Part shown: one piece after another, positions 1 through 64,000 of the stretch
Position numbering within the stretch: the stretch's first letter is position 1
Layout of the letters: the number at the start of each line of letters is the position of its first letter
DNA from: Pseudooceanicola sediminis
GTDB lineage: Bacteria > Pseudomonadota > Alphaproteobacteria > Rhodobacterales > Rhodobacteraceae
Assembly (NCBI RefSeq): GCF_003575965.1
Contig: NZ_QWJJ01000003.1
Coordinates: 248,001-312,000 of the forward strand
DNA length: 64,000 bases
Reading direction: 5' to 3'
The notes under the pieces: model-generated
Seen by the model: only the letters and a program-made list of their open reading frames with translations
Told to the model about the DNA's origin: nothing
Database searches by the model: none
Made by a program: the position numbers and the translations under genes

Positions 1-156
1 GAACGGTCGTCCGACCGGGTCTATCTGCGCGCCGATGGTGCAGTCCCATACGAACAGGTCGTTCAGGTCATGGGGGCGCTGAACAACGGTGGCTTCACGA
101 ACATCGGCCTTGTCACAGATACCGGCGGCCCGTCCTTCGGGGCCGGGGAAAACTAG
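1..156 (+). CDS. tolR: TolR/ExbD biopolymer transport protein, C-terminal fragment
   Basis: The open frame enters from the left edge and ends at TAG 154-156, giving 51 residues. The text YLRADGAVPYEQVVQVM followed by NIGLVTD is the typical periplasmic C-terminal end of TolR/ExbD, where the domain dimerises and couples the TolQ proton channel to TolA. The next gene starts 9 bases later and is TolA-like, which fixes TolR over ExbD. The N-terminal membrane anchor lies outside the window. Confidence 0.88.
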   Translation, partial: ERSSDRVYLRADGAVPYEQVVQVMGALNNGGFTNIGLVTDTGGPSFGAGEN

Positions 157-165
157 GGCAGCGGC

Positions 166-1350
166 GTGCAGGCGGGTCATGTCATATCCGGCGCAGGTCA
201 CATCGCCCTGATCGGATGGTTGCTGTTCGGCAACCTGCTTTCTCCGCCTCCCGCGGAGGTGGACGTGCAACCTGTGTCCATCATCTCCGAGGCGGAGTTT
301 GCGCAGCTTAACGCGGCCGTCCAGGCGCCGGGCGCCGAAACCGACGTTGCCGTGCCCGAAACCCCCGATGCCGCGGACCCCGCGCCCAACCCCCCGGCCG
401 AGACCGAGGCCGCGCCCCCTGCCACGGCAGAACCCGCGCCTGAGGCCCCCGCGCCCGAGGCCGAACCACAGGTGCCGACCCCCACGCCCCCCGTGGCGGA
501 CGTGACCGACACGCCCCCCGATCAGCCAGAGACAGCCCCGACGCCCCCCGAAGACGTGGCAACCCTGGTCCCCGAGGACGTGCCCCTGCGCCCCGAGGCC
601 CCCCCGACGCCGCGCCAGGCACCGCGCATTGCACCCGAACCGGTCGCGCCGTCTGAGCGTGACCTGCCGGTCGACGTCGATCAGCGCCCCGAGGTTGCGC
701 CGTCCGAAGCCCCCGCAGAGGTGCCGCTGGAAGAGCAGAAGGAAACCGCGCCGCAGGAAAGCACGACCGAAATCGTGACCGAGGCCGACAAGCCGAACCG
801 CGCGCCCACCACGTCGAAGCGCCCGCAGCTGCGGCCGCAACAGCTTGCCGTGGCCCAGCCTGAGCCGGACCCTGCGCCGGAGCCCAAGCCGGAACCTGAC
901 CCGAAACCGACGCCCGCACCGGCCGAAAAACCGGCACAGGACCAGGCCGCAATCGACAAGGCCCTGCAAGAGGCGCTCTCGGGGGCCTCCGGCACCGGCA
1001 GTTCGACGCCGCGTCAGGCCCCCGCCGGGCCACCGCTGACGGCGGGCGAAAAGGAATCCCTGCGCCTTGCCGTGCAAAGCTGCTGGGTGGTCGATCCCGG
1101 CTCGCCCGCGGCGCATGTCACGGTCACGATCGCTTTTTCGCTGGATCGCAGCGGCAAGGTGCTAGGTAATACACTGAAACTCGTCGGTTCGGACGGCGGC
1201 GATGCAGGGGCCGCACAGTCGGCATTTGACGCCGCCCGCCGCGCCGTATTGCGCTGCCAAAGAGAAGGCTACGCCCTTCCGGTCGACAAATTCGACCAAT
1301 GGAGTGACATCGAAATGACATTCAACCCGGAGAAAATGCGGAACCTATGA
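166..1350 (+). CDS. tolA: TolA-like cell envelope integrity protein
   Basis: 394 residues from a GTG start. A hydrophobic anchor at about residues 12-28 is followed by a very long low-complexity stretch (about 50-290) rich in Pro, Ala, Glu and Thr, then a folded C-terminal domain of about 100 residues containing two cysteines (SCWVV and LRCQREG). This anchor, spanning rod and C-terminal domain layout is that of TolA, which reaches across the periplasm to Pal and TolB. The rod here is Pro/Glu-rich rather than the Ala/Lys helix of enteric TolA, as is common in Rhodobacteraceae. It overlaps tolB by 4 bases. Confidence 0.85.
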
Positions 1351-2690
1351 TGACACGCTTGACCAGGCCCAGCACCATGTTCGCCGCGCTGATCGCGCTG
1401 ATGACCGCCTGCCTGCCCGGTGTGCTGACCGCACAATCCGGGCCGCTGCGGATCGAGATCACCGAAGGCGTGATCGAACCCTTGCCCTACGCCGTTCCCG
1501 CTTTCGTGCCGGAAAACCCGGCGGCGGGACAGCTCGCCGGCCAGCTCAGCCGGGTTGTCGCCGACGACCTGACCGGCACCGGACTGTTCCGTGAAATCCC
1601 CACCAGTGCGCATATCGGCTCGATCACCTCCTTCTCCAGCCCCGTGCAATATGCCGACTGGAAAGCCATCAACGCCGAGGCACTGATCACCGGTGCCGTG
1701 GCGGTAAATGGCGATCAGGTGACGGTGAAATTCCGCCTCTATGACGTCTTCTCCGGGCAGGAGCTCGGCTCCGGTCTGCAATTCAACGGCACGCAGAGCG
1801 GTTGGCGGCGCATGGCGCATAAGGTGGCCGATGCCGTCTACAGCCGTATCACCAGCGAAGATCCCTATTTCGACAGCCGCGTCGTCTACGTCGGGGAAAC
1901 CGGACCCAAGGATGATCGTCGCAAGCGGCTGGCGATCATGGATTACGATGGGGCCAACGTTCAGTACCTGACCGACAGTTCCTCGATCGTGCTGGCGCCG
2001 CGTTTTTCGCCCACCGGCGACCGCGTGCTCTATACCAGCTACGAAAGCGGCGTGCCGCGCATCTACCTGCTTGACGTGGCCAGCGTGGGCCGTCGCGTCC
2101 TGAACACCGGCGCGGGCGACATGAGCTTTTCTCCGCGCTTCTCGCCGGACGGGCAGACCGTCGTCTACTCCGTGACCCAGGGCGGCAATACCGACATCTA
2201 CCGCATGGACATCGGCAGCGGCCAGAGCACCCGCCTGACCAGCGCCCCCTCGATCGAGACCGCACCCAGCTTCTCGCCCGATGGATCGCGCATCGTGTTC
2301 GAAAGCGACCGCTCCGGCGGCCAGCAACTCTATATCATGTCCGCCAATGGAGGAGAGCCGGAGCGCATCTCGTTCGGTGAAGGGCGCTATGGCACGCCCG
2401 TCTGGTCGCCGCGCGGTGACATGGTTGCCTTCACCAAGCAGAGCAAGGGGCGCTTTCACATCGGTGTCATGCGCACCGATGGCAGCGGTGAACGCCTGCT
2501 GACGGCGTCCTTCCTGGACGAAGGTCCCACCTGGTCGCCGAACGGCCGCGTGATCATGTTCGCACGCGAAACCCAGGGCGCCTCCGGGGCCTCGTCTCTC
2601 TATTCCGTCGATGTCACGGGGCGGAACCTGAAACGCGTGCCGACCGAAGCCGGGGCGTCCGATCCGGCCTGGTCGCCGCTGCAACGATGA
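1347..2690 (+). CDS. tolB: Tol-Pal system beta-propeller protein TolB
   Basis: 447 residues, the usual family length (about 430-450). An N-terminal signal peptide ends near the Ala-Gln of GVLTAQSG; a TolB N-terminal domain follows ([14 protein letters not shown]), then six WD-like propeller blades marked by repeated phrases such as [49 protein letters not shown] and [11 protein letters not shown]. TolB is periplasmic and binds Pal and TolA for outer-membrane constriction at division. The ATG overlaps the tolA stop, so translation is probably coupled. A phased repeat array lies in the 159-base gap before pal. Confidence 0.96.
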
Positions 2691-2735
2691 TCCGGCAGGG
2701 GATCATGCCGGTGACGGGGGTGCCGAAATTGCACC

Positions 2736-2770
2736 GCCCGGATACCGTCAAGATACCGACGCTGGCACCG
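2736..2770 (-). repeat. Phased heptamer array, copy A (tolB-pal gap)
   Basis: On the minus strand four units begin at 2770 (CGGTGCC), 2758 (CGGTATC), 2747 (CGGTATC) and 2736 (CGGTGC), spaced 12, 11 and 11 bases. The spacing is identical to the array at 21429-21469, and by eye about 40 of 45 bases agree between the two. No reading frame with a start and ribosome site uses it. Function unknown. Confidence 0.85.
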
Positions 2771-2849
2771 ACACTGATTTCGGCGGGGGATTCCGCCCTC
2801 GCCGAACAAATGCTAAGATGATCGAAACATTTCAAACGAGGCGTATCAT

Positions 2850-3374
2850 ATGACCTACCTGGCAAAAGCCATCCTTCTCTGTGCCGGCCTCAGCCTTGCG
2901 GCCTGCACCAACGGCGACCGTTTCGGCGGGGCCAACGGCGGCGCAAACGGCGGTGCCGGATACGGCGCGAACGGCGGCATGGTGCCCGGCAGCGCCTCCG
3001 ACCCGGCCTCGCCGCTGTACTTCCAGCAGAGCGTCGGTGACCGCGTTCTCTTCCTCGTCGACCAGTCAACGCTGACCGACGAAGCCCGCATGACGCTTGA
3101 CGGCCAGGTCCGTTGGCTGACCGGCAACCCCGATTACAACGCGGTGATCGAAGGTCATGCCGATGAACAGGGCACCCGTGAATACAACCTTGCCCTTGGT
3201 GCACGCCGCGCCAATGCCGTGATGGAATACCTTATTGCAAAAGGGGTTAGCCCGATCCGGCTGAAAACCATCAGCTATGGCAAGGAGCGTCCGATCGCGA
3301 TCTGCTCCGAAGAATCCTGCTATGCCAAGAACCGCCGGGCCGTCACCGTTCTGGCCGCCGGCACCGGTATGTGA
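2850..3374 (+). CDS. pal: Peptidoglycan-associated lipoprotein Pal
   Basis: 174 residues. The N-terminus is a lipoprotein signal with lipobox LAAC; Cys19 would be acylated. A Gly/Asn-rich linker follows (GGANGGANGGAGYGANGG), then an OmpA-type peptidoglycan-binding domain with the signatures DRVLFLVDQ, IEGHADEQGTREYN and ARRANAVMEYL. Pal anchors the outer membrane to murein and is the target of TolA/TolB. It has its own 159-base leader after tolB, so it may also be transcribed separately. Confidence 0.97.
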   Translation: MTYLAKAILLCAGLSLAACTNGDRFGGANGGANGGAGYGANGGMVPGSASDPASPLYFQQSVGDRVLFLVDQSTLTDEARMTLDGQVRWLTGNPDYNAVIEGHADEQGTREYNLALGARRANAVMEYLIAKGVSPIRLKTISYGKERPIAICSEESCYAKNRRAVTVLAAGTGM

Positions 3375-3394
3375 TCGAAGGGGGAGTTTGCAAG

Positions 3395-4270
3395 ATGCGC
3401 CGGATATTGTTCACCGTCCTTTGCCTGCTGACACTGCCAGTCGGCACCGCCATCGCACAGGACCGCGATGAGACGCTGGCCGATATCCGGCAGCAGCTGA
3501 CGACCCTGCACGTGCAGATCCAGAACCTCAAGCGAGAGCTGTCGACCACCGGAGCGACGGGCGGCATGGCGGTCAGCACGGACCCCCTTGAACGCCTGAA
3601 CGCGATCGAGAGCGAACTGCGCCGTCTCACCGGCAAGACCGAGGAGCTGGAGCATCGCATCGAAAGCGTCGTGACCGACGGCACCAACAAGATCGGTGAC
3701 CTGGAATTCCGGTTGGTCGAACTCGAAGGCGGTGACGTCTCCAAGCTGGGCACGACGACCACCCTGGGCAGCGGTACGGCCACCTCGGGCACGGCGTCCT
3801 CGACGGGGGGCGGCAGCCAGGCCGCCGTCTCTCCGCCGCCCGCGTCGGATGCGACACCTTCGACCGGTGCGACGTCGCCTGAACTTGCAATCGGCGAGGA
3901 GGCGGACTTTCAGGCGGCGCAGGAAAAGCTCGCCAGCGGCGATTATGCCGGGGCTATCAATGGCTTCGAGACGTTCAAGACGACCTATCCTGGCAGCCCA
4001 CTTTCGCCGGCCGTCCAACTGGGGATGGGGCGCGCACTGGAAGGGCAGGGCGACACGAAGACTGCGGCCCGTGCCTACCTCGACAGTTTCTCGCTTGACC
4101 CGCAGGGGCAGACGGCACCCGTCGCCTTGTTCCGACTTGGCCGCCTGCTGGCCGAACTGGGCCAGACGAACGAGGCCTGTGTCACCTTGGGCGAAGTTTC
4201 CAAGCGCTTTCCGGGGTCCTCGACTGCGGAGCAGGCCAACGGGGAAATGCGCGCCCAAGGCTGTACGTGA
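3395..4270 (+). CDS. cpoB: Cell division coordinator CpoB (YbgF-like)
   Basis: 291 residues from ATG 3395, chosen over an upstream in-frame GTG at 3371 because a GGGGGAG ribosome site sits just before it and the protein then begins with a clean signal peptide (MRRILFTVLCLLTLPVG, cleavage near AIAQ). Residues about 25-110 form a coiled coil with heptad leucines; a Ser/Thr/Gly linker follows, then TPR repeats in the last 120 residues (DYAGAINGFETFKTTYP; AVQLGMGRALEGQGDTKTA). CpoB links Tol-Pal constriction with peptidoglycan synthesis. Overlaps tilS by 4 bases. Confidence 0.93.
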   Translation: MRRILFTVLCLLTLPVGTAIAQDRDETLADIRQQLTTLHVQIQNLKRELSTTGATGGMAVSTDPLERLNAIESELRRLTGKTEELEHRIESVVTDGTNKIGDLEFRLVELEGGDVSKLGTTTTLGSGTATSGTASSTGGGSQAAVSPPPASDATPSTGATSPELAIGEEADFQAAQEKLASGDYAGAINGFETFKTTYPGSPLSPAVQLGMGRALEGQGDTKTAARAYLDSFSLDPQGQTAPVALFRLGRLLAELGQTNEACVTLGEVSKRFPGSSTAEQANGEMRAQGCT

Positions 4271-5520
4271 GCAGAGCTGAAACGGCGCTACGCGAGGGCG
4301 TGGCCGCGCATTTTCCGCCCGGCCACGCCCGCCAGATCGGTATCGCGGTCTCGGGCGGCGGTGACTCGCTCGCCCTTTTGCATATCCTTGCAGAGATCGC
4401 TGCCGACACGCCGCTGACCCTGCGTGCGGTCACCGTCGATCACGGGCTGCGCGCTGACGCGGCAGAGGAGGCCGCAATGGTGGCCAGTATCGCGGCGGGG
4501 CTTGGAATCACGCATGAGACCGTCACCTGGACAGGCTGGGGGGGCGCGGGCAATCTTCAGGACCAGGCACGCCGCGCACGCTATGACCTGCTGAGCAGCT
4601 GGGCCCGGCAACACGATATCGAACAGGTTGCCATCGGGCATACGGCGGACGATCAGGCGGAAACCTTTTTCATGCGACTGGCCCGCGCCTCTGGCGTCGA
4701 TGGCCTGTCGGGGATGCCCGTGCGGCGCCAGCATGGGGGCGTCACCTTCGTGCGGCCCTTGCTGGATCAGACGCGCGCCTCTCTGCGCAATTACCTGACG
4801 CACAAGGGGGTCGCCTGGATCGATGACCCCTCGAATGACGACACGCGGTTCGATCGCGTCAAGGTCAGGCAGGCACTCGAACACCTGCGTCCTCTTGGCC
4901 TCACGCCTCAGGTGATCTGCGAAACTGCGAAAAACCTCGCAGCAGCCCGTGCTGCCCTCGGCTGGTACGCCTGCAACGAGGCACGCCATCTGGTGCACAT
5001 CGACGAAGGAGACGTGGTCTTTGCGCGCGCGTCCTTCGGTCAGCTCCAGCCCGAAATCGCCCGCCGTCTGCTGCAACAGGCGCTGGTTTGGGTCGCGGGC
5101 ACCGAATACCCCCCCCGTCGCCGCGCCATTGCGCTGGCCCTTGCGGCGATCCGCGACGGCACCGGCATGACCCTGAATGGTTGCAAGATTGCGCTGACTA
5201 GCAAGAAAATCAGGGTTTTCCGCGAATATTCTGCGGTCAGATCCGTCGTGACATCGTCCGATCAGCCTTGGGATGGTCGTTGGCAGATGACCGGGCCGCA
5301 CGCCAATGACCTTCGTATTCGCGCACTGGGCGAAGAGGGGCTGGCGCAGTGCAATCGGTGGCGGGAAACGGGGCTGCCGTTCAGTTCGCTGGCGGGCTAC
5401 CCTTCGGTCTGGCGCGGTGATACACTGGTCTGCGCACCGCACGCTGACTTCGGGGAAGGATGGACGGCAACACTACTGAGAGACGGCGATGTCTTCTTCT
5501 CCGCGCTCCTTGTCCATTGA
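4267..5520 (+). CDS. tilS: tRNA(Ile)-lysidine synthetase
   Basis: 417 residues from GTG within the GTGA overlap with cpoB. The PP-loop ATP-pyrophosphatase motif SGGGDS is at residues 29-34, followed by HGLR and the GHTADDQAETFFMRL segment typical of TilS. The enzyme attaches lysine to C34 of tRNA-Ile(CAU) so that it reads AUA. The C-terminal part is divergent, as in most alphaproteobacterial TilS. Its place between cpoB and ftsH is the usual alphaproteobacterial order. Confidence 0.95.
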   Translation: MSRAETALREGVAAHFPPGHARQIGIAVSGGGDSLALLHILAEIAADTPLTLRAVTVDHGLRADAAEEAAMVASIAAGLGITHETVTWTGWGGAGNLQDQARRARYDLLSSWARQHDIEQVAIGHTADDQAETFFMRLARASGVDGLSGMPVRRQHGGVTFVRPLLDQTRASLRNYLTHKGVAWIDDPSNDDTRFDRVKVRQALEHLRPLGLTPQVICETAKNLAAARAALGWYACNEARHLVHIDEGDVVFARASFGQLQPEIARRLLQQALVWVAGTEYPPRRRAIALALAAIRDGTGMTLNGCKIALTSKKIRVFREYSAVRSVVTSSDQPWDGRWQMTGPHANDLRIRALGEEGLAQCNRWRETGLPFSSLAGYPSVWRGDTLVCAPHADFGEGWTATLLRDGDVFFSALLVH

Positions 5521-5600
5521 ATGCTGCGTGATGAAACATATTTAACCCCGAACGGCCTTATGTTAGGCGCAAGATCACTTGTTTTGATTGGAGAGCTCAC

Positions 5601-7523
5601 GTGGGCACCGCAAAAAACCTCGCTTTCTGGGCCGTGCTGCTTCTGCTGATCGTGGCACTGTTCAACCTTTTCAGCGGGTCAGGGAACACGCTGCAAAGCC
5701 AGAACCGGCCATATTCGCAATTCGTGACCGAAGTTGGCGATGGGTTTGTCAAATCCGCAACGCTGGATGGCGAAAAAGTCCTGTACCGCGGATCCGACGG
5801 TAAGGACTATGTGACGATCAAGCCGGAAGACGCCGAAGTCACCAACCTTCTGCTCGACAACAATATTCCCGTCAGCGCGAAAAGCCAGGAAGAGAGCGGC
5901 TTTCAGGCTTTCATCATCTCGCTCCTGCCGATTCTGCTGCTGATCGGTGTCTGGATCTATTTCATGAACCGGATGCAGGGCGGCGGCAAAGGCGGTGCCA
6001 TGGGCTTTGGCAAGAGCCGCGCCAAGCTGCTGACGGAAAAGCAGGGACGCGTCACCTTTGACGACGTCGCCGGTATCGACGAAGCCAAGGAAGAACTGGA
6101 AGAGATCGTCGAATTCCTGCGTAACCCGCAGAAATTCAGCCGCCTTGGCGGCAAGATCCCCAAGGGTGCGCTGCTTGTCGGCCCTCCGGGTACCGGTAAA
6201 ACCCTGCTGGCCCGCGCCATTGCGGGCGAGGCGGGTGTGCCCTTCTTCACCATTTCTGGTTCGGATTTCGTCGAGATGTTTGTCGGTGTCGGTGCATCGC
6301 GTGTGCGCGACATGTTCGAGCAAGCCAAGAAAAACGCCCCCTGCATCGTGTTCATCGACGAGATTGACGCGGTCGGTCGCCACCGTGGCGCAGGCTATGG
6401 CGGGGGCAATGACGAGCGTGAGCAGACCCTCAACCAGCTCCTGGTTGAAATGGACGGCTTTGAGGCAAACGAGGGCGTGATCATAGTGGCTGCGACGAAC
6501 CGTCGCGACGTGCTCGACCCTGCACTGCTGCGGCCTGGCCGCTTTGACCGCCAGGTCACCGTCCCGAACCCCGACATCAAGGGCCGCGAAAAGATCCTCG
6601 GCGTCCATGCCCGCAAGACACCGCTCGGTCCCGACGTCGATTTGCGCATCATCGCGCGCGGCACGCCCGGTTTTTCCGGTGCGGACCTTGCGAACCTCGT
6701 GAACGAAGCGGCATTGATGGCCGCCCGTGTCGGTCGTCGGTTCGTGACAATGATCGATTTCGAAAGCGCCAAGGACAAGATCATGATGGGGGCGGAGCGC
6801 CGCTCCATGGTGATGACGCCTGCCCAAAAGGAAATGACCGCCTATCACGAAGCAGGTCACGCGGTTGTCGGCATGGCCCTGCCCAAGTGCGATCCGGTCT
6901 ACAAGGCCACGATCATTCCGCGTGGTCAGGCCCTTGGCATGGTGATGTCCTTGCCGGAAATGGACCAGCTGAATTACTTCAAGGATGAGCTGGAGCAGAA
7001 GATCGCGATGACCATGGCCGGCAAGGCTGCCGAGATCATCAAGTATGGCGAAGGTACCGTCTCCAACGGCCCTTCGGGCGATATCATGCAGGCGTCAAAC
7101 CTGGCGCGCGCCATGGTGATGCGGTGGGGCATGTCCGATCTGGTTGGCAACATCGACTATCAGGAAGCGGCTGAGGCATTCCGTGGGGGCGGCGGTGCCG
7201 GCGGCTTCTCGATCTCTGCCAACACCAAGGAGCTGATCGAGCAAGAGGTCAAACGTATCATCGACGAAGGATATCAGCGTGCCTATGGTCTGCTGTCCGA
7301 GCGTCACGATGAATGGGAACGCCTTGCGCAGGGCCTGCTGGAATACGAGACCCTGACCGGCGCAGAAATCGAACGGGTCATGAAGGGCGAGCCGCCCAGT
7401 TCGACCTCGGGTGAGGACGATAGCTCCAATTCGGGCAACGCGCCCTCCGTCGCGGCGATCCCCAAGACCAAGCCGCGCAACAAGCCGGACAGTGGCAGCC
7501 TGGAACCTGAACCCTCTGCCTGA
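5601..7523 (+). CDS. ftsH: ATP-dependent zinc metalloprotease FtsH
   Basis: 640 residues from a GTG start preceded by TTGGAGAG. Two membrane segments (about 7-24 and 102-121) flank a periplasmic domain. The AAA module has Walker A GPPGTGKT at residues 194-201, Walker B with [10 protein letters not shown], and the SRH arginines; the M41 protease has the zinc motif HEAGH at 416-420. It is an inner-membrane hexamer that degrades membrane and regulatory proteins. The C-terminal tail is Ser/Asn/Pro-rich and disordered. A 10-base tandem duplication starts at its stop codon and a strong terminator follows 45 bases later. Confidence 0.98.
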
Positions 7524-7541
7524 AACACCGGGAAACACCGG
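7522..7541. repeat. 10-base tandem duplication at the ftsH stop
   Basis: GAAACACCGG occurs twice head to tail, the first copy starting at the second base of the ftsH TGA (7521-7523). One of four such stop-associated duplications in the window. Confidence 0.75.
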
Positions 7542-7567
7542 GCGCATCGAAAAACGACAATGTCAGA

Positions 7568-7596
7568 CCGGGGCCCAAGTGGCCCCGGTTTTCTTT
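7568..7596 (+). terminator. Rho-independent terminator after ftsH
   Basis: Perfect 8-bp stem CCGGGGCC / GGCCCCGG with a 5-base loop, followed by a T-rich run TTTTCTTTT. It ends the tol-pal-tilS-ftsH transcription block. Confidence 0.93.
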
Positions 7597-7665
7597 TGCG
7601 CCTCGTCTTGCGCTTGCGGGGCGTCCCGGTCCATCTTGCCGGCGAGATGACACAAGGAGGTCCTG

Positions 7666-8289
7666 ATGCCCGCCCTGATGCCGACTGAATACACCGCGCG
7701 CGTGACCTGGATTGGCGTTGTTGGCAACCGCGATGCGGCGCTGGCCTCTTCCGCGCTCAAGAGCGTCCAGGCGCTCTTTGACGGTCCCGTCGGAGAAAGC
7801 CATGGTGGTTTGACCCGGCCGTCTTGCAGTCGCGTGCTCAAGCAACATCCGCGCAACACCGAAATCCGAAACGTCCGTCAGTTTTCGATCATCTCGGCAG
7901 AAGAGCTTGCCGAGATCGCGCACCGGATGGAGCTTGCAGAGCTTGATCCCTCGCTGCTGGGGGCGACCTTGGTGGTGAAGGGGATCCCCGATTTTACCAG
8001 GGTGCCACCGTCCTCGCGTCTTCAAGGACCAGACGGAGTGACCCTGACCGTCGACATGGAAAACCGTCCCTGCACCTTGCCTGCGCGCGTCATCGAAGAC
8101 GCCATGCCGGGATATGGCAAACGCTTCAAACCCGCGTCGCTTGGGCGGCGCGGGGTAACGGCATGGGTCGAACGTGAAGGGACTATTTCAGTGGGCGACG
8201 AAATGCGCCTGCACATACCGGATCAGCCGGTATGGTCTTGTCTCGGCAAGGCCCGACGAGGGAAGACAGACCTTGCCGAAACGACTTAG
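7666..8289 (+). CDS. MOSC domain-containing protein
   Basis: 207 residues; ATG preceded by an AAGGAGG ribosome site. The N-terminus (ARVTWIGVVGNRDAAL) and the body (HRMELAELDPSLLGATLVVKG, ENRPCTLPARVIED, RRGVTAWVEREG, GDEMRLHIP) follow the MOSC fold seen in molybdenum-cofactor sulfurases, YiiM/YuaD proteins and mARC. A single cysteine lies in RPSCSRVLK. MOSC domains bind sulfur or molybdopterin, but the substrate here is unknown. It stands alone, after the ftsH terminator. Confidence 0.85.
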   Translation: MPALMPTEYTARVTWIGVVGNRDAALASSALKSVQALFDGPVGESHGGLTRPSCSRVLKQHPRNTEIRNVRQFSIISAEELAEIAHRMELAELDPSLLGATLVVKGIPDFTRVPPSSRLQGPDGVTLTVDMENRPCTLPARVIEDAMPGYGKRFKPASLGRRGVTAWVEREGTISVGDEMRLHIPDQPVWSCLGKARRGKTDLAETT

Positions 8290-8292
8290 GCC

Positions 8293-8373
8293 TTAAACGA
8301 CGGCCAAGACAACAGCGGCCAGCAACAGCGTGGCGGCGAAACTTGTATGGAACACAACAGCGGCAGCACTCAT
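8293..8373 (-). CDS. Putative 26-residue membrane microprotein
   Basis: Short frame on the minus strand, ATG at 8373-8371, TAA at 8295-8293. It encodes 26 residues beginning MSAAAVVFHTSF and continuing as an unbroken Ala/Leu/Val stretch (AATLLLAAVVLAVV), long enough for one membrane helix. A full AAGGAG ribosome site stands 6 bases before the ATG, the main reason to call it. It lies alone between the convergently placed MOSC gene and the upstream side of fhs. No function known; a single-pass inner-membrane regulator or toxin-like peptide is possible. Confidence 0.6.
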   Translation of the reverse strand: MSAAAVVFHTSFAATLLLAAVVLAVV

Positions 8374-8600
8374 GACATTCTCCTTAGCAGCAAGAACAGC
8401 GTCTCTCTTGCAATACTAACAACCGGTAAACAGAATTGGTTCCATAGAGGTTTTCCTTACCTTTGAACTGGAACAGACGCAGAGGGCGCCTTGATTGGCG
8501 CCGCTTTCGGCAGATCCGGTTTGCAGGCGCCATTACCGGCGACCCCGCATGATCCACTTGCCCGCGCTATTCCGATAAATTTTACAGGACCGTATCGACC

Positions 8601-10277
8601 ATGACTCAGCCGACGGATATCGAAATTGCCCGTGCCGCGACGAAACACAAGATACAGGCGATCGGTGCGCGGCTGGATATCCCGGAGGAGGCCCTGCTGC
8701 CATATGGACATGACAAGGCAAAGGTGGCTCAAGGCTTTATCGATGGGCTGACAGACCGTCCCAATGGCAAGCTGATCCTTGTAACTGCCATCACCCCGAC
8801 GCCAGCGGGCGAGGGCAAGACGACCACCACCGTGGGCCTCGGCGATGGATTGAACCGCATCGGCAAACGCGCCGCGATCTGCATCCGCGAGGCATCGCTC
8901 GGCCCCTGCTTCGGGTTGAAAGGGGGGGCCGCCGGGGGAGGTCATGCGCAGGTGATCCCCATGGAGGACATGAACCTGCATTTCACGGGCGACTTTCATG
9001 CCATCACGTCAGCGCACAACCTGCTGTCCGCGATGATCGACAACCATATCCACTGGGGAAATGAGTTGCAGATAGATCAGCGCCGCGTGGTTTGGCGGCG
9101 GGTGATGGATATGAACGACCGGGCGTTGCGCGATATGGTGACATCTCTGGGTGGGGCGGCAAATGGGTTTCCGCGCCAGACAGGTTTTGACATCACCGTG
9201 GCCTCCGAAGTCATGGCGATCCTGTGTCTTGCCGATGACCTGGCAGACCTTCAGCGCCGTCTGGGCGATATCATCGTAGCCTACACCCGCGAGAAAGAGC
9301 CGATCCGCGCGCGGGATCTCAAGGCCGATGGAGCGATGACGGTTCTGCTGCGCGACGCGATGCAGCCGAACCTGGTTCAGACGCTGGAAAATAACCCTGC
9401 ATTTGTGCACGGTGGTCCCTTCGCCAATATCGCGCATGGCTGCAACTCGGTGATCTCGACCCGGCTGGCGCTGAAGCTTGCCGATTACGTCGTGACCGAG
9501 GCTGGCTTTGGCGCCGACCTCGGCGCCGAAAAGTTCATGGACATCAAGTGCCGCAAGGCAGGGTTGGAACCTGATGCCGTTGTGCTTGTGGCCACGGTGC
9601 GGTCGCTGAAAATGAACGGTGGGGTGACAAAGGACGATTTGAGCCGCGAAAACCCCGGGGCTGTGCAGCAGGGCTGCGCTAACCTGACCCGTCACCTTGA
9701 AAACCTGCGGGGGTTCGGCGTGCCTGTGGTCGTGGCGATCAACCGCTTTACCGATGATACCGATGCGGAGCTGGACGTGCTGCGTCAGGCGGTCGAGGCT
9801 GAAGACACCGAAGTCTTCATGTGCAATCACTGGGCAGAAGGCTCTTCCGGTATTGAGGCGCTTTCCCATCGCGTTGCGAGCCTCGCCGATCATCGCGACA
9901 CAGCGTTTACACTGCTCTATCCCGATGACATGCCGCTTTTTGAAAAGATCGAAACGGTCGCAAAGCGCATCTATCGGGCGGAAGGCGTCGATGCCGATGC
10001 CAGGATCCGTGGGCAACTGGCCGATTGGGAAGCGCAGGGGTTTGGCAATCTGCCCGTCTGCATGGCCAAGACCCAATACAGTTTTTCCGCCGATCCAGCT
10101 GCCCGCGGTGCGATCACCGGCCACCGGATACCCGTACGCGAGGTGCGGCTGAGCGCGGGCGCGGGGTTTGTCGTGGTGATCTGCGGTGACATCATGACCA
10201 TGCCCGGGTTGCCACGCAGCCCCGCAGCCGAGGGGATCTGCCTGAATGGCGATAACCAGGTCACGGGGTTGTTCTAG
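8601..10277 (+). CDS. fhs: Formate--tetrahydrofolate ligase
   Basis: 558 residues, normal family length. The ATP-binding loop [20 protein letters not shown] lies near residue 65; the segments [29 protein letters not shown] and [15 protein letters not shown] are diagnostic. It activates formate as 10-formyl-THF for purine synthesis or C1 transfer. In Roseobacters it is often paired functionally with demethylation of betaine or DMSP, and betaine genes lie in this window. The 227-base leader (8374-8600) contains a GGCGCC..GGCGCC hairpin near 8486-8503 but no riboswitch that I recognise. Confidence 0.97.
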
Positions 10278-10951
10278 CGCGGCATGGGGATGGCGCGCGC
10301 CACAGGGCCTGTCAGTACGGCAATGGCGCTGCGTCCCATCAGGCTGCCGAGCACGCTGCCATGGCTGTGCAGCCCGCCAGTGTAGGTGCCAAAGGCAGGC
10401 ATGATGACACGTGCTGAATCAATCAGGAAACTGGGCCGTGCGCGGCCGCCCGTGCGTTTGATTGCGGCCTTGGGGTGATAGTGGCCCGAGATTTCGCCAG
10501 TCGCTGTGGTCTGCGCGATATGTCGAAACGACAATGGGGGCTTGCTCATGTCTGCCAGATGGGTGCCGCCCAGACCGACAGGGCCCGGATCATGGTTGCC
10601 CTCGATCCAGATCCATTCCCTTCCTGCCTGCAAGCGCTGCAACCAGATGAGGGTCGGGCCATCCAGGGCTCCGGCAGCGGCGGCATCATCGAAACTGTCA
10701 CCAAGGCAGATCACCTGGTCGGGTGCCAGTGCGTCGATCTCCTCCTCCAGCCGCTGGAGGGTATCCTGAGTCTCATAAGGGGGAAGGGCGCTGCCGCCTC
10801 GTCGTGCGATACGTTCGGATTTCCCAAGATGCAGGTCCGAAACGCAGAGCGTGCGCTGCGCGGGCCAGTAGAGCGCGCCTGAGCCGCGTGCGATCAACGC
10901 CTCACCGGACAGCGTGAAGGCGTAGCCCTGCAACGGTGCGGCCTCAGACAA
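10274..10951 (-). CDS. pdeM: Ligase-associated DNA damage response endonuclease PdeM
   Basis: 225 residues with the calcineurin-like phosphoesterase motifs in order: SDLHLGK, GDSFDD, GNHD and SGHYHPK, which bind two metals. PdeM is named from clusters with a DEXH helicase, an exonuclease and an ATP-dependent DNA ligase in many bacteria. Its start overlaps the end of the helicase gene by 8 bases. Its stop shares the tetranucleotide CTAG with the stop of the convergent fhs gene. No ligase or exonuclease partner is in the window. Confidence 0.9.
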
Positions 10952-13346
10952 GGCCAGCCTCCTGCATCAGGCGCTCGGCCTCCTGTGCCTCCAGCCGGGC
11001 GCGGCCTTCGCCCTCGATAGGAACCTTGCCGATTTCCATGAACAACGGTGCGGCCAGCGGGGAAACCCTCTCCAACCGCAAGTGATCGATCCGGCCCGCG
11101 ACCCGTTGGGTCATTTCCACGATCCGGCCGAAATCGACCAGGCCACGCATCGCCTCCTGCCGCGTGATCTCCATCAGCAGATGATTGGGGTCATATTTCA
11201 GCAAGGTGTCGTAGAGGATATCCGAGGAAAACGTCGCCTGTCGCCCGCTTTTCCGGGTCGATGGGGTATTGCGCTGAATCAGCCCGGCAATGGTTGCGGC
11301 GCCACGAAAGGTGCGCTTCATGACCGCGTTTCCGGCAAGCCAGCCATCCAGCCCGTTCCGCAGGGCGACAGGGTCGAAAAGAGCGGTGGGGTCCAGCACC
11401 TCCTCCAGTCCCCAGATCAGCGTCGCGTAGTCGGTCGAAACAAAGCCAAGCGGGGCGAGGCCCAGTTCCTCCATCCGTTTTGTCAGAAGCAAGCCGAGGG
11501 TCTGCATGGCATTGCGTCCGGCAAACCCATAGATGCAGACATGCATCCGACCATCGTGCGGAAAGCTTTCGACCAGCAGTCGCCCAGGTTCGGGCAGGCG
11601 CGACACCTCGCGCTGAAGGGACAGCCATTGCGATGTGTGGCGGGGCAATTCTGGCCAGCTGTCCTGCTGGAACATGCGCAGGATCCGCTGCGACAATTGC
11701 GTGGATGTGGCAAATTTCGTCCCGCTGAACACGGCGACCTTTGGTTTGCGCCCGCCATCACGGCTGACCTCGACGGTCATTTCGCGCAGAGATTCATAGC
11801 GCACGATCCTGCCGCCGATCAGAAACGTGTCACCGGGCGTCAATGAGGTGGCAAAGCTTTCCTCGACCTCGCCCAGAGGCTTGCCGCCGCCGCGTTTCAA
11901 CCGGACCTTGAGCGTGTCTGTATCCTGGATCGTGCCGATATTCATCCGGATCAGCTGGCTGGCGCGGGGGTCGCGCAGATGCCAGCGACCATCGGGGGCC
12001 TGTTTCAGGCGCTGCCACTGATCATACGCCCGCAACGCGTAGCCGCCCGTGGCACAGTAATCGAGGCAGGCGTCGAATTCGTTGCGCGCCAGATCGGCAT
12101 AGGGGCCGGCAGTGCGCACCTCATCGAAGAGGTCCTCTGCTGCAAAGGGACCGGCGCAGGCGGCAATCAGGATATGCTGACACAGGACGTCACGCGGCCC
12201 TGGGCCGCGCGGATCGCCATCCAGGTCGGCGGCGACAACCGCCTCCAGCGCGGCTTCGCATTCCACCACCTCGAACCGGTTGGCAGGCACCAGCAGCGCC
12301 TTGGAGGGGGCGTTATAGCGGTGATTTGCGCGGCCGATACGCTGGACCAGCCGCTTGACGTTCTTTGGGGCACCGACCTGGATCACCAGATCGACATCGC
12401 CCCAGTCGATCCCCAGGTCCAAAGACCCTGTGCAGACGACCGCGCGCAGGCGCCCTTGCACCATCGCGCGTTCCACCCGGTCCCGCTGTACCTTGTCGAG
12501 AGAGCCGTGGTGGATGCCGATCGGCAGGCCATCGTCGTTTGCCAGCCAGAGGTTGTGAAAAAAGATTTCGGCCTGGGCGCGCGTGTTGTGAAAGATCAGG
12601 GTGATGCGGTGTTGCCTGATCTGTTCCAGCACATCGGGGATCGCGTAGACGCCACCACCGCCCGACCATGGCGGCGGCGTTTCGGTGTGCAGCATCCGGA
12701 TATCTGGTGCGGGGCCCGGATCGGCCATCAGGATGTGACAGGGATCAGGATGGCGCGCCAGGAACCCGGCGAGTGCGGGCGGATCTTCCACGGTCGCCGA
12801 CAGTCCGACACGTCGCAGACCGGGGCATAGCCGTTCCAGCCGGGCCAGCGCCAGCATCAGTTGATCGCCTCGCTTGCTCTCAGCCAGGGCATGGATTTCG
12901 TCAACCACCACCCGCTTTAGCCCGGCGAACATGCGCGGGGCATCGTCGTAGGACATCAGCAGTGCCAGGCTTTCTGGTGTGGTCAGCAGGATGTGGGGCG
13001 GATCCGCGCGCTGCCGTCTCTTGCGGCTGGACGGGGTGTCGCCTGTGCGGTCCTCGATGCGGATCGGCAGCGCCATCTCGGCGACGGGCGTTTCCAGGTT
13101 GCGCCGGATATCTGCCGCCAGTGCCTTCAGCGGCGAGATATAGAGCGTGTGCAAGCCGTCATGCGGGTGGTTCGCCAGATCGATCAGCGTCGGCAGGAAC
13201 CCCGCCAGCGTCTTGCCCCCTCCGGTTGGGGCAATCAGTAACAGGGCGGGGTCGTCGGCGCGCTCCAGCATCTCCTGTTGATGTGGGTGCACCTGCCAGC
13301 CATGGCTGGCAAACCAATTGGAAAATGTTTCGGGGAGCGACCTCAT
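10944..13346 (-). CDS. Ligase-associated DNA damage response DEXH box helicase
   Basis: 800 residues. Walker A is APTGGGKT (about residues 38-45), motif II is DEIH in VVVDEIHALAESKRGD, motif III is LSATVED and motif VI is QRIGRANHR, placing it in the Lhr-like superfamily 2 group. The C-terminal winged-helix and Lhr core region extends to [12 protein letters not shown]. It unwinds DNA in repair together with PdeM; the pair overlaps and is co-transcribed. The length matches the ligase-associated subgroup, not the 1400-residue Lhr. Confidence 0.92.
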   Translation of the reverse strand: MRSLPETFSNWFASHGWQVHPHQQEMLERADDPALLLIAPTGGGKTLAGFLPTLIDLANHPHDGLHTLYISPLKALAADIRRNLETPVAEMALPIRIEDRTGDTPSSRKRRQRADPPHILLTTPESLALLMSYDDAPRMFAGLKRVVVDEIHALAESKRGDQLMLALARLERLCPGLRRVGLSATVEDPPALAGFLARHPDPCHILMADPGPAPDIRMLHTETPPPWSGGGGVYAIPDVLEQIRQHRITLIFHNTRAQAEIFFHNLWLANDDGLPIGIHHGSLDKVQRDRVERAMVQGRLRAVVCTGSLDLGIDWGDVDLVIQVGAPKNVKRLVQRIGRANHRYNAPSKALLVPANRFEVVECEAALEAVVAADLDGDPRGPGPRDVLCQHILIAACAGPFAAEDLFDEVRTAGPYADLARNEFDACLDYCATGGYALRAYDQWQRLKQAPDGRWHLRDPRASQLIRMNIGTIQDTDTLKVRLKRGGGKPLGEVEESFATSLTPGDTFLIGGRIVRYESLREMTVEVSRDGGRKPKVAVFSGTKFATSTQLSQRILRMFQQDSWPELPRHTSQWLSLQREVSRLPEPGRLLVESFPHDGRMHVCIYGFAGRNAMQTLGLLLTKRMEELGLAPLGFVSTDYATLIWGLEEVLDPTALFDPVALRNGLDGWLAGNAVMKRTFRGAATIAGLIQRNTPSTRKSGRQATFSSDILYDTLLKYDPNHLLMEITRQEAMRGLVDFGRIVEMTQRVAGRIDHLRLERVSPLAAPLFMEIGKVPIEGEGRARLEAQEAERLMQEAGLV

Positions 13347-13384
13347 GGGAACAGAGATAGGCCTCGGCCCCCAATTTGACGAGC

Positions 13385-14026
13385 CTAGCCCGAGAGTTTT
13401 TGCAGCTTGTCGCGCAGTTCTGCGATTGTCGGGGCCAGGCGTGTCTGCCCCTTGTCGGCCGCTTCTTCCGACCAGGATGAAAACCGCTCGAGGAGGGGCA
13501 GGAATGTTTCGATTTCCTCGGCTGTCCAGCCTTCCAGATAATCGCCCAGAATCAGGAACTTGATCGTACGAACGGCGTCAACCGTCGCGCGGCCCTTTGG
13601 GGTAAGCTCGACAATGGTGCGTCGTGCATCTTGTTGACTGACACCACGGGCCAGCAGCCCCTGGTTGATCAATTCAGACACCAATCGCGACGCGCGTGAG
13701 GGATCGATGCATAGCCGCGTCGCGATGGTGGAAACCATCGTTTCGCCCTTGTCGGCGCCGAATTCGTTTGACGGGGCCCAGGTGGCAATCAGCACGTCGA
13801 GCTTTGGCAAGTCGATGTCGAGACCCAGTTCGCTTAGCGCCATGCGCCCCAGTTCGCGGGTGCCGACGCGACGCCGCCACTGCTGAAGGATCGCATCGAT
13901 GACCAGCGCCTTGTCGGTGACGGCCGCAGGTATCCCGGCGTGGGACAGAAAGTCGGCCATATCTTCGTCTCGCGTACTGATCGGACTACCCTCCGGTTGA
14001 GGCTGGAACTTGCATGCTATTGACAT
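13385..14026 (-). CDS. MarR family transcriptional regulator
   Basis: 213 residues. A winged-helix MarR domain occupies about residues 70-160, with the wing text VSQQDARRTIVELTPKGRATVDAV and the recognition-helix region DPSRASRLVSELINQGLLAR. The annotated ATG (MSIACKFQPQPEG) is uncertain; an internal ATG giving MADFLSHAG lies 22 codons in. It is divergent from the drug-type exporter at 14137 with a 110-base gap containing a palindrome, the usual arrangement of a repressor and the pump it controls. Confidence 0.88.
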   Translation of the reverse strand: MSIACKFQPQPEGSPISTRDEDMADFLSHAGIPAAVTDKALVIDAILQQWRRRVGTRELGRMALSELGLDIDLPKLDVLIATWAPSNEFGADKGETMVSTIATRLCIDPSRASRLVSELINQGLLARGVSQQDARRTIVELTPKGRATVDAVRTIKFLILGDYLEGWTAEEIETFLPLLERFSSWSEEAADKGQTRLAPTIAELRDKLQKLSG

Positions 14027-14077
14027 GCTTATGCCGCGCGCACATATTCATTTCAAACAATTTTATCAAGTCTCAAC

Positions 14078-14091
14078 CTGTGTTCACACAG
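14078..14091. promoter_or_regulatory. Candidate operator for the MarR regulator
   Basis: CTGTG-TTCA-CACAG is an inverted repeat with perfect 5-base arms, placed 46 bases before the exporter ATG and 52 bases before the regulator ATG. Position and symmetry suit a MarR dimer; no direct match to a published operator is claimed. Confidence 0.5.
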
Positions 14092-14136
14092 CTTTGCTGC
14101 TGGGCTGCCTGAGGTTTTCGAAAGTACTGACGCAAA

Positions 14137-15687
14137 ATGATATCTCCAAAAGACCGCGCGGAAACCACGACCGCAGCGCAGGACATTCCTTCGCCTGACA
14201 GTCGCAGGCTGCGCGTTGTACTGCTGACCGTCGCGCTGACGCTTTTCCTCGCTTCGACAGGACAGTCCATCGTATCGACGGCACTGCCGGAAATCGTGAG
14301 TGATTTGGGTGGCTTGTCTTATATCACATGGGTTGTCACGGCCTACCTGTTGTCTTCGACCATAGGGGCGCCTATCGCCGGTAAACTGGGCGATATGTAC
14401 GGACGCAAGATCGTGTTGCAATGCGCGATCGTGATCTTTTTGCTGGGCGGCGCGATTGCCGGCATGGCCTGGAACATGCCGGTGCTGATTCTCGGGCGGA
14501 TTATCCAGGGTTTGGGTGGGGGCAGCCTGATCGTGGTATCGATGGCGGTGGTTGCAGATGTTCTGCCACCGCGTGAACGCGCCCGCGCGCAAGGCACACT
14601 TTCGGCGGTCTTTGGCGTCTCGACTGTTCTGGGGCCGCTGGTCGGGGGCTTTCTGGTGCAAAGCGTTGGCTGGCACTGGATCTTTTTCGTCAACCTGCCC
14701 TTCGGTGTCGCCGCCTTTGTCGTGCTGACACGGACGCTGGCAGCCCAGGCGCAAACAGTGCGTCACAAGATGGATTACCTTGGCGCGGTTCTTTTGATGT
14801 GTTTTCTCAGCGCGCTCGTTCTGCTGGCGAACCTGGCTGGCACCATCCTGCCCTGGGGCTCCGTTGCGACGCTCGCTCTGATGGGGCTGACCGTTCTTTC
14901 CCTTGCCGCATTCCTGCTCAACGAAGCGCGGGCCAGCGAACCCGTGATGCCGCTCTTGTTGTTCAGGGTCCGCAATTATCAGGTCGCCAACAGCGTCAAC
15001 TTTCTCGTCGGCATGGCGATGTTCGGTACGATTTCCTTCGTTCCGATGTTCCTGCAAGTGGTGAAGGGCGTCGAACCGGCGCGCAGCGGCCTCTACCTGA
15101 TCGCGATGATGGCCGGGCTGATCGGCGGGTCATTTTCAGCGGGCCGTTTCATGACGCGCACCGGACGGTACAAGTTTTTGCCGCCCTTGGCGACGGGATT
15201 GCTTTGTATTGCTCTGATCGCCCTGTCCCGGATCGGACCGGAAACACCATTGTGGCAGATCGCGGCTAACCTTGCCTTTGTCGGCATGGGGATCGGGCCG
15301 AATCTGAGCGTGGGTGTCGTGTCGATCCAGACGGCTATTCCGCGCGAACATCTGGGCGTCGGTACGGCAAGCGCCAATATGTTCCGATTGACGGGCGGTG
15401 CCGTTGGCACGTCGATTTTCGGAGCGGTGTTCAATCATGGCATGGCCCTGCACGTGCAGCCCTTGATGCCGCAGCTGGAGCGGATTCAGGACCTGACCAC
15501 CAGCATCATTGCGCAGCTTGAACCGATCGCCCGCGCCGAAGTCGTCCAAGGGTTTTCGAACGCGATTTCACCGATGTTCCTGATCGGCGCTGTCGTCGCA
15601 GCCCTTGCATGCCTCATCTCTCTGCGCCTGGTTGAGCTGCCTCTGGGGGCGGGCAGCTCGCAACGCGGCAGCGCGCCGGCGGAATGA
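14137..15687 (+). CDS. MFS transporter, DHA2 (EmrB/QacA-type) drug exporter
   Basis: 516 residues with 14 predicted membrane helices, the DHA2 hallmark. MFS motif A is seen as GKLGDMYGRKIVL after helix 2, and motif C-like glycines in FGVSTVLGPLVGGFLV. Helix 1 contains STGQSIVSTALPEI, typical of this group. It probably exports toxic organic compounds with proton antiport. The divergent MarR gene is its likely regulator. It ends 47 bases before a strong bidirectional hairpin. Confidence 0.93.
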   Translation: MISPKDRAETTTAAQDIPSPDSRRLRVVLLTVALTLFLASTGQSIVSTALPEIVSDLGGLSYITWVVTAYLLSSTIGAPIAGKLGDMYGRKIVLQCAIVIFLLGGAIAGMAWNMPVLILGRIIQGLGGGSLIVVSMAVVADVLPPRERARAQGTLSAVFGVSTVLGPLVGGFLVQSVGWHWIFFVNLPFGVAAFVVLTRTLAAQAQTVRHKMDYLGAVLLMCFLSALVLLANLAGTILPWGSVATLALMGLTVLSLAAFLLNEARASEPVMPLLLFRVRNYQVANSVNFLVGMAMFGTISFVPMFLQVVKGVEPARSGLYLIAMMAGLIGGSFSAGRFMTRTGRYKFLPPLATGLLCIALIALSRIGPETPLWQIAANLAFVGMGIGPNLSVGVVSIQTAIPREHLGVGTASANMFRLTGGAVGTSIFGAVFNHGMALHVQPLMPQLERIQDLTTSIIAQLEPIARAEVVQGFSNAISPMFLIGAVVAALACLISLRLVELPLGAGSSQRGSAPAE

Positions 15688-15733
15688 ACGCCGCCGCTCT
15701 CTCCACTCGGTAGACCTCGCTCGCACGGCAACG

Positions 15734-15770
15734 GAAAAGGCCCTGCCGGTATCGCCAGCAGGGCCTTTTC
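15734..15770. terminator. Bidirectional terminator, MFS gene / CoA-transferase
   Basis: GAAAAGGCCCTGC pairs perfectly with GCAGGGCCTTTTC across an 11-base loop. It has T-rich ends on both strands and sits between the convergent MFS gene and CoA-transferase subunit B. Confidence 0.9.
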
Positions 15771-15790
15771 GCCTAGGCGATTGATCTTGC

Positions 15791-16417
15791 TCAGACGAGT
15801 GTGGCCTGAGTTGACGCTCGCATCTCTTCTTCGCTGACCCCGTCGGCCAGTTCGACGATCGTCAGGCCGCCCTCGACGACGTCTAGCACCCCGAGGTTGG
15901 TGATGATGCGATCGACCACGGCGCGCCCTGTCAATGGCAGAGTGCATTCCTTCAGCACCTTGGAGTCGCCGTGCTTGTTGGTGTGGTCCATTACCACGAC
16001 GACCTTGCGCACCCCTGCGACCAGATCCATTGCGCCGCCCATTCCCTTGACCAGCTTGCCCGGAATCATCCAGTTCGCCAGGTCACCGTTCTCGGCCACT
16101 TCCATCGCGCCAAGGATTGCCATCGCAATCTTGCCGCCCCGGATCATGCCGAAACTGGTGGCACTGTCAAAATAGGCAGTCTGGGGCAATTCGGTGATCG
16201 TCTGCTTGCCCGCATTGATCAGGTCGGCATCCTCGGTGCCTTCGACAGGAAAGGGGCCCATGCCCAACATGCCGTTTTCCGATTGCAGGGTCACTTCGAC
16301 GCCCTCGGGGATGTAATTCGACACGAGCGTCGGAATACCGATCCCCAGGTTCACGTACATCCCGTCTTCAAGCTCTTGCGCCGCGCGGGCGGCCATCTGG
16401 TCTCTGTCCCAAGGCAT
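15791..16417 (-). CDS. scoB: 3-oxoacid CoA-transferase, subunit B
   Basis: 208 residues from ATG 16417, preferred over the upstream in-frame ATG at 16432 because GAGGAGGACC lies directly before it. The text [32 protein letters not shown] contains the SENG motif whose Glu is the active-site residue carrying CoA. It forms a heterotetramer with subunit A and transfers CoA from succinyl-CoA to acetoacetate or similar 3-ketoacids. Acyl specificity cannot be read from sequence alone. Confidence 0.92.
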
Positions 16418-16459
16418 GGCGGTCCTCCTCAAATCTCAATGGGTCTGTCTGACAGGGCG

Positions 16460-17158
16460 TCAGGCCGCAGGGCGGGTGGTGCGTTTCTCGATGCGTTTTT
16501 CATGCTCACCCTGAATGATACGGTGAACGTAGACGCCGGGCAGGTGAATCGCATCGGGGTCAAGGCTTCCGGTCGGCACGATCTCTTCGACCTCGACGAC
16601 GCACATCTTGCCGCACATGGCAGCGGGCGGGTTGAAATTGCGGGCGGTCTTGCGAAAGATCAGGTTTCCAGTCGGATCGGCTTTCCAAGCCTTGACGATG
16701 GAAAGATCTGCGACGATCCCCCGTTCAAGCACATACTCCTGACCGTCGAAGTCCTTGGTTTCCTTGCCTTCTGCGATCACGGTGCCCACACCGGTCTTGG
16801 TATAGAAACCCGGAATGCCCGCGCCACCGGCACGCATCCGTTCGGCCAGTGTGCCTTGCGGGTTGAATTCCAGCTCAAGTTCGCCAGACAGATACTGGCG
16901 CATGAATTCGGCATTTTCCCCCACGTAGGAGGAGATCATCTTTTTCACCTGGCGCGTCTGCAAAAGGATGCCGATCCCGAAATCATCCACTCCGGCGTTA
17001 TTGGAGGCAAAGGTCAGATCCTTGGTGCCTGCGTACTTGATGGCGCTCAATAGCAGCTCCGGGATACCACAGAGGCCAAAGCCACCTGCCGCTATGAACA
17101 TGCCATCGAACAGCACGCCATCCAGTGCTTCGGCAGCGGAATCGAACACCTTTTTCAT
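16460..17158 (-). CDS. scoA: 3-oxoacid CoA-transferase, subunit A
   Basis: 232 residues from ATG 17158, which has GGAGGAAT just before it; a longer in-frame start at 17206 lacks support. Conserved blocks are GGFGLCGIPELL near the N-terminus and GAGIPGFYTKTGVGT, which form the oxyanion hole region of class I CoA-transferases. It is followed 42 bases later by subunit B, so the two form one operon for ketone-body or 3-oxoacid use. Confidence 0.92.
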   Translation of the reverse strand: MKKVFDSAAEALDGVLFDGMFIAAGGFGLCGIPELLLSAIKYAGTKDLTFASNNAGVDDFGIGILLQTRQVKKMISSYVGENAEFMRQYLSGELELEFNPQGTLAERMRAGGAGIPGFYTKTGVGTVIAEGKETKDFDGQEYVLERGIVADLSIVKAWKADPTGNLIFRKTARNFNPPAAMCGKMCVVEVEEIVPTGSLDPDAIHLPGVYVHRIIQGEHEKRIEKRTTRPAA

Positions 17159-17246
17159 AAATTCCTCCAATTTATTTTCTACTTTCTGACGTCGCGCGCA
17201 GCTCATGTCAATTTATTGCCGCAGCATGGCAAGGAGTGCCGCAACG

Positions 17247-17279
17247 CAGAAACGGCCCCGGAGTCCGGAGCCGTTTCTG
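17247..17279 (-). terminator. Hairpin after topA
   Basis: CAGAAACGGC pairs with GCCGTTTCTG over a 13-base loop that itself can fold. It lacks a clear T-run, so termination is probable rather than certain. Confidence 0.55.
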
Positions 17280-17313
17280 GTCATCGAAAGCGCAGTTCAG
17301 ATCGAGCGTTGCC

Positions 17314-20004
17314 CTATTCGCTATCTTCGGCGGCCTCTCCGGAAGGCTTGGTCGCCGTCTTCTTGGCCGCTGTTTTCTTCGGCGCGGCCTTGGTGGTCTT
17401 GGCCGCTGATGTCTTGCCCGTCGTGGCCTTTTTTGCGGCTGGCTTCTTGGCAGGGGTCTTAGCCGCCGCCTTTTTCGCTGCGGGTTTCTTTGCGGCGGCC
17501 TTGCGGGCAGGTTTCTTGCCGGTCTTGGCGGCTTTTTCGGCAATCAGTTCGACTGCTGCCTCCATCGTCAGGCTCTCGGGCTCCACATCGTTGGGCAGGG
17601 TCGCGTTGATCTTTTCCCACTTCACGTAGGGGCCGTATCGACCCGACATGACATTGACCGGTCCGCCGTGTTCTGGGTGCTCGCCCAGCTCTTTCAATGG
17701 CTTGGCGGCCTGACCGCGACCGCCGCGCGCCGCTTTCTGCGCCAGCAGTTCAACCGCGCGGTTCATGCCGACCTCAAAAACCTCGTCCACGTTGGCCAAG
17801 TTCGCATAGGTCTTGTTGTGCTTGACGAAGGGGCCATATCGCCCGATCCCGGCCTCGATGACTTCTCCGTCTTCGGGGTGCGGGCCGATCTGGCGTGGCA
17901 GGTTAAGCAACGTCAGTGCCTTTTCCAGATCAATGGAATCAACTTCCCATCCCTTTGGCAGAGAGGCGCGCGGGGGTTTGGGCACCTCCTCGGTGGCATC
18001 GCCACGCTGCACGTAGGGGCCGAAACGACCATCGCGAAGCGTGATCGCCTCTTCGTTGTCGTAGCCGAGGATCTTGCCGTCCGGGCCGATCGAATGACCT
18101 TCGGCGCCCGGCGGACCGAACGGGCGGGTAAAGCGACATTCAGGATAGTTGGAGCAACCGATGAAGGCGCCACCAGACCGCGCCGTGCGCATTGAAAGCC
18201 GCCCCTGGCCACAATTGGGGCAAAGGCGGGGATCGCTGCCATCGCCGGTCGGCGGGAACAGATGCGGTTCAAGAACCTCGTTGATTTTCTCCAGCACGTC
18301 CGTGATGCGCAGCTCGGATGTCTCTTCGATGGCAGCATGGAAATCGCGCCAAAAGCGTTTCAGGACATCCTTGTAGTCACGCTCGCCCGCTGAAACGTCA
18401 TCAAGCTCGCCTTCAAGATCTGCGGTAAAATCGTATTCGACGTACTTGTGAAAGTAGTTCGACAGGAAGGCGATCACCAGACGCCCCTTGTCCTCGGGGA
18501 TCATCCGCGACTTGTCCGTGCGCACGTAACCGCGATCCTGAATCGTGGTGACGATGCTGGCATAGGTCGACGGGCGGCCGATTCCCAGCTCTTCCATACG
18601 CTTGACCAGCGTCGCCTCGGTGTAGCGGGGGGGCGGTTGGGTGAAGTGTTGATCGGGCGTGATGGTCTTTTTCTTTGCCGGCTCGCCCTGGCTGATCTGA
18701 GGCAGGCGATTGTCGTCGTCGTCAACGACTGCGTCGTCCTTTCCTTCCTCGTAAACCCTTAGAAATCCGTCGAAAATCACCACTTGCCCAGTGGCGCGCA
18801 GCTCGACCTGCTGGTCGGCGCTGGTGATGTCGACGGTGGTGCGCTCCATGCGGGCGCCCTCCATCTGACAGGCCAGCGTGCGCTTCCAGATCAGATCGTA
18901 AAGCTTTCGCTGATCCGCATCGGTGATCTTCAACGCGGCGGCGTCCTTGGTCATCTCGGTCGGACGGATACACTCGTGCGCTTCCTGCGCGTTCTTGGCC
19001 TTGTTCTTGTAGACCCGCGGGCTGGAGGGCACGTATTCCGCGCCATAGCGTTCCTTGATCGCATCGCGCGCGGCCGTGACGGCCTCGGGGGCCATGTCGA
19101 TGCCGTCGGTCCGCATGTAGGTGATCAGGCCGGCCTCATACAGGCGCTGTGCCGCGCTCATCGTCTGGCGTGCACCCATGCCGAACTTGCGGCTTGCCTC
19201 CTGTTGCAGGGTCGAGGTCATGAAGGGCGGCGAGGGATTGCGGGATGCGGGCTTGGCCTCGACCGAGGCGACGGTCAGATCGCGCGAGGTGATGGCCTGT
19301 ACGGCAAGCTCGGCTTTCGTTTCGTTTTCAATGGAGTAGCGGTCGAGCTTGTCGCCACCCAACACTGTCAGGCGGGCTTCGTATTCCTGCCCACGCGGGG
19401 TCGTCAGGATGGCCTTGACCGTCCAGTATTCACGGGCGCGAAAGACCTCGATCTCCATCTCGCGCTCGACGATCAGGCGCAGGCAGACCGATTGCACGCG
19501 ACCGGCCGACTTGGCACCGGGCAGCTTGCGCCACAGCACCGGAGACAGGTTGAAGCCGACGAGGTAGTCGAGGGCGCGGCGGGCCAGATAGGCCTCGACC
19601 AGCGGGGCATCGACCTGACGCGGGTTCTTCATCGCCTCGGTCACGGCGGTCTTGGTGATGGCGTTGAACACGACCCGGCTGACCGGGGTATCGGCCTTGA
19701 TCGCCTTGCGCTTGCGCAGCGTCTCCTCCAGGTGCCAGGAAATCGCCTCTCCCTCGCGGTCGGGGTCGGTCGCGAGGATCAGGGCATTGTCGTCTTTCAG
19801 GGCATCCGCAATCGCCTTCACGTGTTTGCGACTGTCCGTTCCGACCTCCCACAGCATCTCGAAGTCGTTGTCCGTATCGACCGATCCATCCTTGGGGGGC
19901 AGGTCCCGGACGTGGCCGTAAGAGGCGAGAACGGTGTAATCGGAGCCCAGATATTTGTTGATTGTCTTGGCCTTAGCCGGGGATTCCACAACAACAACGG
20001 GCAT
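17314..20004 (-). CDS. topA: DNA topoisomerase I
   Basis: 896 residues from ATG 20004; the family begins MPVVVVESPAKAKTI, so an earlier in-frame start at 20061 is rejected. TOPRIM acidic motif DPDREGEAI is near residue 80, and the active-site tyrosine is Y296 in ITYMRTDG. One four-cysteine zinc ribbon (CPNCGQG..CSNYPEC) and three later repeats follow. The last ~65 residues are a Lys/Ala/Pro-rich, histone H1-like tail (KKPAAKKAAAKTPAKK). It relaxes negative supercoils. Confidence 0.97.
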   Translation of the reverse strand: MPVVVVESPAKAKTINKYLGSDYTVLASYGHVRDLPPKDGSVDTDNDFEMLWEVGTDSRKHVKAIADALKDDNALILATDPDREGEAISWHLEETLRKRKAIKADTPVSRVVFNAITKTAVTEAMKNPRQVDAPLVEAYLARRALDYLVGFNLSPVLWRKLPGAKSAGRVQSVCLRLIVEREMEIEVFRAREYWTVKAILTTPRGQEYEARLTVLGGDKLDRYSIENETKAELAVQAITSRDLTVASVEAKPASRNPSPPFMTSTLQQEASRKFGMGARQTMSAAQRLYEAGLITYMRTDGIDMAPEAVTAARDAIKERYGAEYVPSSPRVYKNKAKNAQEAHECIRPTEMTKDAAALKITDADQRKLYDLIWKRTLACQMEGARMERTTVDITSADQQVELRATGQVVIFDGFLRVYEEGKDDAVVDDDDNRLPQISQGEPAKKKTITPDQHFTQPPPRYTEATLVKRMEELGIGRPSTYASIVTTIQDRGYVRTDKSRMIPEDKGRLVIAFLSNYFHKYVEYDFTADLEGELDDVSAGERDYKDVLKRFWRDFHAAIEETSELRITDVLEKINEVLEPHLFPPTGDGSDPRLCPNCGQGRLSMRTARSGGAFIGCSNYPECRFTRPFGPPGAEGHSIGPDGKILGYDNEEAITLRDGRFGPYVQRGDATEEVPKPPRASLPKGWEVDSIDLEKALTLLNLPRQIGPHPEDGEVIEAGIGRYGPFVKHNKTYANLANVDEVFEVGMNRAVELLAQKAARGGRGQAAKPLKELGEHPEHGGPVNVMSGRYGPYVKWEKINATLPNDVEPESLTMEAAVELIAEKAAKTGKKPARKAAAKKPAAKKAAAKTPAKKPAAKKATTGKTSAAKTTKAAPKKTAAKKTATKPSGEAAEDSE

Positions 20005-20110
20005 CAGAGTTCCTTTCGCATGGCGGCTCGACTCGAAGATCGCGCCTTGGCGGCGGAACATGTGGGGCCTGTGGGTGGCTTGTCAATGGAGACAATCCAG
20101 ACCGGGCGCA

Positions 20111-20139
20111 AGCCCCCGCCACGGTGGCTGGCGGGGGCT
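20111..20139 (-). terminator. Hairpin after dprA
   Basis: AGCCCCCGCCA pairs perfectly with TGGCGGGGGCT over a 7-base loop, 15 bases past the dprA stop. No T-run follows on the minus strand. Confidence 0.5.
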
Positions 20140-20153
20140 GCGACTGGCCAGGA

Positions 20154-21317
20154 TCAGGAAAGCCGGGCGATGAAGCCGCCTGGTTGCCGTTCGATACGGC
20201 CCTGAAGTTCAAGGTCGGTGAGGGCGGGCATGACGCGTCGCGCCGGGCTGGCGATGTCGCGCAGCAGCTGATCCTCGGGCAGCGGCGAGGGGCCGAGGCG
20301 GTCGAGAATGACGGCGTGCAGATCCCGGATGTCGCGTGGGGATCGGGGCGGGGTGGGGGCATTGCCGGGGTGGGCAGATCGTGTCGGGGCAGGGGGGCGT
20401 GGCGCATTGGCACGATTTTCACCAGTTGTACCAATGGCTTCGATCACGTCGTGGGCACCGCGCACCAGGGTGGCACCGTCCCGGAGCAGCATGTTGCACC
20501 CGGAGGCGCGGGCGTCGAATGGATGGCCGGGCACCGCCAGCACCTCTCGTCCCTGATCGAGTGCGTTGCGGGCGGTGATGAGAGAGCCGGACTTGGCCGC
20601 GGCCTCGACCACGATGACGGCGCGGGCCAGGCCGCTGATCAGCCGATTGCGCAGAGGAAAGTGGCGGGCCGTGGGCGACAGACCGATGGGCTGTTCCGAC
20701 AAACGCAGGCCATTTTGCAAGATCGTGTTTGCCAAGTCACTGTTTTCAATAGGGTATATGGTATCGACACCCCCGGCCATCACGGCGACCGTGCCACTGT
20801 CCTGGCTGGAGGAATGGGCCGCGGTGTCGACGCCGCGGGCCAGGCCTGACACGATTACAAAGCCTTCGGACGCCAGGTCTGCGGCCATCGAACGTGCCAT
20901 GCGCAGCCCGAGGGAGGAGGCCATGCGAGATCCGACAATGGCGATCATCGGGCGCGCAAGAGCGGCATCATTGCCCATGATCCAGAGGCAGGGTGGCGGA
21001 TCGGAGAGATCCAGCAATTGTCGCGGATAAGCCGGGTCGCCAAGGCAGATCAGCCGGGCACCACAGGCGTCACCCTTGGCAAGCTCTTGTTCTGCATCAG
21101 GTTTTGGGAAGGGAGTGTATTTAGTCAGCCCTGCCGCACGGGCCATGTCGGGCAGCGCATCCAGCGCCGCAGCGGCGGTGCCATGCTCGGCCAGCAGGCG
21201 ATAGAAGGTCGCGATGCCGACGCGGTTCGATCGCAAGAGACGAAGCCACGACAGCCGTTCATCTTCCGTGGTGGGTGGGAGTGGGGGGTGAGTGGAAGGA
21301 TGTGTATCCACGACCAT
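20154..21317 (-). CDS. dprA: DNA-processing protein DprA
   Basis: 387 residues. An N-terminal SAM-like region (LSWLRLLRSNRVG) is followed by the Rossmann domain with AIVGSRMASSLG, VIVSGLARGVDTAAH, VMAGGVDTIYP and GSLITARNALDQGREVLAVPG; a winged-helix C-terminal domain closes the protein. DprA loads RecA on incoming single-stranded DNA. In Rhodobacter capsulatus it is required to receive gene-transfer-agent DNA and depends on CtrA. A near-consensus CtrA box lies 41 bases before this ATG. Confidence 0.95.
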   Translation of the reverse strand: MVVDTHPSTHPPLPPTTEDERLSWLRLLRSNRVGIATFYRLLAEHGTAAAALDALPDMARAAGLTKYTPFPKPDAEQELAKGDACGARLICLGDPAYPRQLLDLSDPPPCLWIMGNDAALARPMIAIVGSRMASSLGLRMARSMAADLASEGFVIVSGLARGVDTAAHSSSQDSGTVAVMAGGVDTIYPIENSDLANTILQNGLRLSEQPIGLSPTARHFPLRNRLISGLARAVIVVEAAAKSGSLITARNALDQGREVLAVPGHPFDARASGCNMLLRDGATLVRGAHDVIEAIGTTGENRANAPRPPAPTRSAHPGNAPTPPRSPRDIRDLHAVILDRLGPSPLPEDQLLRDIASPARRVMPALTDLELQGRIERQPGGFIARLS

Positions 21318-21358
21318 CGTGACTCCGCCTGCTTGCAGAATCGTTTTACCGCTCGGGT

Positions 21359-21375
21359 GGTTAATTAACGGTAAA
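21359..21375 (-). promoter_or_regulatory. Candidate CtrA-binding site upstream of dprA
   Basis: Minus strand reads TTTA-CCGTTAA-TTAACC, one base off the CtrA consensus TTAA-N7-TTAA. It lies 41-58 bases before the dprA ATG, a promoter-like distance. Confidence 0.5.
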
Positions 21376-21428
21376 GAGGTCTCGGTGCCGGGCGTCTGCG
21401 ATCAGCGGTTTGGCGCTGAAAGCAACGT

Positions 21429-21470
21429 CGGTGCCTACGTCGGTATCTTGGCGGTATCCGAGCGGTGCGA
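21429..21470 (+). repeat. Phased heptamer array, copy B (dprA-tldD gap)
   Basis: Units start at 21429 (CGGTGCC), 21441 (CGGTATC), 21452 (CGGTATC) and 21463 (CGGTGCG), spacing 12, 11 and 11 bases. It lies between the dprA promoter region and the tldD terminator. Matches copy A over about 45 bases. Confidence 0.87.
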
Positions 21471-21523
21471 TCTGGCGTGCCCGTCTTTTGATCGAATCGC
21501 CCTGCGCAGGCCACGGCAGACAT

Positions 21524-21553
21524 GAAAAGGCCGCGCCCCAAGCGGGGCGCGGC
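21524..21553 (-). terminator. Rho-independent terminator after tldD
   Basis: On the minus strand GCCGCGCCCC-GCTT-GGGGCGCGGC forms a perfect 10-bp stem followed by CTTTTC, 28 bases past the tldD stop. Confidence 0.88.
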
Positions 21554-21580
21554 GATATCGTTAGCAACAAGATCGGCGGG

Positions 21581-23002
21581 TCAGGTGCCGGAGCCGCCGA
21601 CGGTCAGCCCGCCGATCAGGACAGTGGGTTGACCGACGCCCACCGGCACCCACTGGCCCGCCTTGCCGCAATTGCCCATGCCGGGGTCGAGGGCGAGGTC
21701 GTTGCCGAGGGCGCGGATACGTTTCATCGCGGCAGGACCATCCCCGATCAGCGTCGCGCCCTTGACCGGCGCGACGCGCTTGCCGTCTTTCACCAGGTAG
21801 GCCTCGGTGCAGGAAAAGACGAACTTGCCATTGGTGATGTCGACCTGACCGCCGCCAAAGCCGACGGCGTGGATGCCGTCCTTCATGTCCGCAACGATGT
21901 CGTCGGGGGCGCTGTCACCGCCGAGCATGTAGGTGTTGGTCATGCGCGGCATCGGCGCGTGGGCATAGCTTTCGCGGCGACCGTTGCCGGTGGGTTCGAC
22001 CCCCATCAGGCGGGCATTCTGGCGGTCCTGCATATAGCCGACGAGGATGCCGTCCTCGATCAACACGTTCTTGCCGGAGGGCGTCCCTTCGTCGTCGATG
22101 GTGATGGAGCCGCGACGGTCGGGAATGGTGCCGTCATCCAGAACGGTGACGCCGCGCGCCGCGACCTGCTGTCCGATCAGCCCGGAGAAGGCCGAGGAGC
22201 CCTTGCGGTTGAAGTCGCCCTCAAGCCCGTGACCGACGGCTTCGTGCAGCATGACGCCGGGCCAGCCTGGCCCGAGCAGCACATCCATGATGCCGGCGGG
22301 GGCGGGGATTGCCTCAAGGTTCACGAGGGCAACGCGCAGGGCTTCGCGTGCCTTGGCCTGCCAGTCAGCGGGGTCGAGCAGCCCGTCGAGACCGATGCGC
22401 CCGCCCCCCCCGGCGGTGCCGGTCTGGCGCTGGCCCTTGTCCTCGACGATAACCGAGACGTTGACGCGGGTCATCGGGCGCATGTCGCGCACGATATGCC
22501 CCTCGGGGCGCAGGATCTCGATCTCCTGGCAGGAGGCGGCGACCGTGGCGCTGACCTGCACGACACGGGGGTCGAGGTCGCGGCAGAAGGCGTCGATCTC
22601 GCGCAGGGTATCGACCTTGACCGGAAAGGCGTGGCCCGCGATGGGGTCAAGTTCGGCATAGAGCCTGGCATTGGTGGCGCGCGGGGCGGGGGCCATGGTG
22701 CCGCCGCCATCGGCCACGGCAAGACGCGCGGTGGCGACGGCGCGACGCAGGGCGCTTTCCGAGATTTCCGTTGCGTGCGCATAGCCTGCAACCTCGCCGC
22801 GCACGGCGCGCAGGCCGAATCCCTCGGCCGCGTCGTAGGAGGCCGTACGGATCCGACCGTCATCAAAATGCAACATCTCGGATCGGCGACGTTCCATGAA
22901 AAGCTCGCCATCGTCGGCACCGGCGACGGCGTCGCGCAGCAGCGACAGGGCTGCGCCCTCATCCAGCATTGTCTCGAAGGGGCGGAACAGGGTATCTGTC
23001 AT
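21581..23002 (-). CDS. tldD: Metalloprotease TldD
   Basis: 473 residues from ATG 23002 (MTDTLFRPFE, matching the family start); an in-frame start 11 codons earlier is possible. The zinc motif HEAVGHGLEGD contains the HExxxH signature of the TldD half of the TldD/TldE protease. The C-terminus carries CGKAGQWVPVGVGQPTV, the conserved Cys-containing metal-ligand region. With TldE it processes microcin-type peptides and other unfolded substrates. TldE is not in the window. A perfect FNR-type box lies 69 bases upstream. Confidence 0.95.
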   Translation of the reverse strand: MTDTLFRPFETMLDEGAALSLLRDAVAGADDGELFMERRRSEMLHFDDGRIRTASYDAAEGFGLRAVRGEVAGYAHATEISESALRRAVATARLAVADGGGTMAPAPRATNARLYAELDPIAGHAFPVKVDTLREIDAFCRDLDPRVVQVSATVAASCQEIEILRPEGHIVRDMRPMTRVNVSVIVEDKGQRQTGTAGGGGRIGLDGLLDPADWQAKAREALRVALVNLEAIPAPAGIMDVLLGPGWPGVMLHEAVGHGLEGDFNRKGSSAFSGLIGQQVAARGVTVLDDGTIPDRRGSITIDDEGTPSGKNVLIEDGILVGYMQDRQNARLMGVEPTGNGRRESYAHAPMPRMTNTYMLGGDSAPDDIVADMKDGIHAVGFGGGQVDITNGKFVFSCTEAYLVKDGKRVAPVKGATLIGDGPAAMKRIRALGNDLALDPGMGNCGKAGQWVPVGVGQPTVLIGGLTVGGSGT

Positions 23003-23070
23003 TGGGGGACGGCCTTTTGTGACGTAGAGTGGCAACGGGGGCCTGAATGACAGGGACGGGACGGGAATTC

Positions 23071-23084
23071 TTGATCTAAATCAA
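23071..23084. promoter_or_regulatory. FNR/FnrL-type box between tldD and ctaC
   Basis: TTGATCTAAATCAA fits the consensus TTGAT-N4-ATCAA at all ten specified positions. It is in the divergent tldD-ctaC gap, 157 bases before the ctaC ATG and 68 bases before tldD, so it could control either gene. Confidence 0.68.
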
Positions 23085-23241
23085 AAAAGCGTCCCTTTGC
23101 CGCGCAGGCGATTGTTGTCGTAGGCGTTAGAATATGGTTTTAAGCATCGACAAACAACGGGAGCGGGCCGGAGTTCCGGCGATTTCCCGAAAGACACGAA
23201 CGACACGCACCAAGAACTGCACCAACCGATCAGGGTGACCA

Positions 23242-24087
23242 ATGCGATTTTTGAAACCTTCTCTGGCCCTTCTGGCCGCATTCCCAGCCCTTCCCGCCAT
23301 GGCGCAGGAGCTTGAACGCGTGGGCAAGCCGCACCTCGGCGGCATCGGCTTTCAGCCGGCATCGTCGTCCGAGGCAGCGGATCTGCAATGGCTCGACGGC
23401 ATGATCCTGGTGATCATCACGGCCATCGTCATCCTGGTGACGGGGCTGCTGTTGTTCGCCGCGTGGCGCTACAACCGCAAGCGGAACCCGGTTCCGTCGA
23501 CCTTTACGCACAATTCGCCGCTGGAGATCGCCTGGACGATCGTGCCGATCGTGATCCTGATGTTCATCGGGGCGTTTTCGCTGCCGACGCTGTTCAAGCA
23601 GCAGACGATTCCCGACGGCGATATTCATATCAAGGTGACCGGCTACCAGTGGTACTGGGGTTATGAGTACACCGACGCGGACGCCGAAGGCCTGGCCTAC
23701 GAGGGCTTCAAGCTGGAGAAAGAGCAACTGGCGGAGTACGGCTATGAGCCGGACGAATACCTGCTGGCGACCGATACTGCCGTGATCGTGCCGGTCGGCA
23801 AGACCGTGGTCATGACCATCACGGGCGCCGACGTCATCCACTCCTGGACCATCCCGGCCTTCGGGGTGAAGCAGGACGCCGTGCCGGGCCGCCTCGCTCA
23901 GCTGTGGTTCAACGCGGATCGCGAGGGTCTGTATTTCGGCCAGTGCTCCGAGCTGTGCGGCAAGGACCACGCCTATATGCCGATCACGGTCAAGGTCGTC
24001 AGCCAGCAGACCTATGATGCCTGGCTTGCGGCCAGCACCGACGCCGGGCAGTTCGTGCCCCTGGCCCAGGTTGCCCCCGCGACCTGA
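23242..24087 (+). CDS. ctaC: Cytochrome c oxidase subunit II (aa3 type)
   Basis: 281 residues. A signal peptide ends near PAMAQ, then two membrane helices (about 48-72 and 90-110) and the periplasmic CuA domain. CuA ligands are visible: C235 and C239 in [12 protein letters not shown], with H243 and M246, and the earlier His in DVIHSWTIP. The aromatic YQWYWGYEY segment passes electrons from cytochrome c. First gene of the oxidase block; subunit I is not adjacent, as in Paracoccus and Rhodobacter. Confidence 0.97.
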
Positions 24088-24185
24088 GATACCGCGCGCA
24101 GCGCCCCGGACCTGGGGCGCCCTGGCGTGAGCCGATCCGGTCCCGGTATCATCCGGGGCCGTGACGTTCGAAAGAGACCTGAGAC

Positions 24186-25136
24186 ATGACCGACGTAAGC
24201 CTCAACCCGCAAGCCGACGCAGGCGATGCCGCATACGAATCCCAGTTCGGGGATTACATCGCGCTGCTGAAGCCGCGCGTGATGTCGCTGGTGGTGTTCA
24301 CGGCCTTTGTCGGGCTGGTGGCGGCACCGGTGCCGGTGCATCCGTTCATCGCGTTCTGCGCCGTCCTGTTCATCGCGGTTGGCGGTGGTGCCTCCGGGGC
24401 GCTGAACATGTGGTACGATTCGGACATCGACGCGGTGATGAAGCGCACGGTCGGTCGCCCCATCCCATCGGGGCGGGTCGGGCGCGACGAGGCGCTGGCC
24501 CTCGGATTGACGCTGTCGGGCTTTTCCTGCGTCATGCTGGCGCTGGCGGCCAACATCTTTGCCGGGCTTTTCCTGGCCTTCACGATCTTTTTCTATGCCG
24601 TCGTCTATACGATGTGGCTGAAACGCTGGACGCCGCAGAACATCGTCATCGGTGGCGCCGCCGGGGCATTCCCCCCGATGATCGGCTGGGCCGTGGCGAC
24701 GGGCGGAGTAAGCATCGAATCGGTTCTGATGTTCCTGCTGGTCTTCATGTGGACGCCGCCCCATTTCTGGGCGCTGGCACTGTTCATGAAGGAAGATTAC
24801 CGCGACGCGGGCGTGCCGATGCTGACCGTGACGCATGGACGCAAATCCACCCGCAAGCATATCCTGGCCTATACCGTGCTGCTGGCGCCGATCGCGCTGT
24901 TCACTGGCGTCACCTCGATCGGCGGGCCGATCTACATGGCGGTGGCCGTGGTGCTGAACGGGCTGTTCCTGAAAGGTGCGTTCCAGATCTGGCGCCGGGA
25001 CGAGGCGGCGGCAGAGGCCGACGCCTACAAGGTCGAGCGGAGTTTCTTCAAGCTGTCGCTCTATTACACCGCGCTGCACTTTGCCGCGATTCTGGCAGAG
25101 GCGTTGCTGAAACCCTACGAGCTGGGAGGCTGGTAA
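24186..25136 (+). CDS. ctaB: Protoheme IX farnesyltransferase (heme O synthase)
   Basis: 316 residues with about nine membrane helices. The prenyltransferase Asp motif NMWYDSDIDAVMKRTVGRP and the second motif YTMWLKRWTPQN identify it. It farnesylates heme B to heme O, the precursor of heme A for the aa3 oxidase. It ends one base before the next small gene. Confidence 0.96.
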   Translation: MTDVSLNPQADAGDAAYESQFGDYIALLKPRVMSLVVFTAFVGLVAAPVPVHPFIAFCAVLFIAVGGGASGALNMWYDSDIDAVMKRTVGRPIPSGRVGRDEALALGLTLSGFSCVMLALAANIFAGLFLAFTIFFYAVVYTMWLKRWTPQNIVIGGAAGAFPPMIGWAVATGGVSIESVLMFLLVFMWTPPHFWALALFMKEDYRDAGVPMLTVTHGRKSTRKHILAYTVLLAPIALFTGVTSIGGPIYMAVAVVLNGLFLKGAFQIWRRDEAAAEADAYKVERSFFKLSLYYTALHFAAILAEALLKPYELGGW

Positions 25137-25137
25137 G

Positions 25138-25335
25138 ATGCCGCTGGCACATGAACATGATCTGCACCGTCGCCGCCTGTCGCGCAACCTGGGGCTGGGC
25201 GGGGTGCTTCTGGCGCTGGTCTTTCTGATTTTCGGCATGACCTTCGTCAAGGTCACGGCGCAAAACGTGCAATTCCCCGAAACCGTGCCGGGGGTGCAAA
25301 AGGCAGCGCCCGTGGCCGCGACAAGCGGGAACTGA
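25138..25335 (+). CDS. Small membrane protein of the cta operon
   Basis: 65 residues: a charged N-terminus (HEHDLHRRRLSRNL), one membrane helix (LGLGGVLLALVFLIFGMTFV) and a short periplasmic tail ending AATSGN. It sits between ctaB and ctaG with 1- and 3-base gaps, so it is translated with them. A small open frame at this place is known from the Paracoccus cta locus; the KVTAQNVQFPETVPG part resembles the anchor region of CtaG-type or CoxF proteins. Probably an oxidase assembly accessory, not proven. Confidence 0.8.
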   Translation: MPLAHEHDLHRRRLSRNLGLGGVLLALVFLIFGMTFVKVTAQNVQFPETVPGVQKAAPVAATSGN

Positions 25336-25338
25336 GCG

Positions 25339-25926
25339 ATGGACGCCAAGACCAAGACCGTGGTGCAGACAGTGGGCGTGGTTGTCGTCATGGCCTCGCT
25401 GGCCTGGGCGGCGGTGCCTGCGTACAATTATTTCTGCAAGGTCACTGGGTTCGGCGGCGTCACGCAAGAGGCAGACGCGGGGTCCGACACGGTTCTGGAT
25501 CAGACGATCAAGGTGCGCTTTGACGCCTCGACCGACAGCAAGATGCCCTGGTCGTTCAAGCCCGTGCAGCGCGAGATGGAGTTGCGCATCGGGGAAACCG
25601 GCCTGGCCTTTTTCGAGGCGCACAATCCGACAGACCGCGTTATCGCGGGCACCGCCTCCTACAATGTCACGCCCTACGAGGCGGGTGGGTTTTTCACCAA
25701 GATCCAGTGTTTCTGCTTTAATGAGCAGGTCCTGCAACCTGGCGAGACGGTGGAAATGCCCGTCACGTTCTACGTGGACCCCGCCATCGTCGACGATCGC
25801 GATGCGAAATACGTCCACACGATCACGCTGGGATATACATTCTACGAAACCGATTTGCCCGAAGGCTATGCGGCCGAAGAACAGGCCGCACTGAAGGCAG
25901 AGCAAGGCTCAACCGATCTGAACTAA
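25339..25926 (+). CDS. ctaG: Cytochrome c oxidase assembly protein CtaG/Cox11
   Basis: 195 residues. One N-terminal membrane helix, then a periplasmic Ig-like domain with the copper-binding motif KIQCFCFNEQ, the Cox11 signature. It delivers copper to the CuB site of subunit I. Placed between the small gene and ctaE, as in Paracoccus and Rhodobacter. Confidence 0.96.
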   Translation: MDAKTKTVVQTVGVVVVMASLAWAAVPAYNYFCKVTGFGGVTQEADAGSDTVLDQTIKVRFDASTDSKMPWSFKPVQREMELRIGETGLAFFEAHNPTDRVIAGTASYNVTPYEAGGFFTKIQCFCFNEQVLQPGETVEMPVTFYVDPAIVDDRDAKYVHTITLGYTFYETDLPEGYAAEEQAALKAEQGSTDLN

Positions 25927-25950
25927 CGGCCTCAGGCGAGGGAAAACGAG

Positions 25951-26751
25951 ATGGCACACGAAAAGAACCACGACTACCATATCCTGACACCGTCGATTTA
26001 CCCGTTCATCGGGTCGGTCGGGGCGTTCATCATGCTTTACGGCGCGGTGCTGTGGATGCACGACTCCGGCCCGTGGATGTTCCTGCTGGGGCTGATCGCG
26101 GTGCTCTACACCATGTTTGGCTGGTGGCGCGAAACGGTGCTGGAGAACAAGGCGGGCGATCACACGCCGGTGGTGCGGATCGGCCTGCGCTATGGCTTCA
26201 TCCTGTTCATCATGTCCGAGGTCATGTTCTTTTCGGCATGGTTCTGGACCTTCTTCAAGCATGCGATCTATCCGATGGGCCCGGAAAGCCCGGCGGTGGA
26301 TGGTGTCTGGCCGCCCGTGGGGATCGAGGTGTTCGACCCCTGGCACCTGCCGCTGATCAACACGCTGATCCTGCTGTGTTCGGGGGCCGCTGCGACCTGG
26401 GCGCACCATGCCCTGGTGCATGAGGACAACCGCAAGGACATCAAGGCCGGGCTGCTGATCGCGATCCTGCTGGGCGCGCTGTTCACGGTGTTCCAACTGT
26501 ACGAATACAGCCACGCGGCCTTCGGCTTTGGGGGCAACATCTATGGCGCGACCTTCTTCATGGCGACCGGGTTTCACGGCGTGCACGTCTTTATCGGCAC
26601 GATCTTCCTGCTGGTTTGCCTGCTGCGGGTCCATGCCGGCCACTTTACCCCGGAGAACCACGTCGGGTTCGAGGCGGCGGCCTGGTACTGGCACTTCGTC
26701 GACGTGGTCTGGCTGTTCCTGTTCGCCTCGATCTATATCTGGGGCGCCTGA
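25951..26751 (+). CDS. ctaE: Cytochrome c oxidase subunit III
   Basis: 266 residues with seven membrane helices. Family text is clear: [38 protein letters not shown] (read as one segment), [16 protein letters not shown] and the C-terminal [14 protein letters not shown]. Subunit III stabilises the binuclear centre and proton uptake. A terminator follows before the SURF1 gene. Confidence 0.97.
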
Positions 26752-26814
26752 CACCCCGCGTCGCCCCTCCCTCTGGTGGCGGGCGCGGGCGGTGCTATAT
26801 ATATGCAACAAGAC

Positions 26815-26843
26815 AGAGGCGCGGGCATCAACCGCGCCTCTTT
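26815..26843 (+). terminator. Terminator between ctaE and the SURF1 gene
   Basis: GAGGCGCGG pairs perfectly with CCGCGCCTC over a 7-base loop and is followed by TTT. The T-run is short, so it may only attenuate. Confidence 0.65.
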
Positions 26844-26862
26844 CCAATGAAATGGGGGATAG

Positions 26863-27549
26863 ATGCGCGGCAGGTTGATCGGGGTGATCGTCTTTGCGGT
26901 GGCTGGATTCGCGGTGCTGGTGGCCCTGGGCACATGGCAGGTGCGGCGCCTTCACTGGAAAGAGGGGGTGCTTGCGCAGATCGAGGGCCGCATCGCGGCC
27001 GCGCCCGTGGCGCTGCCAGACGCGCCAGACCCCGAGGCGGACAAGTACCTGGCCGTCGCGCTGAAGGGACAGTTCGCCGGGCCCGTCCTGCGCATCCAGT
27101 CGGCGCAGGAGGGGTACGGCGCGGGCTATCACCTAGTTCAGGGCTTTGCGTCGGGTACGCGTCGGGTGATGGTCGATCGCGGGTTCATCCCGCAGGGCGC
27201 ACCGATCCCCGCCGCGCCGGCAGCTGAGACAGAGATTTCCGGCAACCTGCTGTGGCCCGACGAAAAAGACAGCTTTACCCCCGATCCTGACCTGGCAACC
27301 GGTCTGTTCTATGCCCGTGACGTGCCGGAAATGGCGGCTGTCCTGAACACCGAGCCGGTGCTGGTGGTGCGCCGCGACGCGGCAGGGCAGGCGGGGGCGC
27401 TGATGTTGGCCCCGGTCGGAACGGACGGAATCCCCAATGATCACAAGGGATATGCGATCACATGGTTCGCGCTGGCCGCCATATGGCTGGTCATGTCGGG
27501 TGGTTTGATTTATCGCATGGGCAAACAGGGAAAGGGCGAATTGGCGTGA
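26863..27549 (+). CDS. SURF1 family cytochrome oxidase assembly protein
   Basis: 228 residues. A first helix (IVFAVAGFAVLVALGTWQV) leads to the SURF1 signature GTWQVRRLHWKE; the second helix near the C-terminus is ITWFALAAIWLVMSGGLIY. SURF1 proteins aid heme A insertion into subunit I. ATG preceded by GGGGGATAG. Overlaps thrC by 4 bases (GTGA). Confidence 0.93.
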   Translation: MRGRLIGVIVFAVAGFAVLVALGTWQVRRLHWKEGVLAQIEGRIAAAPVALPDAPDPEADKYLAVALKGQFAGPVLRIQSAQEGYGAGYHLVQGFASGTRRVMVDRGFIPQGAPIPAAPAAETEISGNLLWPDEKDSFTPDPDLATGLFYARDVPEMAAVLNTEPVLVVRRDAAGQAGALMLAPVGTDGIPNDHKGYAITWFALAAIWLVMSGGLIYRMGKQGKGELA

Positions 27550-28934
27550 AGTATATCTCGACAAGGGGGCAGGCCCCCGAACTGACGTTCGAGGATGCAA
27601 TGCTGACCGGGCTGGCCCGCGACGGCGGTCTGTATGTTCCGGCTGAAATTCCGGTGATGAGCGCGCAGGACATCCGCGCCCTTGGCGGTTTGTCCTACGA
27701 GGAATGCGCCTTTCGCATCATGTGGCCCTACCTGGGCGAGACGTTTTCGCAGGATGAGTTCCGCGCCTGCATCGCGCGCGCCTACACGGGCTTCGGGCAC
27801 GCTGCCCGTGCGCCGTTGGTACAGCTGGAACCGAACCACTTTCTGCTGGAACTGTTCCACGGGCCGACACTGGCCTTCAAGGATTTCGCGATGCAGCTGA
27901 TCGGTCAGCTGTTCCAGACCGCCCTGCAAAAGAACGGTCGCCGCGTGACCATCGTCGGTGCGACCTCGGGCGATACCGGGTCAGCCGCGATCGACGCCTT
28001 TCGCGGCCTTGATAATGTCGACGTGTTCATCCTGTTCCCGCATGGCCGGGTGTCCGAGGTTCAGCGCCGTCAGATGACGACGCCCGCCGACGAAAACGTG
28101 CATGCGCTGGCGATGGATGGCGATTTCGACGATTGCCAGGCCCGCGTGAAGGACATGTTCAACCACTTCGATTTCCGCGACGACGTTGGCCTTGCCGGGG
28201 TGAACAGCATCAACTGGGCGCGGGTCCTGGCGCAGGTGGTGTATTATTTCACGTCCGCCGTCAGCCTTGGCGCGCCGGATCGCAAGATCAGCTTTACCGT
28301 GCCGACCGGCAATTTCGGTGACATCTTTGCCGGGTATATCGCGCGCCGCATGGGCCTGCCGATCGACAAGCTGATCGTGGCGACCAACCAGAACGACATC
28401 CTGCACCGTTGCCTGAGCACGGGCGAATACCGCCCCGATGGCGTGACGCCCTCGATCAGCCCGTCGATGGATATCCAGGTCAGCTCGAATTTCGAACGGG
28501 CGCTGTTCGATGCCCTCGGGCGCGATGGCGCCGCCGTGTCGCAGCTGATGGCGGAGATGAAGGCGGGCGGGTTCACCGTGCCGCAGGGGGCCTTGCAGCA
28601 TCTGCAGGAGCTGTTCGCCTCGGGCCGCTGTTCCGAGGACGAAACCCGCGAGACGATCCGCGACATGCTGGGGCTGACCGGCGAACTGCTGTGCCCGCAC
28701 AGCGCCGTCGCGGTCAAGGTGGCACGCGAGTTGCGCGCGCCCGACGTGCCGATGGTGACGCTGGCAACGGCGCATCCGGCGAAATTTCCCGACGCGGTCG
28801 AGGCGGCGAGTGGCCAGCGCCCCGCCCTGCCACCGCGTATGGCCGATCTGTTCGAGCGCGAGGAGCGCGTCACCCGCGTGGCCAACGACCTTGACCAGAT
28901 CGAAGCGTTGATCCGCGAAAGGAGATCTGCATGA
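27546..28934 (+). CDS. thrC: Threonine synthase
   Basis: 462 residues from GTG 27546 (MKYISTRGQAPELTFEDAML), the family start; an open frame 28 codons longer runs back into SURF1. The PLP lysine is in GPTLAFKDFAMQ, and the phosphate loop is GATSGDTGSAAI. It converts O-phosphohomoserine to threonine. The 460-residue, fungal/proteobacterial-type form. It overlaps both neighbours by 4 bases, tying amino-acid synthesis to the oxidase block as seen in many Rhodobacteraceae. Confidence 0.97.
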   Translation: MKYISTRGQAPELTFEDAMLTGLARDGGLYVPAEIPVMSAQDIRALGGLSYEECAFRIMWPYLGETFSQDEFRACIARAYTGFGHAARAPLVQLEPNHFLLELFHGPTLAFKDFAMQLIGQLFQTALQKNGRRVTIVGATSGDTGSAAIDAFRGLDNVDVFILFPHGRVSEVQRRQMTTPADENVHALAMDGDFDDCQARVKDMFNHFDFRDDVGLAGVNSINWARVLAQVVYYFTSAVSLGAPDRKISFTVPTGNFGDIFAGYIARRMGLPIDKLIVATNQNDILHRCLSTGEYRPDGVTPSISPSMDIQVSSNFERALFDALGRDGAAVSQLMAEMKAGGFTVPQGALQHLQELFASGRCSEDETRETIRDMLGLTGELLCPHSAVAVKVARELRAPDVPMVTLATAHPAKFPDAVEAASGQRPALPPRMADLFEREERVTRVANDLDQIEALIRERRSA

Positions 28935-30193
28935 GTGTCGAACTGACCACGCTGAGCAATGGTTTCCGCATTGTGTCCGAGCATATGCCGGGGCTGCAAT
29001 CTGCCTCCATCGGGATCTGGGTCAGTGCCGGGGGCCGTCACGAGCGCCCCGAACAGAACGGCATTGCACACTTTCTGGAACATATGGCGTTCAAGGGCAC
29101 GCGCAGCCGCTCGGCCCTCGATATCGCCGAGGTGATCGAAGATGTGGGCGGCTATATCAACGCCTATACCAGCCGCGAAGTCACCGCCTATTACGCCCGC
29201 GTCTTGCAGAGCGACGTGCCGCTGGCGCTGGAAGTGATCGCGGATATCCTGCGCGACTCGATCTTTGATCCCAGAGAGATCGAGGTCGAGCGCGGCGTCA
29301 TCCTGTCCGAGATCGGGCAGGCCCTGGACACCCCGGATGACGTGGTCTTCGACTGGTTGCAGGAACGCGCCTACCCCGAGCAACCGCTGGGACGCACCAT
29401 CCTGGGCCCGGAGGAGCGGGTGAAGACCTTCTCTCGTGATGATCTTGCCGGCTTCGTGCGCGAACACTATGGCCCCGGCCAGATGATCCTGTCGGCGGCG
29501 GGCGCGGTCGATCACGGCCAGATCGTGGAAATGGCCGAGCGGTTGTTCGGCGACATGACGGCCCACGGCCAGCCAGAGCTGATCCGTGCGAATTTCGTCG
29601 GCGGAGAGATCCGCAATATCAAGACGCTGGAACAGGCGCATGTCGTCTTCGGCTTTGAGAGCCCGGATTATCGCCACCCCGACGCCTACACGGGCCAGAT
29701 CTATTCCGCGGCCCTCGGGGGGGGCATGTCGTCTCGCCTGTTCCAGGAGATCCGCGAAAAACGCGGCCTCTGCTACACGGTCTTTGCCCAGGCAGGAGCC
29801 TTTGCCGACAGTGGCATGACGACGATCTACGCCGGCACCAGCGGCGACAAGGTGCACGAGCTGACGACGCTGATCCTGGAAGAGATGCACCGCGCCGCCG
29901 ACGGGTTCAGCGCGGCGGAAATCGCCCGGGCCCGCGCCCAGATGAAGGCCGGTATGCTGATGGGGCTGGAAGGCGCGTCCAGCCGCGCCGAGCGCCTGGC
30001 CCGCATGATCGAGATCTGGGGCCGCGTGCCGCCCCTCGAGGAGGTCGTCGAGCGCATCGATTCCGTCACCGCCGAGGATCTGCGCCGCCACGCCGAACAG
30101 ATGGCCGCCCGTGCGCCGATGGCGCTGGCGCTGTATGGCCCGGTCGCCGAGGCGCCCGATTTCGCGGGGCTGTCGGCCCGCCGCGCCGCATGA
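28931..30193 (+). CDS. M16 family zinc peptidase, mitochondrial processing peptidase-like
   Basis: 420 residues. The inverted zinc motif HFLEHMAFKGT (HxxEH) is near residue 54 with the third ligand Glu about 75 residues on (EIEVERGVILSE). The C-terminal half contains GGGMSSRLFQEIREKRGLCY, the M16 inactive-repeat signature. Resembles alphaproteobacterial relatives of the mitochondrial beta-MPP. Likely cytoplasmic or periplasm-associated; no signal peptide seen. ATG overlaps the thrC stop. Confidence 0.94.
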   Translation: MSVELTTLSNGFRIVSEHMPGLQSASIGIWVSAGGRHERPEQNGIAHFLEHMAFKGTRSRSALDIAEVIEDVGGYINAYTSREVTAYYARVLQSDVPLALEVIADILRDSIFDPREIEVERGVILSEIGQALDTPDDVVFDWLQERAYPEQPLGRTILGPEERVKTFSRDDLAGFVREHYGPGQMILSAAGAVDHGQIVEMAERLFGDMTAHGQPELIRANFVGGEIRNIKTLEQAHVVFGFESPDYRHPDAYTGQIYSAALGGGMSSRLFQEIREKRGLCYTVFAQAGAFADSGMTTIYAGTSGDKVHELTTLILEEMHRAADGFSAAEIARARAQMKAGMLMGLEGASSRAERLARMIEIWGRVPPLEEVVERIDSVTAEDLRRHAEQMAARAPMALALYGPVAEAPDFAGLSARRAA

Positions 30194-30203
30194 CGGCAGC
30201 GTG

Positions 30204-30788
30204 ATGTTGCGAGGCCGGCGCAGGATCCGGGTCGAGACGGAGCGCATGACGCTCCGCCCGCCCGCACACCCGGACTACCGGCACTGGGTCGAATTGCGCC
30301 AGTCCAGCATCGACTTCCTGACACCATGGGAACCGACCTGGGCCGCCGACCACCTGTCACGCCGCAGCTTCACCAACCGGGTCTACTGGGCACAGCGCGC
30401 CATCACCGGCGGCACGGCGTTGCCGCTGTTTCTGGAACGTCGCGGAGACGAGGCGCTGCTGGGGGCGATCACGCTGGACAATATCCGCCGTGGCCCCAGC
30501 CTGTCCGGCACGCTGGGCTACTGGGTGGCCGAACGCCATGCGAGACAAGGCTACATGCGCGAAGCGATCTCGGCGGTGGTGCACCACGCCTTCCATCGCA
30601 TGGATCTGAGCCGGATCGAGGCCGCCTGCCTGCCGGAAAACACCCCCTCGCGGCGCCTGCTGGAAAGCTGCGGCTTCAAGTACGAAGGCGTGGCGCAAAG
30701 CTATCTGCAAATCAACGGACGCTGGCGGACCCATGTTCTCTATGCCGCGCTGCGCATGGATCGGCGCGGGCGCACCGACGCGGGCTGA
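30204..30788 (+). CDS. GNAT family N-acetyltransferase (RimJ/RimL type)
   Basis: 194 residues from ATG 30204; the frame is open further upstream inside the M16 gene but the family begins with VETERMTLRPP. Acetyl-CoA motif A is YWVAERHARQGYMREAI (Q/R-x-x-G-x-A like), followed by RIEAACLPENTPSRRLLESCGF. RimJ-like enzymes acetylate ribosomal-protein N-termini; the actual substrate here is unknown. Ten bases after the peptidase, so probably last gene of the run. Confidence 0.9.
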   Translation: MLRGRRRIRVETERMTLRPPAHPDYRHWVELRQSSIDFLTPWEPTWAADHLSRRSFTNRVYWAQRAITGGTALPLFLERRGDEALLGAITLDNIRRGPSLSGTLGYWVAERHARQGYMREAISAVVHHAFHRMDLSRIEAACLPENTPSRRLLESCGFKYEGVAQSYLQINGRWRTHVLYAALRMDRRGRTDAG

Positions 30789-30904
30789 TATTGGCCGGGC
30801 TGACCATTTTCGCGGCAATTGCCGCCTCGGAGCGCGACCTCACGCGGCCGTGATCCCCGGATCCGGTCCGGCCCTGCTACCATGGCCGCCAGGAGGACCC
30901 GCCG

Positions 30905-31729
30905 ATGATCCGCATCCTGCTTGCCCTTGCTGTCCTGCACGTCCCGGCTCTCGCCCTCGCGCAGGGCCGTCCCAGCCATTGCATCGCCATCGCGCAGACG
31001 GCACCGGGCCTGTCCTACGTCCACCAGGCCAGCTTTCGCGATCCGTTGCCCGATTACACGGTCCGCATCAGCTACCTGACCCATTCGGCGTTCCTGCTGC
31101 AAACCCCGGCAGGTGTCTCGGCGGTGACGGATTTCCCCGGCTTCATCGGCACGGCGGATTTCCTCCCGGACGTCGTCACGATGAACCACGCCCATTCCAG
31201 CCATTGGACACGGGCGCCGGATCCCGCAATCCCGCATGTCCTGCGCGGTTGGTCCGATACCTTCGGACAGCCGGCGGACCACCACCTCGAACTGGGCGAC
31301 CTTCTGGTGCGCAACGTCCCCACCGATATCCGCTCCGCGCTCGGCGGCCGCGAAGACAACGGCAACTCGATCTTCATCTTCGAAGTCGAGGGCCTGTGCA
31401 TCGGTCACCTTGGCCACCTCCACCACGAACCCAACGACGCCCAATATGCCGCCATCGGGCGGCTCGATGTGCTGATGGTGCCGGTCGACGGGGGCATGAC
31501 CCTCGACACCCCGACGATGGTGCGCGTGGTCGAGCGGCTGAAAAGCAGTATCGTCCTGCCGATGCACTGGTTCAACGGATCCAGCCTGAACTGGTTTCTT
31601 GAGGAAACCTCGGACAGTTTCGCGATCGAACGCCGCGACACCAACGAACTCATGATCTCCCTGCGCAGCCTGCCTTCCAGGCCGACGATCATCGTCCTGC
31701 AACCCCGGACCCTGCGCGACCCGGGCTGA
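30905..31729 (+). CDS. Exported MBL-fold metal-dependent hydrolase (UlaG-like)
   Basis: 274 residues; ATG after AGGAGG. A signal peptide (MIRILLALAVLHVPALALAQ) suggests a periplasmic location. The metal motif is NHAHSSHW (HxHxxH), later ligands in GHLGHLHH and DGGMTLD, and PMHWFNGSS closes the site, all as in the UlaG-like beta-lactamase-fold group. Substrate unknown. Confidence 0.85.
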   Translation: MIRILLALAVLHVPALALAQGRPSHCIAIAQTAPGLSYVHQASFRDPLPDYTVRISYLTHSAFLLQTPAGVSAVTDFPGFIGTADFLPDVVTMNHAHSSHWTRAPDPAIPHVLRGWSDTFGQPADHHLELGDLLVRNVPTDIRSALGGREDNGNSIFIFEVEGLCIGHLGHLHHEPNDAQYAAIGRLDVLMVPVDGGMTLDTPTMVRVVERLKSSIVLPMHWFNGSSLNWFLEETSDSFAIERRDTNELMISLRSLPSRPTIIVLQPRTLRDPG

Positions 31730-31779
31730 TCGCCGGCCACGCGCCTCCCTGTCATCTGGCCGGAAATACCCCGGGGGAA

Positions 31780-31818
31780 TTGAGGCCGTCAGGCCTCAAG
31801 GGGGCAGCGCCCCGCCGG
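31780..31818. terminator. Double hairpin between convergent MBL and EcsC genes
   Basis: TTGAGGCC-GTCA-GGCCTCAA is a perfect 8-bp stem-loop (31780-31799), followed by a G-rich/C-rich pair GGGGGCAGCGCCCC. Preceded by ACCCCGGGGG. This composition resembles GC-rich gene-end elements common in Rhodobacterales, from memory only. Confidence 0.6.
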
Positions 31819-31821
31819 CAC

Positions 31822-32586
31822 TCACACCTTTCGGATCGGCTTCTTCGTCACCTCGGCGCGCAGCGCCTCCAGCAGGTCCTCCTGGGCCACGTCTGCCTCT
31901 ATCGCCAGCCGACGCATCCCGAAATGCACCTGCGCCATCTGTTGGTAATAGCTGGTGTAGGCATAGTTCGTCGCCGCCCCCGCCGCGGCCCCCAGCAGCG
32001 GCACGGTCTGCGCCGCAAGCTTCTGTCCCATCACGGTGGCCAGGCGGGGCGCCACGCGTGCAATCAACCCGTGCACCGTGGCCCCGGTCAGCGTCATGCG
32101 GCTGGCGAGAAACCCCATGTCGGCGCCGTCGTCGTGCCCCAGCGGCCCGGCCGAGGCAAAGACCTGGATGGAATCGAACTGCACATTCCGCTCGGCGGGG
32201 TCAAAGCCGTGTTCGGCCGCCACCCCCTGGATCGTGCGCAGCAGCAATGTCGTGGTTACCGGCAGCTCCGCCAGCGCCGTTGGCAAGCCGCCCACGCCTC
32301 CGGCCGCCCCCAGCCCGGTCGTCACCGCCAGGTTCAGCCAGCCGGGTTGATCCTTCACCAACCCGCGCGAGCTTTCCGCGGCGCGGATCGCGGTGTCGAG
32401 CGCCAGCTCGGTCGCCCCGTCCAGGCGGTTGCGCACGGCTTCGGGCAGGCGGTTCAGCAGCCCTTCGGCCTTGCCGCCCAGCAGGGTCAGCACCTGCAGG
32501 CCCGGTCCACCTGCGCGCCGGTACCGGCGCGCCAGAACCTCGATCTCGGCGGTGACGTCGGGGGGAAGGGGGGTATCCTTGGGCAT
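31822..32586 (-). CDS. EcsC family protein
   Basis: 254 residues. The text ALDTAIRAAESSRG, GLGAAGGVGGLPTALAELPVTTTLLLRTIQGVAAEHG (given in parts: GLGAAGGVGGLPTALAEL; TTTLLLRTIQGVAAEHGF) and VPLLGAAAGAATNYAYTSYY match the EcsC family, named from the Bacillus ecsABC locus. The Gly/Ala-rich hydrophobic centre suggests membrane association. EcsC function is unknown; here there is no ABC transporter next to it. Confidence 0.88.
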   Translation of the reverse strand: MPKDTPLPPDVTAEIEVLARRYRRAGGPGLQVLTLLGGKAEGLLNRLPEAVRNRLDGATELALDTAIRAAESSRGLVKDQPGWLNLAVTTGLGAAGGVGGLPTALAELPVTTTLLLRTIQGVAAEHGFDPAERNVQFDSIQVFASAGPLGHDDGADMGFLASRMTLTGATVHGLIARVAPRLATVMGQKLAAQTVPLLGAAAGAATNYAYTSYYQQMAQVHFGMRRLAIEADVAQEDLLEALRAEVTKKPIRKV

Positions 32587-32717
32587 GGGTCTCTCCGGTG
32601 CGGCCTCCCGTCATAGATGGGGTGGCAGGGGGGCGGGAAAAGGGGATCATTCACGACTGCCGATGCCCCTGGTGGCGACAGTTTCCGCAAAAGCCCGCGT
32701 GCTCACAAGGGGCGGGG

Positions 32718-33203
32718 TCAGATGGCGCGGGTAACTGGCCCTTTGACGCCGGTCCAGGCACCCTCGACCAGCTCCAGCGCCAGGATGCGATCGGGGTTGG
32801 TGGGCGGCGGCATGTCCACGCCGCTGAGGCGCGAAAACCCGAAACGGCTGTAATAGGGCGCATCGCCAACCAGCATCACCCGCTGCCAGCCGCTTTCGGT
32901 GGCGCTGCGCAGCGAGGCGTTGATCAGCAGCCCGCCCAACCCCTCACCCTGGTGGGTCGGGTGCACCGCAACGGGCCCGAGAAGCAGCGCCTCGTCTCCG
33001 CCCACGCGAACCGGCCAATAGCGGATCGCGCCCGCCAGAATTCCCTGCCGATCCCGCGCGACATGGCTGAGGCCCGCTACGGGGGGCACATCATCACGCA
33101 ACCGATAGGAACTCAGCGCGGTGCGCCCTGGCGCGAAACACAAATCGTACAGCGCCTCGACCTCCCACCAGTCGTCGCTGCTTTCGGGGGTCAGGGTAAA
33201 CAT
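32718..33203 (-). CDS. GNAT family N-acetyltransferase (YhbS-like)
   Basis: 161 residues. The acetyl-CoA site reads LLGPVAVHPTHQGEGLGGLLINASL (motif A Q-x-x-G-x-G within VHPTHQGEGLGG), followed by MLVGDAPYYSRFGFSRL, the YhbS/PF13508 C-terminal signature. Substrate unknown. Divergent from the flavin reductase gene with a 76-base gap. Confidence 0.9.
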   Translation of the reverse strand: MFTLTPESSDDWWEVEALYDLCFAPGRTALSSYRLRDDVPPVAGLSHVARDRQGILAGAIRYWPVRVGGDEALLLGPVAVHPTHQGEGLGGLLINASLRSATESGWQRVMLVGDAPYYSRFGFSRLSGVDMPPPTNPDRILALELVEGAWTGVKGPVTRAI

Positions 33204-33279
33204 AAGCCGCCATTCCGCATTTCAGGTGGAAACGCCACTACCACGCGTTTAGACCAGCATCAAACCGAAGGAGGCACAG

Positions 33280-33888
33280 ATGTTCTACAAGCCGGAAGAT
33301 GGTCACGGACTGCCACATAATCCATTCAAGGCGATTGTCACGCCACGACCGATTGGCTGGATCTCGACGCGCGACAGCGACGGACGGGACAACCTTGCGC
33401 CCTATTCCTTTTTCAATGCCATTGCCGATACGCCGCCGCAGGTGATGTTTTCGTCGCTGGCCAGCAAGCCTGACCGTGCAGAGGGCAAGGACAGCGTCTC
33501 GAACATCCGCGATAGCGGTGTCTTCTGCGTCAATATCGTGGAATATGCCCTGCGCGACGCGATGAATGCCAGCTCAGCCAGCCTGCCGGCGGGCGAGGAC
33601 GAATTCGCCGTGGCCGGGCTGGAAAAGGCCGAATGCCAGACCATCGACTGCGCACGCGTGGCCGCGGCCCCGGCGGCGCTGGAATGCCGCATGACGCAGA
33701 TCATTCCCCTCAAGGGCGATCAGAACATCCTGGTTCTGGGCGAGGTCACCGGCATCTACCTGCGCGACAATTGCCTGGTCGACGGGATTTTCGATATCAC
33801 GACCTACAACCCTTTGTCGCGTCTGGGATATCGCGATTATACCGCGGTGACCGAGCTCTTTTCGCTGAACCGACCCGGACAGAGCTGA
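33280..33888 (+). CDS. Flavin reductase family protein (FMN-binding split barrel)
   Basis: 202 residues; GGAGG precedes the ATG. The text FKAIVTPRPIGWISTRDSDG, NLAPYSFFNAIADTPPQVMFS and the closing DITTYNPLSRLGYRDYT are typical of the flavin reductase-like split-barrel family. It probably binds FMN; partner oxygenase not evident nearby. Followed by a strong terminator. Confidence 0.92.
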   Translation: MFYKPEDGHGLPHNPFKAIVTPRPIGWISTRDSDGRDNLAPYSFFNAIADTPPQVMFSSLASKPDRAEGKDSVSNIRDSGVFCVNIVEYALRDAMNASSASLPAGEDEFAVAGLEKAECQTIDCARVAAAPAALECRMTQIIPLKGDQNILVLGEVTGIYLRDNCLVDGIFDITTYNPLSRLGYRDYTAVTELFSLNRPGQS

Positions 33889-33905
33889 CAGGGGCGCCTG
33901 ATGTG

Positions 33906-33942
33906 AAAAGGGCCGGTCCGCGTGCTGCGGGCCGGCCCTTTT
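33906..33942. terminator. Bidirectional terminator, flavin reductase / SulP gene
   Basis: AAAAGGGCCGG pairs with CCGGCCCTTTT over a 15-base loop, giving T-runs on both strands between convergent genes. Confidence 0.9.
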
Positions 33943-33957
33943 GCGTTGCGATAGGCG

Positions 33958-34022
33958 TCTGCGTCATTGACTGGCCTCAGCAGCTGGCCTCAGTGACCCG
34001 CGTCAGTGACCCGCGTCAGTGA
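33958..34022. repeat. 13-base degenerate tandem array over the SulP gene end
   Basis: Five 13-base units: TCTGCGTCATTGA, CTGGCCTCAGCAG, CTGGCCTCAGTGA, CCCGCGTCAGTGA, CCCGCGTCAGTGA. The stop codon of the SulP gene (34016-34018, minus) lies in the last unit. Confidence 0.8.
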
Positions 34023-35647
34023 CTGCCCAGGATACCGGTGCGCACATGGTAATCCACGGCCAGCTCGTAATCGGGGTCGTCGTTGCTGTCGACGACGAGG
34101 TGCCCGGCCTTTTTCAGCAGGCGGTGGCAGTCCCGGCTGAGGTGACGCAGCTGGATCTTCTTGCCCGCCGCTTCGTACTTGCCCGCGACCGCCTCGATGG
34201 CTTGCAGGGCTGACTGGTCGACGACACGGCTCATCTGGAAATCGACGATCACCAGTTCTGGGTCGGTCTCGACCTTGAAAAGCTCGGCAAAGCCGTCGGA
34301 GGAGCCGAAGAACAGCGGGCCGTTGATCTGGTAGACCTTGGCGCCCTGATCCGAGACATAGGTGTTGGCGTAGATGCGGCGCGCGTTGTTCCAGGCATAG
34401 GCCAGCGCCGAGACGATGACACCGATGACAACCGCAGTGGCAAGATCGGTCATGACGGTGACGACGGTCACCAGCACGATCACGACGGCATCCGTCATCG
34501 GTACCTTTGCCAGGATCTTGAACGAATTCCACGCGAAGGTGCCGATCACCACCATGAACATCACCCCGACCAGCGCCGCCAGCGGGATCTGTTCGATCAA
34601 CGGCGCGGCGAACAGGATGAAGCTGAGCAGGAACAATGCCGCTGCGATCCCGGCGATGCGTGTGCGCCCGCCCGATTTCACGTTGATCATCGACTGCCCG
34701 ATCATGGCACAGCCACCCATGCCGCCAAAGACGCCGGTCACGACGTTGGCCGTGCCCTGGGCCACGCATTCCTGGCTGGCGCCGCCGCGCTGGCCGGTCA
34801 TTTCACCCACCAGGTTCAGCGTCAGCAGGGATTCGATCAGTCCGACCATCGCCATGATGATGGAATACGGCAGGATGATCTGAAACGTTTCCCAGGTGAA
34901 GGGGACCATGGGAATGTGGAACGCAGGCAGGCCACCGTTGATCGATGCCATGTCACCGACGCGCGGCACATCAAGGCCCAGCACGATGACCAGAATGGCG
35001 GTGATGCCGATCCCGGCCAGCGGGGCGGGGATCACCTTGGTCAGCTTGGGCATGCCCCAGACGATGAACATGGTCAGCGCAACAAGACCCAGCATCAATG
35101 CCATCGGGCCGCCCGACAGCCATTCGCCACCACCGGCGCCGTGGCCGGCGGCTTCGGTCGTGCCGGGCACCTTGAACTGGCTGAGTTGCGCCAGAAAGAT
35201 CACGATGGCCAGCCCGTTGACAAAGCCCAGCATCACCGGATGCGGCACCAGGCGGATGAACTTGCCCCACCGCATGAAGCCGACGAAGATCTGGATCAGT
35301 CCCATCAACACCACGGCGGCGAACAGGTATTCCGCCCCGTACTGCGTGACAAGCGCCACGATGACCACCGCGATGGCACCCGTCGCACCCGAGATCATGC
35401 CCGGACGGCCGCCCAGGATGGCGGTGATCAGCCCGATGATGAAGGCGGCGTACAGCCCGACCAGCGGATTGACCCCGGCCACGAAGGCAAAGGCGACGGC
35501 TTCGGGCACCAGGGCCAGTGCGACTGTCAGGCCGGACAGCACCTCGATCCGGATCCGCGCGGCGGACAGACCGGTTTCTGTTGGGGCCAGGCGCAGGTCC
35601 GGCATGGCAATACGATTGGCAAAGGCCGCGAAGATGGCTTTGGGCAT
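34016..35647 (-). CDS. SulP family inorganic anion transporter
   Basis: 543 residues: a membrane domain of about 12-14 helices (residues 20-420) and a cytoplasmic STAS domain (about 430-540) with INGPLFFGSSDGFAELF and VDFQMSRVVDQSALQAI. SulP signatures SGATGAIAVVIVALV and GGMGGCAMIGQSMINVKSGGRTRIAG (seen as GGCAMIGQSM) are present. Such proteins move sulfate, bicarbonate or other anions; substrate not set by sequence. An internal ATG at residue 15 (MPDLRL) is an alternative start. Confidence 0.92.
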   Translation of the reverse strand: MPKAIFAAFANRIAMPDLRLAPTETGLSAARIRIEVLSGLTVALALVPEAVAFAFVAGVNPLVGLYAAFIIGLITAILGGRPGMISGATGAIAVVIVALVTQYGAEYLFAAVVLMGLIQIFVGFMRWGKFIRLVPHPVMLGFVNGLAIVIFLAQLSQFKVPGTTEAAGHGAGGGEWLSGGPMALMLGLVALTMFIVWGMPKLTKVIPAPLAGIGITAILVIVLGLDVPRVGDMASINGGLPAFHIPMVPFTWETFQIILPYSIIMAMVGLIESLLTLNLVGEMTGQRGGASQECVAQGTANVVTGVFGGMGGCAMIGQSMINVKSGGRTRIAGIAAALFLLSFILFAAPLIEQIPLAALVGVMFMVVIGTFAWNSFKILAKVPMTDAVVIVLVTVVTVMTDLATAVVIGVIVSALAYAWNNARRIYANTYVSDQGAKVYQINGPLFFGSSDGFAELFKVETDPELVIVDFQMSRVVDQSALQAIEAVAGKYEAAGKKIQLRHLSRDCHRLLKKAGHLVVDSNDDPDYELAVDYHVRTGILGSH

Positions 35648-35829
35648 TGGACCCTTCCGAGTGCGAATGTTCAGAGATTTGTGCCGGGCCTAGCCTGTTT
35701 ACCCCTGTGCGGCAAGCCAATGGGCCATATGCCGGGCAAATCACCAGGGGGCGTGGGATTTTGGCCCGCCAGGCGTTCAGAGCGTCAGCACAGGATTGCA
35801 GCGAGGTGCCGGGCGCGTCACACAGGGCA

Positions 35830-35904
35830 GGACACATCAGGCCCGGACGGACTGGGAACGGACACACTAGGCCCGGACACACTAGACTCGGACACACTAG
35901 GCCC
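35830..35904. repeat. 15-base tandem array upstream of mtnP
   Basis: Five units of 15 bases: GGACACATCAGGCCC, GGACGGACTGGGAAC, GGACACACTAGGCCC, GGACACACTAGACTC, GGACACACTAGGCCC. It ends 38 bases before the mtnP ATG, in an otherwise gene-free 295-base gap, so it may overlap the promoter or leader. Confidence 0.9.
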
Positions 35905-35942
35905 GGGCCGGCGGGCGCGAACACGGCGAACAAGGGGGCATC

Positions 35943-36812
35943 ATGACCGAGATCATGCTGGGCGTAATCGGCGGATCGGGGATCTACGACATAGACGGGC
36001 TGGAAGATGCACAGTGGCGCGATGTGCAGACGCCCTGGGGCGCTCCCTCCGACCAGATCCTCACGGGGCGCCTGCACGGCGTCGCGCTGGCCTTTCTGCC
36101 GCGGCACGGGCGCGGGCATGTGCATAGTCCGACAGATGTGCCCTACCGCGCCAATATCGATGCGCTCAAGCGGCTGGGCGTGACGCATGTCCTGTCGTTG
36201 TCCGCCTGCGGGTCGTTCCGAGACGAGATGGCACCGGGGCATTTCGTCATGGTCGATCAGTATATCGACAGGACCGTGAACCGGGACAAGAGCTTTTTCT
36301 CGTCGGGCTGCGTGGCGCATGTGTCGATGGCGCATCCGATCTGCGATGGTCTGTCCCGCGCCGCGGGCGATGCTGCGCGGCAGGCTGGGGTGACGGTGCA
36401 CGATGGCGGCACCTACCTGGTGATGGAGGGGCCGCAGTTCTCGACCCTGGCCGAAAGCCGCATGTACCGCGAGGCATGGGGATGCGACGTGATCGGCATG
36501 ACCAACATGCCCGAGGCGAAACTGGCCCGCGAGGCCGAGATGCACTATGCCACCATCGCGATGGTCACCGATTACGACAGCTGGCATCCCGATCACGATG
36601 ATGTCGACGTGCAGGCGGTGATCGCGGTGTTGCAGGGAAATTCGGCCCATGCCCGCGCGACCGTGGTCAACCTGGTGCGCATGATCGCAGGTGCGGGCTG
36701 CGCCACGGGGTGCGCAACGGCGCTGGATTTCGCCATCATGACGGCGCCCGGGCGGCGTGACCCCGTGGTGCTGGGGAAACTCGACGCCGTCGCGGGGCGT
36801 GTTCTGGGCTGA
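35943..36812 (+). CDS. mtnP: S-methyl-5'-thioadenosine phosphorylase
   Basis: 289 residues. The phosphate loop [12 protein letters not shown], substrate region [20 protein letters not shown], and [19 protein letters not shown] with [19 protein letters not shown] define MTAP (purine phosphorylase family 2). It splits methylthioadenosine to adenine and methylthioribose-1-phosphate. The next gene, apt, salvages the adenine, a clear functional pair. Confidence 0.96.
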
Positions 36813-36879
36813 GGTGCTTGCCCCGCACGCGTGGTTGCGCCAACAGTGGGGCGCAACACTGCCCCCAAGGGAGACGAGA

Positions 36880-37410
36880 GTGAAAACCGTCAAGGACTAC
36901 ATCCGCACCATCCCCGATTTCCCGCACGAGGGGATCCTGTTCCGCGATGTGACAACGCTGTTTGCCGACCCGCGCGGCCTGCGCCTGGCGGTGGACCAGA
37001 TGCTGCATCCCTACGCCGGGCTGCGCATCGACAAGGTCGTCGGCCTTGAGGCGCGCGGCTTTATCCTGGGCGGGGCCATTGCGCATCAGCTTTCCGTCGG
37101 CTTCGTGCCGGTGCGCAAGAAGGGCAAGCTGCCGGGGCCGACCCTGGGCGAGAGCTATACGCTTGAGTATGGAGAGGCGGCGGTAGAGATCCACGAAGAT
37201 GCAATCGCGGGGGGCGAGCGCATTCTGCTGGTCGACGACCTGCTGGCAACCGGCGGGACCGCCGAGGCGGGTATCAAGCTGATCGAGCGTCTGGGCGGCA
37301 CCATCATGGGATGCGCCTTCATCATCGACCTGCCCGAACTGGGCGGGCGCACACGGCTTGAGGGCATGGGCATGGACGTCCATGCGCTGTGCGAATTCGA
37401 GGGGCTGTAA
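36880..37410 (+). CDS. apt: Adenine phosphoribosyltransferase
   Basis: 176 residues from GTG 36880 after AAGGGAG; the frame extends upstream into mtnP but [19 protein letters not shown] is the family start. The PRPP-binding motif [16 protein letters not shown] is complete, and [14 protein letters not shown] forms the adenine site. Recycles adenine from MtnP to AMP. 67 bases after mtnP. Confidence 0.97.
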
Positions 37411-37494
37411 ACCCTGTCTTAAGGATGATCGCGCTATCGAAAGAGGGCCAGTCGGGTACCGCTTCTGCTTGCAACGGTTCGACCCCGATCTGCC

Positions 37495-37532
37495 GACGCG
37501 TCCTGCCTTCCCCCCCTTTGGCAGGGCGCGTC
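37495..37532. terminator. Hairpin after apt
   Basis: GACGCG..CTGCC pairs with GGCAG..CGCGTC across a C/T-rich loop. It lies between the convergent apt and FAD-oxidoreductase genes; no T-run, so weak support. The remaining 37411-37494 stretch shows nothing else. Confidence 0.4.
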
Positions 37533-37569
37533 ATTGCAGCGCGCCCCTGCCGGTCGACCGCCTGCACCG

Positions 37570-38982
37570 TCAGAGCAGAACGGCACCGGGGTTCAGGATG
37601 CCATTGGGATCGAACAGGTCCTTTATGCCGCGCATCAGCTCCAGCTTGACCGGATCACCATAGCGGGCCAGGTCGGCCGCCTTCAGTCGCCCGATGCCAT
37701 GTTCCGCACTGATCGAGCCGTCATAGGCGGCAACCAGATCGTGGATCATCTTCATCACCGGGGCCTTTTGTGCGGCGTAGTCGGCCTTGCTTTCGCCCTC
37801 GGGCGGGAAGACATTATAGTGCATGTTGCCGTCGCCCAGATGGCCAAAGCAGTTCAGCCTGTACGGTCCCATCTCTGCCAGCTTCGCGCGCCCCTCTTCG
37901 ATGAAGGCCGGCAGGCTGGTGATCGGGATCGAGATATCGTGGCTGGCGATTGCGCCGGTCAGCCGGTTCGCCTCGGGGATGGTTTCGCGCACATTCCACA
38001 ATTCGGCGGCCTGGGCGGCGTTCTGGGCGACGATCCCGTCGCTGACCAGTCCGGCCTCGAACGCCTGTTCAAAGATCGCCTCCAGCATCGCCTCGGGTTG
38101 GCCGCCGCGCGCCAGGCCCAGTTCGGTCAGCACCATCCAGTCGGGGGCGGGGTCGAAGGGCCGGCGGAGGTCGGGCAGCTCGCGCGCCAGAAATTCCAGA
38201 CCCATGCCCGAGATCAGCTCGAACGCCGAGATGTTTTCGCCCGCACGGTCGCGCGTCATGGCCAGCAGCTCCAGCGCGGCCTGTGGCGAGGGGACGACCA
38301 TCAGCGCGGTGGCGCGTGCGGCGGGACGCGGAAACAGTTTCAGCGCGGCGGCGGTGATCACGCCCAGCGTTCCCTCGGAGCCGATCATAAGGTTGCGCAG
38401 ATCGTAGCCGGTGTTGTCCTTGCGCAGCCGGGTCAGGGTGTTCATCACCCGGCCATCGGCCATCACCACCTCAAGCCCCAGACACAGATCGCGGGTATTG
38501 CCGTAGCGCAGCACGTTCAGCCCGCCCGCGTTGGTGCCGAGGCTGCCGCCGATCCGGGCCGAGCCCTGGGCCGCAAAGCTGAGGGGGAACAGGCGATCAA
38601 TCTCCTCGGCGGCCTGGTGCAGGGTCTCGACGATGGCTCCGGCCTCGGCAATCAGCACATTCTCGAAGGCGTCGATATGGCGGATCTTCGTCATCCGTTC
38701 CATCGACAGGATCAGGGGCAGGGGGCCGTCCTGCAAGATCTGGCCGCCGACCAGCCCGGTGCCGCCGCCATAGGGCACGACGGCAATGCGCGCGGCATTG
38801 GCGGCCTGCATCACGGCGGCGACTTCGGCGGTCGATCCGGGGGCGACGACAACGCCCGCCTTGCCCCGCCAGCTGCCGCGCGGTTCCTCGACATAGGCGG
38901 CAGGGTCGCGAAAGGCCGCCTCCGGCAGAAGGTCATGCAGGGTGGCGACGAAACTGTCGTCGACGTCATTCAGGTGGGGCAT
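37570..38982 (-). CDS. FAD-binding oxidoreductase, D-2-hydroxyacid dehydrogenase type
   Basis: 470 residues of the VAO/GlcD class. The FAD domain has VVVAPGSTAEVAAVMQAANA and VPYGGGTGLVGGQ; SLGTNAGGLNVLRYGNTRDL follows, and the C-terminal cap has NCFGHLGDGNMHYNVFPP and SAEHGIGRLKAADLARYG (metal/substrate His). This is the D-lactate / D-2-hydroxyglutarate dehydrogenase pattern. Exact substrate open; D2HGDH is my first guess. 31 bases downstream of ptsP in the same direction. Confidence 0.9.
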   Translation of the reverse strand: MPHLNDVDDSFVATLHDLLPEAAFRDPAAYVEEPRGSWRGKAGVVVAPGSTAEVAAVMQAANAARIAVVPYGGGTGLVGGQILQDGPLPLILSMERMTKIRHIDAFENVLIAEAGAIVETLHQAAEEIDRLFPLSFAAQGSARIGGSLGTNAGGLNVLRYGNTRDLCLGLEVVMADGRVMNTLTRLRKDNTGYDLRNLMIGSEGTLGVITAAALKLFPRPAARATALMVVPSPQAALELLAMTRDRAGENISAFELISGMGLEFLARELPDLRRPFDPAPDWMVLTELGLARGGQPEAMLEAIFEQAFEAGLVSDGIVAQNAAQAAELWNVRETIPEANRLTGAIASHDISIPITSLPAFIEEGRAKLAEMGPYRLNCFGHLGDGNMHYNVFPPEGESKADYAAQKAPVMKMIHDLVAAYDGSISAEHGIGRLKAADLARYGDPVKLELMRGIKDLFDPNGILNPGAVLL

Positions 38983-39013
38983 TCGGCTCTCTTGTCGTCA
39001 GGTCGGGGGGATG

Positions 39014-41275
39014 TCAGCTGCGGCTGTCTGCGGCGGGGGCCGTGCGTAAATATTCCATCACGGCATGGCGGGCTGACTGGTCGCCACGGGCGGCGGCGGC
39101 ATCGATCACCTGCCGTACCTGTCCCAGATCGACACGCATCAACAGGCTTTTCACCGGTCCGATCGAGGCGGGGCGCATGGACAATGTGCGCAGCCCCATG
39201 GCCGCCAGACAAACGGCCTCGACCGGGCGTCCGGCATCCTCTCCGCAGAAGGACAGCGGCGTTCCCGTCTCTTCGCACCGCTCGACGATCTGGCGCAGGA
39301 AGGTCAGGAACGAGATGTTCAGGGTGTCGTAGCGCCGCCGCACCCGTTCGTTTTCACGATCCGCGGCAAAGAAGAACTGTTTCAGGTCATTGCCACCGAT
39401 CGACAGGAACTGCACTTCTTCGAAAAACGATTTCGGTGCAAAGGCCAGGCTCGGCGTTTCCAGCATCGCGCCGATTTCCAGTGTCTCGGGGATCGGATGA
39501 CCCAGGATATGCTCGCGTTCCAGCGCCTTTTCCATCTCGGCGCGGGCGGCGCGGTATTCTTCGTATTGCGCGACAAAGGGGAACATGACCGTCAACGGGC
39601 GCCCCTTGGCGGCGCGCAGCAGGGCCTGCAACTGCATCCGCATCACGCCTGGCTTGTCCAATCCGACGCGGATCGCGCGCCAGCCGAGCGCGGGGTTCGG
39701 CTCGTCGTTGGGCTTCATGTAGCTCAGCACCTTGTCCGACCCGATGTCGAGGGTGCGGAACACCACGCGCTTGCCCATGGCATTGTCGAGCACGTGGCTA
39801 TAGAGCGCCGACAATTCGGAGCGTTTGGGCATCTGGTTGCGGATCAGGAACTGCAATTCGGTTCGGAACAGACCCACGCCATCCGCGCCGGAGCTTTCCA
39901 GCGACGGCAGGTCGGCCATCAGCCCGGCGTTCATTTGCAGGGACATCTGCGTTCCGCAGGCAGTGATCGAGGGGGCCTCGCGGATCGAGGCATAGCGCTC
40001 CTGCGCCTGGGCCTGCATCGCGATCTTGTCACGAAACGCGCTGACGATCGAATCCTCGGGGCGCAGGTGGGCGATGCCCTGATCGCCGTCGACCATGATG
40101 TGATCGCCGTTCAGCGCCTCGGTCGTGATGTTGGTGGCGTGGATCACCAGCGGGATTGCCAGCGCCCGCGCGACAATCGCGGCATGGCTGCCGACCGAAC
40201 CCTGTTCCAGCACGATGCCGCGCAGCGACCGCCCATAATCCAGCAACTCGGCGGGGCCGATGTTGCGCGCGACCAGGATCGGATCGGCGGGCAGTTCGGC
40301 GCCCGTCTGGCTGCCTTGGCCGGTCAGGATGCGCAGCAATCGGTTCGACAGGTCGTCCAGGTCGTGCAGGCGTTCGCGCAGGTATTGATCGGCCACCGTC
40401 GCCATGCGGGCCCGGGCGGTGTTCTGTTCCTTTTCGACGGCGGATTCGGCACTCAGACCGCGCGCGATATCTTCCTCCATGCGCCGCATCCAGCCCTTGG
40501 AGTTGGCGAACATCCGATAGGCTTCCAGCACCTCGAGCTGTTCGGCGTCGCCATCCGAGGCCCCTTGCAACATGGCATCGACACCCACGCGCAGCTGGTC
40601 GACGGCCTCGTGCAGGCGTTCGTTTTCGCGCACAGGATCGTCTGCGATGGGGTTGGTGATGACGACGCGCGGCTCGTGCAGCCAGACGTGCCCCTCGGCC
40701 GATCCTTCCTGGCCCGAAGCCCCGCGAAACATCACGGGCTTGGTGTGGCGCGCGGTCAGGGCGGCGCTGTCCCCGATAAAGGCGCCCAATTCGGTCATTT
40801 CCGCCAGCACCATCGCGACGACTTCCAGCGCGTAAATCTCGTCGTCGGAATATTTGCGGGCGGTTTTCGACTGAACCACCAGAACGCCCAGTGTTTCGCC
40901 CAGCCGCTGGATCGGCACACCGCCAAAGGACGAATAGATCTCCTCGCCCGTCTCGGGCATGTAACGGAAACCGGCCTCTTTCGGGGCGTCGGCCGTGTTG
41001 ATCTGCTGGCCGGTGCGCGCGACGCGACCGACCAGGCCTTCGCCCAGGCGCATCCGCGTCTGGTGTACGGCTTCCGGCTTCAACCCTTCGGTCGCGCACA
41101 GTTCAAGCGTTTCGGCATCGCGGAACAGGTAGACCGAACAGACCTCGGTCTGCATCGAGTCGGCGATCAGGTGGGTGATCCGATCCAGCCGCGCCTGGCC
41201 CTGCGCGTGCTCTGCCATGACTTCGCGCAGGCGGCCCAGCATCTTTCGGCTGTCGGTCTGAAAAGCGTCGCTCAT
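39014..41275 (-). CDS. ptsP: Phosphoenolpyruvate-protein phosphotransferase of the nitrogen PTS (EI-Ntr)
   Basis: 753 residues from ATG 41275 (MSDAFQTDSRKMLGRLREVM), near the family's ~750. An N-terminal GAF domain (about 20-165) precedes the EI domains. The phospho-histidine is in GSVGSHAAIVARALAIP, the PEP-binding region contains GLFRTELQFL, and SIGGNDLKQFFFAADR and FCGEDAGRP complete the TIM barrel. EI-Ntr phosphorylates NPr to regulate nitrogen, potassium and carbon metabolism; NPr/EIIA are not here. A longer frame to 41458 is rejected as non-family sequence. Confidence 0.95.
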   Translation of the reverse strand: MSDAFQTDSRKMLGRLREVMAEHAQGQARLDRITHLIADSMQTEVCSVYLFRDAETLELCATEGLKPEAVHQTRMRLGEGLVGRVARTGQQINTADAPKEAGFRYMPETGEEIYSSFGGVPIQRLGETLGVLVVQSKTARKYSDDEIYALEVVAMVLAEMTELGAFIGDSAALTARHTKPVMFRGASGQEGSAEGHVWLHEPRVVITNPIADDPVRENERLHEAVDQLRVGVDAMLQGASDGDAEQLEVLEAYRMFANSKGWMRRMEEDIARGLSAESAVEKEQNTARARMATVADQYLRERLHDLDDLSNRLLRILTGQGSQTGAELPADPILVARNIGPAELLDYGRSLRGIVLEQGSVGSHAAIVARALAIPLVIHATNITTEALNGDHIMVDGDQGIAHLRPEDSIVSAFRDKIAMQAQAQERYASIREAPSITACGTQMSLQMNAGLMADLPSLESSGADGVGLFRTELQFLIRNQMPKRSELSALYSHVLDNAMGKRVVFRTLDIGSDKVLSYMKPNDEPNPALGWRAIRVGLDKPGVMRMQLQALLRAAKGRPLTVMFPFVAQYEEYRAARAEMEKALEREHILGHPIPETLEIGAMLETPSLAFAPKSFFEEVQFLSIGGNDLKQFFFAADRENERVRRRYDTLNISFLTFLRQIVERCEETGTPLSFCGEDAGRPVEAVCLAAMGLRTLSMRPASIGPVKSLLMRVDLGQVRQVIDAAAARGDQSARHAVMEYLRTAPAADSRS

Positions 41276-41584
41276 CCCGTCGGGTTCCCCTGTCCCCATC
41301 TGTTGGCCACCGGTGGCGGCATCATATGACCACCCTGCGCAACGGCTGTGAATAGACCACAGGCCAGCGCGAAGCGAAATGACTATCTGTGCGATCAGGG
41401 GCGGGCAGAACCGCGCAGGGGGGATTTTGGCCGAGGCGCGGGTGATGCGCGCGGCCATGCCCTGCGGGGCCGGCTGGCATTGATCCGCAGGGCCTCAGCA
41501 CCCCCGGATCAATTGTTTTTTCAACGCGAAAGCGACCGGGGCGGGCCAAGCGGGCCCGTCCCGTGTGCCTCAGGCGGCCTTGCC
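41276..41584. other. Gene-free 309-base stretch between lysC and ptsP
   Basis: This region must hold the ptsP promoter on the minus strand. I see a T6 run at 41515-41521 and an imperfect GC stem near 41538-41562 beside the lysC end, plus the 15-base duplication at its right edge. No short frame has a convincing ribosome site. Confidence 0.6.
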
Positions 41585-41595
41585 TCAGGCAGCCT
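41566..41595. repeat. 15-base tandem duplication at the lysC stop
   Basis: TGCCTCAGGCGGCCT and TGCCTCAGGCAGCCT lie head to tail. On the minus strand the duplicated text encodes Lys-Ala-Ala-stop twice in the same frame; the first stop ends LysC. Confidence 0.85.
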
Positions 41596-42823
41596 TGTCC
41601 AGTTCGAACGCGTCATGCAGGGCCTGCACGGCCAGCTCCATGTACTTGCGGTCGATCAGAACCGAAATCTTGATCTCGGACGTGGCGATCACCTTGATGT
41701 TGATGCCCTCGTCCGAGAGGGTCTTGAACATCTTGGCCGCGACACCCGATTGTGACCGCATGCCGATGCCGACGGCGGAAATCTTGCACACGTTGGTATC
41801 CGCGACCAGGTCGTGAAAGTTGATGTCGCCGCGTTCCTTCGCCTCGTTCAGCGCCTTTTCGGCACGCTTCACCTGTTCGGTGGGGCAGGAAAAGGTCATG
41901 TCGGTGCGACCTTCCTCGGCGATGTTCTGGATGATCATATCCACGTTGATGCCGGCCTCTGACAGCGGGCCAAAGATCTTGGCGGCGATGCCCGGACGGT
42001 CGGCGACCGAAATCAGGGTCATCTTCGCTTCTTCGCGGGAATAGGCGATCCCGTTGACGACGTTGGATTCCATGATGTCCTCCTCGGCACAGACAAGGGT
42101 GCCGGCTGTGTCGGATGGTTCCTCGAAACTCGAAAGAACGCGCAGTTTCACGTTATAGCGCATCGCCAGCTCGACCGAGCGGGTCTGCAGAACCTTGGCC
42201 CCGAGGCTGGCAAGCTCCAGCATTTCCTCGAAGGCGATCTTGTCCAGCTTGCGTGCCTTGGGCGCGACGCGGGGATCGGTGGTGTAGATGCCGTCGACAT
42301 CCGTGTAGATATCGCAACGCTCGGCATCAAAGGCCGCGGCAAAGGCGACGGCGGTGGTGTCCGATCCGCCCCGGCCCAGCGTGGTGATGCGCCCTTCGGG
42401 GCTGACGCCCTGAAAGCCTGCGACCACGGCCACCTTCATGCCTTCGGCGAACTTGGCATTGATATTGTCGTTCGGGATCTCTTCGATCCGGGCCGAGGAA
42501 TGCGCGCTGTTGGTCTTCAGCGGCACCTGCCAGCCCTGCCAGCTGCGCGCCGGAATATCCATTTCCTGCAACGTCAGGGCCATCAACCCGGCGGTGACGT
42601 TTTCGCCCGAACTGACGACGGCGTCATATTCGCGCGCGTCATACATCGGCGACGTCTCGTTCACCCAGCCGACCAGTTCGTTGGTCTTGCCGGACATGGC
42701 CGAGACGATGACGATCACGTCATAGCCCTTGGCGACCTCGACCCCCACGCGCTTGGCAGCACGCCGGATACGATCAAGGTTGGCGACGGAGGTCCCGCCG
42801 AATTTCATCACGAGAACAGGCAT
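41585..42823 (-). CDS. lysC: Aspartate kinase
   Basis: 412 residues. N-terminal kinase motif VMKFGGTSVANLDRI and the GRGGSDTTAVAFAAAFDAERC segment; two ACT regulatory domains in the last 150 residues (LISVADRPGIAAKIFGPLSE and ISAVGIGMRSQSGVAAKMF). It phosphorylates aspartate at the head of the Lys/Thr/Met pathway and is probably feedback-inhibited through the ACT domains. The last codons KAA-stop are duplicated downstream. Confidence 0.97.
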   Translation of the reverse strand: MPVLVMKFGGTSVANLDRIRRAAKRVGVEVAKGYDVIVIVSAMSGKTNELVGWVNETSPMYDAREYDAVVSSGENVTAGLMALTLQEMDIPARSWQGWQVPLKTNSAHSSARIEEIPNDNINAKFAEGMKVAVVAGFQGVSPEGRITTLGRGGSDTTAVAFAAAFDAERCDIYTDVDGIYTTDPRVAPKARKLDKIAFEEMLELASLGAKVLQTRSVELAMRYNVKLRVLSSFEEPSDTAGTLVCAEEDIMESNVVNGIAYSREEAKMTLISVADRPGIAAKIFGPLSEAGINVDMIIQNIAEEGRTDMTFSCPTEQVKRAEKALNEAKERGDINFHDLVADTNVCKISAVGIGMRSQSGVAAKMFKTLSDEGINIKVIATSEIKISVLIDRKYMELAVQALHDAFELDKAA

Positions 42824-42920
42824 GTCTGGTCCTTCGCCCGTAGTCCTATCTTTCAGATCGTCGGCGGTTTACGCGGGGACGGGGCGCGGCGCAAGCGCGC
42901 TTTTGCGGGGTGGGGCGGCT

Positions 42921-43571
42921 TCAGAACGGGATCGGCGCGCCGTCCCATGCCTCGAAACAGCCCGTGGTCGAGAGGGACAGCGCGTCGAAGCGCCGGATCA
43001 GCCCCGCCGTCGAGGTGGCGGTGTCGATATCGGCCCCCGCGCCGCCCATGTCGGTCTGCACCCAGCCGGGATGGTAGATGCCGACGGCGATACCCTCGCC
43101 CGCCAGGTCTGCGGCAAGGTTGCGCCCGACATTGGCCACCGCCGCCTTGGATGCGCGGTAGATATAGCTGCCACCCGGCGCACGTGACTGGCTGCCCATG
43201 GCCGAAGACAGGATGGCGATCTTGCCCGCCAACGCCGAGGCGCGCAGCTGCGGCAGCAACGCCTGCACGGTCAGAAAGGGCCCCGCCACGTTTACAGCCA
43301 TCGTGTCGGCCCATGTTGCCGCATCAAAGCCGTCGTCCAGTCTTTGTCCCTTGTCCAGATAAACGCCCGCGTTGCAGATCAGCAGATCGACCGGCGCGTC
43401 GACCGCCTTGGCAAAGGCGGAGATGCTGTCAGGCTGCGTTACGTCCAGCGCCAGCAGGTTCGCACCGTCGCCGGCGGTGGACGTGCCGGTGACACGGTCG
43501 CCCCGGTCGCGATAGCGCGCGGCCAGGGCCGCCCCGATGCCCCGGCTTGCGCCTGTGATCACGACATGCAT
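42921..43571 (-). CDS. SDR family NAD(P)-dependent oxidoreductase
   Basis: 216 residues. The cofactor loop ITGASRGIGAALAARY (TGxxxGxG) is at the N-terminus; NAG at LICNAGVYL; catalytic Ser in ILSSAMGSQS and YRASK (Tyr/Lys pair YxxxK). It matches the short CsgA-like SDR subgroup. Substrate unknown. Stands 52 bases upstream of nothing else in operon; lysC begins 97 bases downstream. Confidence 0.93.
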   Translation of the reverse strand: MHVVITGASRGIGAALAARYRDRGDRVTGTSTAGDGANLLALDVTQPDSISAFAKAVDAPVDLLICNAGVYLDKGQRLDDGFDAATWADTMAVNVAGPFLTVQALLPQLRASALAGKIAILSSAMGSQSRAPGGSYIYRASKAAVANVGRNLAADLAGEGIAVGIYHPGWVQTDMGGAGADIDTATSTAGLIRRFDALSLSTTGCFEAWDGAPIPF

Positions 43572-43623
43572 AGCAGTCTCTCCTTGATACTGACCGGCTC
43601 TGGTGGGCCGCGTCGCGCCGCGC

Positions 43624-44082
43624 CTAGTTCGTCTTGCGGCCGGGCGTAAAGGGCAGGGGCATCACCGGAACGCCATCCTCGATCAGGGCGCGCGCTTCGT
43701 CCGGCCGTGCTTCGCCATAGATCGGGCGGCCCGGACTGGCGCCCTCGTGGATGGCGCGTGCCTCGCGGGCAAAGTTTCCGCCGACATAGGTCGCATTGGC
43801 TTCGACCTTGCGCCGCAGATCCGCCATCGCGCGTTCCGCGTCGCTGGCAGGTTCGGACAGCGGGCGTGCCGGGGGCGTGGGTGCTGGCGTCGGCGCGCCC
43901 TCGGCTTCTGCGCTCTGGCGGGTGTTCACGCGGGGCGCCATCAGCGCCTTGTCGACCTTGGCCGATCCGCAGACGGAGCAACTGACCATGCCGGCGGCGG
44001 CCAGCTTGTCAAAGGCGGTGGAAGACTGGAACCAGCTGTCGAACCGGTGGTCGGAGTCGCATTTCAGCGTGAACTGAATCAT
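43624..44082 (-). CDS. DUF1178 family protein
   Basis: 152 residues from ATG 44082 (MIQFTLKCDSDHRFDSWF), the standard DUF1178 start; an upstream ATG at 44112 is not family sequence. A zinc-ribbon-like Cys pattern (LKCDSDH..CSVCGS) at the N-terminus, a variable Pro/Ala linker, and the C-terminal block YVGGNFAREARAIHEGASPGR plus IYGEARPDEARALIEDGV. Common in alphaproteobacteria; function unknown. Confidence 0.92.
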   Translation of the reverse strand: MIQFTLKCDSDHRFDSWFQSSTAFDKLAAAGMVSCSVCGSAKVDKALMAPRVNTRQSAEAEGAPTPAPTPPARPLSEPASDAERAMADLRRKVEANATYVGGNFAREARAIHEGASPGRPIYGEARPDEARALIEDGVPVMPLPFTPGRKTN

Positions 44083-44229
44083 CGGAAACCCGTTGGCAAA
44101 TTTGTGGTTCAAAACATAATCACGCGCGCGGCAGATGCAAGATTGCCTGATCTTCCCGACGCGTGCGCACAGTTGCAGGGCCGGGGGCAGCAGGGGCCGC
44201 AGCCCTGCTCATCCTGTCCCGACCGGGTG

Positions 44230-44700
44230 CTAGGCCAATCCCTGCACGGGATCGAAATCACGGATGATGCGTGCCAGCTCCGGCTCTTCGACCTTGCGGG
44301 CGGCCTTCTTGCGCGAAAACCATTTCAAGCGGCGTTCGCCTTCTTCGGGGAAATGCCCTTTCATGGCGTCCACATTCACGGCATAGACAACCCCGACGCA
44401 GGGCAGGGCGCGTCCGTCCGACAGCGACTTGATGTAGGAATACATGCCCAGCGGAGTTTCGTTGACCTGCCCGACGACGCCGGCTTCCTCATATGCTTCC
44501 TGCAAGGCGGCGGCGCCGGGGGGTTTGCCCTGCATCGGCCAGCCCTTGGGGATGATCCAGCGTTTCGTCCCGCGCGACGTGATCAGCAGGATGCGGGGTT
44601 TTCCCTTGATAAGGCGATAGCACAGTGCGGCATATTGGGTCTGCACGTGGTGGCGACCCTCATGCGCTGTCCGGAACCCTGCTTGTGGTTGTGCTGTCAC
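44230..44700 (-). CDS. NUDIX hydrolase
   Basis: 156 residues. The Nudix box reads GAAALQEAYEEAGV, a slight variant of GX5EX7REUXEE in which REU is QEA..; the preceding WIIPKGWPMQGK is typical of the DIPP/ADP-ribose-like group acting on inositol pyrophosphates or Ap4A. Substrate uncertain. Hairpin-rich spacer (44113-44229) separates it from DUF1178. Confidence 0.9.
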   Translation of the reverse strand: MTAQPQAGFRTAHEGRHHVQTQYAALCYRLIKGKPRILLITSRGTKRWIIPKGWPMQGKPPGAAALQEAYEEAGVVGQVNETPLGMYSYIKSLSDGRALPCVGVVYAVNVDAMKGHFPEEGERRLKWFSRKKAARKVEEPELARIIRDFDPVQGLA

Positions 44701-44900
44701 GTGCCTGTCTGCCGTCTTGCTTTCAGCGTCGGCGCCAAGGTCCGACGCCCGGTCATGTTTCAGACGATTTATGAACAGTCTTTTAAGAGATCAAAGGACT
44801 TGTATGCAGGCGGCGGAAGTTTTTGCTCTCTGGGGCGAAAACACCATAGGTTACTGGGGGTTCGCCCATTTCCTGCGCAACTGGCGGACCCGAGGGATCC

Positions 44901-44940
44901 GTGCTGCCGCACCGCACGACACCGGGCGCAGCGGCAGCAC
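44901..44940 (-). terminator. Hairpin after betA
   Basis: GTGCTGCCGC pairs perfectly with GCGGCAGCAC over a 20-base loop, 15 bases past the betA stop. No T-run. The remainder of the 44701-44954 gap shows no convincing gene. Confidence 0.5.
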
Positions 44941-44954
44941 GTGGGGCGGGTGCC

Positions 44955-46616
44955 CTAGCGGTCGCTGCCGCGCCAGCGCGGATTGATCCACGGCTCGACG
45001 TTTTCCGGTGCCAGCATCGCGCGGCCAAGGATGTGATCCGACGCCTTTTCCCCCACCATGATCGACGGCCCGTTCAGGTTGCCGTTCGTGATGCGCGGAA
45101 AGATCGAGCTGTCGGCAACCCGCAGCCCCTCGACACCGATCACCCGGCATTCAGGGTCCACGACCGCCGTGGGATCATCTGCTCGCCCCATCTTGCAGGT
45201 GCCGCAGGGGTGATAGGCGCTTTCGGCGTGTTCACGGATATGGGCATCCAGCGCCGCGTCGCTCTGCACATCGCTGCCGGGCAGGATTTCCTTGCCGCGG
45301 TACGGGTCAAAGGCCGCCTGGCCAAAGATTTCGCGGGTGGTGCGGATGCAATGACGGAAATCGGCCCAGTCGTCGGGATGCGACATGTAGTTGAACAAGA
45401 TCCGCGGCGCATCCTTGGGGTCGGCGCTGTTCAGCGTGATCGCACCGCGCGATTTCGACCGCATCGGCCCGACATGGGCCTGAAAGCCATGCCCCTCGGC
45501 TGCGGCCTTGCCATCGTAACGCACCGCGATCGGCAGGAAATGGTACTGGATGTCCGGGTATTCGACACCTGGTTTCGACCGGATGAAGGCGGCGCTTTCG
45601 AACTGGTTGGAGCTGCCGAGACCGCTCTTGAAAAAGGTCCACTCCGCCCCGGCCAGCGCCTTGCCCCAAAGGTTCCAGTGCTTGTACAGCGTGATGGGCT
45701 GGGTGCTGGCCTGCTGGATATACAGCTCCAGGTGGTCCTGAAGGTTCTGCCCGACCCCGGCGCGATCCGCGACAACCTCGATCCCGTGGTCCGCCAGGTG
45801 GGCCGCCGGGCCGATGCCCGACAACATCAGCAGCTTGGGCGAGTTGATCGAGCTTGCGGCGATGATCACTTCGCGGCGCGCGCGCACGACTTCGATCTTG
45901 CCGCCGCGCTCGATCTCGACGCCCACGGCACGGCCGTCCTCGATCACGACCTTGCGGGCATAACAGCGCAGCATTTCAAGGTTGTCGCGCTTCAGCGCGG
46001 GTTTCAGATAGGCATTGGCGGTGGACCAGCGGCGCCCCCGCCAGACCGTCTGCTCCATCGGGCCAAAGCCCTCTTGTTTTTCGCCGTTGTAATCGTCCGT
46101 CAGCTCGAACCCCGCCTGCTCCCCGGCGTCGACAAAGGCCTGGAACAGCGGGTTCTTGCGCGGGCCACGGGTGACATGCAGCGGGCCGTTCGATCCGCGC
46201 CACCCTGCGTCGCCGCCGTGCCCGCCGTCGTGCCAGTGCTCCATCCGCTTGAAATAGGGCAGCACGTCGGCATAGGCCCAGCCGGTCGCGCCCTGATCCG
46301 ACCAATGGTCGAAGTCGCGGGCGTGGCCGCGCACGTAAACCATCCCGTTGATCGAGGAGGACCCGCCCACCACCTTGCCGCGCGGCGTGACCAGAGTGCG
46401 CCCGCCGAGGCCCGGTTCGGGCTCCGACGAAAACCCCCAGTCATACCGCTTCATGTTCATCGGATAGCTGAGGGCCGCCGGCATCTGGATGAACGGCCCG
46501 GCATCGGTCCCGCCGAATTCCAGCACGATGACCTTGTTCTTCGCGTCTTCCGACAGCCGCGAGGCCATGACCGATCCTGCCGAGCCTGACCCGATGATGA
46601 CGAAATCCGCTTCCAT
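44955..46616 (-). CDS. betA: Choline dehydrogenase
   Basis: 553 residues of the GMC flavoprotein family. The N-terminal FAD loop is [22 protein letters not shown] signature 1 is [15 protein letters not shown]; signature 2 is [16 protein letters not shown]; the active-site histidine is in [10 protein letters not shown]. It oxidises choline to betaine aldehyde at the inner membrane. Eleven bases after betB; last gene of the betICBA operon. Confidence 0.97.
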
Positions 46617-46627
46617 GTCGTGTCCTC

Positions 46628-48094
46628 TCAGAATGCCGATTCAACGTCGCTCAGGGCGACGTAGACCGATTTGACCTGGCTGTAGTGTTCCAGCGCCGCA
46701 CGGGCGTTTTCGCGGCCCACACCCGACAGTTTCACACCGCCAAAGGGGGCCTCGATCGGGGTCAGGTTGTATTGGTTGATCCAGCAGGTGCCGGCCTCCA
46801 GCTGCGCGACGACGCGGTGGCCGCGTTTGATATCATTGGTGAAAACACCGGCGGCCAGTCCGAATTCCGTGGCATTGGCCCGCGCGATCACCTCTGCTTC
46901 GTCGGTGAAGGTCAGCAGCGCCATGACGGGGCCAAAGATCTCCTCAGCCGCGATGCGCATGTCGTCGGTGACATCCGCGAAAACGGTCGGCTCGATATAG
47001 TTGCCGGTGGCATGACCCTCGGGGATGGCGCCGCCGATCAGCAGCCGCGCCCCCTCGGCCTTGCCGATCTCGATATATTCCAGCACCTTGGCGCGCTGCG
47101 TGTCGCTGACCATCGGCCCGATGTTGGTGTCGGGGTCCAGCGGGTCACCGATCACCGCTTTCCTGGTGCGCTCGACCAGCCGCGCGGCAAAGGCCTCGGC
47201 AATGTCCGCGTGCACAAAGACGCGGGTACCGTTGGAACAGATCTGGCCTGTGGAATAGAAGTTGGCGTTGATCGCGGCCGACACGGCGTTTTCGATATCC
47301 GCATCCTCGAACACGATCAGCGGGGATTTTCCGCCCAGCTCCATCGTGACATGGCGAATGCCCTCCGCTGCCGCCGCATAGACCTTGCGGCCCGTCGGCA
47401 CCGATCCGGTCAGCGACACCTTGTCGACGCGGGAGTCGGTCACCAGCGCCGCGCCCACGTCGCCATAGCCGTTGACGACGTTGAACAGACCCGCAGGCGC
47501 ACCGGCCTCGATATAGATCTCGGCCAGCTTCAGCGCGCACAGCGGCGTGACCTCGGATGGTTTGAACACCATCGCATTGCCGCAGGCCAGCGCGGGCGCA
47601 GATTTCCAGCAGGCGATCTGGGTCGGATAGTTCCACGCGCCGATGCCGACGCAGACCCCCAGCGGTTCGCGGATCGTATAGACGAAGTCACCGCCCAACG
47701 GCACGCTCTCTCCGGTGATCGAGGCGGTGATGCCGCCGTAATATTCCAGCGCATCCGCGCCGCTGGTCGCATCCGCCACCAGCGTTTCCTGAATGGGCTT
47801 GCCGGTGTCGATCGTCTCCAGCTCCGACAGGGCCTCGTTGCGTTCGCGCAGCAGGTCCGCGACACGGCGCAGCACGCGGCCCCGCTCCACCGGGGGCACC
47901 GCGGCCCATTCCTTTTGCGCGCGCCGGGCCGACTCCAGCGCCTGCGCGATCACGGCGGGGGTGGCCGAGTGCAGCTTTGCCACCACCTCGCCCGTTGCGG
48001 CATAGACGCATTCGATGACGCGGCCGGCGGTGTCTTCGACGTAAGCGCCGTCAATAAAGTGGCTGCCCTTGGGTTGAACGTCTTTCATTGTCAT
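46628..48094 (-). CDS. betB: Betaine aldehyde dehydrogenase
   Basis: 488 residues. NAD-site [13 protein letters not shown], general base Glu in [17 protein letters not shown], catalytic Cys in [15 protein letters not shown]. It oxidises betaine aldehyde to glycine betaine. The start may be ATG 48094 or the second ATG 48088; both follow AGGAGAATGACA-like sequence. Its first codon overlaps the betC stop by 4 bases, so expression is coupled. Confidence 0.97.
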
Positions 48095-49611
48095 TCTCCT
48101 CGGGGAAAGCGCTGGTTCTCTTCCAGCACGTTCAGGTCCATGTGGTTGCGCATGTAGCGCTCAGAGGCTTTTTGCAGCGGCTCGAAATCCCACGGGTAAT
48201 AGTCGCCATTGCGCAGCGCCTCGTAGACGATCAGGCGGCGCGCCTGGCTTTCGCGCACCTCGGCGTCAAACTCGCCCATGTTCCAGTATTCGGCGACGGC
48301 CTCGGCAAAGGCGGCGGCAATCTCGGCGTGGGTCGGGTCCGTCGCCAGGTTGACCAGCTCATCGGGGTCGGTTTCGACGTTGAACAGCAGGGGCGGGTCC
48401 AGTTCGCAGTGGATGTACTTCCACTGGTCCTGCCGCAGCCCGACCAGTGGCGCATAGGACGCCTCGGCGGCGTACTCCATCTTGACCGGGGTCGTGCGCG
48501 CCGTGCCATTGGCCAGCGGCACCAGCGATTCGCCATCGGTCCAGGGCATGATCTCGGACAGGTCGATGCCCGCCAGATCGGCCAGCGTCGGGTTGACGTC
48601 GATGGTCGACACCGGGGTCTCAACCAGACCGGCGGGCATCTGCGGGGCGCAGATCATCATCGGCACCCGAGACGAGCCTTCCAGGAAGGTCATCTTGAAC
48701 CACAGACCCTTGTGGCCCAGCATGTCGCCGTGATCGGACACGAACAGGATGATGGTATCCTCGACCTGCCGCGTGCCCTCCAGCGCCTCCATCACTTCAC
48801 CAATCTTGTCGTCGAGATAGCTGATATTGGCAAAGTAGGCGCGGCGCGACCGGCGCACATCTTCCTGAGTTATATCGCTTTTCTTGGCGTCATTGGCGTC
48901 ATAGATGCGCTGCGAATGCGCATCCAGATCGTCATAGCCCAGCGTGCCGACCGCGGGTTCCAGGTGCTCGCAATCCTCGTAGAGATCCCAGTATTTGCGG
49001 CGCGCGACGTAGGGGTCGTGCGGATGGGTAAAGCTGACGGTCATCATCCAGGGGCGATCGTCCAGGCCACGGCCCAGCTGATAGACCTTCTGACGGGCCT
49101 GAAAGGCGACCTCGTCATCGTATTCCATCTGGTTGGTGATCTCGGCGACGCCCGACCCCGTCACGCTGCCCATGTTGTGATACCACCAGTCGATCCGCTC
49201 GCCCGGTTTGCGGTAATCCGGCGTCCAGCCGAAATCGGCGGGGTAAATGTCGGTCGTCAGGCGCTTTTCGAACCCGTGCAGCTGGTCGGGGCCGACAAAG
49301 TGCATCTTGCCGGACAGAAAGGTCTGGTATCCGGCCCGGCGCAGGTGGTGCGCATAGGTGGGGATGGCACTGCCGAATTCGGCGGCATTATCATAGACGC
49401 GGGTCCGGCGGGGCAACTGCCCGGACATGTAGCTGGCGCGCGCCGGGGCGCAGAGCGGGCTGCCGGTATAGGTATTGGCGAACCGGGTCGACCGTGCGGC
49501 AAGCGCCTTGATGTTGGGCGCATGCAACCAATCCACCGGGCCGTTGGGGAACAGCGTTCCGTTCAGTTGGTCGACCATGAAGATGAGGATGTTGGGCTGC
49601 TTAGACGCCAC
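48091..49611 (-). CDS. betC: Choline-sulfatase
   Basis: 506 residues from GTG 49611, chosen because GAAAGGA lies 6 bases before it and the protein then begins [16 protein letters not shown]. The sulfatase Cys motif CAPAR (Cys54, converted to formylglycine) lies in [18 protein letters not shown]; metal residues are in the N-terminal DQ and [14 protein letters not shown]. It releases choline and sulfate from choline-O-sulfate, a marine osmolyte. Overlaps betI by 11 bases. Confidence 0.95.
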
Positions 49612-50194
49612 GATTTTTCCTTTCAAGCCAAAGATTTAGATAGTCGTTGACCATCGCCTTGATGCGATGGTGCTCGGGCACTGCTTCCTGCAGGGCAGAG
49701 CGCACGTAAAACCCGTCGATGAGCGAGGCGAGACCCTGCGCGATTTCGGCGGCGGTCTCGGGGTCGAACAGCTTTTTCAGGTCGTGCATCAGGTTGCTTT
49801 GCAGACGCCGCGCATAGACCTGCAACAGGCGGCGCGTCTCGTCCGAACGCAGGGCCCGCACGTAGAAATTCAGCCAGGCCGCGATCACCTCGCGCTCGAA
49901 CTGGCTCGAATCGAAACTCGAATCGGTGATGGCGCGAATGCGCTCTTCCGGCGTCTTGGCACGGGCCAGGTTGGCCAGCACCGTCTCTCCGTAGTCGCGC
50001 ATCACGTAACGCATCGTCGCCAGGAACATCTGTTCCTTGGACCCGAAGTAGTGGTGCGCCAACGCCGAGGACATGCCCGCACGCTTCGCGATCTGGCTGA
50101 CGGTCACGTCCAGCGTGCCGGCGTCCCCGATCTCCGCGATGGTCGCGTGGATCAGTGCCTTTTTTCGAACCGGTTCCATCCCGACCTTGGGCAT
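49601..50194 (-). CDS. betI: Transcriptional repressor BetI
   Basis: 197 residues. TetR-type N-terminal helix-turn-helix VSQIAKRAGMSSALAHHYFGSKEQM, and the BetI C-terminal signature region ASLIDGFYVRSALQEAVPEHH. BetI represses the bet genes and is released by choline. Divergent from choX; a palindromic candidate operator lies in the 106-base gap. First gene of the bet operon. Confidence 0.96.
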   Translation of the reverse strand: MPKVGMEPVRKKALIHATIAEIGDAGTLDVTVSQIAKRAGMSSALAHHYFGSKEQMFLATMRYVMRDYGETVLANLARAKTPEERIRAITDSSFDSSQFEREVIAAWLNFYVRALRSDETRRLLQVYARRLQSNLMHDLKKLFDPETAAEIAQGLASLIDGFYVRSALQEAVPEHHRIKAMVNDYLNLWLERKNRGV

Positions 50195-50215
50195 GACACT
50201 GTCCTTTCAGCCACA

Positions 50216-50233
50216 ACGCTTTACTTTTAGCGT
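50216..50233. promoter_or_regulatory. Small inverted repeat next to the BetI gene
   Basis: ACGCT-TTACTTTT-AGCGT, 5-base arms, 22 bases before the betI ATG. It may be part of a promoter or a second operator half; role not shown. Confidence 0.35.
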
Positions 50234-50243
50234 CTCATCGTTT

Positions 50244-50263
50244 TTGATTAACCCGTCAATCAA
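50244..50263. promoter_or_regulatory. Candidate BetI operator
   Basis: TTGATTAACCCGTCAATCAA is a 20-base palindrome with 16 of 20 symmetric positions (arms TTGATT/AATCAA). It resembles the TTGATTGAACGTTCAATCAA-type BetI site known from proteobacteria at 16 of 20 positions (consensus from memory). It lies 37 bases before choX and 49 bases before betI. Confidence 0.65.
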
Positions 50264-50300
50264 CAAAAAAGCAACCCACGAGCCAACAGAAGGAAACGCA

Positions 50301-51218
50301 ATGACCAAAACTCTGCTCACCATGACCAGCGCATTGGCACTGACCGCCGGCGCCGCTTTCGCTGACTGCGACGAAGTGATCTTCTCGGACGTCGGCTGGA
50401 CCGACATCACCACGACCACCTCTGCCGCCAAGCAGGTGCTGACCGCCCTCGGCTATGACGTCGACGTCAAGGTGCTGTCCGTGCCCGTCACCTTCGCCTC
50501 GCTGGAAAGCGACGATGTCGACATCTTCCTCGGCAACTGGATGCCGGCGCAGAACGGCGCCATCAAACCCTACCTCGACTCGGGCGAGATCGAGACGGTC
50601 TCGACCAACCTGACCGGCACCAAGTACACGCTGGCCGTGCCCGCCTATACCTACGAAAAGGGCCTGCAATCCTACGCCGATATCGCCAAGTTCGCCGACA
50701 GCCTGGATGACAAGATCTATGGCATTGAGCCTGGCAACGAAGGCAACGCCTACCTCGTGTCCCTGACCGAGGAAGACAAGTTCGGCCTGAAGGACTTCAA
50801 GGTCGTCGAAAGCTCCGAACAGGGGATGCTCTCGATGGTGCGCCGCGCTGTCGACAAGGAAGAGGATATCGTCTTCCTCGGCTGGGAACCCCACCCCATG
50901 AACGCCAACTTCGAACTGAAATACCTGCCCGGCGGCGAGGATTTCTTTGGCGGTGAAGGCGACGTGAACACCGTGACCCGCAAGGGCTACGTCGAGGAAT
51001 GCCCCAATGTCGGCAAATTCCTGACCAACCTGGAATTCACCCTGCCCATGGAAAACGAGATCATGGGCAAGATCCTGAACGACGGTGAAAACGCCGATGA
51101 CGCGTCGCTGGCCTGGATGAAGGATCACGCCGATCTGGTCATGTCCTGGGTCGATGGCGTGACCACGGTCGACGGTGGCGATGGCGCTGCCGCGGTCAAG
51201 GAACAGCTGGGCCTCTGA
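50301..51218 (+). CDS. choX: Choline ABC transporter substrate-binding protein
   Basis: 305 residues from ATG 50301 after AGAAGGAAAC; earlier in-frame starts lie inside betI. A signal peptide MTKTLLTMTSALALTAGAAF precedes the mature start ADCDEV. The OpuAC-type fold has DVGWTDITTTT and GNWMPAQ, with the conserved aromatic cage residues for quaternary ammonium. It captures choline (or betaine) in the periplasm. Followed by an attenuating terminator before choW. Confidence 0.95.
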   Translation: MTKTLLTMTSALALTAGAAFADCDEVIFSDVGWTDITTTTSAAKQVLTALGYDVDVKVLSVPVTFASLESDDVDIFLGNWMPAQNGAIKPYLDSGEIETVSTNLTGTKYTLAVPAYTYEKGLQSYADIAKFADSLDDKIYGIEPGNEGNAYLVSLTEEDKFGLKDFKVVESSEQGMLSMVRRAVDKEEDIVFLGWEPHPMNANFELKYLPGGEDFFGGEGDVNTVTRKGYVEECPNVGKFLTNLEFTLPMENEIMGKILNDGENADDASLAWMKDHADLVMSWVDGVTTVDGGDGAAAVKEQLGL

Positions 51219-51232
51219 GGCAATTCTGAATG

Positions 51233-51259
51233 GGCCCGGTCACTGACCGGGCCTTTTTT
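51233..51259 (+). terminator. Intra-operon terminator between choX and choW
   Basis: GGCCCGG pairs with CCGGGCC over a 7-base loop (extendable), followed by T6. It should make choX transcript more abundant than choWV. Confidence 0.85.
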
Positions 51260-51276
51260 CAAATAGGGAGGTCGCC

Positions 51277-52113
51277 TTGGAGTGGCTCACTGAACACAAG
51301 ATTCCCGTAGGGAACTGGGCCAGCGAATTTTTCGACTGGCTACGCGATAATTTCTCGGGCGTTGTCGACGCGCTGGCTGCCGGCGCTGAAAATCTGATCG
51401 ACGGCCTGCAATGGATTCTGCAAACGCCGCATCCGCTGATCATCATCGCCTGCTTTGTGGCCCTGACATGGGTGCTGCAACGCAACTGGAAAACCTGCCT
51501 GTTCGTGGCTGTCGGTTTCCTGTTCATCATCAATCAGGATTACTGGGAGGCGACGACCGAAAGCCTGACGCTGGTCATCTCTTCCTGCATCGTCTGCATG
51601 GCCATCGGGGTGCCGATCGGCATTGCCGCGGCGCACCGGCCCCGGCTCTATGCCTTCATGCAGCCCGTGCTTGACCTGATGCAGACGCTGCCCACCTTTG
51701 TCTACCTGATCCCGGCCATCGTCTTTTTCGGCATCGGCATGGTGCCGGGCCTGATCGCGACCGTCATCTTCGTGCTGCCCGCGCCGATCCGCCTGACCTA
51801 CCTTGGCGTGTCCTCGACGCCGACGCCGCTGCTTGAGGCGGCCGAGGCCTTCGGCGGCACCCCCAGCCAGACCCTGCGCAAGGTCGAACTGCCCTACGCG
51901 CTGCCACAGATCATGGCCGGTCTGAACCAGACCATCATGCTGTCGCTCTCCATGGTCGTGGTCGCCGCGCTGGTCGGGGCGGATGGCCTTGGCGTGCCTG
52001 TCGTGCGGGCCTTGAACCAGGTGAACACCTCTCTCGGGTTCGAGAGTGGATTCGTCATCGTCGTCGTGGCAATCATCCTTGATCGCATGTTGCGTATCGG
52101 AGGCCGGAAATGA
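51277..52113 (+). CDS. choW: Choline ABC transporter permease
   Basis: 278 residues from a TTG start preceded by AGGGAGGT. Six or more membrane helices; the permease EAA loop is EAAEAFGGTPSQTLRKVELPYALP. Length and N-terminal soluble part (about 50 residues) fit ChoW/OpuAB. Overlaps choV by 4 bases. Confidence 0.95.
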   Translation: MEWLTEHKIPVGNWASEFFDWLRDNFSGVVDALAAGAENLIDGLQWILQTPHPLIIIACFVALTWVLQRNWKTCLFVAVGFLFIINQDYWEATTESLTLVISSCIVCMAIGVPIGIAAAHRPRLYAFMQPVLDLMQTLPTFVYLIPAIVFFGIGMVPGLIATVIFVLPAPIRLTYLGVSSTPTPLLEAAEAFGGTPSQTLRKVELPYALPQIMAGLNQTIMLSLSMVVVAALVGADGLGVPVVRALNQVNTSLGFESGFVIVVVAIILDRMLRIGGRK

Positions 52114-53162
52114 GCGAACAGATGTCTCAGGGCAAACGCCCTGCCGTCGAATTCGACAATGTGTCCATCGTCTTTGGGGACAAGCCTGAAAAGGCCCTGC
52201 CGCTGATGGACGAAGGTCAGAGCCGCAGCGAGATCCAGAAGGAAACCGGTCAGGTGCTGGGCGTGCACAATTGCTCGCTCGCCGTCGACGAGGGCGAGAT
52301 CCTGGTGCTGATGGGGCTGTCCGGGTCGGGCAAGTCCACCCTGCTGCGCGCCGTCAACGGGTTGAACCCCGTGGTGCGCGGCGCGGTGCGCGTCTCTACC
52401 CTCGGGTCCACGCTGGATGCCGCAAAGGCCAAGGGCGAAGACCTGCGCAAGCTGCGTCGGCAGATGGTCGCGATGGTGTTTCAGCAGTTCGGCCTGCTGC
52501 CCTGGCGCAACGTCGTCGACAACGTCGCCCTCGGGCTGGAACTGTCGGGCATGTCCAAGTCGCAGCGCGAAAAGAAGGCCCGCGAACAGCTCGATCTGGT
52601 CGGCCTGACAGACTGGGCCGACAACAAGGTGTCCGAGCTTTCGGGCGGCATGCAGCAGCGTGTCGGCCTGGCCCGCGCCTTTGCAACCGAAGCACCGATC
52701 CTGCTGATGGACGAACCGTTCTCGGCGCTCGATCCGCTGATCCGCTCGCGTCTTCAGGACGAACTGCTTGAGCTTCAGCAAAAGCTGAAACGCACCATCG
52801 TCTTCGTCAGTCACGACCTGGACGAGGCGTTCAAGCTGGGCAATCGCATCGCGATCATGGAGGGCGGGCGCATCGTGCAATGCGGCACCCCGCAGGACAT
52901 CATCGCGAACCCCGCCAATGCCTATGTCGAGGATTTCGTCACCCACATGAACCCGCTGAACGTCCTGCTGGCCTCGGACGTGATGTCCGGGACACTGGCG
53001 CAGCAGGCGACGGTGCAGGTGCGTCCCGACACGCCCGTCAACGACGTGATCCAGTCGCTCTCGACCGGCAATGACATCGTCGGGGTCAAGGACGGCGAAA
53101 ACGATCTCGGTTCAATCACCAATCAGGATATCATCTCGGCTCTGCACGCCAAGAATTCCTGA
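52110..53162 (+). CDS. choV: Choline ABC transporter ATP-binding protein
   Basis: 350 residues. Walker A is GLSGSGKST near residue 75, signature LSGGMQQRVGLARA, Walker B ILLMDEPFSALD. A CBS-like C-terminal part (about 285-350; VRPDTPVNDVIQSLSTGNDIV) is as in OpuA/ProV-type proteins that sense osmolarity. Insert EKALPLMDEGQSRSEIQ before Walker A is typical of ChoV. Last gene of choXWV. Confidence 0.96.
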   Translation: MSEQMSQGKRPAVEFDNVSIVFGDKPEKALPLMDEGQSRSEIQKETGQVLGVHNCSLAVDEGEILVLMGLSGSGKSTLLRAVNGLNPVVRGAVRVSTLGSTLDAAKAKGEDLRKLRRQMVAMVFQQFGLLPWRNVVDNVALGLELSGMSKSQREKKAREQLDLVGLTDWADNKVSELSGGMQQRVGLARAFATEAPILLMDEPFSALDPLIRSRLQDELLELQQKLKRTIVFVSHDLDEAFKLGNRIAIMEGGRIVQCGTPQDIIANPANAYVEDFVTHMNPLNVLLASDVMSGTLAQQATVQVRPDTPVNDVIQSLSTGNDIVGVKDGENDLGSITNQDIISALHAKNS

Positions 53163-53201
53163 CACCGGACCCACCCCGCGCGCCGCGCTGCGGGGCCACG
53201 A

Positions 53202-53236
53202 AAAGGCCCCTGTCCCGCACGCGCGGGGCAGGGGCC
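53202..53236 (-). terminator. Terminator for the 43-residue gene (and end of choV)
   Basis: GGCCCCTG(CCCCGC) pairs with its complement (GGGACAGGGGCC) around a short loop. On the minus strand the stem is followed by TTTTC. Positions are approximate to one or two bases. Confidence 0.75.
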
Positions 53237-53279
53237 AATCTGTCATGCAACAGATGAACGGGCGTCCCCAGGGGGGGAG

Positions 53280-53411
53280 CTATTTCTTGTTGTTGCCCAC
53301 GTTCACCGGGGTCTTGCCCTTGGCGAAATCTGCCGTGACGACGACCTTTTCCTTGGCCTTCTTCGGCTTCTTGATTTCCTTGTTGCTGCGTTGCTTGTCG
53401 CCCTTGCTCAT
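53280..53411 (-). CDS. 43-residue Lys-rich basic protein
   Basis: ATG at 53411-53409, TAG at 53282-53280, with GGGAG 8 bases before the ATG. The 43 residues start MSKGDKQRSNKEIKKPKK and end VNVGNNKK; 14 or more are lysine or arginine, no membrane segment. The strong base composition, its own ribosome site and its own terminator support a real gene. Small basic proteins of this kind are frequent in alphaproteobacteria; a nucleic-acid or ribosome role would be a guess. Confidence 0.72.
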   Translation of the reverse strand: MSKGDKQRSNKEIKKPKKAKEKVVVTADFAKGKTPVNVGNNKK

Positions 53412-53532
53412 GTCCGTATCTCCCAAAATCCGATTTCAGTTTCATCGTGGTGAGCGGCGTTGCGATCCGCGCCGTGCGGAGCTTGGGCGCGCCCCGCAGG
53501 GTCACGCCCGAACGGGATAGGGGGCCCGGCGG

Positions 53533-55492
<1,960 letters not shown>

Positions 55493-55548
55493 GGGAAACG
55501 CTCCTTTTCGAGATTTCCGGGCGGAATGGCGATGTCGAGAATAAGGGC

Positions 55549-55575
55549 CTGGCACTCTGTTTGCGAGAGTGCCAG
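55549..55575 (-). promoter_or_regulatory. CIRCE element before groES (HrcA operator)
   Basis: CTGGCACTC-N9-GAGTGCCAG, perfect 9-base arms, matching the CIRCE consensus TTAGCACTC-N9-GAGTGCTAA except the outermost bases. It sits 57-83 bases before the groS ATG, in the 5' leader where HrcA binds. Confidence 0.93.
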
Positions 55576-55797
55576 TGCAGCAGATCTAGCGATTGCCAAA
55601 GGCTACGGCAATGGGGCTTTGCGAATATACCTTGCAGGGTCACGCGGGGTTTTGCCGGGCCGGATGCGCCGCCATTGCCATCGCGTCCTCCGCAGGTCAC
55701 TGTGATCGGCAACCTGTGATCCCGGAACACCTGTGGCCCCTGTTCTGCGGCGCGCGGGCGGGCGGCGACAGGCACGACCGGGAACAAGAGGCGCAGC

Positions 55798-56346
55798 ATG
55801 ACCGAATTTGAAAAGATGCAGGCCGGGCTTTGGTACAACAGCCTCGGGGACGAACTTGAGGATCTGCGCGGTGTGGCCCGCGCGGCGGTCCACGAACACA
55901 ACATGACCCACCCGGGCGGGCGCGGCGAAATGGCCACCGCGCTGCGGGATCTGTTCGGATCGGTCGGGGACGGATGCTTTTTCGAGGCCCCGTTCCACTG
56001 TGCCTACGGGTTCAACATCCATATCTCCAGCGACGTCTATTTCAACGCCGGGGTCACCATTCTCGACGCCGCGCCGGTGCGCATCGGTGCCCGCACCATG
56101 CTGGGGCCGAACGTGCAGATCTACACGCCCCAGCATCATGGCGATGCCGGCCTGCGCGCGGCGGGGCAGGAAATCGGCTATCCGGTGACCTTGGGCAGCG
56201 ATGTCTGGGTCGGTGGCGCGGCAGTGTTGCTGCCCGGCGTCTCGATCGGCGATGGCGCGATCATCGGCGCGGGCAGCGTGGTGACACATGATGTCCCGGC
56301 GGGCGAGACCTGGGTGGGCAACCCCGCGCGTCCGATTTCGGGCTGA
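55798..56346 (+). CDS. maa: Sugar O-acetyltransferase (maltose acetyltransferase type)
   Basis: 182 residues. N-terminal Mac domain (MTEFEKMQAGLWYNSLGDEL), then left-handed beta-helix hexapeptide repeats: GFNIHISSDVYFNAGVTI, DAAPVRIGARTMLGPNVQIY, GSDVWVGGAAVLLPGVSIGDG and AIIGAGSVV. Active His in YTPQHHGD. It acetylates sugars with acetyl-CoA; may also be NodL-like. Downstream lies a 15-base tandem array that begins at its stop codon. Confidence 0.93.
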   Translation: MTEFEKMQAGLWYNSLGDELEDLRGVARAAVHEHNMTHPGGRGEMATALRDLFGSVGDGCFFEAPFHCAYGFNIHISSDVYFNAGVTILDAAPVRIGARTMLGPNVQIYTPQHHGDAGLRAAGQEIGYPVTLGSDVWVGGAAVLLPGVSIGDGAIIGAGSVVTHDVPAGETWVGNPARPISG

Positions 56347-56348
56347 CC

Positions 56349-56412
56349 CGGCTGGACCGGCTGGACCGACCCCAGCTGGACCGACCCCGGCTGAACCGGC
56401 CCCGCCTGAACC
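56349..56412. repeat. 15-base degenerate tandem array after maa
   Basis: Units such as GCTGGACCGACCCCA, GCTGGACCGACCCCG, GCTGAACCGGCCCCG, CCTGAACCGG follow directly on the maa stop (GGCTGACCC). Read in one frame the units encode a five-residue Pro/Ala/Gly repeat, but no start supports translation. Confidence 0.75.
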
Positions 56413-56451
56413 GGCGCGCGCTGCGTTAACCCCGGTGTCAGCCGCGCTCGT

Positions 56452-56491
56452 CGCACCGCTCGGATACCGCTCGGACACCGTCCAGATACCG
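56452..56491 (-). repeat. Phased heptamer array, copy C (maa-phosphoesterase gap)
   Basis: On the minus strand units begin at 56491 (CGGTATC), 56480 (CGGTGTC), 56469 (CGGTATC) and 56458 (CGGTGCG), all 11 bases apart. It has one more CGGTATC-type unit than copies A and B before the final CGGTGC unit. Confidence 0.85.
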
Positions 56492-56672
56492 ACGTTGCAG
56501 ATTCGCAGGATTTGCCTTGTTAATATGGGTATAGGGTATCTTGACCGGCTTCGGCGCACCGCGCCGTGTCGGTGCACCTGTCCGCCCCGTTAGCCGATTG
56601 GCAAGGCCTCTGTCCCGGACCACTCAGGCTGGCATTACGGCGCGTCCCGCAGCGCCGATGCACGGGCTTCAT

Positions 56673-57557
56673 TCAGCCGCTGTTGGCTTCACGCGCTTCG
56701 GTTTCTTCGGTCGCCGCATCCGCCACATTCGCCGATTGGAACCGCATTCCATCGCGACTGATCAGGTCGGCGCCATGGCTTTGCCGTCGATGTACGGTTG
56801 ATCCGGCCGCTTCGAATACCGGCGCCTGTCCGTCTTCGGGCCAGCGCGCCGCCCAGGTCGTCACCACAACCCGCTCGGGAGAGGTCACCAACATATTGAA
56901 AGTATTCAGCTCTCCGCGCAGCCGTGTCGACAGCCCGGTCCCCGCCTGAACGCACAAAAGGCCGGGCGCCGCGGTGAACGGCGCGATCGACGCGGTGTGC
57001 AGATGGCCCGACAGCACGACGTCGGCACCACAGTTTTCCAACCCGCGCAGCGCCTTGCGCCCCCCCTTAACCGGCCGCTTGTCGACCTCGGGGCCGTGTT
57101 CCAGCGGGTGGTGCAAGACAGCAATCCGCAGCCGTGCCGAGGCATCTTCGAAGGTGCCGCAGACCCTTTGCACCGTGCGCTCGGCAAATTTACCGCTCTG
57201 CCAGGCAAAGCGGTTTACCGTATTGACCCCGACGACCGAGATTTCGCTGTCTTCGAACATCGGCTCCAGGTTGCGGTTGATATAGCGTTTGTACCGGGAG
57301 AAGGGTTTGAAAAACCTCATGAAAAGATTATCGAGCGGCGTGTCGTGATTGCCCGGAACCGACAGGACGGGGGCTTCGATCCGCTCCACGAACTCCCGCG
57401 CCTGGATAAATTGCGATACCCGTGCCCGCTGTGTGAAATCGCCCGATATCACCACCAGATCAGGCTCAAGCTGATGGATCGCCTGCAACAGCGGCGTTTC
57501 CAGCGCAGGGGTGCTGCGCCCGAAATGCAGGTCGGACAGGTGCAGGATGCGCCTCAT
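56673..57557 (-). CDS. Class III cyclic-nucleotide-type metallophosphoesterase
   Basis: 294 residues. Metal motifs in order: SDLHFGR, SGDFTQRA, PGNHD, AVLHHPLEHG and SGHLHTA, the CpdA/MPP-superfamily set. Could hydrolyse cyclic nucleotides or phospholipids; substrate unknown. Overlaps the lipid kinase gene by 4 bases, which favours a phospholipid-linked role. Confidence 0.88.
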   Translation of the reverse strand: MRRILHLSDLHFGRSTPALETPLLQAIHQLEPDLVVISGDFTQRARVSQFIQAREFVERIEAPVLSVPGNHDTPLDNLFMRFFKPFSRYKRYINRNLEPMFEDSEISVVGVNTVNRFAWQSGKFAERTVQRVCGTFEDASARLRIAVLHHPLEHGPEVDKRPVKGGRKALRGLENCGADVVLSGHLHTASIAPFTAAPGLLCVQAGTGLSTRLRGELNTFNMLVTSPERVVVTTWAARWPEDGQAPVFEAAGSTVHRRQSHGADLISRDGMRFQSANVADAATEETEAREANSG

Positions 57558-58576
57558 TCCGTGGTATCCGATTCCGCATTGCCCGAGTCCGCCTTGTCCG
57601 TCGGCAGCACGATCTTGAGCGTGTCGTCCGACATCTTGAATTCGAAGGGGCTGTAATCACGCGTTTTTTCGCCATCAAAGGCCACCAGCGCACGGCGCTT
57701 GGCCGTCTTGACCGTGACATCGCGGGCGCAGATCAACTCATAGTCGCGGCCCTCTTGCATCGTGCGGGTGATCAGGCGCCAGGCAAGGGTGAACAGCTCG
57801 CTTCGTGTCGTGCCGCGACCGACCAGCAGGGCGAACTGGTCGTGGTGAATGGCATCGCCCCCCGTCAGGCCAAAGCGTTCAAGTTGAAAGGCAGAGCGCG
57901 CCACGAACAACAGGGGCGTGCGGCGTTCGCAGGTCTCGCCGTCCGCCGTGATTGTCAGGTGCATGGGGCGTTGGAATTGCAGGAAAGTTTTGACCACCGA
58001 CCAATGCGCCATCAGGCGGCGGCGGCCCCAGCGGGCATAGACCGTTTCGCGCTCCTTGAGGATCGCGGGATAGATGCCAAGGCTGGCGTTGTTCAGGAAC
58101 ACCCTGTCGTTCACCATCCCGACGCTTATGTCCCGGGTATAACCATTCATTATCGCCTCGGCCGCGGCCTCGGGATCTTCGGGCAGGTTCAAGCCGCGCG
58201 CAAAATAATTGAATGTTCCCAAGGGCAAGACAGCCAGCGCGCAGTTGGTGCCAAGCATGGCCGAGGCGATGGCCATCGCGGTGCCGTCGCCGCCCGCGGC
58301 GACGATCAGGCGGGCACCATCGTCGATGGCGTCCTGCACCAGGGCGTCAAGATCCTGCTCGGGATCCCAATAGCGCAGATCGGTCGACTGCGCCCCGAAG
58401 ACGGCCTGCGTACGGTCGATGGCGTCGGCGTCGCGGGCGTTGGTGCCGGATTTGCGGTTGGCAATGATCGTGATGGGGCCCTCGACCCCTGGATGCTGCG
58501 CAGATCTTGTGGGCTCTGCGGCTGAGACGTCCATATCACGGGGCGCCGTATCGGTAGGCTCTGCAATCGCGTTCAT
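57554..58576 (-). CDS. Diacylglycerol kinase-type lipid kinase
   Basis: 340 residues. After a Ser/Thr/Pro-rich 35-residue leader comes ITIIANRKSGTNARD, and the nucleotide motif VAAGGDGTAMAIASAML with PLGTFNYFARGLNLP, characteristic of the DAGK catalytic domain (YegS/DgkB family). It phosphorylates diacylglycerol or a related lipid. ATG 58576 uncertain because of the long leader. Translationally coupled to the metallophosphoesterase. Confidence 0.91.
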   Translation of the reverse strand: MNAIAEPTDTAPRDMDVSAAEPTRSAQHPGVEGPITIIANRKSGTNARDADAIDRTQAVFGAQSTDLRYWDPEQDLDALVQDAIDDGARLIVAAGGDGTAMAIASAMLGTNCALAVLPLGTFNYFARGLNLPEDPEAAAEAIMNGYTRDISVGMVNDRVFLNNASLGIYPAILKERETVYARWGRRRLMAHWSVVKTFLQFQRPMHLTITADGETCERRTPLLFVARSAFQLERFGLTGGDAIHHDQFALLVGRGTTRSELFTLAWRLITRTMQEGRDYELICARDVTVKTAKRRALVAFDGEKTRDYSPFEFKMSDDTLKIVLPTDKADSGNAESDTTE

Positions 58577-58780
58577 CTTTGTCTCCGGTCCCTTGACCCA
58601 CGCCCGGTGTCGGTGCCGGGCTGCACTGGGGGATCAACGCGCGAGGTCGCAGATTTGTTGCGCCTTGAACGCTGCGTTGTCGGGCCGGTCGCGCGCCGCG
58701 GGGCGGGGCAGGCGGCAGATCGCTGTCGGTATTCCGCCAGCAGGAGTGCGCAAGCCTTTGATAACATGAGATTCCCACGT

Positions 58781-58820
58781 CGGTATCCTGACGGTATCAG
58801 AACGGTAGCCGAACGGTGCG
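58781..58820 (+). repeat. Phased heptamer array, copy D (lipid kinase-dehydrogenase gap)
   Basis: Units start at 58781 (CGGTATC), 58792 (CGGTATC), 58803 (CGGTAGC) and 58814 (CGGTGCG), all 11 bases apart. Same terminal CGGTGC unit as in the other three copies. It ends 20 bases from the dehydrogenase stop. Confidence 0.85.
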
Positions 58821-58839
58821 AAACCGGCCCGGTCAGACC

Positions 58840-61311
58840 TTAGGCGCGGGCGCGCGCCGAGGTCGGATCATACATCGGTCTAAGCGAAGCCTCGGCTGCG
58901 AAGCGCTGCCCGGCGATCTCGATCTCGTAGTGCGCCGACAGCAGGTCGTCCACGCCGTCTGATCCAGCGCAGGGCACGTAGCCCAGCCCGACCGCGCTGC
59001 CCAGCGTATGCCCATAGGCGCCCGAGGACAGATCACCGACGATCACGCCGTCGCGCAGGATCGGTTCGGCGTGATAGAGCAGGGGCCCGGGATCGCGCAG
59101 GTGGAATTGCAGCATCCGACGGGTCAGCCCGGCCTCCTTGCGCCGCAGCACCGCATCGCGCCCGATGAAGGCAGGCTTGGCGGTGCGCACGGCAAAGCCC
59201 AGACCGGCCTCCAGCACGTGATCCTCCGGCGTGATGTCGTGACCGAAATGGCGAAAGCCCTTTTCCAGACGGCAGGAGTCCATCGCGTGCAGACCGCACA
59301 GTTTCAGATCGAACGCGGCGCCGACCTGCAAGAGGTGTTCCAGCACATGCGCGGCCTGGTCGGTGTCCACGTACAGCTCCCATCCCAGTTCGCCCACGTA
59401 GGAGACGCGGTGCGCCCGCGCCAGTCCGAGACCGATTTCGATCTGGCGGGCAGTGCCGAAGGGGTGGCTGTCGTTCGACCAGTCGTGCCAGGGGGCGGCG
59501 GCCTGCAACAGGGCGCGCGACCTTGGCCCCATGACGCAGAGCACCGCTTCGGCCGCCGTGGCGGCAAAGAGAGAGACCGCGAAATCGCCGCGATGCCGGG
59601 TCATCCACGACATGTCGCGCACGGTCGTCGCGGCGGGGGTGACGACCATGTAACGGGTTTCGGACAGGCGCGTCACCGTGACGTCGGCCTCGACCCCGCC
59701 GAGCGGATTGAGAAACTGCGTATAGACGATCCTGCCGGTCGGCACGGCCATCTCTGCGCCGCAGATGTTATTCAGAAACGTCTCGGCATCGCGGCCATCG
59801 ACGAGGATCTTTCCGAAGGAGGACATGTCGTAGAGGCCGACATTTTCGCGGATTGCGAGGTGTTCGGCGGCTGAATTGTCGAACCAGTTCTGTCGCTGCC
59901 ACGAATATTCATAGGCGGGCGTCTGGCCCGGCGTCGCGAACCAGTTGGCGCGCTCCCACCCAGCGGTCTCTCCGAAGACCGCGCCGCGCGTTGCCAGCAG
60001 ATCGTGAAAGGGCGCGCGCCGCACACCGCGTGCCGTGGCCTTTTGCCGATAGGGGAAGTGGTCGGCATAGAGCAGGCCAAGCGTTTCCCTTGCCCGGTCG
60101 ACAAGGTAGGTCCGGTTGCCCATGAAGGGCTGCATCCGGCGGATGTCGACATCGGAGAGATCGAACGGCGGGTATCCGTGTTCCATCCAGTGGGCCAGCG
60201 CCATGCCCGCCCCGCCCGAGGACTGGATGCCGACCGAATTGAACCCGGCGGCGACGAAATAGCCGCGCAGTTCCGGTGCCTCGCCCAGGTGATAGGCGTC
60301 GTCGGGGGTGAAGCTTTCGGGACCATTGAAAAAGGTATGGATACCGGCGCTTTGCAGCAGCGGCACACGGTTGACCGCCTGTTCCAGGATGGGTTCGAAA
60401 TGGTCGAAATCCTCGGGCAGCTGGTCAAAGCAGAAACCGGCGGGAATGCCGTTCATGCCCCAGGGTTTGGCGACAGGTTCAAACGCGCCGAGCAGGATCT
60501 TTCCTGCGTCTTCCTTGTAATAGGCGCATTCATCCGGCACCCGCAGGGTGGGCAACTGGCCCAGGCCGGGGATGTTTTCAGTGACGATGTAGAAGTGTTC
60601 GCAGGCTTGCAGCGGCACGTTGACGTTGTTTTGACGTCCCAGTTCCGCCGCCCACATGCCGGCGCAATTGACCACGAAATCCGCCGCGATAAAGCCGGTT
60701 TCGCCATCCCCGTCGCGTTGCCAGGATACGCCCGAAACGGCCCTCTGGCCGCCGCGCATGGTTTCGTGGATCTGCGTCACCCGGATATGTTCGAGCGTCT
60801 GGGCGCCGCGCATTCGTGCGCCCTTGGCCAGCGCCAGCGCGATGTTGCCCGGATCGCCCTGGCCGTCCGAGGGCAGGTGGACCGCCCCGGCAAAGCCATC
60901 GGTGTTGAGTTGGGGGTAGAGCGCGCGCAGGTCCGGCTCTGACAGATGCTCGACCTCAACCCCGAAGGCGCGGGCCATCGAGGCCTGGCGCCGGATTTCC
61001 TCGTGGCGCTCCCGGGTCAGGGCCATGGTGATGGAGCCGTTGCGGCGAAAACCCGTGGCGATCCCGGTTTCGTCCTCAAGCCCGCCGTAGAGTTCCTGGG
61101 AATATTTGCTGAGGCGCGTCATGTTCTTGGTGGCGCGCAGTTGCGCGATCAGACCGGCAGCATGCCAGGTGGTGCCGCTGGTCAGCTGCTTGCGCTCCAG
61201 CAGGACAACATCGGTCCAGCCCATGCGCGCCAGGTGATACGCGGTGGAGCAACCGGCGATGCCGCCGCCGATGATGACGGCGCGGGCCTTGGTCGGGACG
61301 GGGGTGGTCAT
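58840..61311 (-). CDS. FAD-dependent dimethylglycine/sarcosine dehydrogenase-like protein (GcvT family)
   Basis: 823 residues. FAD loop VIIGGGIAGCSTAYHL; His50 in SGTTWHAAGL corresponds to the histidine that binds FAD covalently in DMGDH and sarcosine dehydrogenase. The C-terminal half is a folate-binding GcvT (aminomethyltransferase) domain (GRIVYTQFLNPLGGVEADVT, YVGELGWELYV, GLHAMDSCRLEKGFRHFG). It likely oxidises an N-methyl glycine and passes the one-carbon unit to tetrahydrofolate. Exact substrate open. Divergent from an XRE-cupin regulator. Confidence 0.88.
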   Translation of the reverse strand: MTTPVPTKARAVIIGGGIAGCSTAYHLARMGWTDVVLLERKQLTSGTTWHAAGLIAQLRATKNMTRLSKYSQELYGGLEDETGIATGFRRNGSITMALTRERHEEIRRQASMARAFGVEVEHLSEPDLRALYPQLNTDGFAGAVHLPSDGQGDPGNIALALAKGARMRGAQTLEHIRVTQIHETMRGGQRAVSGVSWQRDGDGETGFIAADFVVNCAGMWAAELGRQNNVNVPLQACEHFYIVTENIPGLGQLPTLRVPDECAYYKEDAGKILLGAFEPVAKPWGMNGIPAGFCFDQLPEDFDHFEPILEQAVNRVPLLQSAGIHTFFNGPESFTPDDAYHLGEAPELRGYFVAAGFNSVGIQSSGGAGMALAHWMEHGYPPFDLSDVDIRRMQPFMGNRTYLVDRARETLGLLYADHFPYRQKATARGVRRAPFHDLLATRGAVFGETAGWERANWFATPGQTPAYEYSWQRQNWFDNSAAEHLAIRENVGLYDMSSFGKILVDGRDAETFLNNICGAEMAVPTGRIVYTQFLNPLGGVEADVTVTRLSETRYMVVTPAATTVRDMSWMTRHRGDFAVSLFAATAAEAVLCVMGPRSRALLQAAAPWHDWSNDSHPFGTARQIEIGLGLARAHRVSYVGELGWELYVDTDQAAHVLEHLLQVGAAFDLKLCGLHAMDSCRLEKGFRHFGHDITPEDHVLEAGLGFAVRTAKPAFIGRDAVLRRKEAGLTRRMLQFHLRDPGPLLYHAEPILRDGVIVGDLSSGAYGHTLGSAVGLGYVPCAGSDGVDDLLSAHYEIEIAGQRFAAEASLRPMYDPTSARARA

Positions 61312-61430
61312 GATTGCGCACTCGCGGAGGTTTGGGTGGTATCGGGGGGGCGACGTCGTCGTGCCGCCATGGTGGGCGTCGTCTGGGGAAAGGGGTGGTC
61401 GGGGTTGCGGTGATTGCGCCCAGACTTGCG

Positions 61431-61472
61431 GTGAAAGTGAAAAAATGCAATGAAAATTTCACAAGTGTGAAA
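61431..61472. promoter_or_regulatory. Candidate operator for the XRE-cupin regulator
   Basis: Palindrome TTTCAC-AAGT-GTGAAA (61457-61472) with perfect 6-base arms, preceded by two direct GTGAAA copies at 61431 and 61437. It ends 14 bases before the regulator ATG in the divergent gap. Confidence 0.6.
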
Positions 61473-61486
61473 ATTGGGGCGTCAGG

Positions 61487-62092
61487 ATGAAATCGGATCA
61501 CGGTGGTCAGCGGGACGTGGATGCGACCAGCCCGGGGGCGCCTGCGGGGCGGCAGATCCGGGCGTTGCGGCGGGCGCGTGGGCTGACCCTCAAGTCGCTG
61601 GCCACGGCCATCGGGCGATCGGTCGGCCATCTAAGCGAGCTTGAGCGCGGCGTCAGCCCGATCACGCTGGACACGCTGGACAAGATTGCGCGGCATCTGG
61701 ACGTGTCGATCAGCTGGTTCTTTTCCGCCCCCGATCCGCAGGACCGCCCCGAGGCAGACATCGTGGTGCGCCGCGCGCACCGCCGCCAGATCAACCTGAG
61801 CCAGGCGGGCGTGCGCGAGGAGCTGCTGTCGCCGCATCTGACCGGCGGGCTGGAGATGGTGCTGACCACTTTCGCGCCGGGGGCGGGCACGGGGGCCGAC
61901 GGGCGTGAACGCCGCGGCGAGGAGGGCGGTTTCGTGCTGCATGGCCAGCTTGAGCTGAGCGTCGACGGCGCGGTGATGCTGCTTGAGGCAGGCGACAGTT
62001 TCCAGATGACGGGCACAGGCCGCCACTGGTGCCGCAACCCCGGAGAGAGCAATACAGTGATCGTCTGGTCCTTCAGTTGCGCGCATTTCTGA
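61487..62092 (+). CDS. XRE family regulator with C-terminal cupin domain
   Basis: 201 residues. Helix-turn-helix at about 25-80 (RQIRALRRARGLTLKSLATA, SVGHLSELERGVSPITLDTL) and a cupin 2 sensor at about 125-200 (GEEGGFVLHGQLELSVDG, MTGTGRHWCRNPGESNT). This fusion often controls amine or betaine catabolism. Divergent from the dimethylglycine dehydrogenase-like gene and likely controls it. An operator candidate precedes the ATG. Confidence 0.92.
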   Translation: MKSDHGGQRDVDATSPGAPAGRQIRALRRARGLTLKSLATAIGRSVGHLSELERGVSPITLDTLDKIARHLDVSISWFFSAPDPQDRPEADIVVRRAHRRQINLSQAGVREELLSPHLTGGLEMVLTTFAPGAGTGADGRERRGEEGGFVLHGQLELSVDGAVMLLEAGDSFQMTGTGRHWCRNPGESNTVIVWSFSCAHF

Positions 62093-62287
62093 CGCGGTAG
62101 AGGGGGGCGGAGGGGCTGGCAGGGTGCGCGGCGTCGTGTTGGCTGCGAAGGCGTGCCCTCGGTTTTGTCACAGTGGCTGGCGGCGGGGGGACGATTTCAC
62201 CGATCCCGTTGCGTCATGAGCAGGTTTGCGTCACCCTGTGGCGGTATGGTGTGTCGGTCCGTGTGGTGAGAGGAGCAGGTACAGGTC

Positions 62288-62638
62288 TTGGATGATGACA
62301 AAGTCGCCCTTGCCGGAGAGTTTGCACTTGGCCTGTTGCAGGGACAAGACCGTCAGGATGCCCTGCACGCGCTGAACATCGATCCGCAAATGCGGGCGGC
62401 CGTTCAGGCATGGGAAGAGGATTTCGCCACCTGTTTTTTCGGGGCGGCCACGGTTGACGCGACCCCGCCGGGCGCCGCCTGGAGCAGGATCGAGACGACG
62501 CTGTTCGGCGCGCGCCCCGTGCCGATATGGCGCCGCGCGTTGCAGGTCGCCGTTGCGCCGGAAAACCGGGGACTGGTGATTGCCCTGGCCTTGGCCAAGA
62601 TCGGCCTTTTGGCCTGGATCCTGTACCTGTTTCTTTAG
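62288..62638 (+). CDS. Short RskA-like anti-sigma factor
   Basis: 116 residues from a TTG start (the only start in the frame after TGA 62267), with AGGAG 12 bases before it. EFALGLLQGQDRQDALHAL and QAWEEDFATCFF match the zinc-less RskA/anti-sigma N-terminal domain; one C-terminal helix (IALALAKIGLLAWILYLFL) ends the protein. Full-length relatives are about 230 residues with a periplasmic part after the helix, which is missing here. No sigma factor adjoins it. Confidence 0.65.
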   Translation: MDDDKVALAGEFALGLLQGQDRQDALHALNIDPQMRAAVQAWEEDFATCFFGAATVDATPPGAAWSRIETTLFGARPVPIWRRALQVAVAPENRGLVIALALAKIGLLAWILYLFL

Positions 62639-62831
62639 GCACTGGTTTAAAGGCGATCAATCGCCACCGGCCGTGGTGCTGAACCTGGCGTCGGCCCTGC
62701 TGCTGGCCGGGGCGGGCCGTGCCGGGCCGGAGGGGGGCAGGGCCACGGAGGGACGTGCCGAGAGCCGGGCCCGCGACATCAAGGCGTTTCGGACCCCGAT
62801 TGGGTATCACGACAGAGGGCCACCGCGCTGT

Positions 62832-63053
62832 TTACTTGGCTGGGCTCATCGCGGCTGCGGCGCCCATCACCCGTCCGATATAGGCCACGACGAACAGCGT
62901 CGAGACCAGCGTCGCGACAAGGCAGACCGTCAGAATGCTGACATGGCTCGCGAACCCTTCGGACAGGGCAAAGGCGGCAATGGCCACCAGGGGGATGTGC
63001 AAGAACGCGGCGCAGACGATCTGCACCCGGCGTTTCGGGGTCATGTTGGTCAT
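62832..63053 (-). CDS. Small two-helix membrane protein
   Basis: 73 residues from ATG 63053, preceded by the strong ribosome site GGAAGGAGGACGAA; an upstream longer frame is not supported. Two hydrophobic stretches: VQIVCAAFLHIPLVAIAAFAL and ILTVCLVATLVSTLFVVAYIG; the tail is GRVMGAAAAMSPAK. Unknown function; no family recognised. Confidence 0.75.
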   Translation of the reverse strand: MTNMTPKRRVQIVCAAFLHIPLVAIAAFALSEGFASHVSILTVCLVATLVSTLFVVAYIGRVMGAAAAMSPAK

Positions 63054-63360
63054 TTCGTCCTCCTTCCTGTCGGGTTGATTGCGATGGTCGGGTCGCTGAC
63101 GACTGTTTTTCGTGCAGAGGCCCGCTTGGGCCAGTTCCCGCGAATGACGGGCGGTATATTGCGCGCCCCGCAGCCCGAAAGGCGGCAGGAAGTGGGTGAA
63201 CGTAGCATGTCCATGAAAGGCCCGGTCCGCAAGGGTCGGTGGAAAGCCGCGTTTGATAAATTGGTTCGGGTAACATCTTTTCATTTATCGTATGACTTGG
63301 CAAATGGACCGGCCGACGAGGCAAGCGTGCCGGCGATATCTGGAAGACTAGGTTTGACAA
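63054..63360. other. 307-base gap before the sulfotransferase-like gene
   Basis: Contains an A+T-rich stretch (ATCTTTTCATTTATCG near 63270-63290) that could hold the promoter of the + strand gene. A 53-codon frame at 63206-63368 overlaps the next gene and has only a weak AGGAAG; not accepted as a gene. Confidence 0.5.
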
Positions 63361-64000
63361 ATGACTGACGAAGGCGCCGCGAAACACATCCTTTTCGTGC
63401 TGGGCGTGCACCGACCCGAAACCACGCGGCTGGCCCGGGCGTTGGCGATTGCCGGCCTTGGGGCGGGATCCGGGACGGCGGCGGTAAATCGGTCGCAGGG
63501 ACACGAGCAGACGGTCGCGAAAGACCACCCTGCCGAGACCTGCGGCGTCGATGACGCGGAAATCGTGGCGATCAACGACGCGTTGCTGGCGATCATGGGG
63601 GCGGACCGGCAGGATATCGCGCCGGTGCCCGATGACTGGGCAAGGGATGTTCCGACAGAGCTGCGTGATCGGGCCGTGCGGGCAGTGCAGCGGGCCGCAC
63701 GCGACGCGACCGTTTCTTCGCTCGACCGCTCCTCCCGGCAGGCGGCGGGCGCGATGATTGCGGCTCCGAACCTTTGGCGTGTGCTGGGTTTCTGGCTGGA
63801 CCTTGCCGCGCGCGAAGGGGTCGTCCCCTTGGTTCTTTGCGGTCTGAGCGATCCGATGGGCACTGCCGGGGCGATGCAACCGGACACGGACTATGCGCCC
63901 TCTCACGCGCGGCTGGTCTGGCTGCGGGCGTTGCTGGATGCCGAGGCGGGATCACGCGGGCACCCCCGCGCCTTTGCCGATCTGGACAAGCTTGGGGACG
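63361..64000 (+). CDS. Sulfotransferase-like protein, 5' part (cut by right edge)
   Basis: ATG 63361; 213 codons open to the edge. The start ILFVLGVHRPETTRLARALAI aligns with the PAPS-binding P-loop of sulfotransferases (usual GxHRSGTS), and IAPVPDDWA with the DDW element; GFWLDLAAREGVVPLVLCG is a later conserved part. The loop reads HRPETT, lacking the Ser-Gly pair, so activity is doubtful. Complete length is unknown. Confidence 0.7.
   Translation, partial: MTDEGAAKHILFVLGVHRPETTRLARALAIAGLGAGSGTAAVNRSQGHEQTVAKDHPAETCGVDDAEIVAINDALLAIMGADRQDIAPVPDDWARDVPTELRDRAVRAVQRAARDATVSSLDRSSRQAAGAMIAAPNLWRVLGFWLDLAAREGVVPLVLCGLSDPMGTAGAMQPDTDYAPSHARLVWLRALLDAEAGSRGHPRAFADLDKLGD

Follow-up and report, generated by a model that had tools for sequence, protein, structure and literature searches.

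In MatP/matS, SlmA/SBS and Noc/NBS, one small DNA-binding protein is paired with tens to hundreds of dispersed chromosomal sites, and the matS, SBS and NBS sites are palindromes. Direct repeats are recognised in other systems: PhoB sites consist of a heptamer and a 4-bp spacer, and the LexA site reads GAAC-N7-GAAC. In RHH proteins, alternate residues of the N-terminal strand determine specificity. The BrnA-BrnT complex of the BrnT/BrnA type II toxin-antitoxin system binds its own promoter (PMC5086665); ParR of plasmid R1 is an RHH protein that occupies 11-bp direct repeats, which differ between relatives (PMC9426499); the STAR elements of staphylococci are interspersed intergenic direct repeats with lineage-specific conservation (PMC3532100); and CenR of Rhodobacter sphaeroides is associated with TGA-N8-TGA in the promoters of 31 transcription units, upstream of the -35 element, with tol genes among its targets (PMC9275681).

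The locus analysed here is a stretch of 64 kb (the window) from a Pseudooceanicola genome (G000; 4.44 Mb in 54 contigs) that carries arrays of a heptamer phased at 11 bp, for which a solitary BrnA-type protein is the candidate binder. The system resembles BrnT/BrnA in the BrnA domain (PF14384) and in the operator-like array upstream of the gene, but differs from it in the lack of a toxin among the recurrent neighbours, in the 11-bp phase of the operator and in the presence of dozens to more than 100 dispersed sites. With ParR/parC (ParMRC) it shares the 11-bp direct repeats, which here too may be bound by an RHH protein, whereas ParMRC serves plasmid partition with a ParM filament and the present sites are many and chromosomal. 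Unlike the sites of MatP, SlmA and Noc, each array is a run of 3-6 direct repeats whose first and last units are defined, and the candidate belongs to another protein family; unlike STAR elements, they have a proposed binder, a unit sequence that co-varies with it and an 11-bp phase. The direct repeat of CenR, likewise alphaproteobacterial, has the same 11-bp distance from start to start, but its sequence and place are different. In the open-licence PMC text available, no description of these arrays or of a solitary BrnA-type protein with arrays was recognised, which is weak evidence of novelty; the parts are known separately (RHH proteins on direct repeats, promoter binding by BrnA-BrnT, intergenic repeats) and nothing was seen that joins them as here.

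All four CGGTATC arrays that a sequence-only reading had located in the window were recovered at the same positions and on the same strands, all in gaps between genes, with steps of 12, 11 and 11 bp between the units of arrays 1 and 2, steps of 11, 11 and 11 bp in arrays 3 and 4, and CGGTGCRA as the terminal sequence of each, as it had described (Table 1). The pair CGGTATC-N3..6-CGGTATC occurs three times in the window against a mean of 0.00 in 100 dinucleotide shuffles, and triples of CGGT occur six times at a spacing of 11 and 0-1 times at each of the spacings 8-10 and 12-14. Boxes accompany some of the arrays: GTTAA has 10 listed occurrences in the 64 kb, counting both strands, and boxes of the GTTAACGC type were also seen after other arrays and between an array and the BrnA-type gene.

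Table 1. Arrays and accompanying boxes of the window, in window coordinates, with the Pfam assignments of flanking genes and the state of the corresponding place in the nearest relative (G218).
Feature	Position	Strand	Unit starts	Layout or role	Setting and flanking Pfam domains	Nearest relative
Array 1	2731..2774	-	2770, 2758, 2747, 2736	GTGT-CGGTGCCAGCGT-CGGTATCTTGA-CGGTATCCGGG-CGGTGC; subtype with 12-bp first step	tolB-pal gap, antisense to both; TolB / OmpA-domain (pal)	array in same gap, same strand
Array 2	21425..21468	+	21429, 21441, 21452, 21463	ACGT-CGGTGCCTACGT-CGGTATCTTGG-CGGTATCCGAG-CGGTGC	dprA-tldD gap, antisense to both genes; DprA / PmbA-TldD	
GTTAACGC box	56423..56430	-		22 bp beyond array 3; type B element (GTTAAY - array - GTTAACGC)		
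Array 3	56453..56495	-	56491, 56480, 56469, 56458	ACGT-CGGTATCTGGA-CGGTGTCCGAG-CGGTATCCGAG-CGGTGC	convergent gap; hexapeptide acetyltransferase / metallophosphoesterase	orthologous array
ATTAAC box	56519..56524	-		upstream of array 3		
CAAGCCTTTGATAA box	58751..58764	+		upstream of array 4; type A element		
Array 4	58777..58819	+	58781, 58792, 58803, 58814	ACGT-CGGTATCCTGA-CGGTATCAGAA-CGGTAGCCGAA-CGGTGC	3' of GcvT/DAO gene, antisense; diacylglycerol-kinase domain / GcvT-DAO	orthologous array

As a copy number, four proved a large underestimate, since the exact pair CGGTATCNNNRCGGTRTC occurs 133 times in G000 and its reversed pattern does not occur there at all. The same pair was counted 0-2 times in each of the other 197 sampled family genomes; within the genus, it is present 48 times in G218, once in each of two genomes and never in the other 19. 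A sequence-only model built from 41 elements and run on the genus genomes matched at least 150 sites in G000, 127 in G218, 51 in G202 (P. atlanticus), 43 in G215 and 11 in G201, and had no match in 18 other genomes of the genus. Across 394 family genomes, CGTCGGTATNNYGTCGGTAT was found in 23, each of a different genus, with up to 129 copies per genome, and the reversed pattern in none of the 394, resulting in a patchy distribution; confinement to two genomes, considered at one stage, was wrong, the pattern behind it having been fitted to the derived spacers of G000. The copies are neither few nor spread at random through coding sequence (two arrays lie inside genes called by a crude gene caller), and they were not found to be a known transposon relic devoid of the 11-base phase. 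Some occurrences stand apart: one element is present in three head-to-tail copies with 80-bp spacing near a contig end (G000, C27:18136-18324); at each end of contig C2 of G000 (L043 and L044) an identical upstream stretch and element read inward, which is probably a repeated sequence at which the assembly broke; and a 30-kb contig filed as viral (IMGVR_UViG_3300037791_000022) holds one array of three exact units and may be host DNA. A BLAST search of plasmid and phage collections with a 43-base query gave no match, although the low-complexity filter may hide such a tandem query.

The element begins with ACGT, which is followed by 3-6 units (CGGTATC and 4 further bases each), and in most cases it closes with CGGTGC; among the longest arrays seen are one of 5 units on contig 20 of G000 (L155) and one of 6 units in G215 (L240). 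Upstream subtypes are marked by a AAGYCNTTGAAAT box, by a GTTAAY box or by first units reading CGGTGCC, CGGTTTC or CGGTATT, and one element type has GTTAACGC 20-30 bp downstream of the array. In the other genomes of the genus and family, the unit is mostly (A/G)CGTCGGTAT(C/T), and GT precedes every unit in the arrays of six other genomes (33/33 second units, 33/33 third units). In the sampled arrays of G218, GT is kept before units 1-2 and mostly lost before units 3-4 (unit 2: 20/22; unit 3: 2/22), and in those of G000 it is kept before unit 1 alone (69/70; unit 2: 2/70); these losses, at units 3-4 and 2-4 respectively, are also seen at orthologous places. Nine gaps matched by BLAST and the tolB-pal gap hold an element on the same strand in G000 and G218, and array 4 adds another. 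Over 10 orthologous pairs of arrays, CGGT is identical at 156/156 bases and the next three bases at 72/87, against 56/116 in the spacers and 318/800 in the flanks. The 27 kb of G218 that match the window from 44 to 64 kb contain both arrays of that part and no extra one by pattern; in G215, arrays 1 and 4 are absent from the corresponding gaps.

The candidate binder emerged from a comparison of the genes that flank arrays in different genera, in which the same small protein came up in G000 (L025) and in G290 (L279). In G000 it is encoded outside the window, on contig C6 (L025:1795-2181), and has 128 aa; it matches BrnA_antitoxin with 44.5 bits against a cut-off of 26.1, and all 15 aligned members match the same family at E<=0.01 (best 1.1e-13). 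In G202 (P. atlanticus 22II-s11g) the gene lies at C12:439315-439605. The members have a conserved N-terminal TKTERIARERL stretch and a variable C-terminus. A profile search for PDB relatives yielded none (best E 0.99, to ribosomal proteins), and no NCBIfam family scored above its cut-off for five members. Among the neighbours common to at least three of 29 loci (about 1.5 kb on each side), neither a toxin gene nor ParM was present; those that recur, named by eye, are a cold-shock protein (14), an ABC ATPase (4), an ArsR-like protein (3) and a thioesterase-like protein (3). The cold-shock gene near the BrnA-type gene in 14/29 loci (among L025 and L304-L349) encodes 68 aa, by eye, and lies on varying sides. 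At one canonical-looking BrnA match (L323), a 98-aa ORF that overlaps its start reads, by eye, like BrnT.

The protein and the arrays occur together. With one query protein and 50 chosen genomes, a strong homologue (E<=9e-20) was found in 15/20 array-positive and 0/30 array-negative genomes (Fisher 7e-9); array-positive G363 gave a partial match at 6e-13, and the best array-negative genome reached 8e-12. A profile of 15 members run over 394 genomes scored at least 97 bits in 16/23 array-positive and 12/371 pattern-negative family genomes (5e-16), 12 of the 16 array-positive matches being rows of the profile itself and four (G347, G349, G356, G363) not; at 1e-5 the profile matches 126/394 genomes, some of these matches being ordinary BrnA. 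Seven of the 23 array-positive family genomes have no strong homologue: G055, a complete genome in a single contig with 9 pairs, G176 with 8, G308 with 4, and G072, G080, G158 and G287 with 1 pair each, of which G287 has a weak match with an internal stop. Likewise, the single-query search found no homologue in G201, with its 11 model matches. In array genomes of this kind the protein may have been lost recently or a homologue overlooked, and where there is a single match it could be due to chance.

Upstream of the gene itself, a same-strand array phased at 11 bp lies about 70-160 bp away in 15/15 strong homologues, usually followed by TTAAC; it is degenerate in G231, G387 and G263, and in G000 some 250 bp separate its end from the start codon. 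A motif-free test, which took the best three-copy repeat in the 280 bp upstream of the gene (score at least 5 of 7, lags 7-18), returned lag 11 in 27/29 strong members, with 0-2 for each other lag, and in 34/45 weaker members, with 0-3 for each other lag. The two strong members without lag 11 are G307 and G000, the latter missed because its array lies mostly beyond the 280 bp. Moreover, 10 of the 12 pattern-negative genomes that have the protein carry another 11-bp repeat upstream of its gene, namely RTCGGAC in G171, G168 and G064, mixed TCGGRC in G035, CGTCGGCA in G142 and G315, CATATGA in G362, CGTATGGC in G116, CGTACAC in G094 and GT(C/A)GGAG in G066. Of the remaining two, G307 lacks a clear repeat and G184 has a strong match that appears cut short (L350, C1:2659742-2660005), just downstream, by eye, of a transposase-like frame. 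The mixed TCGGRC operator is also found in G349, which is array-positive with 3 matches.

Four further operator motifs (CATATGA, RTCGGAC, ATGCACA and CGGCTG) were searched as dispersed arrays, and for all four the operator predicted the arrays. CATATGA-N4-CATATGA occurs 40 times in G362, 8 times in G184, where a second homologue has CATATGA upstream, and never in 18 others, the reversed control giving 1 in G349. RTCGGAC-N4-RTCGGAC occurs 40 times in G171, 32 in G168 and 68 in G064, the 17 others having 7, 4, 4, 3, 1 and, in 12 genomes, 0; exact RTCGGAC pairs are scarce where the operator is of the mixed TCGGRC kind (G035 3, G349 4). For the weaker members of G253 and G398, the motif was set from the operator before 200 kb of either genome were read: ATGCACA gave 4 arrays and 6 pairs in G253 (reversed 0), CGGCTG gave 7 arrays and 10 pairs in G398 (reversed 1), and the swapped motifs gave 0 in the two samples. 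In the 394 genomes, CATATG-N5-CATATG reaches at least 5 sites in G362 (39), G197 (30), G019 (23), G184 (9), G013 (6) and G371 (6), and has 1-2 sites in 26 genomes, as the reversed pattern likewise has in some. The protein is present in four of the six CATATG-rich genomes; G019 (L409) and G371 (L398) have no BrnA-type homologue at 1e-5. G197 encodes two homologues with different operators, TACAGA and a CATATGA-like one (L428, L430), alongside its CATATG pairs.

Variation in the protein appears to track variation in the operator. In an alignment of 74 members, with 62 operators whose class labels were set by hand, residue 58, in the strand KVTLYLD, is K in 35/39 GG operators and R in 21/23 others and is the column that best distinguishes these two operator classes (p=9e-12, the runner-up having 1e-5), also with machine-set labels (p=3e-9; next column 8e-5). 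Residue 62 is Y in 17/17 CGGTAT members and 0/46 others, and L in 4/4 CATATG members from two parts of the tree, although L also goes with TCGGAC. Well-supported independent pairs number four for residue 58 (about 3.6 agree, 0 disagree) and one for residue 62, neither being significant by sign tests on the supported branches of the poorly resolved tree. Residue 58 lies in the strand predicted to contact DNA and tracks the operator best of all columns, with few well-supported independent switches. Small residues at position 62 were dropped as a rule for TGCAC operators (7/11, with R in 4).

The genomic place of the arrays bears on what they may do. Gaps of at least 80 bp were classified with crude codon-model gene calls, and arrays are rarer in divergent (promoter) gaps than in convergent (p=0.013) or tandem gaps (p=0.024), a comparison that is relative only because the sampled loci were chosen for holding arrays. 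Specifically, 22/36 convergent, 37/68 tandem and 5/20 divergent gaps hold an array, and 14, 31 and 15, respectively, do not. In the tandem gaps, orientation is even (20 opposite, 17 same), and arrays often lie just beyond intrinsic terminators, by eye. In other genera, some arrays occupy short gaps directly before a start codon and may have a regulatory part there. A few gaps hold an array in different genera, namely beside gltD, at branched-chain amino-acid transporter genes and at a chorismate-mutase-like gene with an acetyltransferase gene (names by eye), from which it can be said only that some array positions are old. A KOPS-like strand polarity along the G218 chromosome was sought by eye in the listed part of the positions, and no trend was seen. 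Location argues against promoters, and conservation argues for a use.

In the alternative that fares best, the same protein is a conventional global transcription factor and each array regulates the flanking genes. It draws on the TTAAC box that follows the array upstream of the gene itself, as it might at an operator (by eye), on arrays that in several genera separate a gene from the start of its neighbour, and on the few gaps shared between genera; the scarcity of arrays in divergent gaps, their frequency in convergent ones, the unbiased orientation in tandem gaps and the position past terminators speak against it, and it is judged unlikely. A selfish dispersed repeat of the REP, BOX or STAR-like kind, which spreads by itself with the protein as a by-stander or mobiliser, is improbable: it would explain the high copy number, the intergenic location, the subtypes with shared flanks, the patchy distribution, the locus with three head-to-tail copies and the array-positive genomes without a strong homologue, but neither the retention of orthologous positions in G000 and G218, where CGGT is conserved and the spacers vary freely, nor the switching of the unit sequence together with the protein. 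No covarying structure supports it either: a palindrome or stem-loop (REP/BIME, MITE-like) was sought in 41 aligned elements, and of the 9 pairs predicted there none shows a change on both sides. A role in RNA (terminator, Rho-use site or leader) would suit arrays that sit where genes end or in the short gaps that separate co-directional genes, but it is very improbable given that arrays stand in both orientations relative to transcription; Rfam has no match in the window, and the lack of two-sided changes counts against this reading as well. Least credible of all is binding by LexA or by a response regulator of the OmpR/PhoB type (CenR, CtrA), whose sites are also 11-bp direct repeats and, in the OmpR family, share the layout of heptamer plus 4-bp spacer, because CenR sites are promoter-located and of other sequence, the invariant part of the arrays being CGGT(A)T rather than TGA and mostly outside divergent gaps, because GAAC-N7-GAAC is found in 1/108 array pairs, and because the co-occurrence and operator evidence favours the BrnA-type protein.

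The probable explanation is that a solitary BrnA-type protein, presumably of the RHH fold, has the arrays as its cognate sites and acts as a nucleoid-structuring or insulating factor. The parts of this explanation carry different weight: that the binder is the BrnA-type protein is very likely on the genomic evidence, and a structuring role at the dispersed sites is tentative, just short of an even bet. The earlier suggestion of a cooperative protein-binding array with one unit per helical turn gains support from the genome-wide count, from conservation of the core and not of the spacers, and from co-occurrence and co-variation with one protein family; of the label iteron-like, the direct-repeat nature of each unit stands, and nothing points to a replication origin. 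Mechanistically, each 11-bp unit would take one protein dimer, and dimers so placed would form a head-to-tail row over 3-6 units, all on one face of the helix. A polarised oligomer starting at unit 1 is suggested by the defined first (ACGT) and last (CGGTGC) units and by the absence of GT at the far end, from which it was lost. The array upstream of the gene itself would be an operator for autoregulation. At the other arrays, about 150 of them, the protein may structure the nucleoid or insulate rather than regulate promoters, a role favoured over promoter regulation since the sampled arrays are found at the 3' ends of genes and in the gaps between them, and rarely in divergent ones.

On this explanation, in which the arrays are sites of the BrnA-type protein, an anonymous intergenic repeat becomes a testable protein-DNA system with a candidate partner. 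A broader picture is possible, although the balance is somewhat against it: toxin-less BrnA-type proteins may assemble into short, polarised filaments at dozens to more than 100 arrays per genome, structuring or insulating the chromosome at gene ends, with protein and arrays repeatedly switching their 11-bp code together, in up to a third of the sampled Rhodobacteraceae genera. The family offers a natural series of protein-operator pairs (CGGTAT, CGGAC, CATATGA, ATGCACA, CGTATGG, CCGGCTG and others) from which a recognition code could be read, and it raises the evolutionary question of how at least 100 sites shift their sequence in step with their binder. More generally, it suggests that orphan antitoxin-fold proteins can turn into chromosome-wide DNA binders.
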